Assembly: GCA_938075305.1 (NCBI GenBank)
Contig: CALJGV010000010.1
Span: 310,001-374,000, forward strand
DNA from: an uncultured bacterium
Lineage (GTDB): Bacteria > Planctomycetota > UBA1135 > GCA-002686595
Direction of reading: 5' to 3'
DNA: 64,000 nucleotides
Shown here: in pieces, positions 1-64,000 of the stretch
How the letters are laid out: every line of letters starts with the position of its first letter
How positions within the stretch are numbered: the first letter of the stretch is position 1
The notes under the pieces: generated by a model
The model's input: the letters and a program-made list of their open reading frames with translations, nothing else
Told to the model about the DNA's origin: nothing
Databases searched by the model: none
Position numbers and translations under genes: made by a program

Positions 1-1327
1 GGGCCTGTGAGGGCGGTGCGGGCAGGCGCCTGGAGAGCCCGAGGGGCATGAGAAGCAGGGCCGCGCCGATCGCGTAGGGCGCGAGGGCGCCGAGGCCGTA
101 ATAGAGCAGGCCCCCGGCGATCGGGCCCACGACCCGGGCGAGGCTGCCGAAGCTGCGGAAGACCCCGAGGGCGAACCCCTGGCGATCGTCAGGGACGTAG
201 CGGCTCGCGAGGGAGCTGAAGCTGGGCATCACCAGCGAGCTGCCCACCGCCACCAGGGCGAGCCCCGCGTAGAGGACGGCCGCGGACTCCGTCCGGGCCA
301 CCGCCGCGATCAGGAGGAAGCCAGGGAGGGTCAGGGCCATGCCCATGGTGGCGACCTTCAGCTCGCCCACGCGGGGCACCAGCCGGCGGACGATGCCCCC
401 TTGCACGAAGGCGATGGTGAGCCCGATGAAGACGAACATCCACGCGTTCTCGCGCGGCCCGTAGTCGAGGTGCTCCGCGGCGAGGAAGACCAGGGTGAAC
501 TCCATGGCGCCGAAGGCGGCGAAGTAGATGAAGTAGGCGAGGTTCAGGGTGTGCACGCCGGGAAACGCCAGCCGCCCCTGGGCGGCGAAGGGGTTGAGGC
601 TGCGCTTCTCGGGCGCGCCCTCTGCGGCGGTAGCTTCGCGGGTCTCCGGGAAGCGCAGCGCAGCCCAGACGAGGTTGACCAGGGCCAGCCCGAAGGCGAT
701 CAGGGCGGCGCCGCTGAAGGGGTTCACCCCAGCGAGGTCCGGGAGGGAGGTGGTCAGGTCCCACCCGGAGGCGAGCCCGCCGAGCGCGGGGCCCACTACG
801 AACCCGAGTCCGATGCCGGCGCCGAGGATGCCCATCCCCTTGGCGCGGTCCGCCTTCTTGTGGGTGTCGGCAACGGCCGCCGACGCGATCGAGATGTTCC
901 CCGCCATGATGCCGCCCGTCAGGCGCGCGATGATGAGGAGGGCGAAGCTCCCCGCGAAGAACCACACCACGTAGGAGAGCGCGGTTCCCGTGAGGGTGAT
1001 GAGCAGGATGGAGCGCCGACCGCGCCGGTCCGAGAGGCCACCCCAGAGGGGAGCGAAGATGAACTGCAACCCGGAGTAGAGGGAGCCCAGGAGGCCGCCG
1101 AAAAGCACGATGACCGCGAAGCGGTCTTCGACGAGCGTCTCGAGCCAGCTGGCGAGCCGCCCCACGAGGCTGCCGGCGCCCTCCTCGGCCACGTACCAGT
1201 CGAGCATCTTCGGGAAGAGCGGGAAGATGACGGAGAAGCCGACCATGTCGAGGAACACGGTCAGGAACACGAGGCCCAGCACGCCCTTGCGGGGACCGGG
1301 CGTGGGCTTCGGGGCGGTGGTACTCAT
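1..1327 (-). CDS. MFS transporter, drug/tetracycline-efflux-like, 3' end beyond window
   Basis: This is an inner-membrane major facilitator superfamily transporter, probably a proton-coupled exporter; the substrate cannot be told from sequence. The reading frame runs minus from an ATG at 1327 and is still open at base 1, so at least 442 codons are present and the C-terminus is outside the window. Alternating hydrophobic segments begin near residue 16. A canonical MFS motif A (GGLSDRRGRR, about residues 96-105) follows the second segment, and a glycine-rich motif-C-like stretch (GAGIGLGFVVGPALGG, about 169-184) lies in the fifth, which is typical of the 12-helix antiporters of the Tet/Bcr type. 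It diverges from pabB with only 49 bp between the starts, so the promoters must overlap. A resistance role is inference only. Confidence 0.85.
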   Translation of the reverse strand, partial: MSTTAPKPTPGPRKGVLGLVFLTVFLDMVGFSVIFPLFPKMLDWYVAEEGAGSLVGRLASWLETLVEDRFAVIVLFGGLLGSLYSGLQFIFAPLWGGLSDRRGRRSILLITLTGTALSYVVWFFAGSFALLIIARLTGGIMAGNISIASAAVADTHKKADRAKGMGILGAGIGLGFVVGPALGGLASGWDLTTSLPDLAGVNPFSGAALIAFGLALVNLVWAALRFPETREATAAEGAPEKRSLNPFAAQGRLAFPGVHTLNLAYFIYFAAFGAMEFTLVFLAAEHLDYGPRENAWMFVFIGLTIAFVQGGIVRRLVPRVGELKVATMGMALTLPGFLLIAAVARTESAAVLYAGLALVAVGSSLVMPSFSSLASRYVPDDRQGFALGVFRSFGSLARVVGPIAGGLLYYGLGALAPYAIGAALLLMPLGLSRRLPAPPSQA

Positions 1328-1376
1328 GGTGGATGTTCCTCCGGGAACGCTCGGGGCGGTATAGAGTGCGGCTCCG

Positions 1377-2843
1377 ATGGCAGAGGTCCAGACCGAACCC
1401 GCGCGCGTTCGCCTGAGCGGACAGTCCTTCGACCTCACGGAGCACGTGGGGCGAGGGTTGGACGTGCCCCGCGCGCTGCTCCGTCTCCGCCGGCGGCCCG
1501 GACTCGTGGCCCTCGACAGCGCGAGCGGGGCGCCGGGGCGCTGGTCGATCGTGGCCTTCGACCCCATCGAGACCCTCCCTGGGGCGAGCGGCACGGGGCC
1601 CGGCGGCGCGGCGCTGTCCGCCCTCGATGGGCTGCGCCACGTTCTCGCGAGCTTGGCCTGGGAGGGAGAACTTCCTCCCGGCCCCTTCAGCGGCGGCTTC
1701 ATCGGGGCGCTCGCCTATGACCTGGGGGTCGAGGGAGAGCCGTTGGACCTCCCCGATGCGGCGTGGCCCCAGCCGCCGATCGCGGGCGGGATCTACCGCG
1801 ATTGGGTGGTGTTCGAGCTCGATGACGCGGCGAAGGTGCGCGGCGCCCACCTCGTGGTGGCCGACCGGGCCGACTCCGACGACGACGGTGCGCGCAGGGC
1901 GGCGGGCGTCCTCGAGGACCTGAGAGCCGACGCCCCCGGGCCGGTTCCCCAGTCCCGGACCACGTGCCGCCGGCATGTCCCGCCAGCCGAGCACAAGGAG
2001 CGGGTGGAGCTCGCCCGGGCGCTCATCGCGAGGGGGGAGATCTACCAGGCCAACCTCTGCCACCGGGTGACCGCACCTGCCTCGACGGGCCCGCTGGACC
2101 TCTACCTCGAACTCCGACGGCAGAACCCGGCGCCCTACATGGGGTACCTGGGATTCCGGTTCCCGGACGGGGCAGAGGGCGCGATCCTCTCCTCGAGCCC
2201 GGAGCTGCTGCTGGAGCTGGAGGGCCAGGACGTCGAGGGGCGCGCGGCGAGGACGACGCCCATCAAGGGCACCATCGCGTGCGGGGCGGACGCCGGATCG
2301 GACGCGCTCCAGCGGGAGCGGCTGCTGGGCAGCGAGAAGGACCGCGCGGAGCTGGCCATGATCGTGGACCTCGAGCGCAACGACCTCGGCCGGATCTCCG
2401 TCCCCGGCGGCGTCCGTGTGGGCTCTTTCCCGCGGCTCGAGACCTATCGTGGGCTGCACCACCTCGTGACGGACGTCGTCGGGGAGGTGCGCCCGGAGTG
2501 CTCCGCCGTGGACGTGGTCGCGGCCCTCTTCCCGGGCGGGTCGATCACCGGCGCGCCAAAGCTGCGGAGCATGGAGGCCATCGCCGAGATCGAGGGGGAG
2601 GGGCGGGGCTTCTTCACGGGCTCGCTCGGCTTCATCGACGCCCGCGGCCGCGCGACCTTCAACATCCTGATCCGCACCATCATCCACCGCACGGTGGAGG
2701 GCGGCGACCGGGAGGTGTCGTTCCACGTCGGCGGTGGCATCACCTGGTCCTCGGACCCCGAGTCCGAGGACGCGGAGACGATGCTCAAGGCCTCTGCCAT
2801 GGTCGCGGCGCTGAGCGGATCCGCACTCCCGGCGCCCCCTTGA
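1377..2843 (+). CDS. pabB: Aminodeoxychorismate synthase component I
   Basis: This cytosolic chorismate-utilising enzyme converts chorismate plus ammonia to 4-amino-4-deoxychorismate on the way to p-aminobenzoate and folate. The 488-residue protein has the component I fold throughout. A PIKGT motif at about 295-299 carries the lysine that marks PabB, where anthranilate synthases have PIAGT. DLERNDLGRIS (about 331-341) and GGSITGAPK (about 387-395) are the conserved chorismate and Mg2+ site blocks. The start is the first ATG after the divergent MFS gene. No glutaminase partner (pabA) or lyase (pabC) follows, so these must lie elsewhere. The PIKGT motif argues against trpE. Confidence 0.93.
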   Translation: MAEVQTEPARVRLSGQSFDLTEHVGRGLDVPRALLRLRRRPGLVALDSASGAPGRWSIVAFDPIETLPGASGTGPGGAALSALDGLRHVLASLAWEGELPPGPFSGGFIGALAYDLGVEGEPLDLPDAAWPQPPIAGGIYRDWVVFELDDAAKVRGAHLVVADRADSDDDGARRAAGVLEDLRADAPGPVPQSRTTCRRHVPPAEHKERVELARALIARGEIYQANLCHRVTAPASTGPLDLYLELRRQNPAPYMGYLGFRFPDGAEGAILSSSPELLLELEGQDVEGRAARTTPIKGTIACGADAGSDALQRERLLGSEKDRAELAMIVDLERNDLGRISVPGGVRVGSFPRLETYRGLHHLVTDVVGEVRPECSAVDVVAALFPGGSITGAPKLRSMEAIAEIEGEGRGFFTGSLGFIDARGRATFNILIRTIIHRTVEGGDREVSFHVGGGITWSSDPESEDAETMLKASAMVAALSGSALPAPP

Positions 2844-3034
2844 TCGGGGTGCGCCCCGCTCCTGACCCATCGAGGGGCCCTGGAGAGACAGTATCTCGAG
2901 CGTTCGGACCTGACCTTGGCCGCGGGATCTCCCTCGTCACGCTGTTAACGCCCTCCTTTCTTGCGAGTGCTACGCGGACCTCCGAGGATGGGGTCCGACG
3001 CCCATCTCAAGCTCCCTCTATTTGGAGGACCACG

Positions 3035-3841
3035 ATGATCTCTTCGCTCGCCCTGTCCCTGACTCTCCTCGCCCCTGCCCCGCTGCCCGCAGCTGAGCTC
3101 CTCGCACCGCCCGTGCTCGCCTCGTTCCAGGATGACGAGGAGAAGCCCGACAAGCGGGAGGAGGTCAAGGACGCGCTGAAGTCGCTCAAGGATCACGCGG
3201 GCAAGCGCGGCGACGAGGACATCGAGGCGATCCAGGTCATCGAGACCCTGAAGACGGAGTTTCCGGAGAGCGGCCCGAAGGACCGCAAGGCGATCGTCAA
3301 GGGCATCAACGCCTGCCTCAAGGCGAAGCGGAAGCTGACCAAGGACAAGCTCTTCGACAACAAGCTCCACCTGGCCGCCGCGGAGGCGCTCGGGGACATG
3401 GGTCCCGAGAGCATCAAGGACCTCTCGGGCTGGGTCGACCACAAGAGCTTCATCAAGGACCTCGACATGCGCAGGACGTTGATCCTGAGCCTGGGGAGGA
3501 CCAAGAACGAGGACGCGGTGGACCCGCTGGTGGATCTGCTCACGAACCACGAGCCGGTGGTGCAGGCGTCCGCGGCCCAGGCCCTCGGTGACTACGGGTT
3601 CCTCGATCAGAAGGAGCGCAAGGAGGTCTTCAAGAAGGTTCTCGACGTGATCACCCAGGTGAAGAACGCCCTGGACGTCGGGCAGACGGACCCCATCGTT
3701 CAAGACCGCTACGACACCATCGCCGGTCCGATGCTGACCACGCTGCAGAAGCTCTCGGGTCACGATGCCCGGGACGCGCTGGTCTTCCGCCAGTGGTGGA
3801 ACAAGAACAAGAAGAAGGATTGGGACGAGGGGAAGGACTGA
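3035..3841 (+). CDS. Secreted HEAT-repeat protein of unknown role
   Basis: This is a 268-residue exported protein. The ATG at 3035 is chosen because a clear GGAGG (3024-3028) lies 6 bp upstream and the protein then opens with a signal peptide (hydrophobic LALSLTLLAPAPLPAA, cleavage near residue 25). The open frame extends far upstream through pabB, but that part is a shadow. After an acidic, lysine-rich linker, helical repeats with alternating leucine/alanine (for example LHLAAAEALGDMG and VVQASAAQALGDYG) fit HEAT repeats at about residues 95-200. The C-terminus is strongly charged. HEAT arrays are binding scaffolds; no catalytic motif is visible. It is followed after 24 bp by an unknown gene. 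Confidence 0.8.
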   Translation: MISSLALSLTLLAPAPLPAAELLAPPVLASFQDDEEKPDKREEVKDALKSLKDHAGKRGDEDIEAIQVIETLKTEFPESGPKDRKAIVKGINACLKAKRKLTKDKLFDNKLHLAAAEALGDMGPESIKDLSGWVDHKSFIKDLDMRRTLILSLGRTKNEDAVDPLVDLLTNHEPVVQASAAQALGDYGFLDQKERKEVFKKVLDVITQVKNALDVGQTDPIVQDRYDTIAGPMLTTLQKLSGHDARDALVFRQWWNKNKKKDWDEGKD

Positions 3842-3865
3842 CGCCCCGGGGCGTCCTTCCCTCCC

Positions 3866-4594
3866 ATGTCCTCCGAATTCGGCACCGACCCCGAGCGCCC
3901 CTCGGGGAGTGGCGTCGCCCGTAGCGGGCTCTGGCTCTTCGCCCCGGTGGCCATGGTGCTCTTCCTGGCCCTGCGAGAGCGGGTCCTTCCCGCCGGAGAC
4001 GCGGTCTCACGATCGGCGCCTGTGGCTCCCGGCTCCCTGGGGGAGCTCGTCCCCCTCGAGGGCTTCGTGTGGCGGCTACCCCGGCCCTCCGACGGAGCCA
4101 GCCTCCTCGCTCGCCTCGAGCCGCTCCACCCGGATCCCGACCGACAGGCCTTCGACGCCGCCGTGCTGTCCGAGCGCTTCGGACTCCCGACGGGAGAGGT
4201 CTCGGCGGCCGAGGGGGGGGCCCAGCCCTGGCGCCTGACCCTCATCGCCGAGGCCAGCCCGGATCAGGGAGGGGACGATGAGCCCGAGCCGCTGTTGGCT
4301 GCGCTCTCCGATGTGACGGTCTCGGGTCTCGTCCCGCTCATTCCCGGCGCCGCGGACGGCGCGGCGGACCTGGGCCCCCTAGCTGCCATGCTTGGCGCCG
4401 CGAGCCAGCCCCTCCGTGCCGGTGAGCGGGCCGACCTCATCTTCTGGGGGCCGCCGCCGGAGGCGCCGCTGATCGCGGTGGGTGAGCTCGGGTCGGTGAG
4501 GCTGCTGCCGGTGATGCGCCAGGTGCGCCGCCGCTCGGAGGCCGTGGCCTGGGAGGACGGGCGCTCCCCCAGAGACCCGGAGGCGATCAAGTGA
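3866..4594 (+). CDS. Hypothetical single-pass membrane protein
   Basis: I do not recognise this 242-residue protein. A hydrophobic segment at about residues 21-36 (SGLWLFAPVAMVLFLAL) follows a short N-terminus, so it is probably a signal anchor with the rest outside the membrane. The remainder is rich in proline, alanine and acidic residues and contains no familiar motif. It sits 24 bp after the HEAT-repeat gene, and its stop overlaps the GTG start of the next gene by 4 bp, so the two are probably translationally coupled and work together. Coding status is supported by the overlap, codon bias and uninterrupted frame; function is unknown. Confidence 0.65.
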   Translation: MSSEFGTDPERPSGSGVARSGLWLFAPVAMVLFLALRERVLPAGDAVSRSAPVAPGSLGELVPLEGFVWRLPRPSDGASLLARLEPLHPDPDRQAFDAAVLSERFGLPTGEVSAAEGGAQPWRLTLIAEASPDQGGDDEPEPLLAALSDVTVSGLVPLIPGAADGAADLGPLAAMLGAASQPLRAGERADLIFWGPPPEAPLIAVGELGSVRLLPVMRQVRRRSEAVAWEDGRSPRDPEAIK

Positions 4595-5844
4595 TCGCCG
4601 CCTCCATCCTCGCCGTGGCCCTGGCGGCCCAGGCACCCTCGGTGGCGGCCGACGGGGGCGCGGCTGTTCCCGGGCAGGACCAGGCCGGTTCGGCGGCGGC
4701 GATCGAGCTCGAGCGGCTGCGCGCGAGGGAGAGCGAGTTGCTCGCGCGCATCTCGGCGCTGGAGGACCAGCTGCGCTCGGAGAGGGCCCGGAGCCTCCAG
4801 CGGCAGGAGGAGTGGGTCGCCTTCACCCGACTGCTCCAGGGCTTCGAGCTCCCCGCGCTCCCCGAGCCTCCGGACTTCGTGGCCGAAGCGCTCGTGGTCC
4901 CGCGGGACCCCGCTGCGGAGGCGCTGGAGCGAGCCGAGGCTGCGCGCCGCTGGCGCGGGACCCAGGTGGCGGCGTCCCTCAGGACCCTGCTCACGGCGGA
5001 GAGCGTCCGGGGCGTGGACCTCCTCGAGGTCGGCTTGATCCACGAGCATCAGGGCCGAAGCTGGACCGGGCCGGTCATCGCCAGGCTCCTCGACGAGCGT
5101 GGCCGGATGGTCGGGATGATGAAGGCGGCCCGCCTGCGGCTGGAGGTCAGTCGATCGTCGCGGTCCGTCACGATCATCCTCGAGGACGGCTACGAGTCAC
5201 GGGCCGGTGTGCGGCGCCCATTCGAGGGCGGGGTCGCGGTCCCGTCGCAGGGCGAGGCCCTGTCGGAGGTCCGCGGCGGCCGACAACGGATCTACCTGGG
5301 GGCGGTGGACCCCGAGCCCTGGATCGAGGCGCTCCCTGAGCTCGTGGATCCCGTGCTCCTCGCCAGGGCTACCGATGATGGCCTCTGGGACCTCGATGAT
5401 CTTCGGGTTCAGATCGTGCGGCTGCTCCACGAGGCGGCCCAGGCCGGGGATCCGCGCTGGCGCCTGGTGGGCCTGGGGGGGGTGCGCGGGAGCGATCTCC
5501 GTGACGTGCAGTTCGCCGAGGTCGACGCGGTGACCGGCCGGGCCCAGCGGCGCGTCTTCGCGGACAGCGCCCGGATCCGCATCCGCCCGAGCGGCGGAGT
5601 GGAGCTGCAGTTCGAAGGGGGCTCCGTGCGCCGGGGGACCCGCGTGGCCCCGTTCCTCGCGGGCAAGTACCGGATCGTCCTCCCGAGGGCCCGGGCCGAG
5701 GACTGGCGCGAGGTTTCGCTGCCGGGCCTCGCGGCCCCGCCAGTGCGGCCCGCCAGCGACTCGAAGGAGCCCGCCAGCGACTCGAAGGAGCCTGCCAGCG
5801 ACTCGAAGGAGATCGTCGAGGAACCCGTCGCACCGGTGCGGTAG
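4591..5844 (+). CDS. Hypothetical secreted protein with coiled coil and SDSKE tail repeats
   Basis: This is a 417-residue exported protein that starts with GTG inside the stop of the previous gene (4-bp overlap). An alanine-rich signal peptide (to about residue 20) is followed by a heptad-like, charged helix at about 35-75 (LERLRARESELLARISALEDQL), a likely coiled coil. The middle is beta-rich and includes a conserved-looking stretch around FEGGVAVPSQGEA. The C-terminus carries three back-to-back PASDSKE units encoded by a 21-bp tandem repeat (5749-5811). Coiled coil plus signal peptide would suit an envelope structural or peptidoglycan-associated protein, but I recognise no family. The stop is 10 bp before xseA. 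Confidence 0.65.
   Translation: MIAASILAVALAAQAPSVAADGGAAVPGQDQAGSAAAIELERLRARESELLARISALEDQLRSERARSLQRQEEWVAFTRLLQGFELPALPEPPDFVAEALVVPRDPAAEALERAEAARRWRGTQVAASLRTLLTAESVRGVDLLEVGLIHEHQGRSWTGPVIARLLDERGRMVGMMKAARLRLEVSRSSRSVTIILEDGYESRAGVRRPFEGGVAVPSQGEALSEVRGGRQRIYLGAVDPEPWIEALPELVDPVLLARATDDGLWDLDDLRVQIVRLLHEAAQAGDPRWRLVGLGGVRGSDLRDVQFAEVDAVTGRAQRRVFADSARIRIRPSGGVELQFEGGSVRRGTRVAPFLAGKYRIVLPRARAEDWREVSLPGLAAPPVRPASDSKEPASDSKEPASDSKEIVEEPVAPVR
5749..5811 (+). repeat. 21-bp tandem direct repeat, three copies
   Basis: Three adjacent 21-base units (5749-5769, 5770-5790, 5791-5811) read CCCGCCAGCGACTCGAAGGA plus a final G; the third differs by one C-to-T change. They encode three PASDSKE heptapeptides at the end of the preceding protein. 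Such in-frame units can change copy number by slippage without breaking the frame. Confidence 0.95.
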
Positions 5845-5854
5845 CCTTGCGCGC

Positions 5855-7360
5855 GTGAGCCTCTTCGATGACGTTCCCAGGCGCCCGCGCGGCGGCACGC
5901 GCGGACGCGGTTCGGGCGTCAGGAGAGCGGCGGCTGCTCGGGTCCCCGGAGCGGCCGAGCCGGCGCGAGGGAGCGAGCGGCTGGGAGCCGATGCGGAGCG
6001 GGGAGAGGCGGCGTCTGAAGTCGTGTCGGTCTCCCAGCTCACGGCTCGTATCAACACCGCGCTGAAGGGCTTCGGCCGCGTCGCCGTGGAGGGCGAGATC
6101 AGCCGGCCCAAGACCGTCGCGTCGGGCCACGTGTTCTTCACCCTCAAGGACGGGTCCGCCGTGCTGGATGCGAAGGTCTGGCGATCGGCGGCGCCCCGCG
6201 CGCTCGCCTCCGTGGGGAAGCTCACCGAGGGCGCGCGCGTGGTCTGCCACGGCACCCTCGATGTGTACGCACCCTACGGCAAGCACAGCCTGATCGTGGA
6301 CCGCATCGAGCCGCGCGGCATGGGCGCGCTGCTCGCGGACCTGGAGCGGCTCAAGGTTCAGCTGCGCGAGGAGGGGTTGATGGATCGGCGTCGGCCCTTG
6401 CCGCGGTTTCCCGCGCGCGTGGGGGTCGTCACGAGCCGAGACGCGGACGCGTGGCGGGACTTCCTGCGGACCCGCTCCCTGCGTTGGCCGGGCTACCCGG
6501 TACGGCTGGTCCACTCCCGGGTCCAGGGGCAGGCCGCGGCGAAGGAGGTCGCGGCGGCGATCCGGCGCCTGGACGAGAGCGGTGTGGACGTGGTCGTCGT
6601 GTGCCGCGGTGGGGGCGCCATCGAGGACCTCTGGTGCTTCAACGAGGAGGCCGTGGCCCGGGCGATCTGGGCCTGCAGCGTGCCTGTGGTCACGGGGGTC
6701 GGTCATGAGACCGACACGACCCTCGTGGATCTGGTCGCGGACCACCGTGCCCACACCCCGACCGACGCGGCGCAGACGGTGCTCCCCGACCGGGCTGCGC
6801 TGCTCGAGGCGATCGAGCGGCAGGGGGCATACCTGGGCGACGCCTTGGAGCGCGCGGTCGAGGGCCGCGCGGACCGCTTCGCCCGGGCGGCGCGCACCCT
6901 CCGGTTGCGCACCCCCGCGCGGCTCGTGGAGGAGCGCGGGGCGCGCGTTGAGGCCCTCGCGCGACGGGGCCGAAGCGCGTCGATATCGCTCATCCAAGAG
7001 TCAGCTACGCGGTTGGAGCGCCTCGCTGCGCGGCTCGAGCGCCAGAGCCCCATGGCGCGCGTCGTGCGGGCCGAGGGGCAGGTTGGGGGAGCCACGAGCC
7101 GGCTCGTGGCTGCCATGGGGGCCCTGGTCGCCGCCGCCGATCGCCGGCTCGCGCCGGCGGGTCGTGCGCTGGAGGCGGTGTCGCCGCTCGCGGTGCTGGA
7201 GCGCGGCTACTCGATCACGCGCCGCGCCGACGGCCGAGTGGTGGAGGACCCCTCCGAGCTCGGTGAGGGGGAGGAGCTCACCACCATCGTGGCGCGCGGG
7301 GAGATCGACTCGACCGTGGGCGCCGTCCGCTCCAGGGAGCGGGGAGGCGAGGATGGCTGA
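5855..7360 (+). CDS. xseA: Exodeoxyribonuclease VII large subunit
   Basis: This is the catalytic large subunit of the single-strand-specific exonuclease VII, which works in mismatch and DNA repair. The GTG at 5855 gives 501 residues. The first about 55 are arginine/alanine-rich and unlike the family, so a later start (a GTG near 6021) is possible. An OB-fold domain follows (about 57-155; VEGEISRP and GHVFFTLKD are typical), then the catalytic domain with CRGGGAIEDLWCFN (about 250-263), GHETDTTLVD (about 283-292) and ADHRAHTPTDAA. A long helical region precedes the conserved end (LERGYSITR). Unusually, no xseB small subunit follows; instead the next gene, a glycosyltransferase, overlaps by 8 bp. 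Confidence 0.93.
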   Translation: MSLFDDVPRRPRGGTRGRGSGVRRAAAARVPGAAEPARGSERLGADAERGEAASEVVSVSQLTARINTALKGFGRVAVEGEISRPKTVASGHVFFTLKDGSAVLDAKVWRSAAPRALASVGKLTEGARVVCHGTLDVYAPYGKHSLIVDRIEPRGMGALLADLERLKVQLREEGLMDRRRPLPRFPARVGVVTSRDADAWRDFLRTRSLRWPGYPVRLVHSRVQGQAAAKEVAAAIRRLDESGVDVVVVCRGGGAIEDLWCFNEEAVARAIWACSVPVVTGVGHETDTTLVDLVADHRAHTPTDAAQTVLPDRAALLEAIERQGAYLGDALERAVEGRADRFARAARTLRLRTPARLVEERGARVEALARRGRSASISLIQESATRLERLAARLERQSPMARVVRAEGQVGGATSRLVAAMGALVAAADRRLAPAGRALEAVSPLAVLERGYSITRRADGRVVEDPSELGEGEELTTIVARGEIDSTVGAVRSRERGGEDG

Positions 7361-8327
7361 CCCCGCGAAGCCAGAGAAGAAGTCCGTGGCCTCCGGGACC
7401 TGGGCCGTGGTGGTGAACTGGAACGGCGGGGGAGAGCAGAACCTCGCCTGTCTCCGCTCGCTGTTGGCTCAGGGCGTCGCCGCGGACCGGATCGTCTTCG
7501 TGGACAACGCCTCGACGGACGGTTCCCGGGAGGAGGTCTCATCGGCCCTTGCCGGCCTCGTCCACCTGGACAACGACCGCAACCTGGGGTTCGGTGAGGC
7601 GGCCAATCAAGGGGCCAAGCTGGCGCTGGAGAGGGGCGCAGGGGCCGTCCTCTTCGTCAACAACGACCTGCGCTTCGAGGACGGCGAGCCCTGCCTCGCC
7701 GGGCTCGAGGAGACCCTGCGCTCAGGGGCGCGGGTGGGGATGGTGGGGCCCCGGATCCTCTTCGACGATGGCACGGAGCGGGTGTGGTGCGCCGGCGGCC
7801 GCCTGGACTATCGCCAGAACCTCTCGACCCTGCTCGGCCACAAGCGCAAGGACGGGCCCCGTTGGCAGGAGTCCGGACCCGTCGATTACATCCCCGGGTG
7901 TGCGCTGCTGGTGGGGCGCGAGTGCCTCCTGGACGTGGGGCTCTTCGACGCGTCGTACTTCGCCTACATGGAGGACGTGGACCTTGGCCTGCGAGCGAGG
8001 CGGCGCCACTGGTCCGTGCTGCTCCGAGGCGACCTGTGCGCCCTGCATGCCCCCTCCAGCTCGACGGGCGGGGGATACGGCCCCCGCCGGAAGTGGATGC
8101 AGGGCGTCAATTCCATCCGGTTCCTGAAGGCTCACGGTCGCTCCATGCAATGGGCCCGCTTCCTGCTCTTCGACGTGCTGACGCTCCCGCTGGCGCTGCT
8201 GGTGCGGGGCTGCCGGGGAGAGGGCGGTGGCGTCCTCGCCAAGGCCAAGGGGATCCTCGATGGAGTGGCGGGGCGGAAGGTCACGGCCGAGGCCCTCGAG
8301 CCCGGGGCCTCGAGGCTGTGGCGCTGA
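7353..8327 (+). CDS. Family 2 glycosyltransferase, rhamnosyltransferase-like
   Basis: This is a 324-residue GT2 enzyme that would transfer a sugar from a nucleotide-sugar donor to a growing glycan at the inner face of the membrane. The GT-A fold signatures are clear: VVVNWNG at the N-terminus, VDNASTDGS (about 50-58), the NND metal-binding motif (about 103-105), and EDVDLGLRARR (about 207-217), which supplies the catalytic acidic residues. This pattern is typical of rhamnosyltransferases and WcaE-like enzymes. A hydrophobic C-terminal stretch (LLFDVLTLPLALLV) may tether it to the membrane. The ATG at 7353 overlaps the end of xseA by 8 bp. The donor and acceptor are unknown. Confidence 0.9.
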   Translation: MADPAKPEKKSVASGTWAVVVNWNGGGEQNLACLRSLLAQGVAADRIVFVDNASTDGSREEVSSALAGLVHLDNDRNLGFGEAANQGAKLALERGAGAVLFVNNDLRFEDGEPCLAGLEETLRSGARVGMVGPRILFDDGTERVWCAGGRLDYRQNLSTLLGHKRKDGPRWQESGPVDYIPGCALLVGRECLLDVGLFDASYFAYMEDVDLGLRARRRHWSVLLRGDLCALHAPSSSTGGGYGPRRKWMQGVNSIRFLKAHGRSMQWARFLLFDVLTLPLALLVRGCRGEGGGVLAKAKGILDGVAGRKVTAEALEPGASRLWR

Positions 8328-8485
8328 GCATTCGGTCCGGCCCAGAACGAGGGGCGGACGCCCCAGAATGATGGAACTCAGGGCTGCGACGGGCTCTCCA
8401 AGGCCGGGGGACGCCGGGCGCGGCTACTATTGAGAGGCCGAGCCTCAAGGCCCCCCCTGGCCCAGGTCTTCGGACTGTCCAAATC

Positions 8486-9880
8486 ATGAAGCTCTTGATC
8501 GATCGAAGCTCCCTCGGTGCCTTCGGAGCCCTGCTCTTGGCAGGCGTCGCCTTCCCCCAGGAGACTCAGCCCCTGATGGGGGAGCCCGTGCGCGGGCTGA
8601 CGCCCCAGCAGCTTGCGCTCTTCGAGGAAGGGCGCGCCGCGTTCACCGCGCCGGTCCTCCCGTCGGAGGGGGCGGGCCCCGTGTTCAACGAGCTCACCTG
8701 CGCGGGCTGCCACAACGTTCCTGCGATCGGAGGGTTCGGCGGACGGCGGGTGACGCGCTTCGGGATCGCTGCCACGAGCACCTCGCCCTTCCAGGCGCTC
8801 GAGGGGCTCGGCGGGACGCTGCTCCAGGACCAGTCCTTCACCATCGCGTGCCGCGAGACGGTGCCCGCCCAGGCGACGCACACCGCGCTCCGCGGGACGC
8901 CGATCCTCTTCGGTTCCGGCCTCATCGAGGCCATCACGGACGCCGCACTCGTGGATCGGGCCAACAACCAACCGTCCGGCCTGGTCGGCCGCGTGCACAC
9001 CACCGTCCCGCTCGAGACGCCCAACGGCGCCCGGCGGATCGGACGGTTCGGCTGGAAGGGCGGGATCGCGACCGTGGACACCTTCTCCATCGACGCCGCC
9101 CTGAACGAGATGGGGCTCACCAGCCAGTTCCTGCCCCAGGAGAACGCGCCGAACGGAGACCTCGCGCTGCTCGCCCAGTGCGACACCGTGGCGGACCCCG
9201 AGGACATGCCGGACGCCGCAGGCTTCACCCGCACGGACCGCTTCACTCACTTCCAGCGATACCTGGCCCCACCCGCGCAGACCCCGCGCAGCGGCATGGC
9301 GGGGGAGGCGATCTTCGAGGCGGTCGGGTGCGCTGAGTGCCACGTCGGGCGCTACGTCACGGGGCAGGTCGCAGAGGACGCGCTCTCGGGCAGAGAAATT
9401 CAGCCCTATGCGGACTTCCTCCTCCATGACCTCGGCGCGCTTGGCGACGGGATCGTCGAGGGAGAGGCCACGGAGACCGAGATGATGACCCGGCCCCTGT
9501 GGGGCCTCGCGCAGCGTCCGAGCTTCCTCCACGACGGCCGCGCCACCGGCGGGACCTTCGAGCAGAACGTGGCGGCTGCGGTCGCCGAGCACGGCGGCAC
9601 GGCGACGCCGTCGGCCCAGGCCTTCGCGGCGCTCTCCGCGGCGGAGAAGGACCTCGTCTACCGCTTCCTCGGCTCCCTCGGGCGGGCCGAGTTCGACTGG
9701 GACACCAACAACACCCTCGACGAGTTCGACTGGTTCTTCATCTACCCGCTGATGACGGGGCCGGAGCCGGCGACTCCGATCACGCCGGACGACGATGGCG
9801 CCATCGGCGACGTGGACCAGGATGGCGACTTCGACCTCGTGGAATTCGGGAAGCTTCAGCGCGCGTTCAGCGGACAGTGA
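8486..9880 (+). CDS. Di-haem oxidoreductase (DUF1111 type) with dockerin-like C-terminus
   Basis: This is a 464-residue exported c-type cytochrome. A signal peptide (about 1-24) is followed by two haem-attachment motifs, CAGCH (72-76) and CAECH (282-286). The C-terminal half has the family blocks YADFLLHDLG, RPLWGL and HDGRA that mark the DUF1111 di-haem oxidoreductases, relatives of MauG and bacterial cytochrome c peroxidase. After residue 400 two EF-hand-like loops appear: one from D404 (D-x-D-x-N-N) and a canonical one at 442-453 (D442, D444, D446, G447, D450, E453). This tandem layout resembles a dockerin or calcium-binding attachment domain. The stop is 11 bp before the next secreted-protein gene. 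The redox substrate is unknown. Confidence 0.88.
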   Translation: MKLLIDRSSLGAFGALLLAGVAFPQETQPLMGEPVRGLTPQQLALFEEGRAAFTAPVLPSEGAGPVFNELTCAGCHNVPAIGGFGGRRVTRFGIAATSTSPFQALEGLGGTLLQDQSFTIACRETVPAQATHTALRGTPILFGSGLIEAITDAALVDRANNQPSGLVGRVHTTVPLETPNGARRIGRFGWKGGIATVDTFSIDAALNEMGLTSQFLPQENAPNGDLALLAQCDTVADPEDMPDAAGFTRTDRFTHFQRYLAPPAQTPRSGMAGEAIFEAVGCAECHVGRYVTGQVAEDALSGREIQPYADFLLHDLGALGDGIVEGEATETEMMTRPLWGLAQRPSFLHDGRATGGTFEQNVAAAVAEHGGTATPSAQAFAALSAAEKDLVYRFLGSLGRAEFDWDTNNTLDEFDWFFIYPLMTGPEPATPITPDDDGAIGDVDQDGDFDLVEFGKLQRAFSGQ

Positions 9881-9891
9881 GGGACCAGGCC

Positions 9892-10908
9892 ATGTTCAAG
9901 CAAACCCCTATTCTCGTCGCGGCGGCAACGCTCGCCGCGCCCTCTGCAGCGCAGGTCACCCTCGACGTGGAGATCCTCTCCGGCGGCGCGCCGGTGGTCA
10001 GCGTGCTCCCGGGGCAGTCCGTCCCGTTCACGATCGAGGCCCAGCTCGGCGGGGAGCCCAGCCAGGGGCTCGCGATGTTCTCCATCGACCTCGACCATGA
10101 CGGGGGACCCCTGACCCAGGTGGCGCCCAGCGCGGCGGCGGCGCCCTTCGTGTCGCCCATGGGGGTCAACAACCCCGCTGGGTTCGGCGGAACGCTCCGG
10201 GCCGGTGACCTGCTTCAGGTGGGTGGCGCGATGAACACCATCAACAACCAGTTCGCTGCGGCGCCGCTCGGCAGCGTGGTCACAGGCCTCGCCTTGACCG
10301 CGACCGAGGAGCTCGCCACTGGGAGCCTGGTGGCGCCTTCCACCGCCGGGGTCTACACGCTGTCCGCGCGGAACCTCTTCGCCAACGCGCTGGACGCTCC
10401 GGCGCCCGCGGGTTTCTGGGAGGTCAAGGCAGTGGAGGCCGGCGCCATGAGCGCCCTGACGATCCTCGTGCTCGACTGCGGGGCGGAGACGTTCTGTGAG
10501 CCCAAGGTGGACTCCGCGGGTTGCGCGCCGACTCTCACCGCGTCGGGCGCTGCCTCCCTGGGAGGGAGCTCCAGCCTGACGCTCACCGCGTCGAACGTGC
10601 TGAACCGACAGTTCGGCCTGTTCGTCTACGGGACGGAGCTCGCCGACGACCCCGCCTTCGGCGGCACGCTCTGCGTGGGCGGCAACGTGGTGCGCCTGTT
10701 CGAGCCCACGAACTCTGGCGGGAGCGGCGCTCCGGGAACCACCTGCGGCGGCAGCTTCACCCGGGTGATCGACGGGCCCTTCCTCGCAGCCGCCGGCTTC
10801 GGCATCGGCGACGAGTTCTTCTGCCAGTGGCTGTACCGTGACCCGCTCGCCCCCGACGGCAGCGGGGCGGGCATCACCAACGCCGCGGCCTTCCTCGTCT
10901 GCCCCTGA
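9892..10908 (+). CDS. Secreted protein with planctomycete-type C-terminal module
   Basis: This is a 338-residue exported protein of unknown function. The ATG at 9892, 11 bp after the cytochrome gene, opens a signal peptide ending near residue 20 (SAAQ). Residues 21-190 are beta-rich and resemble cohesin/adhesin-like or extracellular sandwich domains (for example PGQSVPFTIEAQLGG and a DLDHDGG loop). From residue 201 it carries a cysteine-containing module (FCEPKVDSAGCAP, GGTLCVGG, FFCQWLYRDP, ending VCP). The same architecture recurs at the C-termini of the proteins encoded at 13775-15556 and 25119-26876. The pairing with the dockerin-bearing cytochrome suggests a common place at the cell surface; that is inference. 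Confidence 0.78.
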   Translation: MFKQTPILVAAATLAAPSAAQVTLDVEILSGGAPVVSVLPGQSVPFTIEAQLGGEPSQGLAMFSIDLDHDGGPLTQVAPSAAAAPFVSPMGVNNPAGFGGTLRAGDLLQVGGAMNTINNQFAAAPLGSVVTGLALTATEELATGSLVAPSTAGVYTLSARNLFANALDAPAPAGFWEVKAVEAGAMSALTILVLDCGAETFCEPKVDSAGCAPTLTASGAASLGGSSSLTLTASNVLNRQFGLFVYGTELADDPAFGGTLCVGGNVVRLFEPTNSGGSGAPGTTCGGSFTRVIDGPFLAAAGFGIGDEFFCQWLYRDPLAPDGSGAGITNAAAFLVCP

Positions 10909-10943
10909 GATCCGCGCTCCGGGTCCCGGGCCATGGCTTCTGG

Positions 10944-13730
10944 ATGATCGCACGGCTGATCCTGGCGCTGGCTGCGTGCACGGCCGCAGCCGCGGCGCCC
11001 CAGGCGCCGCCCCCTGACCTGCCCGAGGAGGTCGAGGCCTTCGTCGAGGCGCGGGCGGATTGGCTCGGGTCCTTCAAGGCGTGGGCGGAAGGGCGCGGGG
11101 AGCCCCCTTTCGGCGAGGGGGCCGGGTTTCGGGTCCCGGCCGGCGAGCCCTCCTCGAGGGAGGGCGGCCCGGTCCGACTGGTCCGCAGCGCGGGGTCAGG
11201 CGCGGCGTTCCGCGGCACGGACATCCCCGGTCTGCGCGACGCGCTCCTTGGCGGGCAGGGGGTGCGTGGTCTGGCTCAGGTCAAGGTCAAGGTGGTGGCC
11301 GCCGCCCCGGTGCCGGGGGGCTTCGAGCTCCAGCTGCGGGTGGAGGCCGGGTCCTCCCCCCAGGCCCCCGTCTGGCAGGCCGTCTCAAGGGTGTCTCTGA
11401 CCCTCGTGCGAGGGGCCGGCGGGGAGCCCGCGGGGGCTGAGGAGGAGTGGGTCTGCGCCAGCGCCAGCGTCACCGCATGGGAGTGGGCGTCGAGGGCCGA
11501 GGAGCTCTTCACGGAGCGGACCCTGGGGGTCATCGGGCCCGACGAGCGCGCGGCGCGGTTGCTCGGCGTCGGGATGGACCGCTGGGCACAGCGCCTCGAC
11601 GACCCCTCCCTCTCCGCGTGGTTCGGTCACCAGGGGATCGCCGCGGGTGACGTGAACGGGGACGGCCGGCCGGATCTGCTGGTGGCCATGCCCAGCGGGC
11701 TCCCGAACATGCTGCTCGTCCAGCAGCCGGACGGTACCGTCCGCGACGTCGCTCGAGAGGTCGGGCTCGCCTGGCTCGACGACACCAAAGGCGTCCTCCT
11801 CATCGACATGGACGGCGACGGCCGACAGGACGCCGTGTCAGCGCTCGGGCACGTCATCGTCGTCCAGCGACAGGACGAGCGCGGCCGGTTCCAGGTGGCC
11901 GGGTGGGGCGTGTCGCCGGACGAGGCGCCGGTCTACGGGGTGAGCGCCGCGGACGTGGATGGGGATGGAGACCTCGACCTGTTCGGCGCCCGCTACGTGT
12001 CGACCCGATACGCCGACACGCTCCCCGTGCCCCTCGAGGACGCCCGGAACGGGCCGTCCAACGTGCTCTTCCGCAATGACCGCGGTCGCTTCGTGGACGT
12101 GACGGAGGCGGCGGGGCTCCGGGCCGGAGGCGGACGGTTCAGCCTGCAGGGATCCTTCAGTGACTTCGACCTCGACGGGGACCCCGACCTCTACGTCGTG
12201 AACGACTTCGGTCGTAATCAGCTCTTCGTCAATGACGGCGGACGGTTCGCGGACGAGGCGGCGTCCTTTGGGGTGGAGGACCAGGGGGCGGGCATGGGTG
12301 CTTCGTGGTCGGACTTCGACCGGGACGGGGACCTGGATCTCTACGTCACCAACATGTACTCGTCCGCCGGTCGGCGGGTGGCCTTCCAGGACGGGTTCGC
12401 GCCGGAGCGCACGGAGGAAGAGCGCGCGGAGATCCGGCGCCTTAGCCTCGGGAACAGCCTGCTGGTACGAGAAGGGACGCGCTTCATCGATCGGTCCGAG
12501 GGGGCAGGCGTGAGGATGGGGCGCTGGGCGTGGGGCGCCGTCTTCGCGGACCTTGACGCGGACGGGTTCGACGACCTCATCAGCCCATCCGGGTTCCTCA
12601 CGGGTCCGAAGCCAGGAGACCTCTGAAGCTCGTTCTGGCGGCGCGTGGCGCCGCAACGGAGCGTCGGCGCGAGCGCAGGAGGATACGCGGCGGCGTGGGG
12701 GGAGATCGCTCGCTCCATGGAGTCCGGCGTGTCCTGGAGTGGCCACGAGCGGAACGTGGCCTGGCTCCAGGCCGGGGCCGGTCGGTTCGTGGATGTCTCG
12801 GCGATCACGGGTCTGGATCAGGTCGAGGACGGCCGCGTCGCCCTCCGCTGCGATTGGGACGGCGACGGTGACCTCGACCTATGGCTTCGATTCCGGAGCG
12901 GCTCGACCCTGCGGTACATGGAGAACCGTGCTGACCCCGATCGGCACGTGGCGTTCGAGCCTGGCCGTCCGGGGGCATCGGTGATGGTGGAGACCTCCTT
13001 CGGCGAGGAGTCGACGAGCACGCTCCTCCAGACCCGCACGTCGGATGGCTACCTGGCTGGCGTGCGGCCGCGAGCCGTGCTGGCCCTGCGGCCGGGGGAG
13101 GAGGTGCTCGGGGCGGAGGGCCTCGCGGAGCGCCGCCTCCAGGTCGTGGCGCGACCGGCGGAGAGGAAGGCCCCGGAGGCGGGCAGCCTCCCGGCCCACG
13201 AGCTGCCCGGGCGCGTTGTACTTCGCACGGCGCTCCCACTCCCCCCCGGGCGCCTGCGCGAGCTCGGCTTCCGGCCCGGTCGCCCCCAACTCGTGGTCGT
13301 GGCGGACCCGGAGTGCGAGGTGTGCGCCGGGGTCCTGCCCTCCGCGATCGATGCCATCGTGGAGGATGGCCGGATCGCCCTGACTCGCCTGAACACGCGG
13401 AACAAGGCGGACGGGCCGGCCGTCCGATGGGCATCGACGACCGCAGCTCACATCCTTGGCCCTGGGGCAGAACTGGACACCCCGCTCTCGCTCCTGATCG
13501 GCCCTGGGGGCCGACTGCAAACCATCCTCGTGGGTGCTCTGGAGTGGGACGGAATGTCACAGGACCTGGAGTGGTTCGCACTGGAGCCGGTCCAGGGCGC
13601 CCTGCGCGCCAGCTTCGACCCGCCCGGTGCCTCACGGTGGTTCCACGGCATGGCGCGTTCCAGCGCGCCCCTTGCGCAAGAACTACTTGAGGCAGGCTTC
13701 GATTCCGAAGCAGCCTTCTATTCTAAGTAG
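10944..13730 (+). CDS. FG-GAP/VCBS (CRTAC1-like) protein with thioredoxin-like C-terminus; in-frame TGA at codon 561
   Basis: This is read as one 928-codon exported protein interrupted by a TGA at 12624-12626. A signal peptide (about 1-18) precedes an N-terminal domain, then at least six FG-GAP/calcium loops of the type DVDGDGDLDLF typical of beta-propeller CRTAC1-like proteins. The TGA falls after TGPKPGDL and is followed in the same frame by SSFWRRV and, with no stop for 1104 bases, another FG-GAP loop (CDWDGDGDLDLW, about 636-647). A thioredoxin-like end has a CEVC pair (791-794) and an LIGPGGRLQ strand. The downstream part has no signal peptide and no convincing start of its own (only a GTG at 12645 without a ribosome site). 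A hairpin right after the TGA fits a bacterial SECIS. Alternatives are a true nonsense mutation or a sequencing error. Confidence 0.72.
12638..12654 (+). promoter_or_regulatory. SECIS-like hairpin directly downstream of the in-frame TGA
   Basis: A perfect 7-bp stem, GCGGCGC (12638-12644) with GCGCCGC (12648-12654), closes a 3-base GTG loop. Eighteen bases separate the TGA (12624-12626) from the loop, and the first loop base is G. Published bacterial SECIS models ask for a short stem-loop just after the UGA, with a G among the first two loop bases and a loop about 16-37 bases away, so this fits. GC-rich hairpins are common in such a genome, so the match alone is not proof. Confidence 0.45.
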
Positions 13731-13748
13731 GGCAGTTCTTCGACTGCC
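13731..13748 (+). terminator. Possible weak terminator hairpin
   Basis: GGCAGT and ACTGCC form a 6-bp stem with a TCTTCG loop immediately after the stop codon of the FG-GAP gene. A pyrimidine-rich stretch follows, but there is no T-run, so intrinsic termination here is uncertain. Confidence 0.3.
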
Positions 13749-13774
13749 GCTGGCTTCCTCCCATCCCCGATTAC

Positions 13775-15556
13775 ATGAAGCTCGACTCCATCTCCTTCGT
13801 CGCGGTCCTCGCACCCGCGCTCGCCACCGCCTCCAGCGCCCAGTCGGTCGACTGGGCCGAGTTCGTTCGCGAAGACTCGCGGATCAGCGCTCCCAGCTCG
13901 CTCGTCCTCCAGGACACCCAGGAGAAGGACATGGCCTGGGGCGACTTTGATCGGGACGGTTGGATCGACCTGATCGTGGTGCGAAAGCAACCCTTCACGA
14001 CCCAGGGGCGCCACCGCAACGCGCTGCTGATGAACGAGGGCGGGACGCTCACCTCGCGCGCGAGCCAATACGCCGCAGCGTCCACGGTCGCGGGGGACCA
14101 GGGCTTCCTTACTCCGACCAACGACCGCGACGTGGCCGTGGGGGACCTCGACGGCGACGGGTGGCTGGACTTCGTCACCGCCACGACGTTCTCGCCGGGG
14201 CAGCCCAAGCACATCTCGCACCCCCGCGTGTACATGAACCTCGGCGAGGTCAACGGGCAGTGGCAGGGCTTCATCTATGACGAGGCCCGGATCCCCGACT
14301 GGGGGACCTACCCCAACATGTGCGGGGTCGCGATTGGCGACCTGACCGGAGACGGCTTCCCGGAGATCTACTTCAGCCACTACGAGCAGCAAGCCCAGGT
14401 CGACCTCAACGACCGGCTGCTGATCAACGACGGGAGCGGCTTCTTCAGCGATGAGAGCTCGGCTCGCATGACGAGCGCCATGCGAGGCTCGTCCTTCGGG
14501 ACCTCGGCGGTCATCGATGACATGAACCTCGACGGAGTCAACGACGTGATCAGCGTCTCCGGCTCCGGCGCCACGGGCGGGTTGACCCGGTCCTCGGTGG
14601 CGTACAACAATCCGAACAACGAGGGGTTCTTCAACATCCTCCAGGAGCCCTACAGCGGCGCGCCGTATCACGTGGCGACGGGGGACCTGAACCAGGATGG
14701 TCGGCCTGACCTCATCCTCAGCGATGACGCCGACGATCGGTACCTGCTCAACATGGGCAACGACCCCTTCGGTCGCGTCTCCTGGGGGCCGGCGAACACC
14801 TTCGCGACGGACGATGGCTTCGGCAGCAACAACCTGATCGTCGACCTCAACGGGGATGAGTTCCCCGAGGCGATCATCTGTGACGTGGACGTCGACATCT
14901 CCGGGTGCAACCGTCGCCTGCACATCTACCACAACCGCGGTGGTACCGTCGGCGGCATGGTGACCCTGCGGGAGGAGCGCTCGGGGAGCACCTACGGCGC
15001 GGCGGGCCTGCCCGAACTCGAGGGCGTCCACGACGTGGCGCCCATCGACATCGACAACGATGGCGACCTCGACCTCGTCATCGGCCGCTGCGATGGGACC
15101 CGGGTCTACATGAACCAGCGCAACAAGCTGGGTTCGGACTTCTGCCAGGACGCCAACACGAACTCCACCGGGTTGCCGGCTGACATCAGTGCGATCGGGA
15201 GCCCTGTCCTCGAGGACAACAACGTGACGCTGATCTGCGAGGACCTGCCGGCCAATACGTTCGGCTTCTTCCTCGCGAGCCGGACGCGTGGCTTCCTCCC
15301 GAACCCAGGCGGGAGCCTGGGCAACCTCTGCATCCTCGGCGACATCGGGCGCTACGTTGGGCCCGGCCAGATCCTGAACGCCGGGACCGCCGGGACGATC
15401 CAACTGGCCATCGACGTGGACGACATCCCGCAGCCCACCGGTGGCGTCGGGATGATGGCGGGGGAGAAGTTCCACTTCCAGACCTGGTTCCGTGACAACC
15501 TCCTGGGCGTCACCACCAGCAACTTCTCGGACGCGGTCTCGATCGAGCTTCGCTGA
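13775..15556 (+). CDS. Secreted FG-GAP/VCBS-repeat protein with shared C-terminal module
   Basis: This is a 593-residue exported protein. A signal peptide (about 1-23, ending SSAQ) is followed by repeated FG-GAP/VCBS units with aspartate-rich calcium loops (DFDRDGWIDLIVV, DLDGDGWLDFV, DLTGDGFPEIYF, DLNQDGRPDLILS, DIDNDGDLDLVIG), which predict a beta-propeller of about 400 residues. Residues about 454-593 form the recurrent C-terminal module (SDFCQDANTNSTG, NPGGSLGNLC, FQTWFRD, TSNFSDAV), best matched in this window by the protein at 25119-26876. FG-GAP propellers usually bind ligands or partners at the surface. It starts 44 bp after the TGA-containing FG-GAP gene and ends just before a strong hairpin. 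Confidence 0.85.
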   Translation: MKLDSISFVAVLAPALATASSAQSVDWAEFVREDSRISAPSSLVLQDTQEKDMAWGDFDRDGWIDLIVVRKQPFTTQGRHRNALLMNEGGTLTSRASQYAAASTVAGDQGFLTPTNDRDVAVGDLDGDGWLDFVTATTFSPGQPKHISHPRVYMNLGEVNGQWQGFIYDEARIPDWGTYPNMCGVAIGDLTGDGFPEIYFSHYEQQAQVDLNDRLLINDGSGFFSDESSARMTSAMRGSSFGTSAVIDDMNLDGVNDVISVSGSGATGGLTRSSVAYNNPNNEGFFNILQEPYSGAPYHVATGDLNQDGRPDLILSDDADDRYLLNMGNDPFGRVSWGPANTFATDDGFGSNNLIVDLNGDEFPEAIICDVDVDISGCNRRLHIYHNRGGTVGGMVTLREERSGSTYGAAGLPELEGVHDVAPIDIDNDGDLDLVIGRCDGTRVYMNQRNKLGSDFCQDANTNSTGLPADISAIGSPVLEDNNVTLICEDLPANTFGFFLASRTRGFLPNPGGSLGNLCILGDIGRYVGPGQILNAGTAGTIQLAIDVDDIPQPTGGVGMMAGEKFHFQTWFRDNLLGVTTSNFSDAVSIELR

Positions 15557-15576
15557 GCCGCGCAGACCATCCCGGA

Positions 15577-15610
15577 CGAGGGCCGATCCGCTGCTGCGGC
15601 TCGGCCCTCG
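15577..15610 (+). terminator. Strong hairpin after FG-GAP gene
   Basis: CGAGGGCCGA (15577-15586) pairs perfectly with TCGGCCCTCG (15601-15610). An inner CCGC/GCGG pairing extends the structure. It lies 20 bp after the stop of the FG-GAP gene and before the methyltransferase start. No T-run follows, so it may be a terminator of the type seen in GC-rich genomes or an mRNA stabiliser. Confidence 0.6.
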
Positions 15611-15627
15611 CGTCATAGAGGCCGACC

Positions 15628-16272
15628 ATGAATCCCCACGAGTTGGATCTGCTCCGCCAGACGGACATCTACCTCATCGACCAGATCCTCAAGGGGCGAC
15701 TCGATGGTGTTCGGCGGGTGGTGGATGTGGGGTCCGGCTCGGGACGGAACCTCCCCTGGTTCGTGGACCGAGGCGCGCGAGTGACCGCCCTGGAGCCGCG
15801 GCCTGAGGCCCTCGAGGCCATGGACGAGTACCTGCTGGCGCTGGACCTCAGGGAAGCGGCGACGGCGAGCCTGGAGCGCGTGCTCGGGCGTATCGAAGAC
15901 GCGCCGCTCGAGCGGGGATCGGCCGACCTCGTCATCTGCAACGCCGTCCTGCACTTTGCCGAGGGGGCGAGTGAGTTCGAGGCGATGCTGCGCGGGGCCT
16001 GGGCGCTCGTGGCGCCTGGCGGCATGTTCTTCGCCCGGCTGGCGTCGAGTGTCGGGGTCGAGGGCGGCCTGGTGCCCCTTGGCGACGGCCGATTCCTGCT
16101 GCCCGACGAGTCGGAGCGCTACCTCGTGGACGCGCGCGGGCTCGAGGAGTGGCCCGACCGTCTAGGGGCGGAGCGGCTGGAGCCGGTGAAGACCACGGTG
16201 GTCTCAGGCCTGCGTGCCATGAGTACGTGGGTCTTGCGAGCGCCGGACGATGGGGAGACGATCCGGCCGTGA
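15628..16272 (+). CDS. Class I SAM-dependent methyltransferase
   Basis: This is a 214-residue cytosolic methyltransferase with the Rossmann-like fold. Motif I is VVDVGSGSG (about 31-39), an acidic residue ends the second strand (ALEPRPEAL), and motif IV-like DLVICNAVLHF and post-motif GGMFFARL are present. The order matches small-molecule methyltransferases of the TehB/UbiE type, but no substrate-specific signature is visible. It lies 71 bp after the FG-GAP gene across a strong hairpin, so it is probably transcribed separately. It converges with the deoxyhypusine-synthase-like gene, with 87 bp between the stops. Confidence 0.85.
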   Translation: MNPHELDLLRQTDIYLIDQILKGRLDGVRRVVDVGSGSGRNLPWFVDRGARVTALEPRPEALEAMDEYLLALDLREAATASLERVLGRIEDAPLERGSADLVICNAVLHFAEGASEFEAMLRGAWALVAPGGMFFARLASSVGVEGGLVPLGDGRFLLPDESERYLVDARGLEEWPDRLGAERLEPVKTTVVSGLRAMSTWVLRAPDDGETIRP

Positions 16273-16359
16273 AGCGGCGCCCTCAGGGGCTCGTGGCTCT
16301 CCGCCGGAAAGGGGAGCTCCTCGAGAGCGTGGACTGGCCCTCCCGCTGAGGCGTGACGG

Positions 16360-17622
16360 TCAGGCGAGGTCATAGTCGATCGAGCCTGTCAGCGCCTCGC
16401 TGCGACCCGCGACCTCTGCCTTGAGCACGTCCACCAGGCGCTCGCGCTCGTCGTAGAGCCGGAAGCCGCGGTCGCCGCGGAGGTAACCCCGCGCCTCGGG
16501 GTGCCGCTCCAACAGGGTCGCCTCGCCCAGCTCGTCGTGCAGTCGGCGAAGACGATCACGCTTGTCCAGGAGCGCCTTGGTGAGGAAGGGCATGACGGTC
16601 GAGTAGTCCGCCTGCATGGACTCGGTGGTCTGCAGGTACGCATCCTTGTCGACCTTGCCCCAGGTGACCGCCTCGGCAGGGGGGCAGGAGGAGAGGGAGC
16701 CATCGGTCACGGGCGCCGTGGTGATCTGGATGTCGTACAGGAAGCCCTCGATATCCTCGAGACCGAGGATCTGGCTCAGGGCGGGCTCCGGCTGGAGGTT
16801 GAAGTTCTTGGGGACCCCGCCCCCGAGCACGAGGGTTCCGAGCGCCCTCGCGTCGGACTCCCTCTGTCCCCAGACGTGGTAAGCGCAGCTCTCGAAGACC
16901 TCGGCGTGCAGGTCGAGCTCGAAGGCGTGCTCGAGCATCCCGGCCTCCGCCATGGCCCACAGCTTCATGGAGTTGAGGAAGACCGAGCCGTCGCCGGGGG
17001 CGCCGACGAAGACCGGGATCGCCTTGCGGTGGCAGAGGGCGAGGAGTCCCTCTGGCGCGCCATTGCGCTGTTCCTGTCGGGCGAACCGCGCGCCGAGGAG
17101 GTGGCGCAGCTCGGTGCCTGTCATCTTCCGCTGGAACTCCGGTTCGCGGAGGAGGGCGCTCAGGAAGCGGTCCTGTCCGAGGAGCACGTTCTCGTCGAAG
17201 CCCACGTCGGTGATCCGGATGATCCGGTCGTCCCGGAGCGCCCCATCGTCGCCGTTCAAGGGGACCTCGTGGATGGGGTGCTCGGCGGCGTCGTCGAGGG
17301 CCCTGTGCCCGTCGTGGTAGCAGACCGCGTCAGTGGTGGACACGAGGCAGAACCAGCCCGTGTCCAGCAGGGGGTTGAGCCAGGCGATGTGTTGACCCGA
17401 GGCGGTCACCGGCCCTGCGACGGCCAGAGTCATCGGGACTCCCTCTCCGATGGCCCGGTCGAGGAGCCCCCAAACGCGTCGGACATAGCCGCCGCCGAAG
17501 CTCGGGAACGCGTTCTCGATGAGGTGATCCAGGTGCTTGACCTCGGTGACCGGGCGGTGCCGGAGCGGGGCGCCGGCAGCCTGGCAGCCCTTGGCAGGGG
17601 TGGAGTCGCGTCGGGTGGGCAT
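16360..17622 (-). CDS. Deoxyhypusine-synthase-family protein (polyamine-transferring)
   Basis: This is a 420-residue cytosolic enzyme of the deoxyhypusine synthase (DHS) family. The family uses NAD+ and spermidine to move an aminobutyl group to a lysine of eIF5A in eukaryotes and archaea, or to another amine in bacterial homologues (homospermidine-type synthesis). Supporting motifs are VAGPVTASGQ (about 68-77), LGGGVPKNF (266-274), TDGSL (306-310) and TWGK (320-323), whose lysine corresponds to the aminobutyl-carrying catalytic lysine. Bacteria lack eIF5A, so a polyamine product is likelier than protein modification; this is inference. It follows nadA by 29 bp on the same strand, a pairing that makes sense for an NAD+-dependent enzyme. 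Confidence 0.85.
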   Translation of the reverse strand: MPTRRDSTPAKGCQAAGAPLRHRPVTEVKHLDHLIENAFPSFGGGYVRRVWGLLDRAIGEGVPMTLAVAGPVTASGQHIAWLNPLLDTGWFCLVSTTDAVCYHDGHRALDDAAEHPIHEVPLNGDDGALRDDRIIRITDVGFDENVLLGQDRFLSALLREPEFQRKMTGTELRHLLGARFARQEQRNGAPEGLLALCHRKAIPVFVGAPGDGSVFLNSMKLWAMAEAGMLEHAFELDLHAEVFESCAYHVWGQRESDARALGTLVLGGGVPKNFNLQPEPALSQILGLEDIEGFLYDIQITTAPVTDGSLSSCPPAEAVTWGKVDKDAYLQTTESMQADYSTVMPFLTKALLDKRDRLRRLHDELGEATLLERHPEARGYLRGDRGFRLYDERERLVDVLKAEVAGRSEALTGSIDYDLA

Positions 17623-17651
17623 GGGGTCAGTCCAACGGGGTATCGCCAGGT

Positions 17652-19013
17652 TCAGGCGCCGGCGCGCTCGGTCACGGTGATCATGTTCTCGAGGGCCAGC
17701 CGGGCCTCGGCCTTGAGCTCCTCCCGCTCCGCCTCGCTGAGGCGGTCGCGGCGTCCGGAGATCTCATCCACGGAGTCCCCGGCCAGGACGCGGTTCGCTT
17801 CCGGCGCCTCACCGCGCCTCAGGAGGTCGAGCATGCCCGCGAGGTGGGGCGGGTCGTTGCGACTCATGGTCGCGCAGCCGCAGCCGGCCGCCAGTGAGCC
17901 TGGGACCTCGGCGAGGTGGACGATGTCCACGCCGCGCTTGGCGCCCTCCACGCGTGCGTTGCGCACGAAGTGCCCCTCGGTGCCGATAGCGAGGCGGTCG
18001 CCGGGCTTCGCGTCCATCACAGCCTTCCAGAGGAAGTTGGTGCTGCCGCTGCCGTCGGCGGCGCGCACCGTCTCCACGGGCGACTCCGGGTGGACGAGGA
18101 CCGTGCGACCGTCCCGCTTCCAGTACTCGACCATCTCTGGCTTGAAGACCGTGTGCACTCCGCAGAACGAGCCCCACAGGATCATCTCAGCGGCATCGAG
18201 GGCCTTCAGCCCTCCGTCGACGTCCTCCAGTCGGTAAGACCCGGAGAAGGTCCCGGGGTCGGGGAGGGCGAGGAGGCTCGCGGGGTCCATGCCGAGCTGG
18301 TCGGCCACGTTGCGTCCGAGGTGCTGGTCGGGGACGAAGAAGATCTTCTTCCCCTGCTCGCGCGCCCAGCGGACCACGTGCTGCGCGTTCGAGCTCGTAC
18401 AGACGGCGCCCCCCGTTCGGCCTGCGAGCGCCTTGAGGCGACCGGACGTGTTCATGTACGCCACCACGAGGAGGTCATCGCCGTAGCGGTCGATGAGCTG
18501 ATCCGCGATGGGGAGCACCATGTGATCCTTGGCGAGCATCTCCATCGTGCAGCCCGCCTTCGGGTTCGTGATCCAGACCTCCTGGTGGGGGTGGCTCAGC
18601 ACGGCGACGGTCTCGGCCATGAAGTGGACCGCCGACTCGACGATCACTCGCTTCTCGGGGTTCCGCTCAGCCTGGAGCGCGAGGACGTAGCTGTCAGAGA
18701 CCGCTCCGTGGTACCGCTCCACCAGCTTCACGATCTCTCCGCCCATGTAGAAGTGAGCCAGGAGGAGCAGCTCGTCACCGAAGTGCTCGATGGCGGGGAC
18801 CACGTAGCGGTCCAGCCACGGCAGGACCGTCTCCGGCGTCCTGTCCGGGAGGGCCAGGTATTCCTCGGCGTAGGGCCGGAACTCCTCCTGGTACCAATCG
18901 AGGGGTAGATCCGTCTGGCAGATCGGAATTCCCGTCTCGAGGGTCAGGCCGGTGGGGCGAACCTCCGACGATAGAGACGTGGACGGGGCGTTGCTGGGTC
19001 GATCGGGGGACAT
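17652..19013 (-). CDS. nadA: Quinolinate synthase
   Basis: This cytosolic [4Fe-4S] enzyme condenses iminoaspartate with dihydroxyacetone phosphate to quinolinate in de novo NAD synthesis. At 453 residues it is longer than most NadA (about 350), with an extra N-terminal stretch of about 75 residues and a C-terminal helical tail. Conserved blocks are AHFYMGGEI (about 86-94), FMAETVAVLS, KAGCTMEM (Cys155), PDQHLGRN, WGSFCGVH (Cys284), LVHPE (306-310) and the cysteines of AAGCGCATM (378/380). These supply the three iron-sulfur ligands. The first block differs slightly from the usual HYYT/HYYQ. No nadB or nadC is adjacent; the downstream partner is the DHS-like gene. It diverges from the beta-helix lipoprotein gene across 144 bp. 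Confidence 0.92.
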   Translation of the reverse strand: MSPDRPSNAPSTSLSSEVRPTGLTLETGIPICQTDLPLDWYQEEFRPYAEEYLALPDRTPETVLPWLDRYVVPAIEHFGDELLLLAHFYMGGEIVKLVERYHGAVSDSYVLALQAERNPEKRVIVESAVHFMAETVAVLSHPHQEVWITNPKAGCTMEMLAKDHMVLPIADQLIDRYGDDLLVVAYMNTSGRLKALAGRTGGAVCTSSNAQHVVRWAREQGKKIFFVPDQHLGRNVADQLGMDPASLLALPDPGTFSGSYRLEDVDGGLKALDAAEMILWGSFCGVHTVFKPEMVEYWKRDGRTVLVHPESPVETVRAADGSGSTNFLWKAVMDAKPGDRLAIGTEGHFVRNARVEGAKRGVDIVHLAEVPGSLAAGCGCATMSRNDPPHLAGMLDLLRRGEAPEANRVLAGDSVDEISGRRDRLSEAEREELKAEARLALENMITVTERAGA

Positions 19014-19157
19014 TCAGGGCCTCCTACGGGGCGGCGGCGCCGCCTGGCGGACGCACAGTCTAGGCCGTCAGCGGTCCGTTCCATCCACTGCCATCGACTC
19101 GTAAGCTGCTCATTCCCGGGATCTCCCCGGCCTGCAGCCCCCGACGGACGTCGAATC

Positions 19158-21263
19158 ATGCCTGACTCGCCTCGAAACTGCCCTCGATCCCGAGCCCGGA
19201 CCGCCGCGCCCCTCGCAGCGGTGACTCTGATCTCCCTGGTGGCCGCCTGTTCCTCCGGAGGGGGAGAGGCGCTGCCTGCTCCCGTGGAGGAGGATACGAG
19301 CCCGTTTCCGAAGCTGGAGGCCGGGCTCAACCTTCGCCCGGCGAGCCGCGTTGGCCAGGCCGTCTTCACCCTGGAGGGCATCAACGGTGGGGTCTTCGAC
19401 CTGACCGGGGTCGAGCTCCGGGGGCAGGACGCAGGTGCGCGGATCGATACCGCGCTCGGCCACGGCATTCTGGTCCGTCGCTGCAACGGGATCACGATCC
19501 GCGGCGGCCTCATCGGGGGCTACAAGGGCTGCATCGTCATCGAGGACTCGAGCGACGTGATCATCGACGGGGTGCGCTTCGACGGCTGGTACGGCCAGCG
19601 GTTGAAGTCGACCGAGTTCGCGGAGGACACGACCGACTGGCTCTCGCCCCACGAGAACGACCGCGGCGAGTGGCTCGAGGAGTACGGCGCGGCCATCTCC
19701 GCCACGAACTGCCGGGGGCTCGAGGTCCGCGGCTGCCGCGGCCGGCGCGGGCAGAACGGCGTGCTGCTCACCCGGAGCGACGACTGCCAGGTCTACGACA
19801 ACGACTTCTCCTTCCTCTCCGGATGGGGCCTCGGCATGTACCGCTCGTCGGAGTGCGTCGTGTCCCACAACGTCTTCGACTACTGCGTCCGCGGCTACAG
19901 CCACGGCTCGTACTGGAGGGGCCAGGACTCGGCCGGGATCCTCATGTTCGAGGGCTGCTCGAAGAACCTCGTCATCCGCAACAGCGCCACCCACTGCGGG
20001 GACGGTGTGTTCGTGTACGCCGGACAGGACCTCGTCCAAGACGCCTCTGCGACGGCCACTGGCTGCGATCAGAACATCTTCGCCGAGAACGACCTGCGCT
20101 ACTCCGTGGCCAATTCGGTGGAGATCACCTTCAGCGACCGGAACGCGGTGCTCCGCAATGACCTCCGCGGCGCGCACCAGCACGGCCTCTGGGGCGGCTA
20201 CTCCTCCCGGATGATCATCCTCGGCAACCGCATCGAGGAGGTGATCGGAGGCGGCGTGACCATCGAGCATGGCCAGGACTGCCTGATCGCGGACAACGTT
20301 ATCGCGCGGAACGAGATTGGCCTCGAGCTCTACTGGGACGAGGACCCCGAGTTTGTCCTGGGTCCTTACGCGAAGGTCCGGGACGTCAGCTCTCGCGATC
20401 ACTTCGTGCTGGAGAACACCTTCGAGGACAACGTGGTGGACCTCGCCCTGAGGCGTTCCACGGGGCTCACTTTCCACGCCAATGACTACGTCCCCGGGAC
20501 CCGCGCGCCTTACATCGCGGACCTCGCCTGTGAGGGCGACGCGGGCTTCGATCAGGACACGGTCAAGCGCTGGCTGGACGCCCCGCTGGGGGCGATCCCT
20601 TCCGGGAACGTTAGCGAGGTCACCATGCGCCCCTGGGTGGGGACGCCCCCCGAGATGCTCGGGGTCTGGCGCAGCTACCGCCTCCCCCAGGTGCCCGGCT
20701 CGCAGGAGATCCGGGCGGAGGAGCGGGACGAGTTCCGCGGGGGGCTGGAGACGATCGTGCTGGGCGAGTGGGGGCCCTGGGACTTCCGCTCCGGGGCGCC
20801 GCGCCCGCCGCGCCAGAAGCCCGGAGGGCTCCTGGCCGACAGCGTCTGGGCGGCGGAGTGGTTCCAGTGGGACCTCGCGAGCAGCGACCCGCGGACCCTC
20901 GAGGGCGCGTGGCGTCAACGGGCCTCGACGCCTGACGTCGCCGCGCGCGTATCGACCTTCACCAACCCGTGGTCAAGCGAGGAGGTCCGCCGCGTCGTCG
21001 GCGCCGAGTTCTTCGGGCTGATCGCGGACTCCAGCTTCCGCTGCGACCGGAGCATGAGGGCGAACTACGCGCTCACGGTCAACTCCGACGACGGTGTGCG
21101 GGTTCTCATCGATGGGGTGCCGGTGCTCGAGGATTGGACTCTCCACGCGCCCCGGCGTGAGGAGCAACTCCTCGAGTTGGAGCCCGGGGAGCACTCGATC
21201 CGGATCGAGTACTTCCAGATCCAGGGCGCCGCTGCGCTCTCGATCGACCTCTCTCCCCGCTGA
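19158..21263 (+). CDS. Lipoprotein with right-handed beta-helix and PA14-like C-terminus
   Basis: This is a 701-residue surface lipoprotein. A basic N-terminus and hydrophobic core end in a lipobox-like VAAC (Cys31) followed by SSGGG. Residues about 90-480 contain many short repeats of the type ITIRGG, VIIDGV, LVIRNS, NIFAENDL and MIILGNRIEEV, the ladder of a NosD/pectate-lyase-like right-handed parallel beta-helix. The last about 140 residues resemble a PA14 domain (YALTVNSDDGVRVLIDG, IRIEYFQ, ALSIDLS), a carbohydrate-binding module. Together these suggest a polysaccharide-binding or -cleaving surface protein. No catalytic residues can be assigned. It converges with the HEAT/TPR gene, with 65 bp between the stops. 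Confidence 0.83.
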   Translation: MPDSPRNCPRSRARTAAPLAAVTLISLVAACSSGGGEALPAPVEEDTSPFPKLEAGLNLRPASRVGQAVFTLEGINGGVFDLTGVELRGQDAGARIDTALGHGILVRRCNGITIRGGLIGGYKGCIVIEDSSDVIIDGVRFDGWYGQRLKSTEFAEDTTDWLSPHENDRGEWLEEYGAAISATNCRGLEVRGCRGRRGQNGVLLTRSDDCQVYDNDFSFLSGWGLGMYRSSECVVSHNVFDYCVRGYSHGSYWRGQDSAGILMFEGCSKNLVIRNSATHCGDGVFVYAGQDLVQDASATATGCDQNIFAENDLRYSVANSVEITFSDRNAVLRNDLRGAHQHGLWGGYSSRMIILGNRIEEVIGGGVTIEHGQDCLIADNVIARNEIGLELYWDEDPEFVLGPYAKVRDVSSRDHFVLENTFEDNVVDLALRRSTGLTFHANDYVPGTRAPYIADLACEGDAGFDQDTVKRWLDAPLGAIPSGNVSEVTMRPWVGTPPEMLGVWRSYRLPQVPGSQEIRAEERDEFRGGLETIVLGEWGPWDFRSGAPRPPRQKPGGLLADSVWAAEWFQWDLASSDPRTLEGAWRQRASTPDVAARVSTFTNPWSSEEVRRVVGAEFFGLIADSSFRCDRSMRANYALTVNSDDGVRVLIDGVPVLEDWTLHAPRREEQLLELEPGEHSIRIEYFQIQGAAALSIDLSPR

Positions 21264-21328
21264 CTCAGCCCGGTAGGCTCGCCCGCGAGCGGCGATCCGA
21301 GGCTCCACCGACTCCGCTCCCCGGGGTC

Positions 21329-22672
21329 TCAGTCGTCGAGGTGGAACGCGTCCCGGTAGCGCGTCTCCATCATCCCGCGGAAGTCGCGGCGGGTGGAGAG
21401 CGACTGCAGCTCCTTCAGTGAGATCGGCGCATCCTCGAGGTACTGCTTCGCCTCCCGGAACTTCTTCTGCCGGGCGAGGGTCTGTGCGATCCCGATGAAC
21501 AGTTCCTTGTTCTGATTCCGCGAGGACCCCTTGGAGGCCTCGATGGCGCGGCGCCACTCCTTGACGGAGGCGCTGTAGTCTCCGATCTCGTGCAGGAGAC
21601 GGGCCCGGTCGCTCGCGTTCTGCACGATGAAGAATGCCTGCTCGCCGGTGGGCTCGCCGATCTCCTCGAGGAGCGCCTTGCGAGCCCCGCGGTCCTTCAT
21701 GCGAGCCAGGAGCATGAGCGCGGCGGTGCGCACGTCGGATCGGGCGAAGTTGGTGTAGTCGTCCACCTTGCGCTTGACTGGAGTCCCCACCTTGGCGTCC
21801 GTGGTCCGGAGGAGGTCGAAGAGGTCGACGCGGGCCTCCGATGACGTCTCCGGGTCCACCGCGACGGCGCCGAGCGCGCGGGAGTGGTCGAGCTCGTCCA
21901 TGAGCTCACTGTGGCTGTCGTAGAACGCAAACAGCTCAGCGGCGAGGCCCGGCGCGGCCGGCGTGCCGAGCAGCTGTAGGACCACGGCCGCAGAGGTCTC
22001 CATGGGGGCCGCGCCGAGCCCGGCCAGGGCGGCGGCCGCCACGGCCGGATCCTTGTCAGAGACCTTGCCCTTGATGAACTCGATGCCTTCGGCGGTTCCG
22101 AGCACGGCGAGGGTCATGAAGGCGGCCTCCTGGATCGCAGCGCCGAGCTCCGGCGAAGCGCCGAGGCTCGCGCCGCCCGCGGCGATGGTCTGCAGGGGGA
22201 TGGTCACCCGCCGGGGCTCCGGGGTCCCGGTGAGGGCGGTCAGCGCGTTGAGGCGGGCGAGGGGCCCCCCCTCCTTCGCCATGCGCACCAGCTCGTCGGT
22301 GACGGCGGGGCTGGAGAGGTCCGCGACGACCTCGGCCACGAGCTCGGCCCGGAAGACCTCCCCCTTCGAGGGCCTCAGGCCGGGGTCGAGGTAGAGGAGC
22401 ATGAGTGGCGCCGCGGCGCCGCCGAGCTCCCTCAGGGCTTGCTGGCGGGCCACGGTTCGGGACGACCGGGTGGGGATCTTCAGGCCGTCGAGCTCGCCCA
22501 CGAGGCGCGCCACCTCGGGGCGAAGGGTCTCGAGGCTCCGGGCTCGCGCGTCCTCCGCCTGTCGCAGGAGGTCCTCCAGGCTCTGCCTACCGTCCTGGGG
22601 CGGGCTCGGCGCAGAGAGGGCCGGGCCGGTCAGGAGGAGCGCGAGGAGGGCGGTCGCAGGGCGGTAGGTCAT
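21329..22672 (-). CDS. Secreted HEAT/TPR-like repeat protein
   Basis: This is a 447-residue exported protein. The ATG at 22672 is chosen because it begins a signal peptide (hydrophobic LLALLLTGPALS, cleaved near residue 21); the open frame continues upstream through mnmG but is a shadow there. A charged helix (about 28-60) leads into alpha-helical repeats with AVAAAALAGLG and VRTAALMLLARM signatures, consistent with HEAT repeats. They are followed near the C-terminus by TPR-like helices (LLHEIGDYSASVKEWRRAIEA, IAQTLARQKKFREAKQYLEDA). No catalytic motif is seen. It is divergent from mnmG across 363 bp. Confidence 0.8.
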   Translation of the reverse strand: MTYRPATALLALLLTGPALSAPSPPQDGRQSLEDLLRQAEDARARSLETLRPEVARLVGELDGLKIPTRSSRTVARQQALRELGGAAAPLMLLYLDPGLRPSKGEVFRAELVAEVVADLSSPAVTDELVRMAKEGGPLARLNALTALTGTPEPRRVTIPLQTIAAGGASLGASPELGAAIQEAAFMTLAVLGTAEGIEFIKGKVSDKDPAVAAAALAGLGAAPMETSAAVVLQLLGTPAAPGLAAELFAFYDSHSELMDELDHSRALGAVAVDPETSSEARVDLFDLLRTTDAKVGTPVKRKVDDYTNFARSDVRTAALMLLARMKDRGARKALLEEIGEPTGEQAFFIVQNASDRARLLHEIGDYSASVKEWRRAIEASKGSSRNQNKELFIGIAQTLARQKKFREAKQYLEDAPISLKELQSLSTRRDFRGMMETRYRDAFHLDD

Positions 22673-23035
22673 GGGCGGAGGACGCGGCTTCGGGAACCGC
22701 GGGGACCCAGGATACCGCCGGACCGGGCCGGGGTCACCGGTTGGGGCGGGAGCCCGGGGGGGCCTTGCGCCCCATGGGCGCGAGCACCACGTCCGGGCCG
22801 CTGGCCTCGTGACGCCGGGATGCCGTGCCGGGAGCCATGGCGATGGGCCGTCCCACCCCGCCTGACTCCTCCGGACCGGGCTCCAGCTGTGTTCCATAGA
22901 TGGACCGGAGCTGGTCGAGGTGGCGGAAGACCCAGGCTTGCATGGTGGTTGAGGAGCATTCGCTCCGCACTTCCACCCATCGGCAGGGGTGCCCCCGTGC
23001 CTTGCCCGCTCCCTCTGGATAACCTCTCGGCTCCC
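22673..23035 (+). other. 363-bp divergent intergenic region before mnmG
   Basis: This stretch separates the start of the HEAT/TPR gene from the start of mnmG and must hold both promoters, but I see no convincing -35/-10 pair. It contains a short hairpin (GCGCCC/GGGCGC around CAT, 22767-22781). An 80-codon minus-strand frame with a GTG start (22734-22976) lacks a ribosome site and any recognisable motif, so I do not call it a gene. Confidence 0.5.
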
Positions 23036-24943
23036 ATGTCCTCCCCCTCTCCCGAGCCCAAGGCCTCCCGGCACCCCTTTGCGGCCCCCGACTCCAGCCT
23101 GGCGCGGGACACTGACGTGGTCGTGGTCGGCGGTGGGCACGCCGGGGTCGAGGCGGCCCTGGCGGCGGCGCGGCTGGGGGCGGACGTTCGCCTCGTGAGC
23201 TTCGACCTCGAGAAGGTGGGGGAGATGAGCTGTAACCCGGCCATCGGCGGGCTGGGTAAGGGGCAGATGGTTCGGGAGATCGACGCCCTGGGAGGCGCCA
23301 TGGGCCAGGTGGCGGACGCCACCGGGATCCAGTTCCGGATGCTGAACACGGCGAAGGGCGCGGCGGTCCAGGCGCCGCGCTGCCAGTCGGACCGCCACCG
23401 CTACCGGGAGGAGGCGACGCGCCGGGTACAGGACGCCAGCGGCGTCGAGCTCGTGGAGGGGGCGGTCACGGGCCTGATCCTGGAGGAAACCCAAGGGGTG
23501 CTCGGGGTCCGCGGGGTCCGGCTCGAGGATGGGGTCGAGCTTCGTGCGCACGCGACCATCCTGACCACGGGCACCTTCCTCCGGGCGATCATGCACACGG
23601 GCGAGAGCAAGGCCAGCGGGGGCCGCGTCGGGGAGCGCAGCGCGGACGGCCTCTCCGGGGACGTCGAGCGGCTGGGGCTCCGCCTGGGGCGCCTCAAGAC
23701 CGGGACGCCGCCGCGGATCGACCGTCGGACGGTCGACTTCAGCGTGATGGGGGCGCAGCCAGGGGACGCTCTGCCAAGGCCCTTCTCGTTCCTCTCGGAC
23801 CCCAGGTCCTTCCCCTCGCTGCAGCAGGTGGATTGCCACATCACCTTCACCAACGAGCGCACCCACCGGATCATCGCCGACAACGTGCACCGGGCCCCCA
23901 TGTACAACGGCTCGATCGGCGGGGTGGGGCCGCGGTACTGCCCAGCCGTCGAAGACAAGATCATGCGCTTCCCCGACCGGGAGCGGCATCAGATCTTCGT
24001 GGAGCCCGAGGGGCTGGACACCGACGTGCTCTACATCAACGGGCTCTCCACGTCGCTCCCCGCGGAGGTGCAGGAGGACTTCCTCCGCACGGTCCCAGGA
24101 CTCGAGCGCGCGGAGTTCCTCAGGCACGGCTACGCCGTCGAGTACGACTTCGTTCAGCCGAGCCAGCTGGCAGACTCCCTCCAGCTCCAGGAGGTCCCAG
24201 GGCTCTTCCTCGCCGGTCAGATCAACGGGACGTCCGGCTACGAGGAGGCGGCTGGCCAGGGCCTGATTGCCGGCGCCAACGCGGCCCTCTGGATCCAGGA
24301 CAGAGCACCGTTCGTGCTGCACCGTCACGAGGCCTACCTCGGCGTGATGGTGGACGACCTCGTGATCACCAACCCCAAGGAGCCCTACCGGATGTTCTCC
24401 AGCCGGGCCGAGTACCGGCTGCTCCTGCGACACGACAATGCAGACCGGCGCCTCGTGGCAAGGGCGGCTGAGGTCGGGCTCGTGGACAAGGCGCGGGCGG
24501 ATCGTGTGAGAGCCAAGGAGGCCAACATAGACTCCGCGATCCGCCTCCTTGGGGGCGCGAGGGACCCGCACAACAAGCCCTGGCTGGAGGTGCTCCGGCG
24601 ACCGGGTGAGACCTTCGACTCGGTGGCCGCTGCGGCTGGCGTTGGGGAGCTGAACGAACTCTCCCTCGAGTGCCGTGAGGCGGTGCAGATCGACGTCAAG
24701 TACGAGGGCTACATCGCGCGGCAGGCGGATGATGTGGTCCGCATGGCGAAGCAGGAGTCCACCGAGATACCCAGGGACCTCGACTACAGCACGCTCGACG
24801 GGCTCGCCAGCGAGGCCCGAGAGAAGCTGATGGATCTGCGCCCGCGGACCCTCGGCGCCGCTGGGCGCATCGAGGGTGTCAGGCCGCCGGACGTGGCGTT
24901 GATCGGGATCCACGTGGCGCGGCTGAAGGCGGCTGGCCGCTGA
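23036..24943 (+). CDS. mnmG: tRNA uridine-34 5-carboxymethylaminomethyl modification enzyme MnmG
   Basis: This cytosolic FAD enzyme works with MnmE to put the carboxymethylaminomethyl group on U34 of several tRNAs. The ATG at 23036 gives 635 residues, the usual length for the family; the frame is open further upstream, but that part is not GidA-like. Visible signatures are the FAD-binding VVVVGGGHAGVEAA (about 28-41), CNPAIGGLGKG, the RQSD-like CQSDRHRYR, TTGTFLRAIMHTG, LKTGTPPRID, and the C-terminal GQINGTSGYEEAAGQGLIAG. mnmE is not in the window. It converges with the secreted-protein gene at 25119, with the strong hairpin at 25061-25098 between them. Confidence 0.96.
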   Translation: MSSPSPEPKASRHPFAAPDSSLARDTDVVVVGGGHAGVEAALAAARLGADVRLVSFDLEKVGEMSCNPAIGGLGKGQMVREIDALGGAMGQVADATGIQFRMLNTAKGAAVQAPRCQSDRHRYREEATRRVQDASGVELVEGAVTGLILEETQGVLGVRGVRLEDGVELRAHATILTTGTFLRAIMHTGESKASGGRVGERSADGLSGDVERLGLRLGRLKTGTPPRIDRRTVDFSVMGAQPGDALPRPFSFLSDPRSFPSLQQVDCHITFTNERTHRIIADNVHRAPMYNGSIGGVGPRYCPAVEDKIMRFPDRERHQIFVEPEGLDTDVLYINGLSTSLPAEVQEDFLRTVPGLERAEFLRHGYAVEYDFVQPSQLADSLQLQEVPGLFLAGQINGTSGYEEAAGQGLIAGANAALWIQDRAPFVLHRHEAYLGVMVDDLVITNPKEPYRMFSSRAEYRLLLRHDNADRRLVARAAEVGLVDKARADRVRAKEANIDSAIRLLGGARDPHNKPWLEVLRRPGETFDSVAAAAGVGELNELSLECREAVQIDVKYEGYIARQADDVVRMAKQESTEIPRDLDYSTLDGLASEAREKLMDLRPRTLGAAGRIEGVRPPDVALIGIHVARLKAAGR

Positions 24944-25060
24944 GCCTTGGCTCGAGGCGCCTGCTCGCGTGGGCATCATAGCCGGTGAGACGGTCACCAC
25001 TCCCGTGGTGGCTCCGAGGGCATGCCACCCCCTCGCCACGAGTCCCTCCAAGAATGAAGA

Positions 25061-25098
25061 GCGCCCCGCGCCGACCGAGAGAGGTCGACGCGGGGCGC
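25061..25098 (-). terminator. Strong terminator-like hairpin between convergent genes
   Basis: GCGCCCCGCG (25061-25070) pairs perfectly with CGCGGGGCGC (25089-25098). After one mismatch, CGAC/GTCG extends the stem around a CGAGAGAG loop. On the minus strand the stem is followed by TCTTCATTCTT, which suits termination of the secreted-protein gene ending at 25119; it could also stop mnmG readthrough. Confidence 0.75.
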
Positions 25099-25118
25099 GT
25101 CATAGCAGCGGAGTCAGA

Positions 25119-26876
25119 TCACTGGAAGGTGACCGTATAGCCGTCCGAGAAGTTGGAGGTCACTCCACCCGTTCCGTCGTTGTCGCGGAACCACAGCTGG
25201 AAGTTCCAGCTGTCGCCCGGGGCGATTCCGCCGGTCAGGTTGAAGGGAAGCGCGAGACCCATGGGGGTCGCGACGCTGCCCGAGCCGGTGCTGACGACCT
25301 GGTCGCCCATGCCGCGGCCGATCGTGCCGCCGAGGCAGAGGTTACCGGAGCTGCCGCCGGGGTTGGCGGTGAAGCCCTGATCGAGGCTGGCGATGAAGTA
25401 GCCCACCGAGTTGGAGGGCAGGTTGCTCGTCTCCAGGACCAGCTGGTCGAGCTGGATCACCGTGCTACCTGAGGCGGACATGCTCGCGGCCGAACCGGTC
25501 GAGTTGATGTTCGCCGTGCAGTAGTTGGTGCCGATGTCGACCTGGTCGTAGCAGAAGCCACCGTTCCAGACTCGCGGCGAGAAGACGCTGCTCGAGAACG
25601 GGATGTTCTGTCCCGCGCCGAGGCTGAAGGTCACGACGCCGTCGGCCGAGGAGATCAACTCGTTCGTGCCGTTGCCGTTGGTGTAACGGTGGTTCATGTT
25701 CGCGCTGTTGACGATGCAAACGCCGTACGTGCCAGCGGGGAGCTGGAGCGGGGCGGTGAGTCGCATCGGCGTCGCTTCGTTGTTGCCAGCGGAGAGGCCG
25801 TTCGACTGGGCGACAGGCGTCCAGACGGTCGGATCCTGCTCGTAGCCGACGTGGGTCACGTCGGCGGTGTTGATGTAGATCGTCTGGCCAACGGAATCAC
25901 CCGCGGTGACGCTGGTGTTCGTGTAGTAGCCGCTGACCTGGATGTCTGCAGTCGCAGTGATGTCCAGGTAGACAGCACCACCCGCAGAGCCGCCGTTACC
26001 GCCGAGCGTCGGGTTCCCGAGGCAGTACGCGGGCGGGGCCACCGGCTCCGCGAAGATCTGGCCGGCGCCAGTGTTCGAACCGAAGCCGCCGATCTGGATG
26101 TAGAAGACGTCGCCAACTGCGCCGCCGAGAGTGATCGCGCTCTGCAGGCCACAGGAGTCGTCGTTACAGTCCACCGCGACCAGGCTGGAGCAGTCGCCCG
26201 TGTAGGCCGCGAGCTTCGTGTCGAAGCTAGAGCCGCAGGTGGAGATGACCGTGCCGAAGGGGCTCTCCTGGGTGTAGACGTACCACACGTCAGGAGTGGT
26301 CGTGCAGGAACCGACGCCAGAAGCCGTCAGGATGCTCGTGTCGAAGTTAACACCCGTGAGCGCGGGGAGCGTGAGAGCCGAACCGCAGTCGTCGCCAGAC
26401 GGCGGAGCCTCGATGGAGAGATCGAAGGGGCCGACATCGCCGCCGCCCCAGCCCTCAACCTGAATGAGGTACTGCTGGCCCGCAACGAGGGTGGCATCCA
26501 CCTGGGAGGCCCAGTTCTGGGTTGAAGCGGGCGGGGCGAGCGCGCAGAAGTCGTCGTTCCCGGCAAGGCAGGTGAGGGAGGAGCAGTCGGGGCCCTCAAG
26601 GACTCGGAGAACCGTATCGAAGGTCGAGCCGCAGGTGCCGACGGTCGCGACGCCGGAGGCCGGCGCGGTGTAGACGAACCAGATGTCCGTGAAGCCGTTA
26701 CGGCTGACGCAGGTCCCGTCGTGGAAGCCCGAGTCGATATAGCCGGTGGTGTCGAAGGGCGCGACGCCGACACCGACCGCGATCGGGTCAGTGCAGTCGT
26801 CTCCGCCAATCCCGTTCGAGGCAGCGGATGCCGTCGCAACGAGACCGAAGGAGAGCGCAATGGAGATGAGTTTCAT
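25119..26876 (-). CDS. Secreted PPC-like repeat protein with shared C-terminal module
   Basis: This is a 585-residue exported protein. A signal peptide (about 1-19, ending ASA) precedes two homologous beta-rich domains at about 25-155 and 160-285. Each has a DDC start, a WFVYTAP or WYVYTQES strand, TCGSSFDT or TCGSTFDT, a cysteine-rich NDD-C segment, and a final YIQIGG or LIQVEG strand; this resembles the prepeptidase C-terminal (PPC) fold. A third beta-rich domain follows. Residues about 449-585 are the recurrent module (NYCTANINSTGS, NPGGSSGNLCLGG, FQLWFRD, TSNFSDG), closely matching the end of the FG-GAP protein at 13775-15556. No protease motif is present, so the role is probably adhesive or structural. 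Confidence 0.82.
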   Translation of the reverse strand: MKLISIALSFGLVATASAASNGIGGDDCTDPIAVGVGVAPFDTTGYIDSGFHDGTCVSRNGFTDIWFVYTAPASGVATVGTCGSTFDTVLRVLEGPDCSSLTCLAGNDDFCALAPPASTQNWASQVDATLVAGQQYLIQVEGWGGGDVGPFDLSIEAPPSGDDCGSALTLPALTGVNFDTSILTASGVGSCTTTPDVWYVYTQESPFGTVISTCGSSFDTKLAAYTGDCSSLVAVDCNDDSCGLQSAITLGGAVGDVFYIQIGGFGSNTGAGQIFAEPVAPPAYCLGNPTLGGNGGSAGGAVYLDITATADIQVSGYYTNTSVTAGDSVGQTIYINTADVTHVGYEQDPTVWTPVAQSNGLSAGNNEATPMRLTAPLQLPAGTYGVCIVNSANMNHRYTNGNGTNELISSADGVVTFSLGAGQNIPFSSSVFSPRVWNGGFCYDQVDIGTNYCTANINSTGSAASMSASGSTVIQLDQLVLETSNLPSNSVGYFIASLDQGFTANPGGSSGNLCLGGTIGRGMGDQVVSTGSGSVATPMGLALPFNLTGGIAPGDSWNFQLWFRDNDGTGGVTSNFSDGYTVTFQ

Positions 26877-27258
26877 AGCGTGGAAAGGAGATTGAATCGG
26901 GAACAGCTGGCAGCGGCCTGTGGCGCATTGCCCCAGCTGAGGGAACAGGAGTGCTCAAAGCAGACTACCAGTACCGCCACGAATACGATCGGGTCCTTTT
27001 CGCTGGACCGTGGCGAACCCGGTCTCTATTCGGGATTCAGGACGGGCAGCCCACTGCTTCGGGGTCGCGCGCGGGCTTCACGCCTGCATACAGCCGGGGA
27101 CCACGCCGCTCACGGCTCGCGGTCCCGATGCGAGCATCGGAGGTCCATTCCTGGACCTGCTGGGAGACAGGGGGGGGGCGCCGTCTCGATCGGGCACGGT
27201 CTACTCGGTTTGGTCACGGGCGGGATCTCCAGGAACGCTCGGCGCTCCCTGGAGGCGG
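26877..27258 (-). other. 382-bp intergenic region with clustered inverted repeats
   Basis: This region lies between the start of the secreted PPC-like gene and the stop of the DUF3299 lipoprotein gene, both on the minus strand. No coding frame is convincing. It holds hairpins at 26992-27009 (GGTCC/GGACC), 27071-27086 (one wobble pair), 27097-27126 (GGGACC/GGTCCC with an inner GCCG/CGGC), 27125-27140 (CCGATG/CATCGG) and 27141-27158 (AGGTCCA/TGGACCT), then a run of nine Gs. It may hold a terminator, a structured 5' leader or a small RNA. Confidence 0.55.
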
Positions 27259-28047
27259 CTACCCGTCGCGCTCGGTCATGGCTTTGGGCTTCGCCGGGGC
27301 CTCGAAGGCCTCCACCGAGTCCGCCTTCATGGTGTAGACGCCGGTGGCGAAGCCGAACTCGTCCTCCAGCCTGCCGACGATCAGTTCCCCGCGGACCACG
27401 ACCGGGACGTAGGGGAACAGGCGCGCGACCGCATCGCCCCGCATCTCCACGTACACCCACTCGTCCGGGCGGGGCATGCCCCCGAAGCAGCACGACATCA
27501 GGTCCCGCACCAGCATGAAGATGACGATGTCGTCGCTCTTGGGCTTGTACTCCAGCGGGATCATGTAGCCGACCATCGCCTTCTCATCCCCGGCCTTGGC
27601 TTGAACGGGCCCCGGGAACTTGAAGGCTCGGGCGAGCTCGGTCTCAGGCTTGTAGAGGTAGTCGAGGAGGGCGTCCAGGTCGACGCTGACCAGGGAGAGG
27701 TCACCGAAGGTCACCAGCCCGTCGATGGCTCCCGCTGCCGCCTGGCCCGGATCGGCGAGTAGCTCCTTGGCGAGGTTCGGGTTGATGGCGCCGACCTCCA
27801 TGCTGCCGTTCGTGCCTCCGCCGGGCTCAGCGAGCGTCCCCTCGATCACCTCCGCTGTGGAAGGCGCCGAGGTCCAGACGCCCTCCTCCGAGGCATCGAG
27901 GAAAGACCGCCCCCGAACCTCGCCCAGGGACGGGTCGTCTACCACGTAGACCTTGGTGCCGCCGTCCACCTTCTCGGGTGAACCGCAGCCGCAGGCTGAG
28001 GTGATCGCGATGGCGGTGAGGAGGCTGAACTGGATCGAGTGGCGCAT
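27259..28047 (-). CDS. DUF3299-type lipoprotein
   Basis: This is a 262-residue exported lipoprotein of unknown function. The ATG at 28047 is chosen over an upstream in-frame one because it begins a signal peptide with a lipobox-like SAC (Cys19); a GCGS spacer follows. The C-terminal half (about 155-240) has the pattern of DUF3299: GYMIPLEYKPKSDDIVIFMLV, a central CCFGGMPRPDEWVYVEM, then VVVRGELIVGRLEDE and GVYTM. The double cysteine and the PRPDEWV stretch are the family hallmark. It precedes the intergenic hairpin cluster and lies 105 bp downstream of the M28 peptidase gene, so co-transcription is possible. Confidence 0.78.
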   Translation of the reverse strand: MRHSIQFSLLTAIAITSACGCGSPEKVDGGTKVYVVDDPSLGEVRGRSFLDASEEGVWTSAPSTAEVIEGTLAEPGGGTNGSMEVGAINPNLAKELLADPGQAAAGAIDGLVTFGDLSLVSVDLDALLDYLYKPETELARAFKFPGPVQAKAGDEKAMVGYMIPLEYKPKSDDIVIFMLVRDLMSCCFGGMPRPDEWVYVEMRGDAVARLFPYVPVVVRGELIVGRLEDEFGFATGVYTMKADSVEAFEAPAKPKAMTERDG

Positions 28048-28152
28048 GGCGTGGGGTCGAGGACCGAAGAGACGAATACGGCACCCTCGCCACGAGTGTG
28101 GGGCTCCACCGTGGTTGGTGCGAGTACGGATCAAGTGAGATTCGTGTGTACC

Positions 28153-30258
28153 TCACCTCTCGGTGCTGGTCGCGATGAGAACCCGCAGGGCGCCGAGGCA
28201 CCCAGAGCGGCGCTGGAGGACCGCCCCGAGGTGCTCGACCTGTTCCCTCGCGACGCGTCCGTCTCCCTCCACCGCGGCCTTCTGGAGGCCAGGGAGCGGC
28301 CAGGCTGCGTAGCCCGAAGACTCGTCGGGGGCCGTGTAGAGGTTGCGGTACCAGGGGCGCCCAGGAAGGCCGGATTCGCTGAGCCAGGCGCGCTCCAGCC
28401 CGCGGAGCAGCTCATCGGCGAGCCCGCAGCCGACGTCGTCGAGGGTGCCACTTCGAGCCGCCGCGCGCAGGCGGCCGGTGAGCTCTTCGGCCGCCACGGC
28501 TTGTTCCTCGGCGCGATCGATCACCGCCTCGAGGCCCGCGGGGCCGAACAGCTCCGGCTCGGCGTCGAGCAACTCGCGCGCGGCACGGGAGAGCGCGCGC
28601 GCTGGCCGGCCGAGGTCGAGGGGAAGGATCGGAGCGGTCGAGGCGCGGTCCACGGCCACCGCGGTGATCCGGGTGATCAGTCGAGCCGACTCGTAGTCCT
28701 CGCCCACCACCCGGCGGTACCAGGTGAGGTCGTCGTAGAGGCTGTGGTAGGCGGTGCCCGGTGCACCACGGGCGCTGATCGACGCGGCGGGGATCGAGCA
28801 CAGCGCCAGGAAGGAGACGTGGTCGGACCCGCCGCCAAGGAAGCCCGGCTCCGGCGGGTCGGCGGCCTCGCCGCGCCATGCGTCGAGCGCCGAGATCGCC
28901 GGCGCGGTCCCAGGCTGAGGGACGGCGGCCGCGGCGCCGTGGATGAGGGAGGTGAGGCTCGGCGAGGCGCTGACGCCGAGGCGCAGCCCGGAGGCGGCGG
29001 CGTCGAGGTTGACGTAGAGGTCGGCCCCCTCGATGAGCGCCTGGCGGTTGCCCTCCACCCACTCACAGGAGCCGATGATCCCGTGCTCCTCCGCGCCCCA
29101 CGCGGCGAAGGTCACCGTGCGGCGCGGCGGGCGTCCAGAGGCCGCAGCCTGCGCGGTGATCGCGCGGGCCGTCTCCAGCATCGCGATGGTGCCAGAGGTC
29201 GGGTCGTCCGCCCCGTACACCCATGCGTCGTGGTGCGCTCCGACGATGATCCCCGGGGCCGTCTCGGCGGACAGCGTCCCCCGCAGGGTGCCCAGGACGT
29301 TGGCGGTCTCCACGAGGGCGCGCTCCTGCTGCACCTCCAGTCGCACGCGGACGCCGGCCCCGCCCTCCAGGCGGTAGCGGAACGGCATGCCGCCCTGCCA
29401 GTCCTTGGGCACGCTAGCCCCCTTCATGGGGGCCATGATCTGAGCGGCCGCCTGCCAGCCCACGGGCTGGACGGGGATGCGGGGGAGGGCGATGTCCTCC
29501 GGGTCGAGGCGGACGGCGTCCTTGGTGGCCTCGATCCCGGGCGTGAGCGGGTCCCCGCTCCAGGGGAGCGTCTTCAGCGAGCCCCGCTGGATCTGGTCGC
29601 AGTTGGCCCAGCCTCCCTCGGGGGTCTCGAGGCCGCGCCCGTATCCGGAGTCCTTGGGGTCCGTGAAGATGATCAGGCCCGCGGCGCCCGCCTCCTCCGC
29701 GAACTTGGCCTTGTAGCCCCGGAAGTTCCCGCCGTACCTGGCGAGGACGATCTTGCCCTCGCAGTCGACCCCGAGCTCCGCGAGCCGCTCGAAGTCCTCC
29801 TTGCGGCCGTGGTTGGCGTACACCACCTCGCCCTCGGCGGTCCCGCTTCCGGAGTAGGCGTTCCAGCCCAGGCGCAGGAGATCCCCTTCGAGCTCGGAGT
29901 AGGTCGAGCCGGGCAGGGCCATCTCGGTGAGGGGCAGCTCGACCTCAGAGGGGGCCACGAGCCGCAGGGAGGCGCTGACGGGACGCGAGAGGTAGGCGGT
30001 GAACCGATGGACCTCCACATCGAGGCCCATGGCGTCGAAGGCGCCGGCGATGGCGGCGATCACCTTCGCGTCCCCTGGACTCCCCGCGGCGTGGGGGCGA
30101 GACGCGATGAGGTCGTGCCACTCCCGCAGGTGATCGGGGGTCACGGACTGGCAGATCGCGCGGTCCCGATCGAGGCGAGCCTCGACGTCTCCCTCGGACC
30201 AGAGGTCGAGGCCGGGCGGGGTCTGGAGCGCGCCGAGCGCTAGGATCGAGAGCAGCAT
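28153..30258 (-). CDS. M28B family metallopeptidase (glutamate carboxypeptidase II / NAALADase-like)
   Basis: This is a 701-residue exported zinc peptidase. The ATG at 30258 gives a short signal peptide (LLSILALGALQ). A protease-associated (PA) insert spans about 140-260 (VVYANHGRKEDFERL, GKIVLARYGGNFRGYKAKFAEEAGA in shorter pieces). The catalytic domain has all M28 ligands: His342 and Asp352 in HHDAWVYGADD, Glu390/Glu391 in GAEEHG, Asp419 in NLDAA, and His505 in AYHSLYDD. A helical dimerisation-like domain follows (about 560-680). Human homologues cleave C-terminal glutamate from peptides or folate polyglutamate; here a periplasmic peptide-scavenging role is inferred. The rpmB terminator lies just upstream. 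Confidence 0.92.
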   Translation of the reverse strand: MLLSILALGALQTPPGLDLWSEGDVEARLDRDRAICQSVTPDHLREWHDLIASRPHAAGSPGDAKVIAAIAGAFDAMGLDVEVHRFTAYLSRPVSASLRLVAPSEVELPLTEMALPGSTYSELEGDLLRLGWNAYSGSGTAEGEVVYANHGRKEDFERLAELGVDCEGKIVLARYGGNFRGYKAKFAEEAGAAGLIIFTDPKDSGYGRGLETPEGGWANCDQIQRGSLKTLPWSGDPLTPGIEATKDAVRLDPEDIALPRIPVQPVGWQAAAQIMAPMKGASVPKDWQGGMPFRYRLEGGAGVRVRLEVQQERALVETANVLGTLRGTLSAETAPGIIVGAHHDAWVYGADDPTSGTIAMLETARAITAQAAASGRPPRRTVTFAAWGAEEHGIIGSCEWVEGNRQALIEGADLYVNLDAAASGLRLGVSASPSLTSLIHGAAAAVPQPGTAPAISALDAWRGEAADPPEPGFLGGGSDHVSFLALCSIPAASISARGAPGTAYHSLYDDLTWYRRVVGEDYESARLITRITAVAVDRASTAPILPLDLGRPARALSRAARELLDAEPELFGPAGLEAVIDRAEEQAVAAEELTGRLRAAARSGTLDDVGCGLADELLRGLERAWLSESGLPGRPWYRNLYTAPDESSGYAAWPLPGLQKAAVEGDGRVAREQVEHLGAVLQRRSGCLGALRVLIATSTER

Positions 30259-30357
30259 GACGCCAGGGTAAGAAGCGAGGGGGGAGGCTGGCACCCCGGG
30301 CCTCGGCCAGAGAGCCCGCTGCACTCCGTGGGCGATGAAGCCCGGTGGCAATGCCCA

Positions 30358-30409
30358 CCAACGAGGAGACCCCGCGTCGCCTCGGGGCGCCGCGGGGTCT
30401 CCTCGTTGG
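30358..30409 (-). terminator. Very strong terminator hairpin downstream of rpmB
   Basis: A 19-bp perfect stem is formed by CCAACGAGGAGACCCCGCG (30358-30376) and its exact complement (30391-30409), with a 14-base loop. It lies 12 bp after the rpmB stop and 100 bp before the M28 peptidase start, both on the minus strand, so it should separate their transcription. There is no long T-run. Confidence 0.8.
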
Positions 30410-30420
30410 AGCGGTTGGGC

Positions 30421-30717
30421 TCAGGCCTTCTTCTTCTGTCCGGCCTTGATCGGCTTGATGAGGCCCGCCTTGAGGAGCGTGGGGTACGCGCCGTTCTTGT
30501 CGATGGTCCGCATGGCGCGGGTCGACAGACGGACGGTGACGTACTCACCCATCTCGGGGACCCAGATGCGCTTCTTCTGGACGTTGACCTTGTACTTCCG
30601 CTTGGTGTGGCCGGTCGTACGAAGGCCGACGCCGCCCTGGGACTTGGGGAGGCCGCGGCGGGCAATGTTGCCGCCGACCTTGGTTCCGCTGCCGGTGATC
30701 TGGCAAGTCCGGGACAT
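30421..30717 (-). CDS. rpmB: 50S ribosomal protein bL28
   Basis: This is a large-subunit ribosomal protein of 98 residues. The N-terminus SRTCQITGSG, the basic TTGHTKRKYKVNVQKKRIWVPE in two adjacent pieces, and VTVRLSTRAMRTIDKNG are the family pattern. It is longer than the 62-78 residue form of many bacteria because of an internal insertion and a lysine-rich C-terminus (KPIKAGQKKKA), like the long forms known from Thermus. It is not next to rpmG here. A 263-bp gap upstream holds the promoter; on the transcribed strand that gap includes T7 and G8 runs. Confidence 0.95.
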   Translation of the reverse strand: MSRTCQITGSGTKVGGNIARRGLPKSQGGVGLRTTGHTKRKYKVNVQKKRIWVPEMGEYVTVRLSTRAMRTIDKNGAYPTLLKAGLIKPIKAGQKKKA

Positions 30718-30980
30718 GATGGACCTCTGTGATGAAGGGGGTCAGTGGGGGCCGCTGGGCAGCCCTCTGGGATGCTGGAGGCGTCCCGGCCCGTCTCCTC
30801 GACGGTCTCAGGGGCGCGTTGTGGGATGCGCGAGCCGGCCTGGGGGCTGACTCGCGGCCCAACAAGTTAGCGATCTGGGTGATCGGTACCCCCCCCGAGG
30901 GCCAAAAAAATCCCCGCTCTCCGTCGCCGGTGCACGGCTCCGGCTCCCCGCGCGGGCCCTCAGGCGCCCCCGGGGCCCGG

Positions 30981-32045
30981 TCAGCGGCGCTCGTCCCCGT
31001 GGATCCGGACCGTGACCACCCCGTCACGGGTCACCCAGCCCCGGTACATCCCCGCTGTGGTGAAGGGCGCCACCAGGGTCCCATCCGCGCCGAGCGCGAT
31101 GCACCCACCGGAGCCCCCGAGAGCCGGGAGCTCCTCCAGGACCGACTCCCTGGCGGCACGGGGGAGGCCTTGACCCCCGTACAGCATGCGGGCGTGGAGC
31201 TGGTGGGCGATGGCCAGCCGGATGAAGAACTCGCCGTGCCCGGTGCAGGACACGGCGCAGGTGGCGTCCGCGGCCCAGGTGCCGGCGCCGATGATGGGGG
31301 AGTCGCCGACCCGACCGAAGGCCTTGCGGGCCATGCCGCCCGTTGATGTGCCCGCGGCGAGGTGGCCGCTGCCGTCGAGGGCGACACAGCCGACGGTGCC
31401 GAACTTCTCGTCCACGGGTCGGTGGGCGAGGTCGGCCGTGGAGCTCGCGTCCCGGGCCTGCATTCGCTTCAACTGGTCCGCGCGCCTCGGGGTGACGAAC
31501 CACGAGGCCTCCATCGTCTCGACCCCTTGGGCCTCGGCGAAGCGGTCGGCCCCCCCTGCGGCGAAGAGGACATGGGGGCTCTCGGTCATGACTCGGCGCG
31601 CCAGCGAGATCGGGTGCCTGGGCGTCCGCGCGCCCGCGACGGCCCCGGCCAGGCCGTCCGCGCCGTCCATGATCGACGCGTCCAGCTCGACTTCGCCCTG
31701 GTCGTTCAGGACGGCACCTCGGCCCGAGTTGAACAGCGGCGAGTCCTCCATGGGGCGGATCGCAGCCTCCACCGCGTCTAGCGCATCCCCGCCGGCCTCG
31801 AGGGCCGCGTAGCCCGCCTCCAGGGCCTGGGTGAGCGCCAGTCGATAGCGCTGGTCCATCTCCGGAGTCATGTTCTCGCGGAGGATCGTCCCCGCCCCCC
31901 CGTGAATGGCGAGCACCACGTCGGGGACCACCTCCATGTCACCGCCCGCGCTGCCCACCGGCGTCGAGGTGCAGGCCGCGCACAGCAGGAGGGAGGCGAG
32001 GGGGAGGTGGCCCCGGGAGAACCGGGTCAGGCTGTGGTCGCTCAT
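30981..32045 (-). CDS. Isoaspartyl peptidase / L-asparaginase (Ntn-hydrolase family)
   Basis: This is a 354-residue exported N-terminal-nucleophile hydrolase that would hydrolyse isoaspartyl peptides or asparagine and self-cleave into alpha and beta subunits. The signal region ends with LLLCAAC (Cys25), probably a lipoprotein site. The alpha part contains AIHGGAGT (about 47-54) and SGRGAVLN (107-114); the beta part begins at the nucleophile Thr217 in KFGTVGCVALD. AAGTSTGG, the GDSPIIGAGTWA block and CTGHGEFFIR follow as expected for plant-type asparaginases. It lies 90 bp downstream of the SPFH genes on the same strand and could be read through from them. Confidence 0.92.
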   Translation of the reverse strand: MSDHSLTRFSRGHLPLASLLLCAACTSTPVGSAGGDMEVVPDVVLAIHGGAGTILRENMTPEMDQRYRLALTQALEAGYAALEAGGDALDAVEAAIRPMEDSPLFNSGRGAVLNDQGEVELDASIMDGADGLAGAVAGARTPRHPISLARRVMTESPHVLFAAGGADRFAEAQGVETMEASWFVTPRRADQLKRMQARDASSTADLAHRPVDEKFGTVGCVALDGSGHLAAGTSTGGMARKAFGRVGDSPIIGAGTWAADATCAVSCTGHGEFFIRLAIAHQLHARMLYGGQGLPRAARESVLEELPALGGSGGCIALGADGTLVAPFTTAGMYRGWVTRDGVVTVRIHGDERR

Positions 32046-32135
32046 GCACCGAGGCTAACGGGGTTGGCGGCTCGCCAGCAAGGAAAGCGGCCACCGGCGC
32101 GCGTTCACCCGCACCGCGCCGGGAGCGACGGGTGC

Positions 32136-33074
32136 TCAGTCGTCCAGGAACACCCGGGCCGGCTCCTCCACGGAACCGTCCACGGTGCGCAACTCAGCGC
32201 CGTCCAGGATGCGCTGGATGGCGTCCATGTAGAGCTTCCGTGCAGCGTCCGAGTCGGCGTCGCCCACCGCCGCCGCGAGGTCCTTGAAGGCGCTGGCGCG
32301 GCCCCGAGCCTCGGCGATGGAGCCCTCGGCGCTGGAGCGCGCCTCCTGGAGCATCTGGCTGACCCGGGTCCGGGTTGCGACCTCCAGTCTGTTGGCCGCG
32401 AACTGGGCCTGGGCGATGGCGCGCTCTCGATCGGCGAGGGCGTCCTGCACGTCGGTGAACGCGCGGCGCACCCCCACGGGGGCCTTGCTCTCGAGCAGCT
32501 GCACTTCGTCGATGACGACGCCCAGCCCGAGGCGGTCCGCGTCCCTCTGGATCCGCTCACGCGCCTCGCTCGGGACCACCGCGAGCCCTGCGGTCAGCAC
32601 CTGGTCGATGGTCAGCTCAGCGACGATGTCGGTCAACGCCGCCTCGCCAAGGCGGCGGAGCGCGAAGCGCGGGCTCTCGCGCTCGCCGGACCCCGAGGCG
32701 CTGACCCCCGAGACGCCGTAGAGCCACGCGCGCACGTCGAACACGCGGAAGAGCACCGTCGCCTTAAGCTCGACGATGTTCGTGTCAGCGGTGAGCCACT
32801 GCTTTTCCCGCGGAGTCGGGTCGATGGACATGAGCTCATCGACGAGGCGAAACCCGATGGGCATCTGCAGGGATCGGTCCACCTCGGCCTTGCGCACGAC
32901 CTCGATGGGCCAGGGCAGCCGCAGGTGGATCCCCGGGGCGAGCTCACGGGAGGCCGCGCCGAAACGCTCCACCACACCGCGCGAGCCGTTCTCGACGGTG
33001 GCTATGCACAGCCATCCCAGGAGCGCGACGACCGCCAGGGCGGCGCCCAGGCCGATGCGGCGGTCCCGGATCAC
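32136..33074 (-). CDS. SPFH/Band-7 protein, HflC-like
   Basis: This is a 312-residue membrane protein with one N-terminal transmembrane anchor (about 8-28, LGAALAVVALLGWLCIATV) and an SPFH domain. VVERFGAASRELAPGIHLRLPWPIE, split by the usual turn, and the ATVLFRVFD strand are HflC/HflK signatures. They are followed by a long helical coiled-coil region (about 190-290; AQAQFAANRLEVATRTRVSQ). The GTG at 33074 overlaps the stop of the upstream SPFH gene by 4 bp, so the two are translationally coupled. HflK and HflC form a cage around membrane partners such as FtsH; here the linked partner is a metal permease. It is the last gene of the four-gene metal/SPFH run. Confidence 0.85.
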   Translation of the reverse strand: MIRDRRIGLGAALAVVALLGWLCIATVENGSRGVVERFGAASRELAPGIHLRLPWPIEVVRKAEVDRSLQMPIGFRLVDELMSIDPTPREKQWLTADTNIVELKATVLFRVFDVRAWLYGVSGVSASGSGERESPRFALRRLGEAALTDIVAELTIDQVLTAGLAVVPSEARERIQRDADRLGLGVVIDEVQLLESKAPVGVRRAFTDVQDALADRERAIAQAQFAANRLEVATRTRVSQMLQEARSSAEGSIAEARGRASAFKDLAAAVGDADSDAARKLYMDAIQRILDGAELRTVDGSVEEPARVFLDD

Positions 33075-34039
33075 TCTCCGCCCTCCGTCCGGGTGGGGGA
33101 CGGTGCCTCCATGGCCGGGCCCACGAGCTGGAAGATCTGCCCCAGGGGGTGATCGGCGGGAAGCACGATGAGCGCGCCCCGGAGCGCGCTCTCTGCGATC
33201 TCGGCGGACCGCAGCCGCCAGTAGAGCTCGGGGTTGAGCTGGATCGATTCGTTCTCGATTCGCTTGGCCTCGGCCGCGCCCTCGCCCCGGATCTTCAGGG
33301 ACTCCTGGCGGGCCTCCGCGAGGATGCGTGACTCCTCGAGCTTGGCCTCGGTCTGGATCTTGGAGGCGCGCTCGTTCCCCTCGGAGCGGTACTGGGCCGC
33401 GAAGCCCTCGCGGGCCGCTCGCATGCTCCGCTCGACGGAGGCCTTGTTGTCCTCTGGGAACGTGATGCGCTCCAGCCCGACGAACTCGATCGCGACGCCG
33501 TAGCTGTTCTCCTGGCAGCGCCGGGCAACCTCCTCGGTGGCCATCCGGCGGATCACGTCCAGGTTGCGTTCCCGGCCCGGCTCGCCCACGAGGTCCGAGA
33601 AGGGGCCGCGCTTGAGCACCTCGATCAACGCCGACTGCAGCAGGTCGCCGATCCGGTCGTCCGCGCTCTGCCGGGTGCGCAGGCTGGTCAGGAAGGTCCG
33701 CGGGTCGTCCACGCGCCAGGCGACGAAGGCGTCCAGTTCGACGTTCTTCTGGTCGAGGGTCAGGAACTCGGCCACAGGAGGGTCGAGCAGGTGGGTCCGG
33801 ATGTCGATGGGGTAGACGACGTCCGCGGGCGCCGGCCATTTGAAGTGGAGGCCGGAATCCTCCACGAGCCGCTCGGGGTCGCCGAAGCGCGCGACGACAG
33901 CCACGGTCCCCTCGGGGACCGTGAAGGTGCATGCCCAGCCGGCGGCCCCCAGCGCGGCCGCGCCCAGCCAGAGGAGAGTGGAGCGGGCGGCGCCGGTGCG
34001 TGCGGGCAAGCCGTCGGTGGTCGGTCGGTTCATGATCAA
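33071..34039 (-). CDS. SPFH/Band-7 protein, HflK/HflC-like
   Basis: This is a 322-residue membrane-anchored SPFH protein. An N-terminal hydrophobic helix (about 22-38, TLLWLGAAALGAAGWAC) precedes VPEGTVAVVARFGDPERLVEDSGLHFKWP in two SPFH strands, then DQKNVELDAFVAWRVDDP and a helical tail with many alanine, glutamate and arginine residues (about 205-265; EAKLEESRILAEARQESLKI). This order matches HflC-type prohibitin-fold proteins. The ATG at 34039 overlaps the upstream permease-SPFH stop by 4 bp, and its own stop overlaps the next SPFH start by 4 bp. Three SPFH domains are thus made in one coupled run. Confidence 0.85.
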   Translation of the reverse strand: MIMNRPTTDGLPARTGAARSTLLWLGAAALGAAGWACTFTVPEGTVAVVARFGDPERLVEDSGLHFKWPAPADVVYPIDIRTHLLDPPVAEFLTLDQKNVELDAFVAWRVDDPRTFLTSLRTRQSADDRIGDLLQSALIEVLKRGPFSDLVGEPGRERNLDVIRRMATEEVARRCQENSYGVAIEFVGLERITFPEDNKASVERSMRAAREGFAAQYRSEGNERASKIQTEAKLEESRILAEARQESLKIRGEGAAEAKRIENESIQLNPELYWRLRSAEIAESALRGALIVLPADHPLGQIFQLVGPAMEAPSPTRTEGGE

Positions 34040-36195
34040 CGCCTGGGGTTGAAGGTCTCGTCGAGGACGGAGGGGGGCGGCGGCCCGTCCGACCCCAGGA
34101 GGGGGATGATCTTGATGTTGTCGCTGAGGGGCAGAACGACGCGTCGCTCTCCGTTGTCCGCGGGCCGCATGGCGCGCTCGAAGGAGTCCGTCAGCATGCT
34201 CTGCTCCGTGATGGAGGGATGCTCGCCGTGAACCTCCACCAGGGCCTTGAAGGCCGACGCTACCCCGGCGGCGGAGGCCTCCTCGCTGAGGCGGTCGGCG
34301 AGCGCGTCGGAGCGGACGCGGAGGGCCTCGGCGCGGGCTTGGCTGAGGCGCTCCACGCGGTTGACCTGGGCCTTCTTCTCGGCCGTGATGGCGTCCTCCA
34401 TGGCGCTCGCCACCGCCCGGTAGGCGTCATGGACAGCGGGGGGTGCGTGCACGTCGTGCAGGAAGACCCGGACGAGGCTCGCGCCGATCTGTCGTTGCTC
34501 CAGGTCTTCGCTCAGGCGCCGCTCGACGTCCGCGATGAACGGGCCGCTGGCGCCCACGAGGACCTCCTCCGCGGTTCGGGTGGCGACGGCGCGGCGCAGG
34601 GCGTCCTGAGCCAGGCGTGAGATGGTGCCTTCTGGCCCGCTCTGGCCATAGCGCCATTGGCGCGCGTCTTCGACGCGGTACTGTGCTCCGAAGCGGACGC
34701 TGAGGAGCAGGCCGTCGCTGGTGAGGGTCTCGGACTCGGCCTCGAGCGCGGCGATCCGGCGGCGCTCGGCCATGAGGGCCAGGGCGTCCACCGTACTGTC
34801 GTCCACCGGGACGCGGTCGATCCCGAACTCCACGCTCCGGATCAACGACGTCGAGACCCTTGCCGTCTTATCGATGGGCCAGGGGGCGTGGATGATCAGG
34901 CCAGGGGCAGTGTGCTCCTGCGCCACCCGGCCGAAGCGCTCGACGAAGACCGTCTCGCCAGGGCCCACCGAGGTGAGCGAAGAGGAGAGGTAGAGCGCGG
35001 CCGCCGCTGCGCCCATGACTTGGCGGGCGGGGGCGGAGGTCAGGTCGAGGCCGAGGGGGCGCCCCGCCAGCTGGATCCAGCCCGCGAACCGGGCCGAGAC
35101 ACGGGTCTTGATTGCGGAGCGGAGGAGGAGCGCGGCGAGGATCAGGCCGGACACGGTGGAGATGACGCCGTGCTCCATGGCGCCCGGCGCGACGTCCATG
35201 TCTCGCGGGTCGAAGCCCAGGGCCGGGTACAGGACGTTGACAGCGGTGCCCAGCAGCAGTGAGACCACCGCGATGCTCCCGAGGTAGGACGCCAGCGCGC
35301 GCGACCCCAGGAGGTCTCGCACCACGAGGATCGTGGCGACGTTGGTGGCCGGCCCCGCGAGCAGGAAGACCAACGCCGCGCCCGGCTCGAGACCCTTGGC
35401 CATCATGGCGGCCGCGATGGGGGTCGAGGCGGTGGCGCAGACGTAGAGGGGCACGCCGGCGATGAGCATCGCGAGCATGGCCGTCCAACCCGTGAAGAGG
35501 GTCCCCTCGAAGAAACCGTCGGGGACCGCCACGACGATGGTCGCCGAGATCGCGAAGCCGACGATGAACCAGGGGGTCAGGTCGTCGAGCAGCGTCCCGA
35601 AGGCATACCGCATGGCGCGGCCGAAGACGGAGCCGCCCTCAGGCGCATCCTGGCTGTGATCGTGATCGTGATCGTGGCGGTCACCATGGTCCGCGGGGGC
35701 CGTGTCGGTGGTGTGGCTGCAGCAGGAGCCGCCGGTGGCCTCAGGGGCCGCGACGCCGGGCTCCTCGGCCCCCGGGCCCTCGCCGCCGAAGAGATTCACG
35801 GTCACCCCCGAGGCGAAGGCTGTGATGAACGCCGCTAGCGGCCGGATCACCGTCATCAACGGGTCCATCAGGGCCCACGTGGCGCCGATGGAGTCGACCC
35901 CCGTCTCGGGCGTCGAGATCAGGAAGGAGGTGGTGGCCCCGCGGCTGGCGCCGGAGCGGCGCAGCTGGGTCGCTGTGGGGATGACGGAGCACGAGCAGAG
36001 CGGGACCGGAACGCCGATCAGGGCTGCGGTGGCCACCGAACGGGTGTCGTCTCCGCCCAGCCGCCGCGCCACCCAGCTGGTGGGGACGAAGACCGCGAGG
36101 AAGCCCGCGATGGTGAAGCCGACGAGGAGGTAGGGCCCTGACTCGGCCAGGACCATCCAGATCGCCTCGAACCATTCTGTGAGCATCTCCGTCAT
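34036..36195 (-). CDS. Metal-efflux-type permease (SO_0444/DUF318-like) fused to a C-terminal SPFH domain
   Basis: This is a 719-residue fusion. Residues about 1-330 are a polytopic permease with a GVPVPLCSCSVIP motif (about 61-73), GVPLYVCATASTPIAAAMM (about 247-265) and GPATN (281-285), the pattern of the SO_0444-type Cu/Zn permease family. The cytoplasmic or periplasmic loop at about 155-180 has two cysteines and a histidine/aspartate repeat (HGDRHDHDHDH), a likely metal-binding segment. After another membrane segment (about 391-408), residues 411-700 form an HflK-like SPFH domain (GPGETVFVERFGRVAQEHTAPG) with a long helical region. The frame is continuous with no stop, so the fusion is real in this sequence. 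It lies 21 bp after a ZIP transporter and overlaps the next SPFH gene by 4 bp. Confidence 0.85.
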   Translation of the reverse strand: MTEMLTEWFEAIWMVLAESGPYLLVGFTIAGFLAVFVPTSWVARRLGGDDTRSVATAALIGVPVPLCSCSVIPTATQLRRSGASRGATTSFLISTPETGVDSIGATWALMDPLMTVIRPLAAFITAFASGVTVNLFGGEGPGAEEPGVAAPEATGGSCCSHTTDTAPADHGDRHDHDHDHSQDAPEGGSVFGRAMRYAFGTLLDDLTPWFIVGFAISATIVVAVPDGFFEGTLFTGWTAMLAMLIAGVPLYVCATASTPIAAAMMAKGLEPGAALVFLLAGPATNVATILVVRDLLGSRALASYLGSIAVVSLLLGTAVNVLYPALGFDPRDMDVAPGAMEHGVISTVSGLILAALLLRSAIKTRVSARFAGWIQLAGRPLGLDLTSAPARQVMGAAAAALYLSSSLTSVGPGETVFVERFGRVAQEHTAPGLIIHAPWPIDKTARVSTSLIRSVEFGIDRVPVDDSTVDALALMAERRRIAALEAESETLTSDGLLLSVRFGAQYRVEDARQWRYGQSGPEGTISRLAQDALRRAVATRTAEEVLVGASGPFIADVERRLSEDLEQRQIGASLVRVFLHDVHAPPAVHDAYRAVASAMEDAITAEKKAQVNRVERLSQARAEALRVRSDALADRLSEEASAAGVASAFKALVEVHGEHPSITEQSMLTDSFERAMRPADNGERRVVLPLSDNIKIIPLLGSDGPPPPSVLDETFNPRR

Positions 36196-36216
36196 GGGCG
36201 GGCCGTGGTACGGCGT

Positions 36217-37110
36217 TCAGATTCCCCCGTGAGCGTGTACCGCCCACATCAAGGTAACCCCTGCGGTCAGAAGGCCAAGTTTCAGAGCACTGTCCTGACG
36301 CTGGTGGAAGACCTCAGGGAGAAGCTCGCAGAGGCAGACGTAAAGGAAGGTGCCGGCCGCGAGGGAGGTGAGGATCGGGATACTGGCACCGAGCAGGCCC
36401 GTAAGGGCGCCTCCCATCAGCAGGCCGAGGGGGGTGATGAGCGAGAAGGCCACCAGCAGAGTGATGAGCCGACCGCGCCCGATGTCGGTCATGGAGAAGA
36501 CCGAGGCAAGAGAGAATGACTCGAAGCCCTTGTGGGCCAGGATCGCGAGCAGCATGACTCCGGCGAGCTGGGCCTCGCCCTGGACCGCTGCGAGGGCGAC
36601 GCCCGCGGTCAAGGAGTGGACGCTCAGTCCAACGAGCGCGGCCCAGCCCACCGCCGCGTGTCGCTGGGCATCGTTGTGGCCGTGGCCGTGCCCGTGTGTG
36701 GAGCCGGGGATCATGAGAGCCTCGACGAGGAAGACTCCGAGGACGCCGACTAGGACCCACAGCCAGGGCCCGACCGGCCCATGAACGTGGCCGGCGTGGG
36801 CTCCATGATCGTGATCATGATCGTGGCCGTCCTCTTCCCCGTCCTCGTAGCCCGGTGAGCCCGGCCCGTGGTCAGGGACCCCGTCCCCGTCGTGGTCGTG
36901 GGTGAGGTCGATGACCTGCTCCTGGGCGTGGTCATGTCCGGCGCTCGCCTCCTGACCGATGACGGGGAGGAGGTGCAGGAAGACCGCGCCGAGGAAGATG
37001 CCGGTGGAGAACGCGAGGGCGGCGTGGTGGCCCCTCTCCTTCCACTTGAGGAAGAGCGGGGCGAGGCCGCCCGCGAGCCCGACGGCGAAGATGGCGAGTG
37101 CCTGGAGCAT
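36217..37110 (-). CDS. ZIP-family divalent metal transporter with histidine-rich loops
   Basis: This is a 297-residue polytopic ZIP protein. The first three membrane segments are followed by a long loop (about 57-110) rich in His, Asp and Glu (GHDHAQEQVIDLTHDHDGDGVPDHG and DGHDHDHDHGAHAGHVHG in shorter pieces), then a second His run (HGHGHGHND). The conserved metal-site helices are LSVHSLTAGVAL and LAHKGFESFSLA, where H and E/S residues form the binuclear site; the usual HNxxDG is replaced by HSLTAG. ZIP proteins carry Zn2+ or Fe2+ into the cytosol. It sits 7 bp after the sugar-transferase stop and 21 bp before the permease-SPFH gene. Confidence 0.9.
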   Translation of the reverse strand: MLQALAIFAVGLAGGLAPLFLKWKERGHHAALAFSTGIFLGAVFLHLLPVIGQEASAGHDHAQEQVIDLTHDHDGDGVPDHGPGSPGYEDGEEDGHDHDHDHGAHAGHVHGPVGPWLWVLVGVLGVFLVEALMIPGSTHGHGHGHNDAQRHAAVGWAALVGLSVHSLTAGVALAAVQGEAQLAGVMLLAILAHKGFESFSLASVFSMTDIGRGRLITLLVAFSLITPLGLLMGGALTGLLGASIPILTSLAAGTFLYVCLCELLPEVFHQRQDSALKLGLLTAGVTLMWAVHAHGGI

Positions 37111-37117
37111 GAAGAGA

Positions 37118-38740
37118 TCAGGTGCCGCGGCGGAGGACGACCGTCTTGACCGTGGAGATCAGGATCGAGAGGTCGAACAGGACGCTGTAGTTCTTGATGT
37201 AGAACAGATCGTATTGGAGCTTGTGAAGCGCGTCCTCTTCCGTGTTTCCGTACGGGTAGTTCGTCTGGGCCCATCCGGTGACGCCGGGCTTCACGATGTG
37301 ACGCAGGCGGAAGTAGGGGATGCGGGCTGCCAGCTGGTCCACGAAATGCTGCCGCTCGGGCCTGGGACCGACCAGGGACATCGAGCCGGACAGCACGTTG
37401 AAGAGCTGGGGCAGCTCGTCCAGGCGCGTCTTCCGCATGAACTTCCCGAAGCGTGTGATGCGCGGGTCGTCCTCCGACGCCCACACCGGGCCGCTCAGCT
37501 TCTCGGCATCGGCGCGCATGGAGCGGAACTTCATCAGGACGAAGGGGCGGCCGTCCTGGCCGACGCGCTCCTGGGTGAAGAGGATCGGCCCGGGGGAGGT
37601 CAGCCGCACCACGACCGCTACGATGGCCATCACCCACCAGAGGAGCACGAGCATGATGAGCGCCACCACGACGTCGTTCATGCGCTTCAGGAGAGCGGCG
37701 AAGGGGTGCCGCCGGAAGCCCTCGTTGAAGATGAGGTAGGAGGGACGCATGGCGGCGACCGCGATCCTGCCCGTGACCTGCTCGTAGACCTCCTCGCGCT
37801 CTCGGACCTCGACGCCCGCGAGCCTGGCCCGGAGGAGGTCCTCGATCGGGAGCGTGAGGCGTCGGTCCTCGAGGGCCACCACGATCATCTCGACCCTGAG
37901 CTTTTGAAGGAGCTCGGGGAGCCCCTCCTCCCCGGGAGCCCGCTGTGCGAGGTTCCCCGAGGACGCGTCCAAGTTCCCGGGCTCCCGCCCGAGGAGGTCG
38001 ACCCCCTCGAGGATGAGGGCTCGGGTGGCATCGGAGGCGGCGTCCTCGGACGCGGTGATGGGCGACTCGATCTTGTCCGAGCGGCGCCGGTCGATGGTGG
38101 ACGTCGGTTCCGGAACGAGGCCCACCACCCGGAAGCCAGCCTCGGGGTGGGCGATGATCTGGTTCGCCAACGCATGGGCCGGACCACGGGATCCGAGGAT
38201 CAGCACCCGCACGTCCAGGTCAGCGCGGCGGATGAGAGCGTGGTACGCGAAGCGCCCGAGGTACAGGAGGCCGAACCCGGTGGAGGCCGTCCCGATGAGG
38301 ATCTGGATCTTCCTGGAGAGCGAGAGGCCGGGAAACGCGTAGACGAGGTCGGCGCCCAAGAGGTGGCTGACGATCACGAAGGCGACCGACAGCGCGATCC
38401 CGATGCCCGCGGACTCCACGAAGCGAGAGGCCCGCTCATAGCGGGAGGCGGTGATCTGGAACTCGTAGAGACGGTTCAGCCCGATGGAGAGCAGGAGCGT
38501 CAGCGTCACCAGGCCCGCCGAGAACGCGGCGTGGAAGGCGGCGTCCCGGGGGAGCATGCTCTCACCCCCCAGCGATCTCATCACCTCCCGGTTCTCTGGC
38601 TCGCTGCTCGCCGGATCGGCCAGGAGGTCCCACAGGTGGTGGGTCATCCCCGCCGTGATGACGGCGTAGAGCAGCAGCGCTTCCACCGAGACCAGGAGGA
38701 AGGTGCGGACGGGGAAGTAGTGCTGTAGGACGCGCAGCAT
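37118..38740 (-). CDS. Polyprenyl-phosphate sugar transferase (PEP-CTERM/exosortase-associated type)
   Basis: This is a 540-residue membrane enzyme that would start exopolysaccharide repeat-unit synthesis by putting a sugar phosphate on undecaprenyl phosphate. The N-terminal half has four or five membrane helices and a CoA-binding/Rossmann-like middle (LDVRVLILGSRGPAH). The C-terminal half is the bacterial sugar transferase: LMKFRSMRADAE, RKTRLDELPQLFNVLSGSMS, VGPRPERQ and KPGVTGWAQ. I chose the ATG at 38740 because MLRVLQHYFPVRTFLL matches the family start; an in-frame ATG at 38770 is possible. The order matches the TIGR03013-like transferases of exosortase systems. The EPS locus lies about 6 kb away on the other strand. 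Confidence 0.9.
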   Translation of the reverse strand: MLRVLQHYFPVRTFLLVSVEALLLYAVITAGMTHHLWDLLADPASSEPENREVMRSLGGESMLPRDAAFHAAFSAGLVTLTLLLSIGLNRLYEFQITASRYERASRFVESAGIGIALSVAFVIVSHLLGADLVYAFPGLSLSRKIQILIGTASTGFGLLYLGRFAYHALIRRADLDVRVLILGSRGPAHALANQIIAHPEAGFRVVGLVPEPTSTIDRRRSDKIESPITASEDAASDATRALILEGVDLLGREPGNLDASSGNLAQRAPGEEGLPELLQKLRVEMIVVALEDRRLTLPIEDLLRARLAGVEVREREEVYEQVTGRIAVAAMRPSYLIFNEGFRRHPFAALLKRMNDVVVALIMLVLLWWVMAIVAVVVRLTSPGPILFTQERVGQDGRPFVLMKFRSMRADAEKLSGPVWASEDDPRITRFGKFMRKTRLDELPQLFNVLSGSMSLVGPRPERQHFVDQLAARIPYFRLRHIVKPGVTGWAQTNYPYGNTEEDALHKLQYDLFYIKNYSVLFDLSILISTVKTVVLRRGT

Positions 38741-38963
38741 GGGAGGGGGGGGAATACCCCTCCTGTTCATCGGCCTCGCTGGTCGCGTTCGATGAGGGGA
38801 AGGGGCGCTCCGTGTGGGCGGGAGCTCCGTGTGGAGCGGAAGATTATTCCCATCCGCGCCCCAGCGGAGGCCCCAGGCGCGGAAAGCTGGGACAGGCCCG
38901 GGGCGGCGTCGCGATGGAGCCAGGGTGGGGGGGGGAGCGGGCGGCGCTCCACCCCGCAGGGCG

Positions 38964-41486
38964 TCAGCGTCCGCCGCCGTCCAGCCCCTCAAGGATCTCC
39001 CTGAGTTCGGCCATCGATTCGGGGCTCAGGGTCCCGCCACCCTCTGTGGGGGCCATCAACTCGCGCGCACGCGCCAGCTCGGGCGACCGGACGCGGGAGG
39101 GAGCGCTGGCGACCCGGTCCCCCTCGGCCTCTCGGTCCACGAAGGTCGCCTTGTACTCCGCGATCCCGTCCGGGCTCTGGTCTCGCTTCGCCAGCACCTC
39201 CTCGATGGCTGCCTGGAGCTGCAGGTCCTCGGCGAAGTCGCCCATGGGCAGGGCGCTGCCCCGCAGGTCCTGGAAGCGGCGACGGACGTCAATGCGCAGC
39301 AGGAACCGGATGTCTTCCTCCGGGAGGGACGTGTCCAACGAGGCGTAGAGGTCGTCGAAGCCCGGATAGAGCTCGGGGTCGTCGAAGTCGCAATAGGCGA
39401 GCTTGCCCATGGTCTCAGGATCCTCGTCGAAGCGCTCCAGGACCCACTCGCGCAGGGCGCGGGTGTCCTGGATCCGGCGCATCTCGAGGAGGCGCCATGA
39501 CTCGCGGCGGAGCGGCTCCACCTCGATGTCCGGGGAGACGCCGCCCGCGCTCAGGATGTTGCCCTCCTCGTCCAGCTCGCGGTGGATCGAGCGGCCGAGG
39601 GGGAGCAGGTAGCGCTCGATGGTGAGCTTGATGCGCGGGGCGTAGTCGAACTCGCCGTCCCCGTCGTAGTCGCGGGTGATCGGCTCCCAGTTGTCGCGTC
39701 GCCCGTTTCGGTTCTCGTCCCCGTACTCGTCGTCCCGCTCAGGGGCGAGGGGGATGAGGGACTGCACCGAGCCCTTGCCGAAGGACCGCTGGCCCACGAG
39801 CGTGGCCCGGCCGAGGTCCTGCAGGGCGCCGGAGACGATCTCCGAGGCCGACGCTGAGAAGCGGTTGATGAGGACGGCGACGGGGATGTCCTCGGACACG
39901 ATGGCCGGCATGCGCGTCTTGAAGACCTTGGCGTCCCGGAAGCGGCTCTCCGTCTTCACGACGGTCTGCTTCTCCGGGAGGAAGAGGTCGGCCACCTCAC
40001 GGGCCTGGGTCAAAAGGCCCCCGGTGTTGTTGCGCAGGTCGAGGATCACGCCGTTCAGCTCCTCCTTGCCCGACTCGCGGGTGAGCTTGCGGATCGCCTC
40101 GTAGACGTCCTGGGCGGCGTTCCTGCTGAAGGTCTGCAGCTCCACCAGCCCGATGTCGCCGGGGAGGAGTTGGCTGTGAACCGACGGGATGCTGATCTGG
40201 GCGCGCTCCACCGAGACCTTCATCTGGTCGGTCGGCCGGTCGATCAGCCCCGCGTCCATGCCGCGGCGCCAGATGTAGAGGTCCACGTCGGTCCCCGGCT
40301 TGCCCTTGAGGCGCTTGATGACCTCGTCGGTGGGCTCGCCCACGGTGGGCCAGTCCCCGATACGGACGATCTTGTCGTCCGTGCCGAGCCCCGCGCGGTA
40401 GGCCGGGCCCGAGTAGATCGGTCGGGTGATGGTGAAGAGCCCGTCGTCGGGGTCGTTCTGCACATAGGCGCCGATGCCCCCGTACTCCGCCTCGAGGTCC
40501 TGCTCGAACTTCTCGTAGGACTCGGAGGAGAAGTAGGACGAGTGGCGGTCGAGGCGCTTGAGCATGCCCTGCATGGCTGCCTCCAGGAGGGCCTCCCGGT
40601 CCACGGTATCCCCCTCGAGGTGAAGCTCCTGGATCAGCGCGATGAGGCGCTCGATCCGCGCGAGGTCGTTGGGCATTTCACCTCCGAGTCGGCGGTTGCC
40701 CTCCTCCCGGCGCATGCGGCGGAGCCTGGACTCGTAGAAGCGGTCCTGCCGCAGCTGCTCGAGGTAGGCGCGCGCCAGCCGGCCGGATTCGCCGGGGAGC
40801 TGTGAGAGCCGTGAGAGCTCGTCCTCGACACCATCCACCTCTTGGACAGCGCCGATCTCCGCGAAGCCCAGGGCGCCGGCCGCGCGGAGGTTGGGGTCGG
40901 AGCTCTCGAGGAAGGACGCCAGCACCCGCCGGGCCGACGCGATCTGTGAGCCGCGTCCGAGCCGTGTGGCGGCGATGGCGCAGGCCACGCGGAGTTCGAT
41001 GTCTCCCTTGCCCCCGGCCCGCTGGAGGAGCTTCTCGGCAGCCTCTCCCTTGGCGTCACGGTCCGAGATCTCCGGGGCGATGGCCCCGAGGAGGTCCGCC
41101 GCCGCGCGGGCGAGGTCCGGGTCCTCGGCGTCGAGCGCCCCGGTGGCGGCCGTGGCCACGAGGCCGTGGTCCACGTCGTCTCCATCGAGGCGCAGGCTCA
41201 CAAGGAAGAGCAGGCGCCGGGGGTCCTTCTCTCCGGCTCGCAGGCGCGCGTCCAGGGTGGCGTCCATGGCGGCGCCGAGCTCCTCGTCCAGGAGCCCCCC
41301 GACTCGGGCGGCCTCGCGCCAGATGCCTCCGGCGTCCATGGCCCGGATGGCCTCGAGCCGGTCATCCAGGATCGCGTCGACCTCGTCCTGTGGGGCGGCC
41401 GGGCGCGCGACCGGCACGGGGGCCAGCGCGGGCTGGGGGGCGGGTCCCAGGAGGGCGGCGAGGCAGAGGAGGGCGCTTGAGAACAT
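38964..41486 (-). CDS. S41 carboxyl-terminal processing protease with HEAT-like N-terminal extension
   Basis: This is an 840-residue exported serine protease of the tail-specific type. A signal peptide (about 1-22) leads to a helical region with HEAT-like repeats (about 40-245). A PDZ domain spans about 335-410 (YGGIGAYVQ, DDKIVRIGDWP). The S41 domain (about 440-690) carries the dyad Ser546 (NRFSASASEIV) and Lys571 (SFGKGSVQ), 25 residues apart as in Prc. An acidic insert at about 583-615 (DDEYGDENRNGRRDNW, DYDGDGEFDY) follows the lysine. Such proteases trim C-termini of envelope proteins. It is 223 bp upstream of the sugar-transferase gene on the same strand and divergent from moaC. Confidence 0.92.
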   Translation of the reverse strand: MFSSALLCLAALLGPAPQPALAPVPVARPAAPQDEVDAILDDRLEAIRAMDAGGIWREAARVGGLLDEELGAAMDATLDARLRAGEKDPRRLLFLVSLRLDGDDVDHGLVATAATGALDAEDPDLARAAADLLGAIAPEISDRDAKGEAAEKLLQRAGGKGDIELRVACAIAATRLGRGSQIASARRVLASFLESSDPNLRAAGALGFAEIGAVQEVDGVEDELSRLSQLPGESGRLARAYLEQLRQDRFYESRLRRMRREEGNRRLGGEMPNDLARIERLIALIQELHLEGDTVDREALLEAAMQGMLKRLDRHSSYFSSESYEKFEQDLEAEYGGIGAYVQNDPDDGLFTITRPIYSGPAYRAGLGTDDKIVRIGDWPTVGEPTDEVIKRLKGKPGTDVDLYIWRRGMDAGLIDRPTDQMKVSVERAQISIPSVHSQLLPGDIGLVELQTFSRNAAQDVYEAIRKLTRESGKEELNGVILDLRNNTGGLLTQAREVADLFLPEKQTVVKTESRFRDAKVFKTRMPAIVSEDIPVAVLINRFSASASEIVSGALQDLGRATLVGQRSFGKGSVQSLIPLAPERDDEYGDENRNGRRDNWEPITRDYDGDGEFDYAPRIKLTIERYLLPLGRSIHRELDEEGNILSAGGVSPDIEVEPLRRESWRLLEMRRIQDTRALREWVLERFDEDPETMGKLAYCDFDDPELYPGFDDLYASLDTSLPEEDIRFLLRIDVRRRFQDLRGSALPMGDFAEDLQLQAAIEEVLAKRDQSPDGIAEYKATFVDREAEGDRVASAPSRVRSPELARARELMAPTEGGGTLSPESMAELREILEGLDGGGR

Positions 41487-41682
41487 GCGGTGATGGAGGG
41501 AGAAGAGGGGCCCTGCGCCGAGAAGCGGTCGGCCAGGGAGGGCGCTCGGGGAAGTATCGTCCTTCGGGGAGTGCCAGCGCGAGCCGTAGGCGGCCGCGCG
41601 CGGACGACTGTACGATTCCTTAGGCTCGCGATTGGCGGCGGGAGTCCTCCGAGACGTAAATCAAACCGCCGACGGGCAGGCC

Positions 41683-42219
41683 ATGGACGAGCAGAAGCAC
41701 GGGACGAGGGGCGACGAGGGCCAGGGCCCCGTGGGTAGCCTGTCGCATATCGAGTCCGGATCCGGGGGCACGAGGTCCCGAATGGTGGACGTTTCCGGCA
41801 AGGCTGCGACGCATCGCCGCGCCTTGGCCCTCGCCCGGGTGGAGTTCCCTCCCGGCCTGCTCGAGGTTGTGATGGAGGGCGGCGGGCCCAAAGGCCCCAT
41901 CGAGGAGGTGGCCCGGGTGGCGGGGGTCCTCGCGGCCAAGCGCACCGGGGAGCTGATCCCCATGTGTCACCCCCTGGGTCTCGACGTTGTCGACATCCGC
42001 TTCGCGACCGCGGGGCCGGACACCCTTGAGGTGACCTGCGAGGCCTGCTGCTTCGGCCCGACTGGGGTCGAGATGGAGGCCATGGTGGGGGCCTCCATTG
42101 CGGCCCTGACCGTCTACGACATGACCAAGGGAGCCTCCAAGGCGATCTCCCTCGGGGCGGTGGAGCTGCTCGAGAAATCAGGTGGGAAGAGCGGCCACTG
42201 GCGACGGGGCGAGGGCTGA
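41683..42219 (+). CDS. moaC: Cyclic pyranopterin monophosphate synthase
   Basis: This cytosolic enzyme forms cyclic pyranopterin monophosphate in molybdenum-cofactor synthesis. The ATG at 41683 gives 178 residues; a TTG 51 bp earlier would add an unlikely leader. After a variable first 32 residues come RMVDVSGKAATHRRALA, an IPMCHPL block with the catalytic histidine, TGVEMEAM, YDMTKG (Asp and Lys of the active site) and GGKSGHW. The usual KGDV is KGPI here, keeping the lysine. No other moa genes are in the window. The neighbouring gene after 218 bp is accB. Confidence 0.92.
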   Translation: MDEQKHGTRGDEGQGPVGSLSHIESGSGGTRSRMVDVSGKAATHRRALALARVEFPPGLLEVVMEGGGPKGPIEEVARVAGVLAAKRTGELIPMCHPLGLDVVDIRFATAGPDTLEVTCEACCFGPTGVEMEAMVGASIAALTVYDMTKGASKAISLGAVELLEKSGGKSGHWRRGEG

Positions 42220-42232
42220 GGGGAGCCGCCTG

Positions 42233-42247
42233 GGCCCTCCCAGGGCC
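42233..42247 (+). terminator. Short GC hairpin after moaC
   Basis: GGCCCT and AGGGCC pair around a CCC loop 13 bp after the moaC stop codon. There is no T-run, so it is a weak terminator candidate only; it separates moaC from the accBC genes. Confidence 0.3.
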
Positions 42248-42437
42248 GTCCTCAAGGCCCCAGGCCGATCTGGTCCCCGATTGCGAGCGGCCAGGGGGCA
42301 GATCCGGGCTGCGGCGGGCGCTATGGTGGTAGGGCGTTCGGCGGCCACTGCGGGCGACGCGGTTCGCCCCGCTCTGCGAGCACTTTCCAGCCGCCAGTCA
42401 ACAACCCGAGGGCCCGCCCAGCGGCCCCCGAGACCAC

Positions 42438-42929
42438 ATGGATCTGAAACTCATCCGCAACCTCGTCCGGATCATGGAGCGAGGCGAGGTCGACGAACTC
42501 GAGATCGAGGACGACAAGGCCGGCCTCAGGGTGCACCTGCGTCGCGGCCCGTCCGGTAGCTACGCCCAGCCCTCCGTCATGATGATGCCGGGGGCCTCCG
42601 CGCCCGGCCCGGCGCCCAGCGGCGGAGCCGCTGGGCCCTTGGGCGGCGGGGACGGGACCTCCACGGAGGCGCCCGCGCGCGCGGCTGGGGTCGAGGAGAT
42701 CACCTCTCCCATGATCGGGACCTTCTACGCCTCGCCGTCGCCCGACGCCGATCCCTTCACGGCGATCGGCGACCGGGTGGGGGACGAGAGCGTCGTCTGC
42801 ATCATCGAGGCGATGAAGGTCATGAACGAGATCAAGGCCGAGTGCTCGGGTGAGATCGTCGAGATCCTCGTCGAGAACGGCGAGCCTGTCGAATACGGCC
42901 AGCCCCTCTTCCTCGTCAAGACGCGCTGA
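42438..42929 (+). CDS. accB: Biotin carboxyl carrier protein of acetyl-CoA carboxylase
   Basis: This is a 163-residue carrier that holds biotin for acetyl-CoA carboxylase, the first step of fatty-acid synthesis. The N-terminal domain ([25 protein letters not shown]) is typical, followed by a flexible Pro/Ala/Gly linker (about 50-85). The biotinyl domain begins [22 protein letters not shown] and carries EAMKVMNEI, with the biotinylated lysine at 127. The stop overlaps the accC start by one base (TGATG), the usual accBC coupling. The 218-bp upstream region contains no recognised element. Confidence 0.96.
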
Positions 42930-44323
42930 TGTTCCGGAGAATCCTCGTCGCGAACCGCGGGGAGATCGCGCAGCGCATCATCCGCGCGTGCCGCGAACTC
43001 AACATCGAGACGGTCGCCGTCTACAGCCAGGCGGACGCGGACTCCCTCCATCTGCGGATGGCGGATGAGACCATCTGCATTGGTCCGGCCGCGAGCGGCG
43101 CGAGCTACTTGGACATCCCCTCCATCATCTCCGCGGCGGAGATCGCGGATGTGGAGGCGATCCACCCGGGCTACGGCTTCCTGGCCGAGAACGCGCATTT
43201 CGCCGAGGTCTGCCGGTCGTGCAAGATCGAGTTCATCGGGCCGGACTCGAAGACCATCGAGGACCTCGGGAACAAGGCCCGAGCCCGTGAGATGGCGATC
43301 GCGGCGAAGGTGCCCGTGGTGCCCGGCTCGGACGGCCCTGTACGCGACGAGGCCACCGCGGCCAAGGTCGCCCAGGAGATCGGCTACCCGGTCATGATCA
43401 AGGCCTCCTCGGGGGGCGGCGGACGCGGGATGCGCGTCGCCAGCAACGAGCCGAGCCTGCTCCACGGTATGCGCGCGGCCCAGGCAGAGGCCAAGGCCGC
43501 CTTCGGGGATGACACTGTCTACCTCGAGAAGTTCGTCGAGAAGGGGCGGCACGTGGAGATTCAGATCCTCGGGGACCGCCATGGCAACGTCATCCACCTC
43601 GGGGAGCGTGATTGCTCGGTGCAGCGCCGCCACCAGAAGCTGATCGAGGAGTCGCCCTCACCGATCCTCTCTCCGAAGCAGCGCAAGGAGATGTGCGCCG
43701 CGGCGGTGCGCCTGGCCAAGTCGTCGAACTACCACAACGCCGGGACGGTGGAGTTCCTGGTGGACGGGGACGGGCACTTCTACTTCATCGAGGTCAACGC
43801 GCGGATCCAGGTGGAGCACACGGTGACCGAGCTGGTGACCGGCGTCGATCTCATTCAGGAACAGCTGCGCGTGGCCTCGGGGGAGACTCTCCGATACCGC
43901 CAGAAGGACATCCAGGTCCGCGGGCACGCGATCGAGTGCCGCATCAACGCCGAGGACCCCGCCATGGACTTCCAGCCGCAGCCGGGGCTCATCACCAGTT
44001 TCGTGCCTCCCGGTGGGCCTGCGGTGAGGATCGACAGTCATTGCTACAGCGGCTACCGGATTCCGCCGAACTACGATTCCATGATCGGGAAGCTCCTCGT
44101 CCACCGCCCCACGCGGGAGGAAGCGATCCGTACCATGATGCGCGCGCTCGACGAATTCGTGATCGAAGGCCCGAAGACGACGATTCCGCTCCAGCGCGAG
44201 GTGCTGGAGCAGGGGGAGTTCCAGAAGGCCGAACACGACACGAAGTTCCTGGAGCGCTTCCTCAGCGCCGCGGCGCCGCGGGCCTCGGGCCCGTCCGCCG
44301 GGGTCGCCGAGCCCCGGGCCTGA
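42929..44323 (+). CDS. accC: Biotin carboxylase subunit of acetyl-CoA carboxylase
   Basis: This 464-residue ATP-grasp enzyme carboxylates biotin on AccB using bicarbonate and ATP. The N-terminal domain begins [20 protein letters not shown]. The glycine-rich ATP loop [11 protein letters not shown] is at about 158-168; [13 protein letters not shown], the [16 protein letters not shown] active-site block and the [13 protein letters not shown] strand follow. The C-terminal about 17 residues are an alanine/proline-rich tail. It overlaps accB by one base and ends 29 bp before an unrelated lipoprotein gene. The carboxyltransferase subunits are not in the window. Confidence 0.97.
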
Positions 44324-44352
44324 GCCCGGGGGACCGAGTCCCTCCTCCAGCC

Positions 44353-45195
44353 ATGATCTCATCCCCGCTTCGACTCCCCGTCTCCGTCGTGGTCCTCGCG
44401 ACGGGCCTGAGCGGGTGCTTCCTCGACACCCAGAAGTTCCCGGGGATGCTCACCCCCCAGAGCAACCCCCTCCCGGACGGGGCGAAGTCGGCCTTCGGGC
44501 GCGGGGCTGAGGAGGCCTTCGTCATCCGACACTCCGATCCTGTCCGGGTGCGGATCGCGGAGACGAACTCGGTCTACGACCTCTCCTTCTACGAGAAGCG
44601 GACCCTGATCCCCGCCGGTTCGTGGGTCTTCGCCGGGCCCGAGGGCTACGCGGAGGTGCTGCTGCCCGGCGACACCCAGGTGGCGCTGCACGGTCGGGGC
44701 ACCGGCGTGGTTGGCTCCGAGAGCCGGCGAGAGCCCGTGTTCACCCTGCTGGACGTGACGGCGGCGTCGGTGAGCTTCGGGGAGACCGGCCAGGTGGAGC
44801 TCCCCGGCGGGGCGATCCTCGAGGCTTCCTCAGGCCCCTTCTCGGTGGAGACCATCCACGATCGGCTGATCCGCGTGCGGAACCGCTCCAACCAGGTGGG
44901 CCGCGTGGACTACCGGGACGAGGTGATCCGCCTCGAGCCCAGCGAGACCGTGGAGCTCGCCCTGCTCAGCGACTTCTCGACGCCCTTCGAGGTGGACCCC
45001 TCCACCCGCGCCGTGGAGTCCTCCGCCGGCCGGATCGCCCTGCGCGGCGAGGTGGAGGTGCTCTCTTCGGGCGCCGGCACCGTGCTGCGCGCCACGGGGA
45101 CCAGCGAGGTCGAGGGCCTGGGCCTGCGCCTGCAGCTCCGCCCCGGCGATGAGGTCCGCCTCGAGTCGCTCGGCGCCGCGGACGGCGACCAGTGA
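44353..45195 (+). CDS. Hypothetical lipoprotein with beta-rich body
   Basis: This is a 280-residue lipoprotein with a textbook lipobox LSGC (Cys22). The rest is predicted mostly beta-strand with repeated short patterns such as VFAGPEGYAEVLLPGDTQVAL, VELPGGAILEASSG and LRLQLRPGDEVRLESL, reminiscent of FecR-like or cupin-type sandwich domains, but I cannot name a family. It follows accC by 29 bp and precedes the sugar-nucleotide genes by 89 bp, so it may belong to either group. A structural or assembly role in the envelope is plausible but unproven. Confidence 0.72.
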   Translation: MISSPLRLPVSVVVLATGLSGCFLDTQKFPGMLTPQSNPLPDGAKSAFGRGAEEAFVIRHSDPVRVRIAETNSVYDLSFYEKRTLIPAGSWVFAGPEGYAEVLLPGDTQVALHGRGTGVVGSESRREPVFTLLDVTAASVSFGETGQVELPGGAILEASSGPFSVETIHDRLIRVRNRSNQVGRVDYRDEVIRLEPSETVELALLSDFSTPFEVDPSTRAVESSAGRIALRGEVEVLSSGAGTVLRATGTSEVEGLGLRLQLRPGDEVRLESLGAADGDQ

Positions 45196-45284
45196 CCTAG
45201 ACCATGGAAATCCTGCCCCATCCCCGGCCAGGAACGCCGTGGGAGCCGTCGCCGATCCGGCGGCACACTGCCCTCTCCGAAAAC

Positions 45285-46244
<960 letters not shown>

Positions 46245-46259
46245 GGCCAGCTTCCTGCC

Positions 46260-48116
<1,857 letters not shown>

Positions 48117-48165
48117 CCCCAGCGCCGTCCATCGCGTCGGCTGCGATTGTCCTCCCATCCTCCCC

Positions 48166-49161
48166 ATGAAGATCCTCGTCACCGGCGGCGCCGGGTTCAT
48201 CGGCTCGCACCTCGTGGAAGCGCTCGTGAAGCGCGGGGATGAGGTGGTGATACTCGACTCCCTCAACGACTTCTACGACCCCGCCATCAAGCGGGGCAAT
48301 CTCTCGAGCATCGAGCGCACCGCTGGGATGCCCATGGGGGAGGGACCCGTGGACTTCGTCGAGGGGGACATCCGTGACGAGGCCCTGGTGGGCCGGCTCT
48401 TCGAGCGGGACTTCGACGCCGTGGTTCACCTCGCGGCCATGGCGGGGGTGCGCCCCTCCCTCGAGGATCCGCTCCACTACCAGGACGTCAACCTCCGGGG
48501 CACCATGGTGCTCCTCGAGGAACTCCGCAAGCGGCCCCAGACCCGCTTCGTGTTCGCCTCGTCCTCCTCGGTCTACGGGGGCAACACGGACGTTCCCTTC
48601 AAGGAGTCCGCCGACGTGCCCCGGCCGGTCTCTCCGTACGCGGCGACCAAGCGGTCGGGCGAGCTGCTCTGCTACACGCACCACCACCTCTACGGGATCC
48701 CGACCACCTGCCTGCGCTTCTTCACGGTCTTCGGGCCCCGCCAGCGCCCTGAGATGGCGATCCACAAGTTCGTGCGCATGACGCTGGAGGGCGAGCCGCT
48801 CCCCTTCTTCGGGGACGGGAGCACAAGGCGGGACTACACCTACGTGGACGACATCGTGGACGGCGTGGTGCGGTCCATCGACCGCTGCGAGGGCTACGAG
48901 ATCTACAACCTCGGCGAGTCCGAGACGACCTCCCTGTCGGAGCTCGTGGCGATGATCGGCGACGCATGCGGCGTGGAGCCCATCCTGGACCGTCGCCCCA
49001 TGCAGCCCGGGGATGTATTGATCACCTTCGCGGACACGTCCAAGGCCCGAAAGGAACTCGGATATGCGCCGAGCACCAAGGTCGCCGAGGGGCTCAAGCG
49101 CTTCGTGGCCTGGTACAGGGAAAACGCCATGGATCCAGGCGGGTCGAGCGCCTCGATCTGA
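48166..49161 (+). CDS. UDP-sugar 4-epimerase (GalE/UDP-glucuronate epimerase-like)
   Basis: This is a 331-residue extended SDR. VTGGAGFIGSH binds NAD at the N-terminus; SSSSVYG supplies the catalytic Ser; and YAATKRSGE carries the Tyr and Lys. LAAMAGVRPSLEDP (about 88-101) is typical of UDP-glucuronate 4-epimerases rather than of GalE proper. RFFTVFGPRQRPEMAI and GDGSTRRDYTYVDD match the same group. The product would be UDP-galacturonate or a similar sugar for the exopolysaccharide. It starts 49 bp after glmS. A 343-bp gap without a convincing gene follows. Confidence 0.9.
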   Translation: MKILVTGGAGFIGSHLVEALVKRGDEVVILDSLNDFYDPAIKRGNLSSIERTAGMPMGEGPVDFVEGDIRDEALVGRLFERDFDAVVHLAAMAGVRPSLEDPLHYQDVNLRGTMVLLEELRKRPQTRFVFASSSSVYGGNTDVPFKESADVPRPVSPYAATKRSGELLCYTHHHLYGIPTTCLRFFTVFGPRQRPEMAIHKFVRMTLEGEPLPFFGDGSTRRDYTYVDDIVDGVVRSIDRCEGYEIYNLGESETTSLSELVAMIGDACGVEPILDRRPMQPGDVLITFADTSKARKELGYAPSTKVAEGLKRFVAWYRENAMDPGGSSASI

Positions 49162-49504
49162 GGCTCACCAAGTTGGCCACCCGGGGGACTCAGGACGGTA
49201 TCGTTCCAGCGCCGGACGGCCTGTTGACGACCTCCCTTCCATGAACCGCGCCGGCCGGATTCGGACCACGTTCTCCCTCTCTCCCCCTGGCGATTTCGAT
49301 CCCGCGCGATCCCCACTTTCCTACCCGTGAAAGGCGTCCCCCTCGCAGGCGGCCCTGGACCGCAGCCCTCGCCGCGGCCCACGACCCTCCACAACCATCT
49401 GATGTCGGTCCATGACCGGCCGACGATCCGCAGGCTCCGCGGCGCCACCAAGACGGGCTGAGGACCTCCCCTCGGCCCACGGGGCCGGATGGAACACCTG
49501 ATCC
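49162..49504 (+). other. 343-bp intergenic region before rmlD
   Basis: This stretch lies between the 4-epimerase and rmlD genes on the same strand. The open frames in it are short or out of phase, with no ribosome site or recognisable product. I see no clear terminator, promoter pair or repeat. It is pyrimidine-rich around 49270-49290 and probably holds the promoter or leader of the rmlD/rmlB pair. Confidence 0.5.
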
Positions 49505-50434
49505 ATGGCAGACAACGGCAACAGCAGCGCAGCGGCGCCTGAGGCGAGCGCGCGACCCAGACGGGTCCTCGTGACCGGGGGCGCAGGCATGCTCGGGAGC
49601 CAGGTGCTCCTCGCGGTCCCCGATGACATCGAGGCCCTGGGGACCGATATGCGCGAGGCGCCAGGGGTCGACGTCCCCGGGGTCGACCTCACGGACGCCG
49701 GGCAGGTCGACGCCCTGTTCGCCCAGCTGGCTCCCATCGACGGTGTCATCCACACGGCGGCCTACACGGCGGTGGACCGCGCCGAGGAGGAGCCCGAGCT
49801 GGCGGCTGCCATCAACGGGGACGCGTGCGGGGTCCTCGCTCGCGCCTCGGCGGCGGCCGGGATCCCCATGGTGCTGGTCAGCACCGACTTCGTCTTCGAC
49901 GGCGACGCCTCCACGCCCTACACCGAGGACGCGGCCACGAGCCCGCAGTCGGTGTACGGGGCGACCAAGCTGGACGGAGAGGCCCAGGCCCTCGCGGCCC
50001 ACCCTGATGGGGCCAAGGTGGTTCGGACCCAGTGGCTCTACGGGCCGCGAGGGAGCCACTTCCCGCACACGATGCAGCGGCTCGCCAAGGAGCGGGACCG
50101 CCTCAAGGTGGTCAGCGATCAGGTGGGTTCGCCCACCTCGACCCTGGAGCTGGCGCCCGCCCTCTGGGACGTGCTGATCTCGGGGGAGCCGGGGGTGTGG
50201 CACGCGGCCTGCGACGGGGCTTGCTCCTGGTACGACCTCGCCGTGGCGACCATCGATGCCAGCGAGATTGAGGGGGTGGAGGTGGAGCCCTGCACCACCG
50301 ACGAGTTCCCGCGTCCCGCGACCCGGCCCGCCTACAGCGTCCTTGACTGCTCCAAGCTGGAGCGCCTGCGTGGCAAGCCCATGGCGGCCTGGAAGGACGC
50401 CCTCCTCACTTACCTGGGAACCGAATCCTCATGA
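49505..50434 (+). CDS. rmlD: dTDP-4-dehydrorhamnose reductase
   Basis: This 309-residue SDR carries out the last step of dTDP-L-rhamnose synthesis. After an about 18-residue alanine-rich leader the NAD(P) motif VTGGAGMLGSQ appears. Signatures are NGDACGVLARAS, STDFVFDG (catalytic Thr and Asp), SVYGATKLDGE with the Tyr/Lys pair, RTQWLYG and VSDQVGSPTST. The order matches RmlD/RfbD. Its stop overlaps rmlB by 4 bp (ATGA), so the two are coupled. The rmlA and rmlC genes are not in the window, so the rhamnose pathway must be completed elsewhere. Confidence 0.93.
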   Translation: MADNGNSSAAAPEASARPRRVLVTGGAGMLGSQVLLAVPDDIEALGTDMREAPGVDVPGVDLTDAGQVDALFAQLAPIDGVIHTAAYTAVDRAEEEPELAAAINGDACGVLARASAAAGIPMVLVSTDFVFDGDASTPYTEDAATSPQSVYGATKLDGEAQALAAHPDGAKVVRTQWLYGPRGSHFPHTMQRLAKERDRLKVVSDQVGSPTSTLELAPALWDVLISGEPGVWHAACDGACSWYDLAVATIDASEIEGVEVEPCTTDEFPRPATRPAYSVLDCSKLERLRGKPMAAWKDALLTYLGTESS

Positions 50435-51453
50435 CACGGACCGTTCTTGTCACCGGCGGAGCCGGGTTCATCGGCAGCAACTTCGTCCAGATGCTCAGGG
50501 AGGACCGGCCGGATTGGCGGGTCATCAACCTGGACGCCCTCACCTACGCCGGCAACCTCGAGAACCTCACGGGGGTCGAGGGGGACGCGGAGTACACCTT
50601 CGTCCACGGGGACATCACCAGCGCGGACGACGTGGCCAGGGCCTTCGCGGCCGGGGGCGACAGCGGCGTGAGCGACGTGGTGCACTTCGCCGCGGAGAGC
50701 CACGTGGACCGGTCCATCGCGAGCGGCCTCCCCTTCGTCAAGTCCAACGTCATCGGGACTCAGATCCTGCTGGACGCCGCGCGAGAGCGGGGCGTGGAGC
50801 GCTTCGTCCACGTCTCAACGGACGAGGTGTACGGGACCCTCGGGAAGACAGGCTTCTTCACCGAGGAGACCCCGCTCTCGCCCAACTCGCCATACTCCGC
50901 GAGCAAGGCGGGCAGCGACATGCTCGTGCGCGCGGCGCACGAGACCCACGGATTCCCCGCACTCATCACGCGCTGCTCCAACAACTACGGGCCGTACCAG
51001 TTCCCCGAGAAGCTCATCCCGCTGATGATCGCGAACGCGCGCGAGGACAAGGCCCTCCCGGTCTATGGCGACGGCATGCAGATCCGGGACTGGCTCTACG
51101 TCCGCGATCACTGCGAGGCCATCCTCGCGGTCCAGGAGCGTGGCCAGGTGGGGGACGTGTACAACATCGGCGGACACAACGAGTATCCGAACATCGAGAT
51201 CGTCCGGGCCATCCTCGGGCACCTCGGGAAGCCGGAGTCGTTGATCGAGTACGTCACCGATCGCCTGGGCCACGACCGCCGGTACGCCATCGACGCCCGC
51301 AAGATCGACGAGACCCTGGGCTGGAAGCCCCGTTACACCTTCGAAGAGGCGCTGCCCATGACCCTGCAGTGGTACCTGGACAACGACGCCTGGCTACAGA
51401 ACGTGCGCTCGGGGAGCTACCGCGACTACTACGCGTCGCAGTACGGCGCCTGA
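50431..51453 (+). CDS. rmlB: dTDP-glucose 4,6-dehydratase
   Basis: This 340-residue SDR converts dTDP-glucose to dTDP-4-keto-6-deoxyglucose. VTGGAGFIGSNF binds NAD. NLDALTYAGNLENL (about 33-46) is a family hallmark. The catalytic STDEVYG has Thr130, Asp131 and Glu132, and YSASKA carries Tyr155 and Lys159. RCSNNYGPYQFPEKLIP and RDWLYVRDHC follow as expected. The order rmlD-rmlB is reversed from some operons. Its product and that of rmlD feed rhamnose into the polysaccharide assembled by the downstream genes. Confidence 0.96.
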   Translation: MTRTVLVTGGAGFIGSNFVQMLREDRPDWRVINLDALTYAGNLENLTGVEGDAEYTFVHGDITSADDVARAFAAGGDSGVSDVVHFAAESHVDRSIASGLPFVKSNVIGTQILLDAARERGVERFVHVSTDEVYGTLGKTGFFTEETPLSPNSPYSASKAGSDMLVRAAHETHGFPALITRCSNNYGPYQFPEKLIPLMIANAREDKALPVYGDGMQIRDWLYVRDHCEAILAVQERGQVGDVYNIGGHNEYPNIEIVRAILGHLGKPESLIEYVTDRLGHDRRYAIDARKIDETLGWKPRYTFEEALPMTLQWYLDNDAWLQNVRSGSYRDYYASQYGA

Positions 51454-51661
51454 CGAGCGGCCTCAGGGGCCCCGGCACCTTCGCTTCCTCGACTATCACA
51501 ATGGGTCACGGGCCCCTGCGGATAGACTCGGAGGCGAGGCCCCCACGGAGGGGTCGGAGCGGTCCCGATTCGGATCAACCCGGCCCCCCTCGCCGGTCGA
51601 TGGAATAAAAAGAACCCCGGCCCTCCCGACCCCAGGCCAACCTCTCGGACCTGGCTGACAG

Positions 51662-52480
51662 ATGCGATTCCTGACCCCAAGCTCCCGCCACGCGGCCTCG
51701 CCGCTGTTGATCCTGATCGCGCTCCTGGCGTGTGGTCTCGCGGCGTGCCACTCGGCGCCCAGCAAGCGGACCCTTCAGTACATGAACCAGGAGGGCTTCG
51801 GGCGTCGCTACAGCGGCAACGCGCTGGAGGAGAACTACCTCACCATCGGGGACCAGGTGCAAATCGCCGACATCGCGCACCCCGAGCTCAGCCTCGGCAC
51901 GACGGTGGACATCGACGGGACGATCCTGCTCCCCGAAGTGGGACGAATCCACGTCGCGGGCTACACGCGCTCTGACCTGGAGGCGGTCCTCGCCGAGCGT
52001 TACTCGCCCTACTACGAGACGCCGACCGAGATCGTGGTGGATATCACCACCTCGAGCAAGGTGTTCTGGGTCCTGGGCGAGGTGAGGAACGGGGGAGAGT
52101 TCGAGTTCCTTGGAAACGAGACCGTCATCGACGCCGTGGTCGACGCCCAGCCGAACCGCGACTCAGCGAACCTGGGACGCATCATGCTGATCCGCGCCGA
52201 CCCGCAGGATCCGCTGCGGCTCCCCGTGAACTACTGGGACATCACCCGCGGCGACTCCACGACCAACTACACGCTCGAGGAGAACGACATCATCTGGGTG
52301 CCGCCGACGGTCCTGGCAGAGCTCGGCTACTTCATCCGGCAGCTGCTCTATCCGTTCACGACAGTGGTCCAGGCCATCAGCTCGGCCTTCTTCGGCGCGC
52401 GCCAGAACGGCCGCGGCGGCGCAGGCAGGAACGACCTCGGCGGCGACATCTTCAACTCATGGGGAATCGGAGCCTTCTGA
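51662..52480 (+). CDS. Polysaccharide export lipoprotein, Wza/OPX-like
   Basis: This is a 272-residue outer-membrane polysaccharide export protein. The signal peptide ends in a lipobox LAAC (Cys29). The Poly_export domain contains YLTIGDQVQIADIAHPELS and VDIDGTILLPEVGRIHVAG (about 58-100), followed by a soluble beta-grasp (SLBB-like) domain (KVFWVLGEVRNGGEFEF) and a hydrophobic C-terminal stretch (about 222-245). This domain order is that of OPX proteins of Wza type. It ends 3 bp before the chain-length gene, so the pair is surely co-translated. The 208-bp upstream region should carry the operon promoter, but I see no clear one. Confidence 0.9.
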   Translation: MRFLTPSSRHAASPLLILIALLACGLAACHSAPSKRTLQYMNQEGFGRRYSGNALEENYLTIGDQVQIADIAHPELSLGTTVDIDGTILLPEVGRIHVAGYTRSDLEAVLAERYSPYYETPTEIVVDITTSSKVFWVLGEVRNGGEFEFLGNETVIDAVVDAQPNRDSANLGRIMLIRADPQDPLRLPVNYWDITRGDSTTNYTLEENDIIWVPPTVLAELGYFIRQLLYPFTTVVQAISSAFFGARQNGRGGAGRNDLGGDIFNSWGIGAF

Positions 52481-52483
52481 GCC

Positions 52484-54121
52484 ATGGCGATTGAAGTCGA
52501 AGCGGCGGGGCAGGTTGACGAGTTCATCCGCGTCCTCAAGCGCCGGGTCTGGTGGATCGTGGTGCCCCTGTGCGTCATCGGTTCGCTGGGCACGTTCTAT
52601 GCCGTGATCGTGCCGAAGAAGTACGTCTCGGAGTGCAAGGTCATGATCCGGGACCTCGGGGATGACGCAGGTGAATTCGGCCGGAACACCGCGGAGACCG
52701 AGGGGCAGGTCGCCAAGGAGGAGTTGGAGTCTCCCGCTCGGATCGAGAAGGTTCTCGACGCCCTCAAGTGGAAGGAGTTCCAGGGTCTCAATGGAACGGA
52801 CAAGGAAGACTTCATCAAGGAGAAGGTCCTCCCGTCCCTCGCGGTCAGCGTGGCGAGCTCTGGTCGAAACTCGGCCCGCCGAACCGTCACCATCGCCTTC
52901 GCCCACACCGACCAGAGCAAGGCGCCGGCTTTCCTGATAGCTCTGAGAAAAGAATGGACCGGTGAGGTCCTCAGTCGAGAAAAGGAACAGAAGAAGGTGA
53001 GCCTGAAGGAGGCACAGAAACGGCTCGACGAACTGGACCTCGATCTCTACAGCCTCCGCGAGCAGATTTACCAGGAGCGCAACGAGAACCAGCTCCCGCC
53101 CGCGATCATGACGCCCCAGGGGCCCGTGACCAGTCAGCCGCTGGCGTACTCGGAGCGCGACAAGGCCAAGGTCCTGATTGCGGAGCTCACGGAGGAGATC
53201 CGCGAGGCGGAGGATGAATTCAGGTTCAAGACCGCTGAGCGAGACAGCCTGCCGCCCGATGACGCCGTCGAGTTCGAGCAGGACGACCCGCTCTCCCTCG
53301 AGCTCAACGCCCTGGACGAACAGATCAATCGGGCGGAACTCGACATCGAGTCGAAGGGCTGGGCGCCCGGGCATAGCGCGCGACGGCAAGCTGAGCGGCT
53401 GATCCAAAAGCTCAAATTGAAGCGCGACCGCGTACGTACGGAGCGGGAGGACCAGCTCTCCACCCGGCAGGTTGTTCGCCCGAATTCGCGGCGCGTCGTG
53501 CTCACCGAAGAACTCCGCGCCCTCGAGGTACAAATCGGCATCAAGACGCGGCGGAAGGATGAGCTAGAGGTTCGGCTCAACGAGCTGCTTCAGCGAACCG
53601 AGTCCTTGAACGAAGCATTCCGGAAGTTGGATGGGTTGACGGAGGACCTGCTGGTCGCCCAGATGAGCAAGCAAACACTCTCCGCCCAGGTGGAGGCGCT
53701 CAAGGTCGAGGTGAACACCCTTGAGAGTAGCCAAGGCGACCCTTTCGAAGTCACGAAGGAGGCGAACGTGCCGACCCGGCCCACCTCTCCTAACCCCTGG
53801 GCCATCAGTTTCGGCGCCATCGTCTTCGGGCTTGGCCTCGGGCTCGGGCTGTCGATCCTGCTGGAGTACAGCAAGAACTGCTTCCGGTCGCCTCGGGAGC
53901 TGTCGCGTGTCATGCCGCACCCTGTCCTCGGCACGATCAACGCCATCAGGACGCGGCGTGAGCGGGCCCGGGCGTTCGTGGCCCGGGTCGCGCTGGGTGG
54001 GGGCTCGATGGCCTTCGTCTCGGCGGTCCTCTTCGTCACCTGGGCGTGGTCCTCGGACCCGGAAGCGCTCAACGGCGAGGTCGTCAAGGCCATCGACAAG
54101 TTCCGCGAGCTGCTGATGTGA
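52484..54121 (+). CDS. Wzz/GNVR-type polysaccharide co-polymerase (no kinase domain)
   Basis: This is a 545-residue inner-membrane protein that sets exopolysaccharide chain length and links to the exporter. The Wzz N-terminus (VDEFIRVLKRRVWWIVVPLCVIGSL) has the first membrane helix at about 22-42. A long periplasmic coiled-coil region (about 165-430) includes heptads such as LKEAQKRLDELDLDLYSLREQ. A proline-containing VPTRPTSPNPW then leads into the second membrane helix (about 440-460). An additional hydrophobic segment (about 500-525) near the C-terminus is unusual. There is no Walker-type tyrosine kinase domain, so it is the chain-length protein only, like those of exosortase-linked loci. 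It sits 3 bp after the OPX gene. Confidence 0.88.
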   Translation: MAIEVEAAGQVDEFIRVLKRRVWWIVVPLCVIGSLGTFYAVIVPKKYVSECKVMIRDLGDDAGEFGRNTAETEGQVAKEELESPARIEKVLDALKWKEFQGLNGTDKEDFIKEKVLPSLAVSVASSGRNSARRTVTIAFAHTDQSKAPAFLIALRKEWTGEVLSREKEQKKVSLKEAQKRLDELDLDLYSLREQIYQERNENQLPPAIMTPQGPVTSQPLAYSERDKAKVLIAELTEEIREAEDEFRFKTAERDSLPPDDAVEFEQDDPLSLELNALDEQINRAELDIESKGWAPGHSARRQAERLIQKLKLKRDRVRTEREDQLSTRQVVRPNSRRVVLTEELRALEVQIGIKTRRKDELEVRLNELLQRTESLNEAFRKLDGLTEDLLVAQMSKQTLSAQVEALKVEVNTLESSQGDPFEVTKEANVPTRPTSPNPWAISFGAIVFGLGLGLGLSILLEYSKNCFRSPRELSRVMPHPVLGTINAIRTRRERARAFVARVALGGGSMAFVSAVLFVTWAWSSDPEALNGEVVKAIDKFRELLM

Positions 54122-54168
54122 TGCTGGCAGCGGGCCGTTTCTGTGTAAGGGGCTCGGTCTAGGGGGCC

Positions 54169-55584
54169 ATGCGCGATCTCATCGTCGCACTCTTCGCTCT
54201 GGGCGCGATCCCGGTGGCGTTCAAGCGGCCCATGGCGGGCATGCTGGCCTTCTCCCTGTTCGCCTACATGCGGGTTCAGGACCTCGCTTGGGGCTTCGCG
54301 AAGGGGCAGCGCTGGTCCATGTTCCTGGCGGTGGCCATGGTCAGTGGCTGGTTCTTCCAACGGGACCGGCCGAAGCCGATCTGGAACTTCCGGACCGGGC
54401 TGATGGTGTTCATGCCCATCTGGACCTTCATCGGGCTCTTCGTCGCCGTCGGAGCGGACGCGTTCCTGTACCCGCGCTTCATCGAGTTCGTGAAGATCAT
54501 CTTCGTCGGGATCTTCACGACCATGGTGGTGCAGCGGCGCGAGCACCTGAGGGCGCTGATGTGGGTCATCGGCATCTCCTTCGCCTTCTTCGGCATGAAG
54601 AACGGCGTCGGCGCGATCTTGAGCGGCGGCGCTCCGATCATCCGAGGCCCGGGAGGGATGCTGCTGGACAACAACGACTTCGCGTTGGCCCTCGCCATGG
54701 GGATCCCGATCATCGTTGGGCTCGCGTCGTCAGAGGTGAACAACTACTACCGCCGCTGGCTGAAGGTGTTCATCCCCTTCACCTACATCTCCATCTTCGC
54801 CACGCGCTCCCGGGGTGGCTTCCTCTCGAGCGTGCTGGCGACCCTAGTCCTGGTCTGGCGATCGAAGAACCGCTTCGCGGGCTTCGCGATCATGGCAGCC
54901 TTCGCCTTCATCGGGCTGTTCGCGCTGCCGTCGAGCATGTTCGAGCGGCTCGGGACCCTCCAGAACGTGGAGGCGGATGGATCTGCGCAGGGGCGACTCA
55001 AGGCCTGGAAGATCGCGGGACAGATGATCCAGGACAACCCGGTCTTCGGCGTGGGGTTCGACCAGTTCCAGGCGAACTATCTGACCTACGGCACGCGCGC
55101 GGGGACGCAGAGCGGCACGCGCGTCGTGCACAACGCCTACCTTCAGATCTGGTCGGAGGCGGGGACCCCGGTCTTCCTCAGCTACATCTCACTGCTGATC
55201 CTCTCCGTCATCGCCCTGCAGCGGCTCCGGCGAAGAGCGGCCAAGGTCTACGAGCGCAGCTGGATCCTCTCCTACTGCACGGCCATCGAGGGGGCACTGG
55301 TGACCTTCATCTTCGGGAGCACCTTCCTGAACCGGGCCCAGTTCGACCTGATCTATCACTACTTCGCGATCGTCATCGCGTTCGAGAGCATCGCCACGGC
55401 GGAGCTGGAGTCGCCCCGCGTGGCGGCCAGCGAGGGGGCTATGAAGGGTCAGGCGTTCGTTCGCGAGGAGCAGTACGGGTTCGGACGGCAACCCGGCGCC
55501 AGGCGCGGGTTCCGCGCTGCAGGGAACGCCCCGCGGCAGATCGGCGGCGGGGCTGGCTTCGCCTCAAGGGAGGGCTCCCTCTAG
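54169..55584 (+). CDS. O-antigen ligase/polymerase family membrane protein (exosortase-A-associated type)
   Basis: This is a 471-residue polytopic membrane protein with about ten to twelve helices. MRDLIVALFALGAIPVAF and the following ALAWGFAKGQ-like stretch resemble the putative O-glycosylation ligase found in exosortase-A loci (TIGR03097-like). TRSRGGFLS (about 208-216) and VHNAYLQIWSEAGTPVF carry the usual O-antigen ligase signatures (Arg and His residues). Residues 420-471 form a variable basic tail. It would polymerise or transfer polysaccharide onto lipid or protein. It follows the Wzz-like gene by 47 bp and is 14 bp ahead of the amidotransferase. Confidence 0.87.
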   Translation: MRDLIVALFALGAIPVAFKRPMAGMLAFSLFAYMRVQDLAWGFAKGQRWSMFLAVAMVSGWFFQRDRPKPIWNFRTGLMVFMPIWTFIGLFVAVGADAFLYPRFIEFVKIIFVGIFTTMVVQRREHLRALMWVIGISFAFFGMKNGVGAILSGGAPIIRGPGGMLLDNNDFALALAMGIPIIVGLASSEVNNYYRRWLKVFIPFTYISIFATRSRGGFLSSVLATLVLVWRSKNRFAGFAIMAAFAFIGLFALPSSMFERLGTLQNVEADGSAQGRLKAWKIAGQMIQDNPVFGVGFDQFQANYLTYGTRAGTQSGTRVVHNAYLQIWSEAGTPVFLSYISLLILSVIALQRLRRRAAKVYERSWILSYCTAIEGALVTFIFGSTFLNRAQFDLIYHYFAIVIAFESIATAELESPRVAASEGAMKGQAFVREEQYGFGRQPGARRGFRAAGNAPRQIGGGAGFASREGSL

Positions 55585-55598
55585 GAGCGCTGGGCTGT

Positions 55599-57533
55599 AT
55601 GTGCGGATTCACAGGCTTCGGGCTCTTGCCCAAGACGACTGCCGAGGGCTTCGAAGTCGAGCACAAGGCCATGCTCGAGCGGATGAATGGGACCCTCGTG
55701 CACCGCGGCCCCGACGACGAGGGCTACTGCCTGAGGGCGCCCTTCGGGCTCGGCTTCCGTCGGCTGTCGATCATCGACGTGGTCGGGGGCCACCAGCCGA
55801 TCGAGGCGCCCAGGGGCGACCTCGCGGTCGTGGGGAATGGGGAGGTCTACAACTTCCAGTCTCTCCGGGAGGAGCTGAAGGGGCGGGGAGCGGAGTTCCA
55901 ATCGGGCTCGGACATCGAGACGATCCTTCACCTCTACCGCGAGCGCGTGCCGCCGGGTGGGGGCGAGCCCGGCGACCTCTTGGAGATCCCAAGGGCCCTG
56001 GTGGGGATGTTCGCCTTCGCGGTCGCGGATTGGCGTGACCCGGATTGCCCGCGGATCCTGCTGGGCAGGGACCGGCTCGGGATCAAGCCCCTTTACTGGT
56101 GTGAGACCTCCGATGGCATCTTCTTCGGGAGCGAGGTGAAGTCGATCCTCGCAGCCGGGGTCACGGACCGTGAGATGCGGCGTGAGGCGCTCCTCGACTA
56201 CCTCGTGCAGGGCTACGTCGGCGGACAGAACAGCGCCTGGGTCGGGATCCAGCGCCTGCCTGCGGGGAGCGTGCTGTCCTGGAACCCTCGCGATGGCGTG
56301 CGGATCCAGCGCTACTGGGACCTCCCCAAGGACGAGTTGCGCGAGGCGCCGGCTGAGGAGGAGGTTCGGGAATGGCTCGGGCGCGTGGTTGAAGACCGCC
56401 TGGTCGCGGAGGTACCGCTCGGCGCCTTCCTCTCCGGCGGTATCGACTCCAACGCGGTGGCCCACGCCATGCGGGACGCCACGGGAGAGGCGCCGGTGCT
56501 CTGCACCGTGGGGTTCCAGGAGAAGTCCCACGACGAGCTCGGTCTGGCCAAGGAGACCGCCGCGACGCTCGGGGCGGTCCATCACACAGAGATCCTCGAG
56601 CCCGATCCCCGCGCGGCGATCGACGAGCTGCCGTGGTTCTACGACGAGCCCCTCGCCGACCCCTCGACCGTGCCCACCTGGCTCGTCTCGAAGGTGGCCC
56701 GTCGCCATGTCACCGTGGCCCTCTCGGGCGACGGCGGCGACGAGATCTTCGGGGGCTATCGGCGCTACGTGCATGACGTGGCGGAGAACCGGATCCGGCG
56801 GGCGGTCGGCGGGGCCGGACGGAGCGTCATGGGAGCTCTCGGGCGGGTCTATCCGAAGCTCGACTGGGCGCCCCGGTTGTTCCGCGCGAAGACCTTCCTC
56901 ACGAACACCGCCGACGATCCAGCCCGCGCGTACTGGCGCAGCGTCTCCCACATGGAGCGCGACGCCGCCGCAGCGCTCCTGGCGCCTGACCTGCGAGAGG
57001 CGCTCGGGGACCACGACCCGTTCGACGCGTTCGAGGCCCACTACTCGCGGCCAGACATCGAGTGCCCCCTCTACCGAGCCCAGTACGCGGACTTCCACAC
57101 GTGGCTGCCGGATCGGATCCTGGCGAAGGTCGACCGAGCCTCCATGGCCGTCTCCCTGGAGGTGCGAGTCCCGCTCCTCGATCACCGTTTCGTCGAGCGC
57201 TTCGCCCATTCTCCCGCGTCTTCCAAGGTACGCGCGGGCCGGGGCAAGCACGTCCTGAGGGAGTCCCTCCGGGGAACGGTGGCGGGCGAGGTCCTCGACG
57301 GCGCGAAGCGGGGCTTTGACACGCCGCTCGCTGGCTGGATCCGCGGCCCCCTCGCGGAGGCGACCCGTGACGCGGTCGAGGGCCTCCCCGAGGACTGGTT
57401 CGACCGCCGCCGCCTGCGCGCGACCCTCGACGCCCACATGTCCGGCGGCGTGAACCACGACCGGTTGCTGTGGAGCCTGCTGGTGCTCGACGCCTGGAGG
57501 CGCCGTCACGGGGTCGCGCGAATCGGAGCCTGA
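55599..57533 (+). CDS. Asparagine-synthase-like amidotransferase (exosortase-A-associated type)
   Basis: This is a 644-residue cytosolic glutamine-dependent amidotransferase. The ATG at 55599 puts the nucleophile at Cys2 (MCGFTGFG); the frame is open upstream but overlaps the ligase gene as a shadow. The glutaminase part has HRGPDDEG and the VGNGEVYNF block. The synthetase part has VPLGAFLSGGIDSNAVAHAM (the ATP-pyrophosphatase loop), SGDGGDEIFGGY and RASMAVSLEVRVPLLD. The pattern matches AsnB homologues called EPS amidotransferase 1 in exosortase loci, which probably modify a sugar or peptide of the polymer. It is 4 bp ahead of the glycosyltransferase gene. Confidence 0.92.
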   Translation: MCGFTGFGLLPKTTAEGFEVEHKAMLERMNGTLVHRGPDDEGYCLRAPFGLGFRRLSIIDVVGGHQPIEAPRGDLAVVGNGEVYNFQSLREELKGRGAEFQSGSDIETILHLYRERVPPGGGEPGDLLEIPRALVGMFAFAVADWRDPDCPRILLGRDRLGIKPLYWCETSDGIFFGSEVKSILAAGVTDREMRREALLDYLVQGYVGGQNSAWVGIQRLPAGSVLSWNPRDGVRIQRYWDLPKDELREAPAEEEVREWLGRVVEDRLVAEVPLGAFLSGGIDSNAVAHAMRDATGEAPVLCTVGFQEKSHDELGLAKETAATLGAVHHTEILEPDPRAAIDELPWFYDEPLADPSTVPTWLVSKVARRHVTVALSGDGGDEIFGGYRRYVHDVAENRIRRAVGGAGRSVMGALGRVYPKLDWAPRLFRAKTFLTNTADDPARAYWRSVSHMERDAAAALLAPDLREALGDHDPFDAFEAHYSRPDIECPLYRAQYADFHTWLPDRILAKVDRASMAVSLEVRVPLLDHRFVERFAHSPASSKVRAGRGKHVLRESLRGTVAGEVLDGAKRGFDTPLAGWIRGPLAEATRDAVEGLPEDWFDRRRLRATLDAHMSGGVNHDRLLWSLLVLDAWRRRHGVARIGA

Positions 57534-57537
57534 GCCC

Positions 57538-58704
57538 ATGAGGATCGGCGTCCTGACCAGCCTGTACCCGTGCCCGGAGCGGCCCTTCGAGGGGATCTTC
57601 GCCGAGCGGAAGTGGCTTGGACTGCGGGCCAGGGGCCACCAGGTGACGCTCGCCCACCCAGTGCCCTGGGGGCCGCGCTGGCTGGCTCCGCTGCTCGGGG
57701 ATGGGCGCGCTTACCTGGCGCGGATCCCCAGGACCGAGGACAGGGGGGGCGTCGAGGTACGCCGACCCCGCTTTGTCCATCTCCCTGGGCGCGCGACGGG
57801 CAACGCGGCGCGCTTCGCGGCCACGGGTGCCCGAGCCCTGATGGGGGCGGGGACTCCTGCGCCGGAGGTCGTGGTCTGCGACTACGCCTGGCCCGCGGCG
57901 GCGGCGGTGGGGGTGTTCCGGCGCGCAGGGATTCCTGTCCTGGTGAACGGTCGGGGGAGCGACGTGCTCCAGGTGCGAGATGTACCTGGGCTCGCAGGGG
58001 CGCTCGCCGCAGGGCTCGCCGAGGCGAACGGATTCACGGCCGTGAGCCAGGACCTCCTCGACGCCATGGTCGAGCTGGGCGGGCCCAAGTCTATTCAGGC
58101 CCTCACACCGAACGGCGTGGACGCGGCTCACTTCTCTCCTGGGTCGAGGGCCGCCGCGAGGGAGCGTCTCCAGCAGGAGGGCCAGGGCCCCCTCGTGCTT
58201 TGCGTGGGTCACCTGATCGAGCGCAAGGATCCGCTGCTCGCGCTGCGCGCCTTCGCCGTGGGGGCTCCCGAGACGGCGCGACTCGTCTTCGTGGGCCGCG
58301 GGCCGCTGGCAGAGGCGGTGGCGGGCGCCGCTCGCGAGCTCGGGGTGGAGGAGCGGGTGAGCCTCCAGGGAGAGCGCCCGCCGGAGGAGCTGGTGGACTG
58401 GTATCGAGCCGCCAGTATGCTGCTCTTGACCAGCCACCGGGAGGGCAGGCCGAACGTGGTGCTCGAGGCCCTGAGCGCTGGCTGCCCGGTCCTGGCGACC
58501 CGCGCGGGCGGGACGGGGGAGCTGATCAGCGACCCCCGGATGCTCTCCGAGGGGAGGACCCCGGAGATGCTGGGGGGCATGCTGGCCTCCCTCCTCGCGA
58601 GCCCTCCGGGCGCCCAGGAGCTGCGGCGATCCGTCCGTCACCTCACGTGGGACGCGAGCCTCGATGCCCTGGAGGGCGTCCTGGGAGACGCCGCTGGGTC
58701 CTGA
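57538..58704 (+). CDS. Family 4 glycosyltransferase
   Basis: This is a 388-residue cytosolic GT-B enzyme. The N-terminal acceptor domain begins MRIGVLTSLYPCPERPFEGIF; TPNGVDAAHFSP marks the turn to the donor domain. The C-terminal Rossmann fold has LVLCVGHLIERKDPLLALRAF and FVGRGPLAEAV. The donor-binding E-x7-E lies in HREGRPNVVLEALSAG, with the two glutamates eight residues apart. Family 4 enzymes use nucleotide sugars with retention. It sits 4 bp after the amidotransferase gene and 71 bp before the deacetylase. The sugar and linkage are unknown. Confidence 0.92.
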   Translation: MRIGVLTSLYPCPERPFEGIFAERKWLGLRARGHQVTLAHPVPWGPRWLAPLLGDGRAYLARIPRTEDRGGVEVRRPRFVHLPGRATGNAARFAATGARALMGAGTPAPEVVVCDYAWPAAAAVGVFRRAGIPVLVNGRGSDVLQVRDVPGLAGALAAGLAEANGFTAVSQDLLDAMVELGGPKSIQALTPNGVDAAHFSPGSRAAARERLQQEGQGPLVLCVGHLIERKDPLLALRAFAVGAPETARLVFVGRGPLAEAVAGAARELGVEERVSLQGERPPEELVDWYRAASMLLLTSHREGRPNVVLEALSAGCPVLATRAGGTGELISDPRMLSEGRTPEMLGGMLASLLASPPGAQELRRSVRHLTWDASLDALEGVLGDAAGS

Positions 58705-58775
58705 GGGCAGCTGTCCCAGCAAGAGGACTCGCCGATGGGGCTTGCCCTCCCCGCGGATGATCCGATGATCCATCC

Positions 58776-59633
58776 ATGACCGGCGCGCCCACACATGCCC
58801 TCTCCTTCGATGTGGAGGAGTTCTTCCAGGTGGCGAACCTGAAGGAGGCCTTTCCGAAGGAGGACTGGGACTCGGTTCCCTCCCGTATCGACCTCGCCAT
58901 GGATCGGCTGCTCGAGCTCCTCGAGCGCCGAGGGGCGCGGGCCACGATGTTCTTCTTGGGGTGGGTGGCCGTGCGCCGTCCGGACCTTGTACGCCGCTGC
59001 CACGAGGCGGGCCACGAGATCGCGAGCCACGGCTGGGAGCACGAGTTCCTCTGGGACCTCGAGGGCAAGGAGGGCTTCCGCGAGCACCTACGACGGACGG
59101 AGGAGGCCATCGAGGCGGCGGGGGTCCCCCGTCCGGTGGGGTTCCGGGCGTCGACGTTCACGCTGACCCGGAGGACCTGGTGGGCCTTCGATGTGCTCGC
59201 GGAGCGCGGCTACCTCTACGACTCCAGCGTGCACCCCGTCCGGCACCCCACCTATGGCGTGCCCGACTTCGATCCCGGGGTGTCGACCGTGACGACCGAG
59301 CACGGGTCGATCGTGGAGTTCCCCGTCACGACGTTCCCGTTCGCGGGCAAGAACCTGCCGATCGGAGGGGGAGGTTACTTCCGCCTGCTGCCGGGCGCGA
59401 TCCACCGGGCCGCGATCGCCAAGGTGACCCGCATGGGCCGCCCGGTGGCGATTTACCTTCACCCGTGGGAGTTCGACCCCGAGCAGCCCCGCATTCCGGC
59501 GCCGCCCCTCAAGAAATTCCGGCACTACGTCGGGCTCAGCCGGAGCCTCGACCGGCTGGACCAGCTGCTCGCGACCTGGGACTTCGGCACGATGCGAGAG
59601 GTGCTGGTTGGAGCGGGCGCCCTCCACCGTTGA
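58776..59633 (+). CDS. Polysaccharide deacetylase (NodB-like, exosortase-A-associated type)
   Basis: This is a 285-residue zinc-dependent deacetylase without a signal peptide, so it probably acts on lipid-linked or cytosolic sugar intermediates. The NodB domain begins SFDVEEFF (catalytic base and metal Asp12), followed by HEIASHGWEHE with zinc ligands His85 and His89. FRASTFTLT and YLHPWEFD complete the site. The DVEEFF start and the LHPWEFDPEQPR end are characteristic of the PEP-CTERM-associated group (TIGR03006-like). It converges with the large TPR gene, with 51 bp between the stops. Its presence suggests the polymer contains N-acetylated hexosamine. Confidence 0.91.
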   Translation: MTGAPTHALSFDVEEFFQVANLKEAFPKEDWDSVPSRIDLAMDRLLELLERRGARATMFFLGWVAVRRPDLVRRCHEAGHEIASHGWEHEFLWDLEGKEGFREHLRRTEEAIEAAGVPRPVGFRASTFTLTRRTWWAFDVLAERGYLYDSSVHPVRHPTYGVPDFDPGVSTVTTEHGSIVEFPVTTFPFAGKNLPIGGGGYFRLLPGAIHRAAIAKVTRMGRPVAIYLHPWEFDPEQPRIPAPPLKKFRHYVGLSRSLDRLDQLLATWDFGTMREVLVGAGALHR

Positions 59634-59684
59634 TCGGAGGTAGTGCGAGAGCGAGCTTCGACCGTCGGCCCTGAAGCCGTTCGC

Positions 59685-62600
59685 TCAGAGGCCGCCCGCT
59701 TCCTCGAGGGCCTTCTGGTGGAGTCCGGCGAGCGCGGTCGTCATCACTGAACGATAGGGGCGTTCACCCGCTTGCTTGGAGAGTTCCTCGAGGACGGTCT
59801 CGGTCACTGGATCCAGGAGCGCAGTCCGAGCCTCGTTGCTGAGACGACTCGGATCACGGTCTTTCATGGCCGCCACCTCTGGCGTGAGCAGGTCCACGTT
59901 GCGCTGCCGGAGCATATCGAGGTAGCGCTCACCAAGGTCTGCCTCGTCGATCCCGAAGTTCGGGGTTTCGCGCTGGTCCCACAGATTCGAAAACGCACGG
60001 ATGATGTCACTGCGTTCCTTCGATCGCCTTTCCGTGGCCGCCTTGAAGGACCTGATCCGTTGGCTGAAATTCGGGTCATCCAACTGAGGCTCGCGGGGGG
60101 TGGCCGGTGGCAAGGCCAGGTGCCGGGAGCGAGTGATGTTCTGCAAGAGGATCGAGCGGGGTCCTCCGCCACCACCGGCTAAGTCCGCAGCGGCAATGAC
60201 GCGGAGCACATCGCTCACGGGGTCCCCCCGCGAGATCATGATCTCGGCAAGCGAGTAGCCCACTTCTTGGCTTGGGCTGGTGCCCATGAGCGCCCGGTAG
60301 ATCTCTGCGGCTGCTTCGTCGTCGTCCATCTCACTCGCGACCAGGGCCCGTAGGTTCCAGAGCTCCAGGTTCCCCGGCTCGTGCGCCAGGTCTCGGTTGA
60401 TGATCTCCCAGGCGAGCTCAATCCTGACTTCGACGAGCAGCTCCACCCAAGGCCGCGTGCTGCCCCTCCGGAGCGCCTCGAGCGGTTGTCGGCCCGATTC
60501 CTTGTAGAGGCTCTTGAGCGCGCCCTCGGCGATCTCGCCCCAACCCTCCTGGGGGATGCCTGAGAGTTTGAGGTCGGTGAGCTTGACCATGGGGTCGAGC
60601 GGATACCTCTCGATGAGCTTGTCGAGCATCTCACGGACGCGCTCGGGCCCGACGCTGCCGCCCCTGCGCGCTCCCGTCCCCCGGGCCTCACCAGCTAGCT
60701 CCAGCAAGGGGAGGAGGCTGTTGATCACGATTTCCTGAAAGACCCCCGGGTCGCCCATGGCCGCCTGGAAGAGGTACTCCGCCGCTGCGGCGAACTGGTT
60801 CTCACGGGTCTTCAAGATGCCCAGGATCAGCTGCGCCTCGACCTCGGCCTCCCCGGCGTTCCCGAGGACCTCGCCAAGAGCCTGCGCGGCCGCGGCATTG
60901 TCCTTCATCAGGTTGGCCAGCTTCCCTGCGTTGGCGAGGGCGATCTCCACGGGGTCCTCGATGAGCTCCGGGCCCAGGCTCACGAGGCGAATACGGCGCG
61001 CCTTGACCACCTCGGGGCGCAGGGGCTCATCGGGATACTTGGCCTTCGCGAGCTCCACCGCCCAGTCGTGGGCCGGGCCGAATCGGTTGTGGTTGTTGAC
61101 CAGCCGGTCGACGGTCGCGGTCAGCCGTGGGACGTCTCCGCTTGCCTCCAGGGCCGTGGCCTTGAGGTAGTTGGACCAGATTCTAGACCCGCTTTCCTTG
61201 CCGACCTTGTCGATGATCGGGAGGAGCCACGCGGACCACTCCGGGCGATCCACGATGAGGAGCATGGCCAGGGTCTCGCGCGGATCCCGGGAGGCCCGGC
61301 CGACTGAACCGAGCAAGAGTCGTTGGGCGTCGGAGACGGCGCTCTGGCCGAACCAATTGGGGAGCGTAATCGGATCCTTGACCATGGCGTCGCCAGCGGC
61401 GGCGACGAGTGCCCACATGGGGCTCCGGGGAGCGTCCTCGAGGCTCCGTTGGGCGGCGCGTCGACCGGCCTCGAGGCGCTCTTCCAGCAGCACGAGCGCC
61501 ACCTCCTTCTGCGGCGTGAGCGCGAAGGATGAGCGGCGCAGGCGCTCAATCTGCGCGGGGATGCCGGTCCACTTACGCCTGCTGACGGCCAACAGGATCG
61601 AGGCGATCTCCGGGGTGCCATCCTGGAGGTAAGCCTCGGAGCGCTCGATCGACTCCCTCGCGCGCTCCACGCCGCGTTCCTTCGCGGTCAAGATGTCCAC
61701 GAGGATCCGGCGCCGATAGAACTCGGGGGTTCGGGTCTTCGGATCCTGGTCGAGGCGGTCGACGATGTCGAGGGAAAGGTCCGCCTGCCCCTGGCCCATG
61801 AGCAGATCCGCCAGCCGCAGGTAGGTGGAGGGGGAGGCCTCGATCGCGTCCAGCTGCCGTACGACCTGTGGGATCGAGTCAGGTCGGTCCAACTCGAGGA
61901 GCAGGCGGACCTTGAGGATGGCTGCATCCTCGTCGAGCGCTCGGCTGGACTCCATCCCGGTGATGACCTCCAGCGCCTTCAAGAAGCTCTGCTGCTCGAA
62001 GAGTGTCTGAGCTCGCAGCAGGCGCATTGAATAGGGGGCGCTTATGGAGTCCACCTTGCCGAGGGCTGCCCGGGCTCGAGCGGAGTCGCCGTTCTCCAGG
62101 AACCAGCGGGCAACAGCCGACTTGCCAAATCGCTCGGGCGCCACCTTGATCGCGGCGATCAGGTCATCTCCGACGAGGCTATTCTTGGGGAGCCGACCGA
62201 TGCTCTCTTCGATGCTGGCGTCGATGCCGGCGAGTTCGACGCGGCGGACGATGTCTCGCTCGACGTTGTACCGGTTGGGAGTTGCGACCTTTGCAGAGAT
62301 GGCCACGTCGAGGGCGGGGATCAGCCTGGGGTGGTCCTTCAGGGCCTGGTTCGCGGCCTGGAGGGCCGAGTAGTTCCGTCCCTCCCCCAGGTGCTTCTCG
62401 GCGAGGAGGGTGTAAACCGCCGGTCCGAGGCCCCGGACGTTGGGCACTGCGCTGTTGACGCTCTTGGCATCGGAGATGAGGTTGTTGATCGTCATCCCTT
62501 TGCTCCGGATGTTCCTGAGCCCCGCCTCGCGCCACTCCTCGAGGAACTCAGCGCTCCGCGCGGGGTCGAGGTCGATGGCGTCACTCAGGGCCATTTCGAC

Positions 62601-63977
62601 CTGAAGCCAGGGAACGGAAGATCTCTTCTGAAGGGCGCGGGCCATCTGTGCCTTCCCAGCAGCGGTCGCGCTACCCGGTTGGCTGAATCCGACATTCAGA
62701 CCGAAGATCTCGTCCTCGGTATCGCCGCGCATCGAGGCGAGTCTCGCGAACCAGTAGCCGGCCTCTGCCGTTGCGCCAGGGAAGGGCTCGAGGAAGCCAT
62801 TCGGGTTGTTGATGAAGAGGTTGAGGTTCCTGCGGAGGTTCATTGCCAGCTTCTCGGGGAGCTCCCCACCCCTGTTGAGCGCTTGCCTCACCCCGTTCGC
62901 GCTCTGGTAGAAGTAAAGCCAGTGCTTGCCCTCTCGGTCATCGAGTTCAACGAGCCTCGCGACGAGGGGCCCGATGAGCGCGAAGTCCTCGGCCTCGTAC
63001 TGGACCTGCGCCGCGAGAGCCACGTGCTGCTCGTCCTCGACCGTGGACCAATCTGTCTGCCGGTTCACTGCGAGCGCCTCGTCGATCCGGTTGGAGTCTT
63101 TCAGTAGGCGGAGCAGCTGGAATCGAATGGGGCCGGAGTTGGAGAGAGAGGGGACGCCCAGGGCTGCGGTGAGCAGGCTCGTGGCCAGCGGCCCCTGACC
63201 TGCGGCGATGAGGGTCTCGCCCATGGCGAGGACTCGGTCCGCCTTCGGGTCGAGTTGAATCGACCTCGCGAAGGCCGCGCGCGCATCCAGGTACCGCCCC
63301 CGCGCGCTCAGCGCGTTCTGCTTCGCGAGGAACACGAAGTCCCCCCCCGCCGTCACGGGGATCGCGGCGCTGAGCTCGAATTCGACTTTCGGCAGCTCCG
63401 GATCGTTGGGTTCCCGGTTGGCCAAGTTGATCAGCCGCTCGGTGACGATCCCGGCGGACTCCCGAGACATCGTCTCTTCGATGGTGTCCAGCGTGGGTTG
63501 GAGCACGGATCGTGCGACCTTCAACTCCAGCTCGCCAAGGAAAGCCCACGCAGCGGCGTGTCGCGGGCGCTTGGTGATCACGGCCTTGGTTTTCTCGATG
63601 GCTCCGGCCTCGTCGCCCATGGAGGCAATCAGGCTGGCGATGCGCAGCTGCAGTGCGAAGTCGCCTGGGCGAATGGTCTCGATCCTCGACAGGTCGTCGA
63701 GGACCCGCGCGTTGTCTTCGAGCTGCAGGTGAACCTCAGCCCTCGTGCTGAGGATCGCGACCGTCAGATCATCGTCACGGCGCTTCTCGGCGGCGGCCAG
63801 GGCTTCATTCAGTTGCAGGAGCGCCGCTCGCTGCTGGAAGGTCACGGAGTCCATGTCCTCCCGGACCCCTCGGACGATCTCGGCGGGACCGACGGGGCGC
63901 CGGGTGAGGACGTAGGTGGTCCCCGCTGCGGCAGCGGAGAGGGCGGCGATCAGGGCCGTTGCGCTGGTCCACTTCAT
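59685..63977 (-). CDS. Large membrane-anchored TPR-like repeat protein
   Basis: This is a 1430-residue protein with an N-terminal hydrophobic anchor (about 6-26, ATALIAALSAAAAGTTYVL) and no clear cleavage site. The rest is almost wholly alpha-helical, with recurring TPR-like units such as AFLGELELKVARSVL, LLQLNEALAAAEKRRDDDL and LAEKHLGEGRNYSALQAANQAL. A helical C-terminus ends in KALEEAGGL. This is a scaffold likely facing the periplasm, reminiscent of the long TPR proteins found beside exosortase-type polysaccharide loci. No catalytic motif is visible. It is convergent with the deacetylase gene and complete within the window. Confidence 0.85.
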   Translation of the reverse strand: MKWTSATALIAALSAAAAGTTYVLTRRPVGPAEIVRGVREDMDSVTFQQRAALLQLNEALAAAEKRRDDDLTVAILSTRAEVHLQLEDNARVLDDLSRIETIRPGDFALQLRIASLIASMGDEAGAIEKTKAVITKRPRHAAAWAFLGELELKVARSVLQPTLDTIEETMSRESAGIVTERLINLANREPNDPELPKVEFELSAAIPVTAGGDFVFLAKQNALSARGRYLDARAAFARSIQLDPKADRVLAMGETLIAAGQGPLATSLLTAALGVPSLSNSGPIRFQLLRLLKDSNRIDEALAVNRQTDWSTVEDEQHVALAAQVQYEAEDFALIGPLVARLVELDDREGKHWLYFYQSANGVRQALNRGGELPEKLAMNLRRNLNLFINNPNGFLEPFPGATAEAGYWFARLASMRGDTEDEIFGLNVGFSQPGSATAAGKAQMARALQKRSSVPWLQVEMALSDAIDLDPARSAEFLEEWREAGLRNIRSKGMTINNLISDAKSVNSAVPNVRGLGPAVYTLLAEKHLGEGRNYSALQAANQALKDHPRLIPALDVAISAKVATPNRYNVERDIVRRVELAGIDASIEESIGRLPKNSLVGDDLIAAIKVAPERFGKSAVARWFLENGDSARARAALGKVDSISAPYSMRLLRAQTLFEQQSFLKALEVITGMESSRALDEDAAILKVRLLLELDRPDSIPQVVRQLDAIEASPSTYLRLADLLMGQGQADLSLDIVDRLDQDPKTRTPEFYRRRILVDILTAKERGVERARESIERSEAYLQDGTPEIASILLAVSRRKWTGIPAQIERLRRSSFALTPQKEVALVLLEERLEAGRRAAQRSLEDAPRSPMWALVAAAGDAMVKDPITLPNWFGQSAVSDAQRLLLGSVGRASRDPRETLAMLLIVDRPEWSAWLLPIIDKVGKESGSRIWSNYLKATALEASGDVPRLTATVDRLVNNHNRFGPAHDWAVELAKAKYPDEPLRPEVVKARRIRLVSLGPELIEDPVEIALANAGKLANLMKDNAAAAQALGEVLGNAGEAEVEAQLILGILKTRENQFAAAAEYLFQAAMGDPGVFQEIVINSLLPLLELAGEARGTGARRGGSVGPERVREMLDKLIERYPLDPMVKLTDLKLSGIPQEGWGEIAEGALKSLYKESGRQPLEALRRGSTRPWVELLVEVRIELAWEIINRDLAHEPGNLELWNLRALVASEMDDDEAAAEIYRALMGTSPSQEVGYSLAEIMISRGDPVSDVLRVIAAADLAGGGGGPRSILLQNITRSRHLALPPATPREPQLDDPNFSQRIRSFKAATERRSKERSDIIRAFSNLWDQRETPNFGIDEADLGERYLDMLRQRNVDLLTPEVAAMKDRDPSRLSNEARTALLDPVTETVLEELSKQAGERPYRSVMTTALAGLHQKALEEAGGL

Positions 63978-64000
63978 AGAAATGCTCCGAGAGATTACGC

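Follow-up and report, generated by a model that had tools for sequence, protein, structure and literature searches.

The nearest described counterparts of the protein discussed here are the CRTAC1/ASPIC-UnbV FG-GAP proteins (PF13517, PF07593; PDB 9etn), which have the layout of propeller plus UnbV_ASPIC domain seen in most of its family and give its best structural and profile match, and the TlpA/ResA/DsbE-type oxidoreductases, whose TlpA (1jfu) and ResA (1st9) profiles match its C-terminal domain, CxxC included. Unlike in the latter, the domain is here fused behind a propeller and selenocysteine (Sec) would lie outside the CxxC; in the catalogued Sec-TlpA proteins, Sec is found within the motif itself, UGC (PMC13188914). 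Text searches of the literature returned no report of a selenoprotein within the CRTAC1/ASPIC-UnbV FG-GAP family, no FG-GAP, VCBS, CRTAC1 or UnbV entry occurs among the 87 selenoprotein families of 2022 (PMC9312934) or the 119 of 2026 (PMC13188914), and NCBIfam has no model for a Sec-containing FG-GAP family. A 2016 paper gives planctomycete selenoprotein candidates in its supplement (Table S9 of PMC4807772); with those candidates outside the comparison, what we describe appears to be a large selenoprotein family of Planctomycetota and Verrucomicrobiota that is not found in published catalogues. As a rule, Cys is what replaces Sec in known selenoprotein families, and it was noted in 2025 that all of them now seem to have Cys homologues; to be kept by the deep-Sep method presented there, a candidate must count among its top hits a Sec homologue already known or no fewer than two Cys homologues (PMC12013277). 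Cys replacement is rare in the FG-GAP family, which breaks this rule of current selenoprotein finders and may have been overlooked because its Cys homologues are nearly absent and deep-Sep discards such candidates. More selenoprotein families without Cys homologues may have been missed in the same way.

The window (the whole stretch of 64,000 nucleotides analysed, from an uncultured planctomycete) contains on its forward strand, at 10944..13730, a gene that is almost certainly intact and encodes a selenium-containing, putatively exported protein, judging from its sequence, the family comparison and a structure model. The first-pass annotation had described one frame of 928 residues broken by TGA alone, and translation bears this out: the TGA at 12624..12626 (codon 561) is the single internal stop, and the frame ends at a TAG. 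The predicted Sec561 lies in the motif DL-U-SSFWRRV. We agree, reading by eye, that the N-terminus (MIARLILALAACTAAAAAPQ, 10944..11003) resembles a signal peptide. The frame is unchanged 3' of the UGA, and the earlier view that this half lacks a convincing start holds, the first candidate being a GTG at 12645. Wherever it is found, such a gene is liable to be mis-annotated as truncated.

An FG-GAP beta-propeller region occupies approximately 11616..12880 (Pfam FG-GAP and FG-GAP_3, AlphaFold, Foldseek), and the Sec-bearing segment forms an insertion ahead of its last blade. It is followed, at roughly 12950..13130, by a region that aligns with the UnbV_ASPIC domain of relatives and for which the alignment profile matches CRTAC1; the window protein itself gives no PF07593 match in Pfam. 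The C-terminal TlpA/ResA-like thioredoxin domain (13212..13583, from profile and model) is in this member too divergent for Pfam, and is thioredoxin-like by its secondary structure in the model; the CEVC that had been pointed out near the C-terminus falls within this fold, at 13314..13325 (Cys791 and Cys794). Among 34 aligned members, FG-GAP repeats (PF13517, PF01839) are present in all 34, UnbV_ASPIC (PF07593) in 27, AhpC-TSA in 22, Redoxin in 18 and TPRs in 14, and the profile of the family alignment matches CRTAC1 (9etn) and, at its C-terminus, TlpA and ResA. The AlphaFold model of the window protein (pLDDT 89, pTM 0.91) places Sec, residue 542 of the model, at the start of helix 541–549, and has CEVC (model residues 772–775) opening a thioredoxin-type helix; its top Foldseek match is CRTAC1 9etn (E 2.9e-21), matches to DDB1-type propellers being discounted as generic. 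We describe the product as a putatively exported protein made up of an FG-GAP propeller like that of CRTAC1, a region of UnbV/ASPIC type and a thioredoxin domain resembling those of TlpA and ResA. The ordinary FG-GAP relatives of the home genome (L006, L010 and L011) differ in having neither the Sec-bearing segment nor the thioredoxin domain.

The explanation that we consider very probable as a whole is that of an intact selenoprotein gene, with Sec inserted by the cell's own machinery and coupled to the CxxC in a relay. The UGA at codon 561 would be decoded as Sec by the SelA, SelB, tRNA-Sec and SelD of the cell, under the direction of a hairpin just 3' of it. Sec, which in the model begins a short helix inserted ahead of the final propeller blade, would be the reactive nucleophile; its substrate would lie outside the cytoplasm and might be a peroxide, a disulfide or a metal, and the CxxC of the thioredoxin domain would then reduce the oxidised Sec. 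These parts are not equally firm: insertion of Sec at codon 561 is, from the sequence comparisons below, close to certain, the Sec-CxxC relay is somewhat favoured, and any particular substrate is named with low confidence.

Homologues were sought in one genome per GTDB species with a query of 147 residues around the site in which the UGA was read as Cys; since the query pattern required a Cys codon at this point, any bias of the search would be against TGA. An alignment of homologues at codon 561 had been proposed as a check, and in the 33 homologous loci recovered (many from Planctomycetota and some from Verrucomicrobiota) the aligned codon is TGA in 31, TGC in one (L025) and GAG in one (L044, from an Acidobacteriota assembly). 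When 392 Planctomycetota genomes were searched with a profile, 231 gave a match; of the best 150 matches, 125 have an in-frame TGA and 25 none, and those with TGA come from 67 genomes that represent about 20 families. The gene appears common in Planctomycetota, with several copies in some genomes; the home genome has two further paralogues with TGA (L002, L004) and two without (L003, L005). Loci sampled from distant subfamilies have TGA at the same site in varied surroundings (DTU-STYWRHVV, DTU-SEFWCQVV, DLU-PPFWKSVV, DLU-VPFWADVV). Cys stands at the site in one (L025) of 97 sampled rows, the other replacements being Glu, Gln, Ala, Asp, Asn and His. A search of plasmids gave ordinary CRTAC1/FG-GAP matches only.

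We then asked how the site relates to the thioredoxin active site, counting CxxC at the active-site position in proteins with a complete C-terminus. It is present in 52 of 58 Sec members and in none of 18 distinct members with Glu, Gln, Ala, Asp, Asn or His (19 rows, counting two H rows of L168), and the lone Cys member retains it. One non-Sec member, L161, has a CLLC away from the active-site position; with this counted as present, the association of Sec with CxxC has a Fisher p of 1e-10. When five independent pairs were drawn on the tree, CxxC was lost with Sec in four to five of the five, depending on random pairing, and the reverse was never seen (p 0.06–0.125, five pairs being too few for significance). 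The first-pass annotation had held that unrelated non-Cys residues at the site would speak against Sec. Such residues do occur, the non-UGA paralogues having mostly Glu, Gln or Ala, but the SECIS stem and the thioredoxin CxxC have been lost from these paralogues as well, and for that reason they look like relatives in which the redox function itself has gone. The paralogues concerned (L003, L005, L044 and L090–L108) lack both hairpin and CxxC, and several share a genome with Sec copies.

The alternative that survives best accepts the selenoprotein and differs on what Sec does: within the propeller it would bind a metal or have a structural part, and would not be a catalyst recycled by the thioredoxin domain. 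FG-GAP propellers bind calcium, Glu, Asp, Gln, Asn and His at the site could all be ligands, and six of the 58 Sec proteins lack CxxC (three of them with short C-termini), including the own-genome paralogue L002 (wider locus L145) and its orthologue; the relay is for this reason not universal. Against this stand the strong co-occurrence of Sec with CxxC, the retention of CxxC in the sole Cys variant, and the modelled placement at a helix N-terminus, which would be typical of reactive selenols. We regard a ligand or structural role as unlikely, if still to be reckoned with, and prefer the reactive Sec recycled by the CxxC. Three of the Sec members, L145 (G000:C5), L147 and L149, keep a thioredoxin-like domain without its CxxC and so form an exception to the coupling.

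The perfect 7-bp stem with a GTG loop that had been noticed 3' of the UGA is confirmed at 12638..12654, where 12638–12644 pairs with 12648–12654 around a GUG apical loop (12645–12647), 18 nt after the UGA. The bacterial SECIS model asks for an apical loop of 3–9 nt, a spacing of 16–37 nt and a G in the first two loop positions (PMC13188914), and, as in the catalogued prokaryotic selenoprotein families, the stem-loop downstream of the UGA fits it. In nearly all of 82 loci the loop, mostly GGUCG or GUG, starts 17–18 nt past the UGA with G followed by G or U, and 81 of the 82 have a stem-loop of −7.5 kcal/mol or lower. The folding energy of the window hairpin taken as a single sequence is not unusual (z −1.16), as expected in GC-rich DNA, and was dropped as proof; because it was not significant, covariation and codon bias were used instead. 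RNAalifold, given 56 sequences, proposed the same six pairs unaided (−9.97 kcal/mol). In the covariation set (82 sequences, 73 distinct), columns 18–28 are occupied by GU, AU, CG, GC and UA, columns 20–26 by AU and GC, and columns 16–30 by CG and UA; none of 500 shuffles attained the covariation score, which is also lower when the register is slid. At columns 20–26, amino-acid coupling (Gln/His-Val versus Arg-Ala) could also produce the A-U/G-C covariation, but in most non-Sec relatives the stem is broken, and columns 18–28 vary independently. The codons of the stem are synonymously frozen: TCG is used for Ser at codon 9 in 49 of 50 cases (27% elsewhere), and GTG for Val at codon 8 in 48 of 49 (42% elsewhere). 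The full set of six pairs occurs in 72 of 77 Sec genes; of the 19 non-Sec genes only one, the Cys gene, has it.

Insertion of Sec requires selA, selB, selC and selD in the host, and all four are present in the home genome (profile scores of 460 bits for selA, 327 for selB and 318 for selD; tRNA-Sec 70.5 bits, anticodon UCA). With this machinery, a UGA kept in homologues and a covarying SECIS downstream, the selenocysteine reading offered by the first-pass annotation is upheld. Across genomes, selA was found in 65 of the 67 with UGA copies and in 181 of the 325 remaining ones (Fisher p 9e-13, with no correction for kinship). The planctomycete Poly30 (CP036434.1), which carries the gene, was likewise found to have selA. 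The home-genome selD (L057, G000:C36:107-1051) appears to be a selenoprotein too, with an in-frame UGA at the classical site (AACAGUAAKMP). In two genomes (G150 and G173) UGA copies were seen, yet selA and tRNA-Sec were not found; these assemblies are only 77–84% complete.

A second alternative would have the UGA passed without selenium, either through read-through by a near-cognate tRNA or through an altered code, giving Trp, Cys or a mixture at the site, or else a regulated pair of short and long products. Programmed read-through exists, and a certain amount of truncated product will probably be made, given that termination competes with the insertion of Sec. A change of the genetic code is ruled out, UGA being an ordinary stop nearby (seven of eight neighbouring genes checked end in it), and read-through of any kind would leave unaccounted for a hairpin that has the geometry and loop of a bacterial SECIS and is gone where the codon is not UGA, and the way in which UGA genes track selA. 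We consider selenium-free decoding very improbable next to decoding as Sec.

Comparison of the window gene with six relatives gave dN/dS of 0.23–0.36 after the UGA and 0.14–0.35 before it, which indicates that both halves of the frame are protein-coding and under purifying selection. The weakest alternative, which was also the main one named at the outset, has translation stop at the UGA and the downstream half dead or self-started, the gene being a pseudogene, two genes or the product of a sequencing error; it can point to the strong stop context of a UGA followed by A and to the GTG at 12645, but that GTG is part of the loop of the conserved hairpin, purifying selection acts on the downstream half, relatives in which the site is a sense codon read straight on through it, and the same codon is UGA in independent assemblies, a complete chromosome (L017) among them, and in more than 100 matches (82 of them directly checked for the UGA position) from about 20 families of Planctomycetota and from Verrucomicrobiota, so that frameshift, pseudogene and sequencing error are ruled out by conservation and the chance left to this reading is negligible. 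In 75 of 77 Sec genes the codon after the UGA (12627–12629 in the window) encodes Ser as either AGC or AGT, and for this reason the UGA is nearly always followed by A, the strong termination context.

On the family tree, Sec members are scattered across the main branches, and six changes are needed to account for the label. Sec is probably ancestral and was lost several times, a direction that we infer, as the midpoint root serves for drawing only. The joint loss of Sec, SECIS and CxxC on several occasions amounts to a natural experiment, and in this family selenium would serve in a fold associated more often with adhesion and the binding of calcium. A broader proposal is that these proteins form a class of beta-propeller selenoenzymes in which Sec is ancestral and hardly ever replaced by Cys, in which propeller Sec and fused thioredoxin CxxC make up one exported redox relay, with a di-haem cytochrome as partner in one branch, and in which the loss of either half leaves a non-redox relative; we would put the chances of this at about even.

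The branch to which the window belongs is also marked by its gene neighbourhood, all of it on the forward strand. Upstream lie a DHOR di-haem oxidoreductase with two CxxCH motifs (8486..9880; PF06537, E 2e-31) and a putative exported protein of about 338 residues with no Pfam match (9892..10908), and downstream a 593-residue FG-GAP protein (13775..15556), all three conserved neighbours. At 15 loci the Sec gene is flanked by homologues of all or most of these three, in rearranged order in some and with the locus incomplete at its ends in some cases; in more distant branches the neighbour genes are absent from the stretches read. The cassette (8486–15556) thus recurs in distant genomes with its order reshuffled. 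A joint extracytoplasmic redox function may be supposed for it, in which the Sec protein would probably work beside DHOR and the two other putative exported proteins; a literature search on the function of DHOR gave nothing useful. One further locus (L114/L172, G020:C78:24848-25354) contains three TGAs in frame, of which two come soon after the Sec site (DALU-AEAU-GHL), which may represent additional Sec residues, a longer insertion or an error.

Follow-up and report, generated by a model that had tools for sequence, protein, structure and literature searches.

A copper/zinc-type permease fused to an HflK-like SPFH protein recurs with two further SPFH genes in distant bacteria

Background

It has long been asked what the cages built by SPFH proteins enclose, and for what purpose. 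HflK/C forms an enclosure around membrane-bound FtsH (PMC13220708). Human stomatin domes hold AQP1 or UT-B in a membrane patch (PMC12407830). The Escherichia coli FtsH modulators HflK and HflC (7vhq, 7wi3, 9cz2) have a transmembrane helix, an SPFH domain and a long helix.

Shewanella SO_0444 owes its designation as a copper/zinc efflux protein to fitness data under zinc and copper stress (PMC3219624). A relative in Nitratiruptor is induced by Cd and Cu (PMC10092412), and one member of the family contains selenocysteine and has a UxC motif (PMC13188914). SPFH proteins and metal transport meet in the cluster PA2434-2439 of Pseudomonas aeruginosa, which combines three HflK/HflC-family genes with the P-type ATPase HmtA (PMC4542158).

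Here, the cargo is written into the gene. We report a bacterial locus in which a permease of the SO_0444 type is covalently joined to an HflK-like SPFH protein. The open-licence papers searched, with subscription papers and most preprints outside the scope, contain no account of a bacterial transporter-SPFH fusion. The words 'permease' and 'transporter' are absent from the accessible text of the 2009 survey of prokaryotic SPFH proteins (PMC2636767), and the accessible parts of PMC7997004 and PMC10434189 hold nothing on a transporter-SPFH fusion. The first-pass annotation knew of no described system of this exact composition, and none was found in the open-licence papers searched.

The locus and its parts

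The window, i.e., the whole 64-kb stretch of DNA analysed, covers positions 310001-374000 of contig C10 in a genome of 4.42 Mb in 55 contigs which is about 90% complete. All features are on the minus strand:

36217..37110, minus strand: ZIP-family zinc transporter, 297 aa, with His-rich loops (Pfam Zip 106.1 bits, gathering score 35.1)
34036..36195, minus strand: fusion protein A, SO_0444-type permease plus HflK-like SPFH, 719 aa (open reading frame, Pfam, NCBIfam)
35119..36159, minus strand: permease domain of A, residues 13-359 (NF033936 394 bits, cut-off 300)
35989..35997, minus strand: CSC motif of A (C67, C69), a candidate metal site, present in 33/33 other aligned fused permeases
35629..35787, minus strand: Cys/His-rich acidic loop of A, residues 137-189, predicted periplasmic from loop charge and helix parity (AlphaFold2 confidence low at 143-185)
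34984..35034, minus strand: transmembrane helix ahead of the SPFH domain of A, residues 388-404; the R/K-rich loop before it is predicted cytosolic
34324..34971, minus strand: SPFH (Band_7) domain of A, residues 409-624 (Pfam 60.4 bits; best Foldseek match HflK 7vhq_E, E 1.3e-11)
34222..34440, minus strand: long helix of A past its SPFH domain, residues 586-658, resembling those of HflK/C walls (AlphaFold2 model)
33071..34033, minus strand: SPFH gene B, HflC-like, 320 aa, likely ATG start (Band_7 100.4 bits; tree; AlphaFold2 with best Foldseek match HflC 7vhq_G)
32136..33074, minus strand: SPFH gene C, HflK-like, 312 aa, GTG start (Band_7 61.8 bits; tree; best PDB profile HflK)

The genes follow each other in the order ZIP, fusion A, B (HflC-like), C (HflK-like). 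The first-pass annotation had described this run with a 21-bp gap and two 4-bp overlaps. The reading frames, the order, the 21-bp gap between ZIP and the fusion and the 4-bp overlap of B and C (GTGA) are confirmed. The overlap of fusion and B probably falls away: it rests on a TTG at 34039, where the list of open reading frames starts B. The likelier start is the ATG at 34033, which leaves a 2-bp gap after the fusion and whose position is shared by the four closest relatives (L060-L063). A sugar transferase gene upstream of the locus is kept in 8/8 same-genus relatives.

In Pfam, protein A is composed of ArsP_1 (133.8 bits at 15-320) and Band_7 (60.4 bits at 409-624). Its permease half passes the curated cut-off of the SO_0444 family Cu/Zn efflux transporters, NF033936, and shares the CSC motif of this family; an SPFH half is not described for any known member. 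A, B and C all pass the Band_7 gathering score of 23.6. They miss the equivalog cut-offs, i.e., A (92.1 bits) and C (134.4 bits) that of HflK (TIGR01933, cut-off 159.4) and B (109.8 bits) that of HflC (TIGR01932, cut-off 134.4). ZIP scores 37.7 bits against TIGR00820, which is under its cut-off. As noted at first pass, both the permease and ZIP carry His-rich loops.

Conservation and recurrence of the fusion

The fusion is open over its full length in all genomes of the genus (9/9), the window's own and those of eight relatives with 52-91% identity; none of the nine departs from the order ZIP, fusion, B, C. Outside the genus, in the same family and order, the situation changes: all 26 permease loci fetched are unfused and none has an SPFH gene (0/26). 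Likewise, 11 further unfused permease loci of the phylum are free of SPFH. A profile of the nine fusions, run against 294 genomes of the phylum, retrieved nine more fused loci, all followed by B and C.

A wider contig scan used 17 fusions as query. The best 80 of 583 relatives comprise 33 fused and 47 unfused permeases; B and C accompany the permease in 33/33 of these fused loci, and an SPFH match lies within the locus in 0/47 of these unfused ones, at least seven of which are the same places as among the 37 unfused loci of family, order and phylum. Six of the 33 are loci already fetched before; without them, and with one locus added (L249), all searches together give at least 46 distinct fused loci, which are not independent of each other. 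B is present in 46/46 and C in 46/46. The fusion is real, conserved and, in all loci listed, combined with two more HflC/HflK-like genes.

The first-pass annotation had proposed a search for proteins joining such a permease to Band_7, with two SPFH genes and ZIP as expected neighbours. The two SPFH genes are found throughout. ZIP is found in 22/46 (19 upstream, 3 downstream) and is absent from the other 24, two of which are cut by contig ends. This rules out ZIP as an obligatory partner. Four of the ZIP-less loci carry Znu-type importer genes downstream: L142 and L146 have ZnuA, an ABC ATPase and ABC-3, and L134 and L148 have an ABC-3 gene. In L126 an ArsR-type gene precedes ZIP. The two findings named at first pass as fatal to its claim, permeases never linked to SPFH and a sequencing error, are both excluded by the 46/46 linked fusions and the nine open genus genomes.

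Among the best 80 of 583 relatives the fusion loci, mostly from metagenome-assembled genomes, span at least ten phyla: Planctomycetota, Gemmatimonadota, Tectimicrobiota (Entotheonella), Pseudomonadota, Deltaproteobacteria/Myxococcota, Zixibacteria, Acidobacteriota, Binatota, Latescibacterota and Spirochaetota. The Pseudomonadota are represented by three Bradyrhizobium isolates and one Emcibacteraceae bin. An oddity of a single genus is thereby ruled out.

The 34 aligned fusions match both NF033936 and TIGR01933 without exception. The CxC motif (C67, C69) and C253 of the SO_0444 family are invariant in the 33 fused permeases other than that of the window, and the unfused permeases among the best 80 of 583 relatives are nearly identical in this respect (C67 46/47, C69 47/47, C253 47/47). 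The His-rich loop differs: among the listed matches a loop with at least four His is present in 18/33 fused vs 2/47 unfused permeases, two sets which differ in taxonomy.

Distances among the permease, A, B and C correlate across 33 loci (r 0.48-0.77; 0/999 permutations as high), the pattern expected for a jointly inherited set. The permease tree needs seven changes between fused and unfused states, and its well-supported branches force one; it decides neither for nor against a single clear fusion event. A plasmid source of the SO_0444 fusion was considered; the one plasmid match covers the permease part alone.

Tree, fold and predicted topology

In a FastTree phylogeny of 187 SPFH domains, E. 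coli HflK and HflC included, the B genes of all types group with HflC (support 100). Those C genes that belong to the permease, CDF or ATPase type group with HflK (99, 41 rows), and this C/HflK group excludes the fused A genes; A and C of the sister type are clades of their own. By this placement A, like C, resembles HflK, and B resembles HflC; the sequence profiles of the PDB agree: HflK for A and C, HflC for B.

AlphaFold2 folds the fusion of the window (34 rows) with a mean pLDDT of 79.8 and a pTM of 0.56; in Foldseek the best matches of the A model are E. coli HflK chains. The B model (pLDDT 85.1) has one transmembrane helix, the SPFH domain, a long helix and a second helix, and HflC is its best match. 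Global TM-scores of both models are low (0.2-0.4 by query) because the domains are placed differently. Compared with E. coli HflK-HflC, then, the window shares the subunit types and the sequence of transmembrane helix, SPFH domain and long helix. It differs in having three genes, one with a transporter, in scores below the equivalog cut-offs and in a position not beside ftsH.

The loop at 362-391, ahead of the last transmembrane helix of A, holds 6.9 R/K vs 1.6 D/E per protein, as expected of a cytosolic loop; this would put the SPFH domain of A outside, as in HflK. The His/Cys-rich loop at 132-205 is acidic (5.7 R/K vs 15.2 D/E per protein). By the positive-inside rule and helix parity, the His loop and the SPFH domain are both predicted to be periplasmic, with an uncertain helix count in the broken helices of the permease.

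Other metal transporters on the same kind of SPFH subunit

The permease is not the only partner. The first SPFH protein of the trio is fused to a cation diffusion facilitator (CDF) in L102 and L269, and to a heavy-metal P-type ATPase in L112 (TIGR01525 586 bits), in all three together with B and C. P-type ATPase-SPFH fusions also exist in L244 and L258, with neither B nor C nearby. At least three unrelated metal exporters are fused to the same kind of SPFH subunit.

Sister operons carry a polytopic N-terminal part without a Pfam match on the first SPFH protein, followed by two more SPFH genes and mostly by a P1B-ATPase. From 40 regions fetched in the sister search and a total of 41 candidates, 39 loci were retained; those removed are L117, where a long open frame precedes an ordinary pair, and L245, whose 460-aa N-terminal part has no Pfam match. 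The P1B-ATPase is directly downstream in 33 and upstream in one, counts which are not prevalences since the query was built from such operons, most loci were selected for a long open frame and contig ends truncate several of them. The CPC motif of the ATPase is often changed to CPG, CPT or CPS. Such operons also occur in Planctomycetota. By annotation, plasmids of Burkholderia ubonensis, Klebsiella aerogenes, Rhizobium tumorigenes and Paraburkholderia sprentiae carry, in this order, HflK (568-672 aa), HflC or SPFH, SPFH or HflK, and a P-type ATPase; zinc ABC genes are near the Paraburkholderia operon.

Sister operons and the window are alike in the A-B-C order and in having a metal pump. They differ in that the pump is a separate gene and that sister A and C form their own clades (99 and 96). 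The 64-kb window has no P1B-ATPase match above 150 bits; its trio is not part of an operon of the hmtA type.

A proposed SPFH dome with a tethered metal transporter

The fusion, the gene linkage, the family assignments and the recurrence with other metal exporters are observations. From these we infer, at somewhat less than even confidence, that the four genes form a module for zinc or copper handling in which a transporter is tethered to one subunit of a periplasmic dome of the HflK/C type. B and C would build this dome, on the periplasmic side of the inner membrane. A would be a third, HflK-related subunit with a whole SO_0444-type transporter ahead of its membrane anchor; by analogy, it may take HflK-type positions beside C, alternating with B, and would thus tether the transporter to the membrane patch of the dome. 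Metal leaving the cytosol would then enter the lumen of the dome instead of the open periplasm, and the lumen may hold the metal or hand it over. ZIP, or a Znu-type ABC importer in other lineages, would supply zinc to the cytosol. The ratio of A to C could set the number of transporters per dome. The first-pass suggestion of a metal-exporting pore within an SPFH enclosure, with ZIP as importer of the same metal, is supported in part, by the conserved fusion and its two SPFH companions.

This dome reading is supported by the fusion and gene order kept throughout the genus, by B and C in 46/46 listed fusions, by SPFH in 0/47 listed unfused loci and in none of the 37 of family, order and phylum, by the match of all 34 aligned fusions to NF033936 and TIGR01933, and by the CDF and ATPase exporters on like SPFH subunits. 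The correlated distances, the HflK and HflC assignments by tree and fold, the R/K-rich loop at 362-391 and the precedents of FtsH and of the stomatin domes also speak for it. Several points stand against it: the pTM of A, the equivalog cut-offs missed by A, B and C, the absence of ZIP from 24/46 listed loci, and the ATPase-SPFH fusions of L244 and L258 with neither B nor C nearby. The human stomatin dome is comparable in that a membrane patch under SPFH proteins contains a transporter (PMC12407830); it differs in being non-covalent, in consisting of one SPFH protein and in its location in a eukaryotic plasma membrane.

Recurrence in distant bacteria hints at membrane cages dedicated to metal handling. 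More tentatively still, bacteria might have dedicated SPFH domes that act as metal chambers. These would be periplasmic micro-compartments of HflC/HflK-like proteins, with an exchangeable exporter (SO_0444 permease, CDF or P1B-ATPase) on one HflK-type subunit, and the metal released into the closed lumen would be stored there or loaded onto client proteins. The fusion makes cargo, topology and stoichiometry directly testable, in cultivable Bradyrhizobium as well, and suggests a possible function for the SPFH trio of P. aeruginosa, whose link to Zur is so far unexplained.

Zinc shortage and other alternatives

By its gene descriptions, PA2434-2439 looks like the sister trio. It shares with the window three SPFH genes and a metal transporter in one cluster and is zinc-regulated; by the same descriptions it differs in its separate P-type ATPase, with neither an SO_0444 permease nor ZIP named. 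The SPFH proteins PaFlo5-7 of PA14 are presumably the products of its three SPFH genes. In the accessible text of the PaFlo5-7 paper the terms 'ATPase' and 'HmtA' are absent (PMC13086221).

The behaviour of this cluster, which responds to depletion and not to excess of zinc, counts against the dome reading in its export form and favours another. In a znuA mutant PA2437, PA2438, PA2439 and hmtA are up 14.4-, 10.6-, 9.0- and 5.6-fold (PMC4542158), Zur shifts the PA2439 promoter (PMC8531726), and the proteins of the cluster rise on zinc depletion (PMC11761036). HmtA is termed an importer in these papers. A purely export or detoxification reading is unsafe given this response of the sister operon to zinc shortage. 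The module may instead serve zinc shortage: under Zur-type control the SPFH proteins would cluster or stabilise those transporters that acquire and deliver zinc, and the fused permease would act in delivery, not in detoxification. The P. aeruginosa responses, ZIP in 22/46 listed fusion loci, the Znu-type genes downstream in L134, L142, L146 and L148, and the zinc ABC genes near the Paraburkholderia operon all speak for this. Against it, the founder SO_0444 was assigned to efflux from fitness under zinc and copper stress (PMC3219624), the ArsR-type regulator before ZIP in L126 is of a kind that typically senses excess, the cargo of the sister operon is another one, and in one study hmtA mRNA was without zinc repression (PMC8531726). 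On balance we regard a role in zinc shortage as rather unlikely. Zinc is the common thread of these loci.

The grouping of B with HflC and of C with HflK is also what one would expect if the SPFH proteins acted on FtsH as HflK/C do, i.e., controlled the turnover of the transporter or of ZIP, with the fusion guaranteeing recruitment to the protease complex. The genome of the window has one FtsH above cut-off, and its four other SPFH regions fetched (L055-L058; SPFH models) hold no other HflK/C-like pair. The ftsH gene is, however, on another contig than the locus, and control of turnover leaves unexplained why the fused partners are metal exporters of several families. We consider it improbable.

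A role as microdomain scaffolds is widely ascribed to SPFH proteins (PMC13086221), and the SPFH half might simply tether the permease in a lipid microdomain, with no closed chamber and no lumenal pool of metal. The two further HflK/C-type genes in all 46 listed loci suggest a defined hetero-assembly instead, which makes a mere tether very unlikely.

That a sequencing or assembly error joined two genes can practically be dismissed: nothing was found in its favour, the full-length fusion is open throughout the genus, and the at least 46 distinct fusion loci lie on many contigs, those of three isolate genomes included.

Fused Genes and Related Operons in Other Genomes

In 13 family/order relatives (loci L040-L046, L050-L052, L077-L079) ZIP and the SO_0444 permease occupy one open frame, and in L041 and L044 this ZIP::permease was read as a continuous protein. 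No SPFH gene was found near these frames in the 13 relatives. A P1B-ATPase, i.e., a heavy-metal P-type ATPase, is joined to SPFH in single long genes of two further loci, with no partner SPFH genes nearby in either:

L244:4916-8242, P1B-ATPase::SPFH, 1109 aa
L258:4375-7860, P1B-ATPase::SPFH, 1162 aa

The sister operon comprises a polytopic::SPFH gene and two SPFH genes, usually followed by a separate P1B-ATPase gene. Two loci unite permease and ATPase in one cluster because an ArsP_1 permease gene is positioned upstream of this operon:

L104:8037-9611, ArsP_1 permease, 5' of polytopic::SPFH, 4-bp overlap
L233:820-2628, ArsP_1 permease, 5' of polytopic::SPFH

The CPC metal motif is replaced by CPG, CPT or CPS in the sister-operon P1B-ATPases of L104, L230, L231, L233, L236, L238, L240, L246, L255, L259, L262-L264 and L266, and DKTGT is retained in these proteins. 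They may differ in substrate or direction.

The Klebsiella aerogenes plasmid pYD-K10_1 (L272), typed as conjugative, carries an operon of HflK, HflC, HflK and P-type ATPase, with a DUF4198 gene close by. In the Bradyrhizobium locus L128 two genes precede the permease::SPFH fusion, the second of which, by eye, we take to be acetamidase/formamidase-like:

L128:5737-6741 and 6776-7897, additional HflC-like SPFH gene and acetamidase/formamidase-like gene

Other Genes of the Window

Two further genes were named by eye, the first from its translation:

37118-38992, sugar transferase, end 7 bp before ZIP
30421-30717, ribosomal protein L28-like, single cysteine

The sugar transferase/ZIP neighbourhood is conserved in all eight genus relatives (8/8). 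With its one cysteine, the L28-like protein is possibly a zinc-free form of L28.
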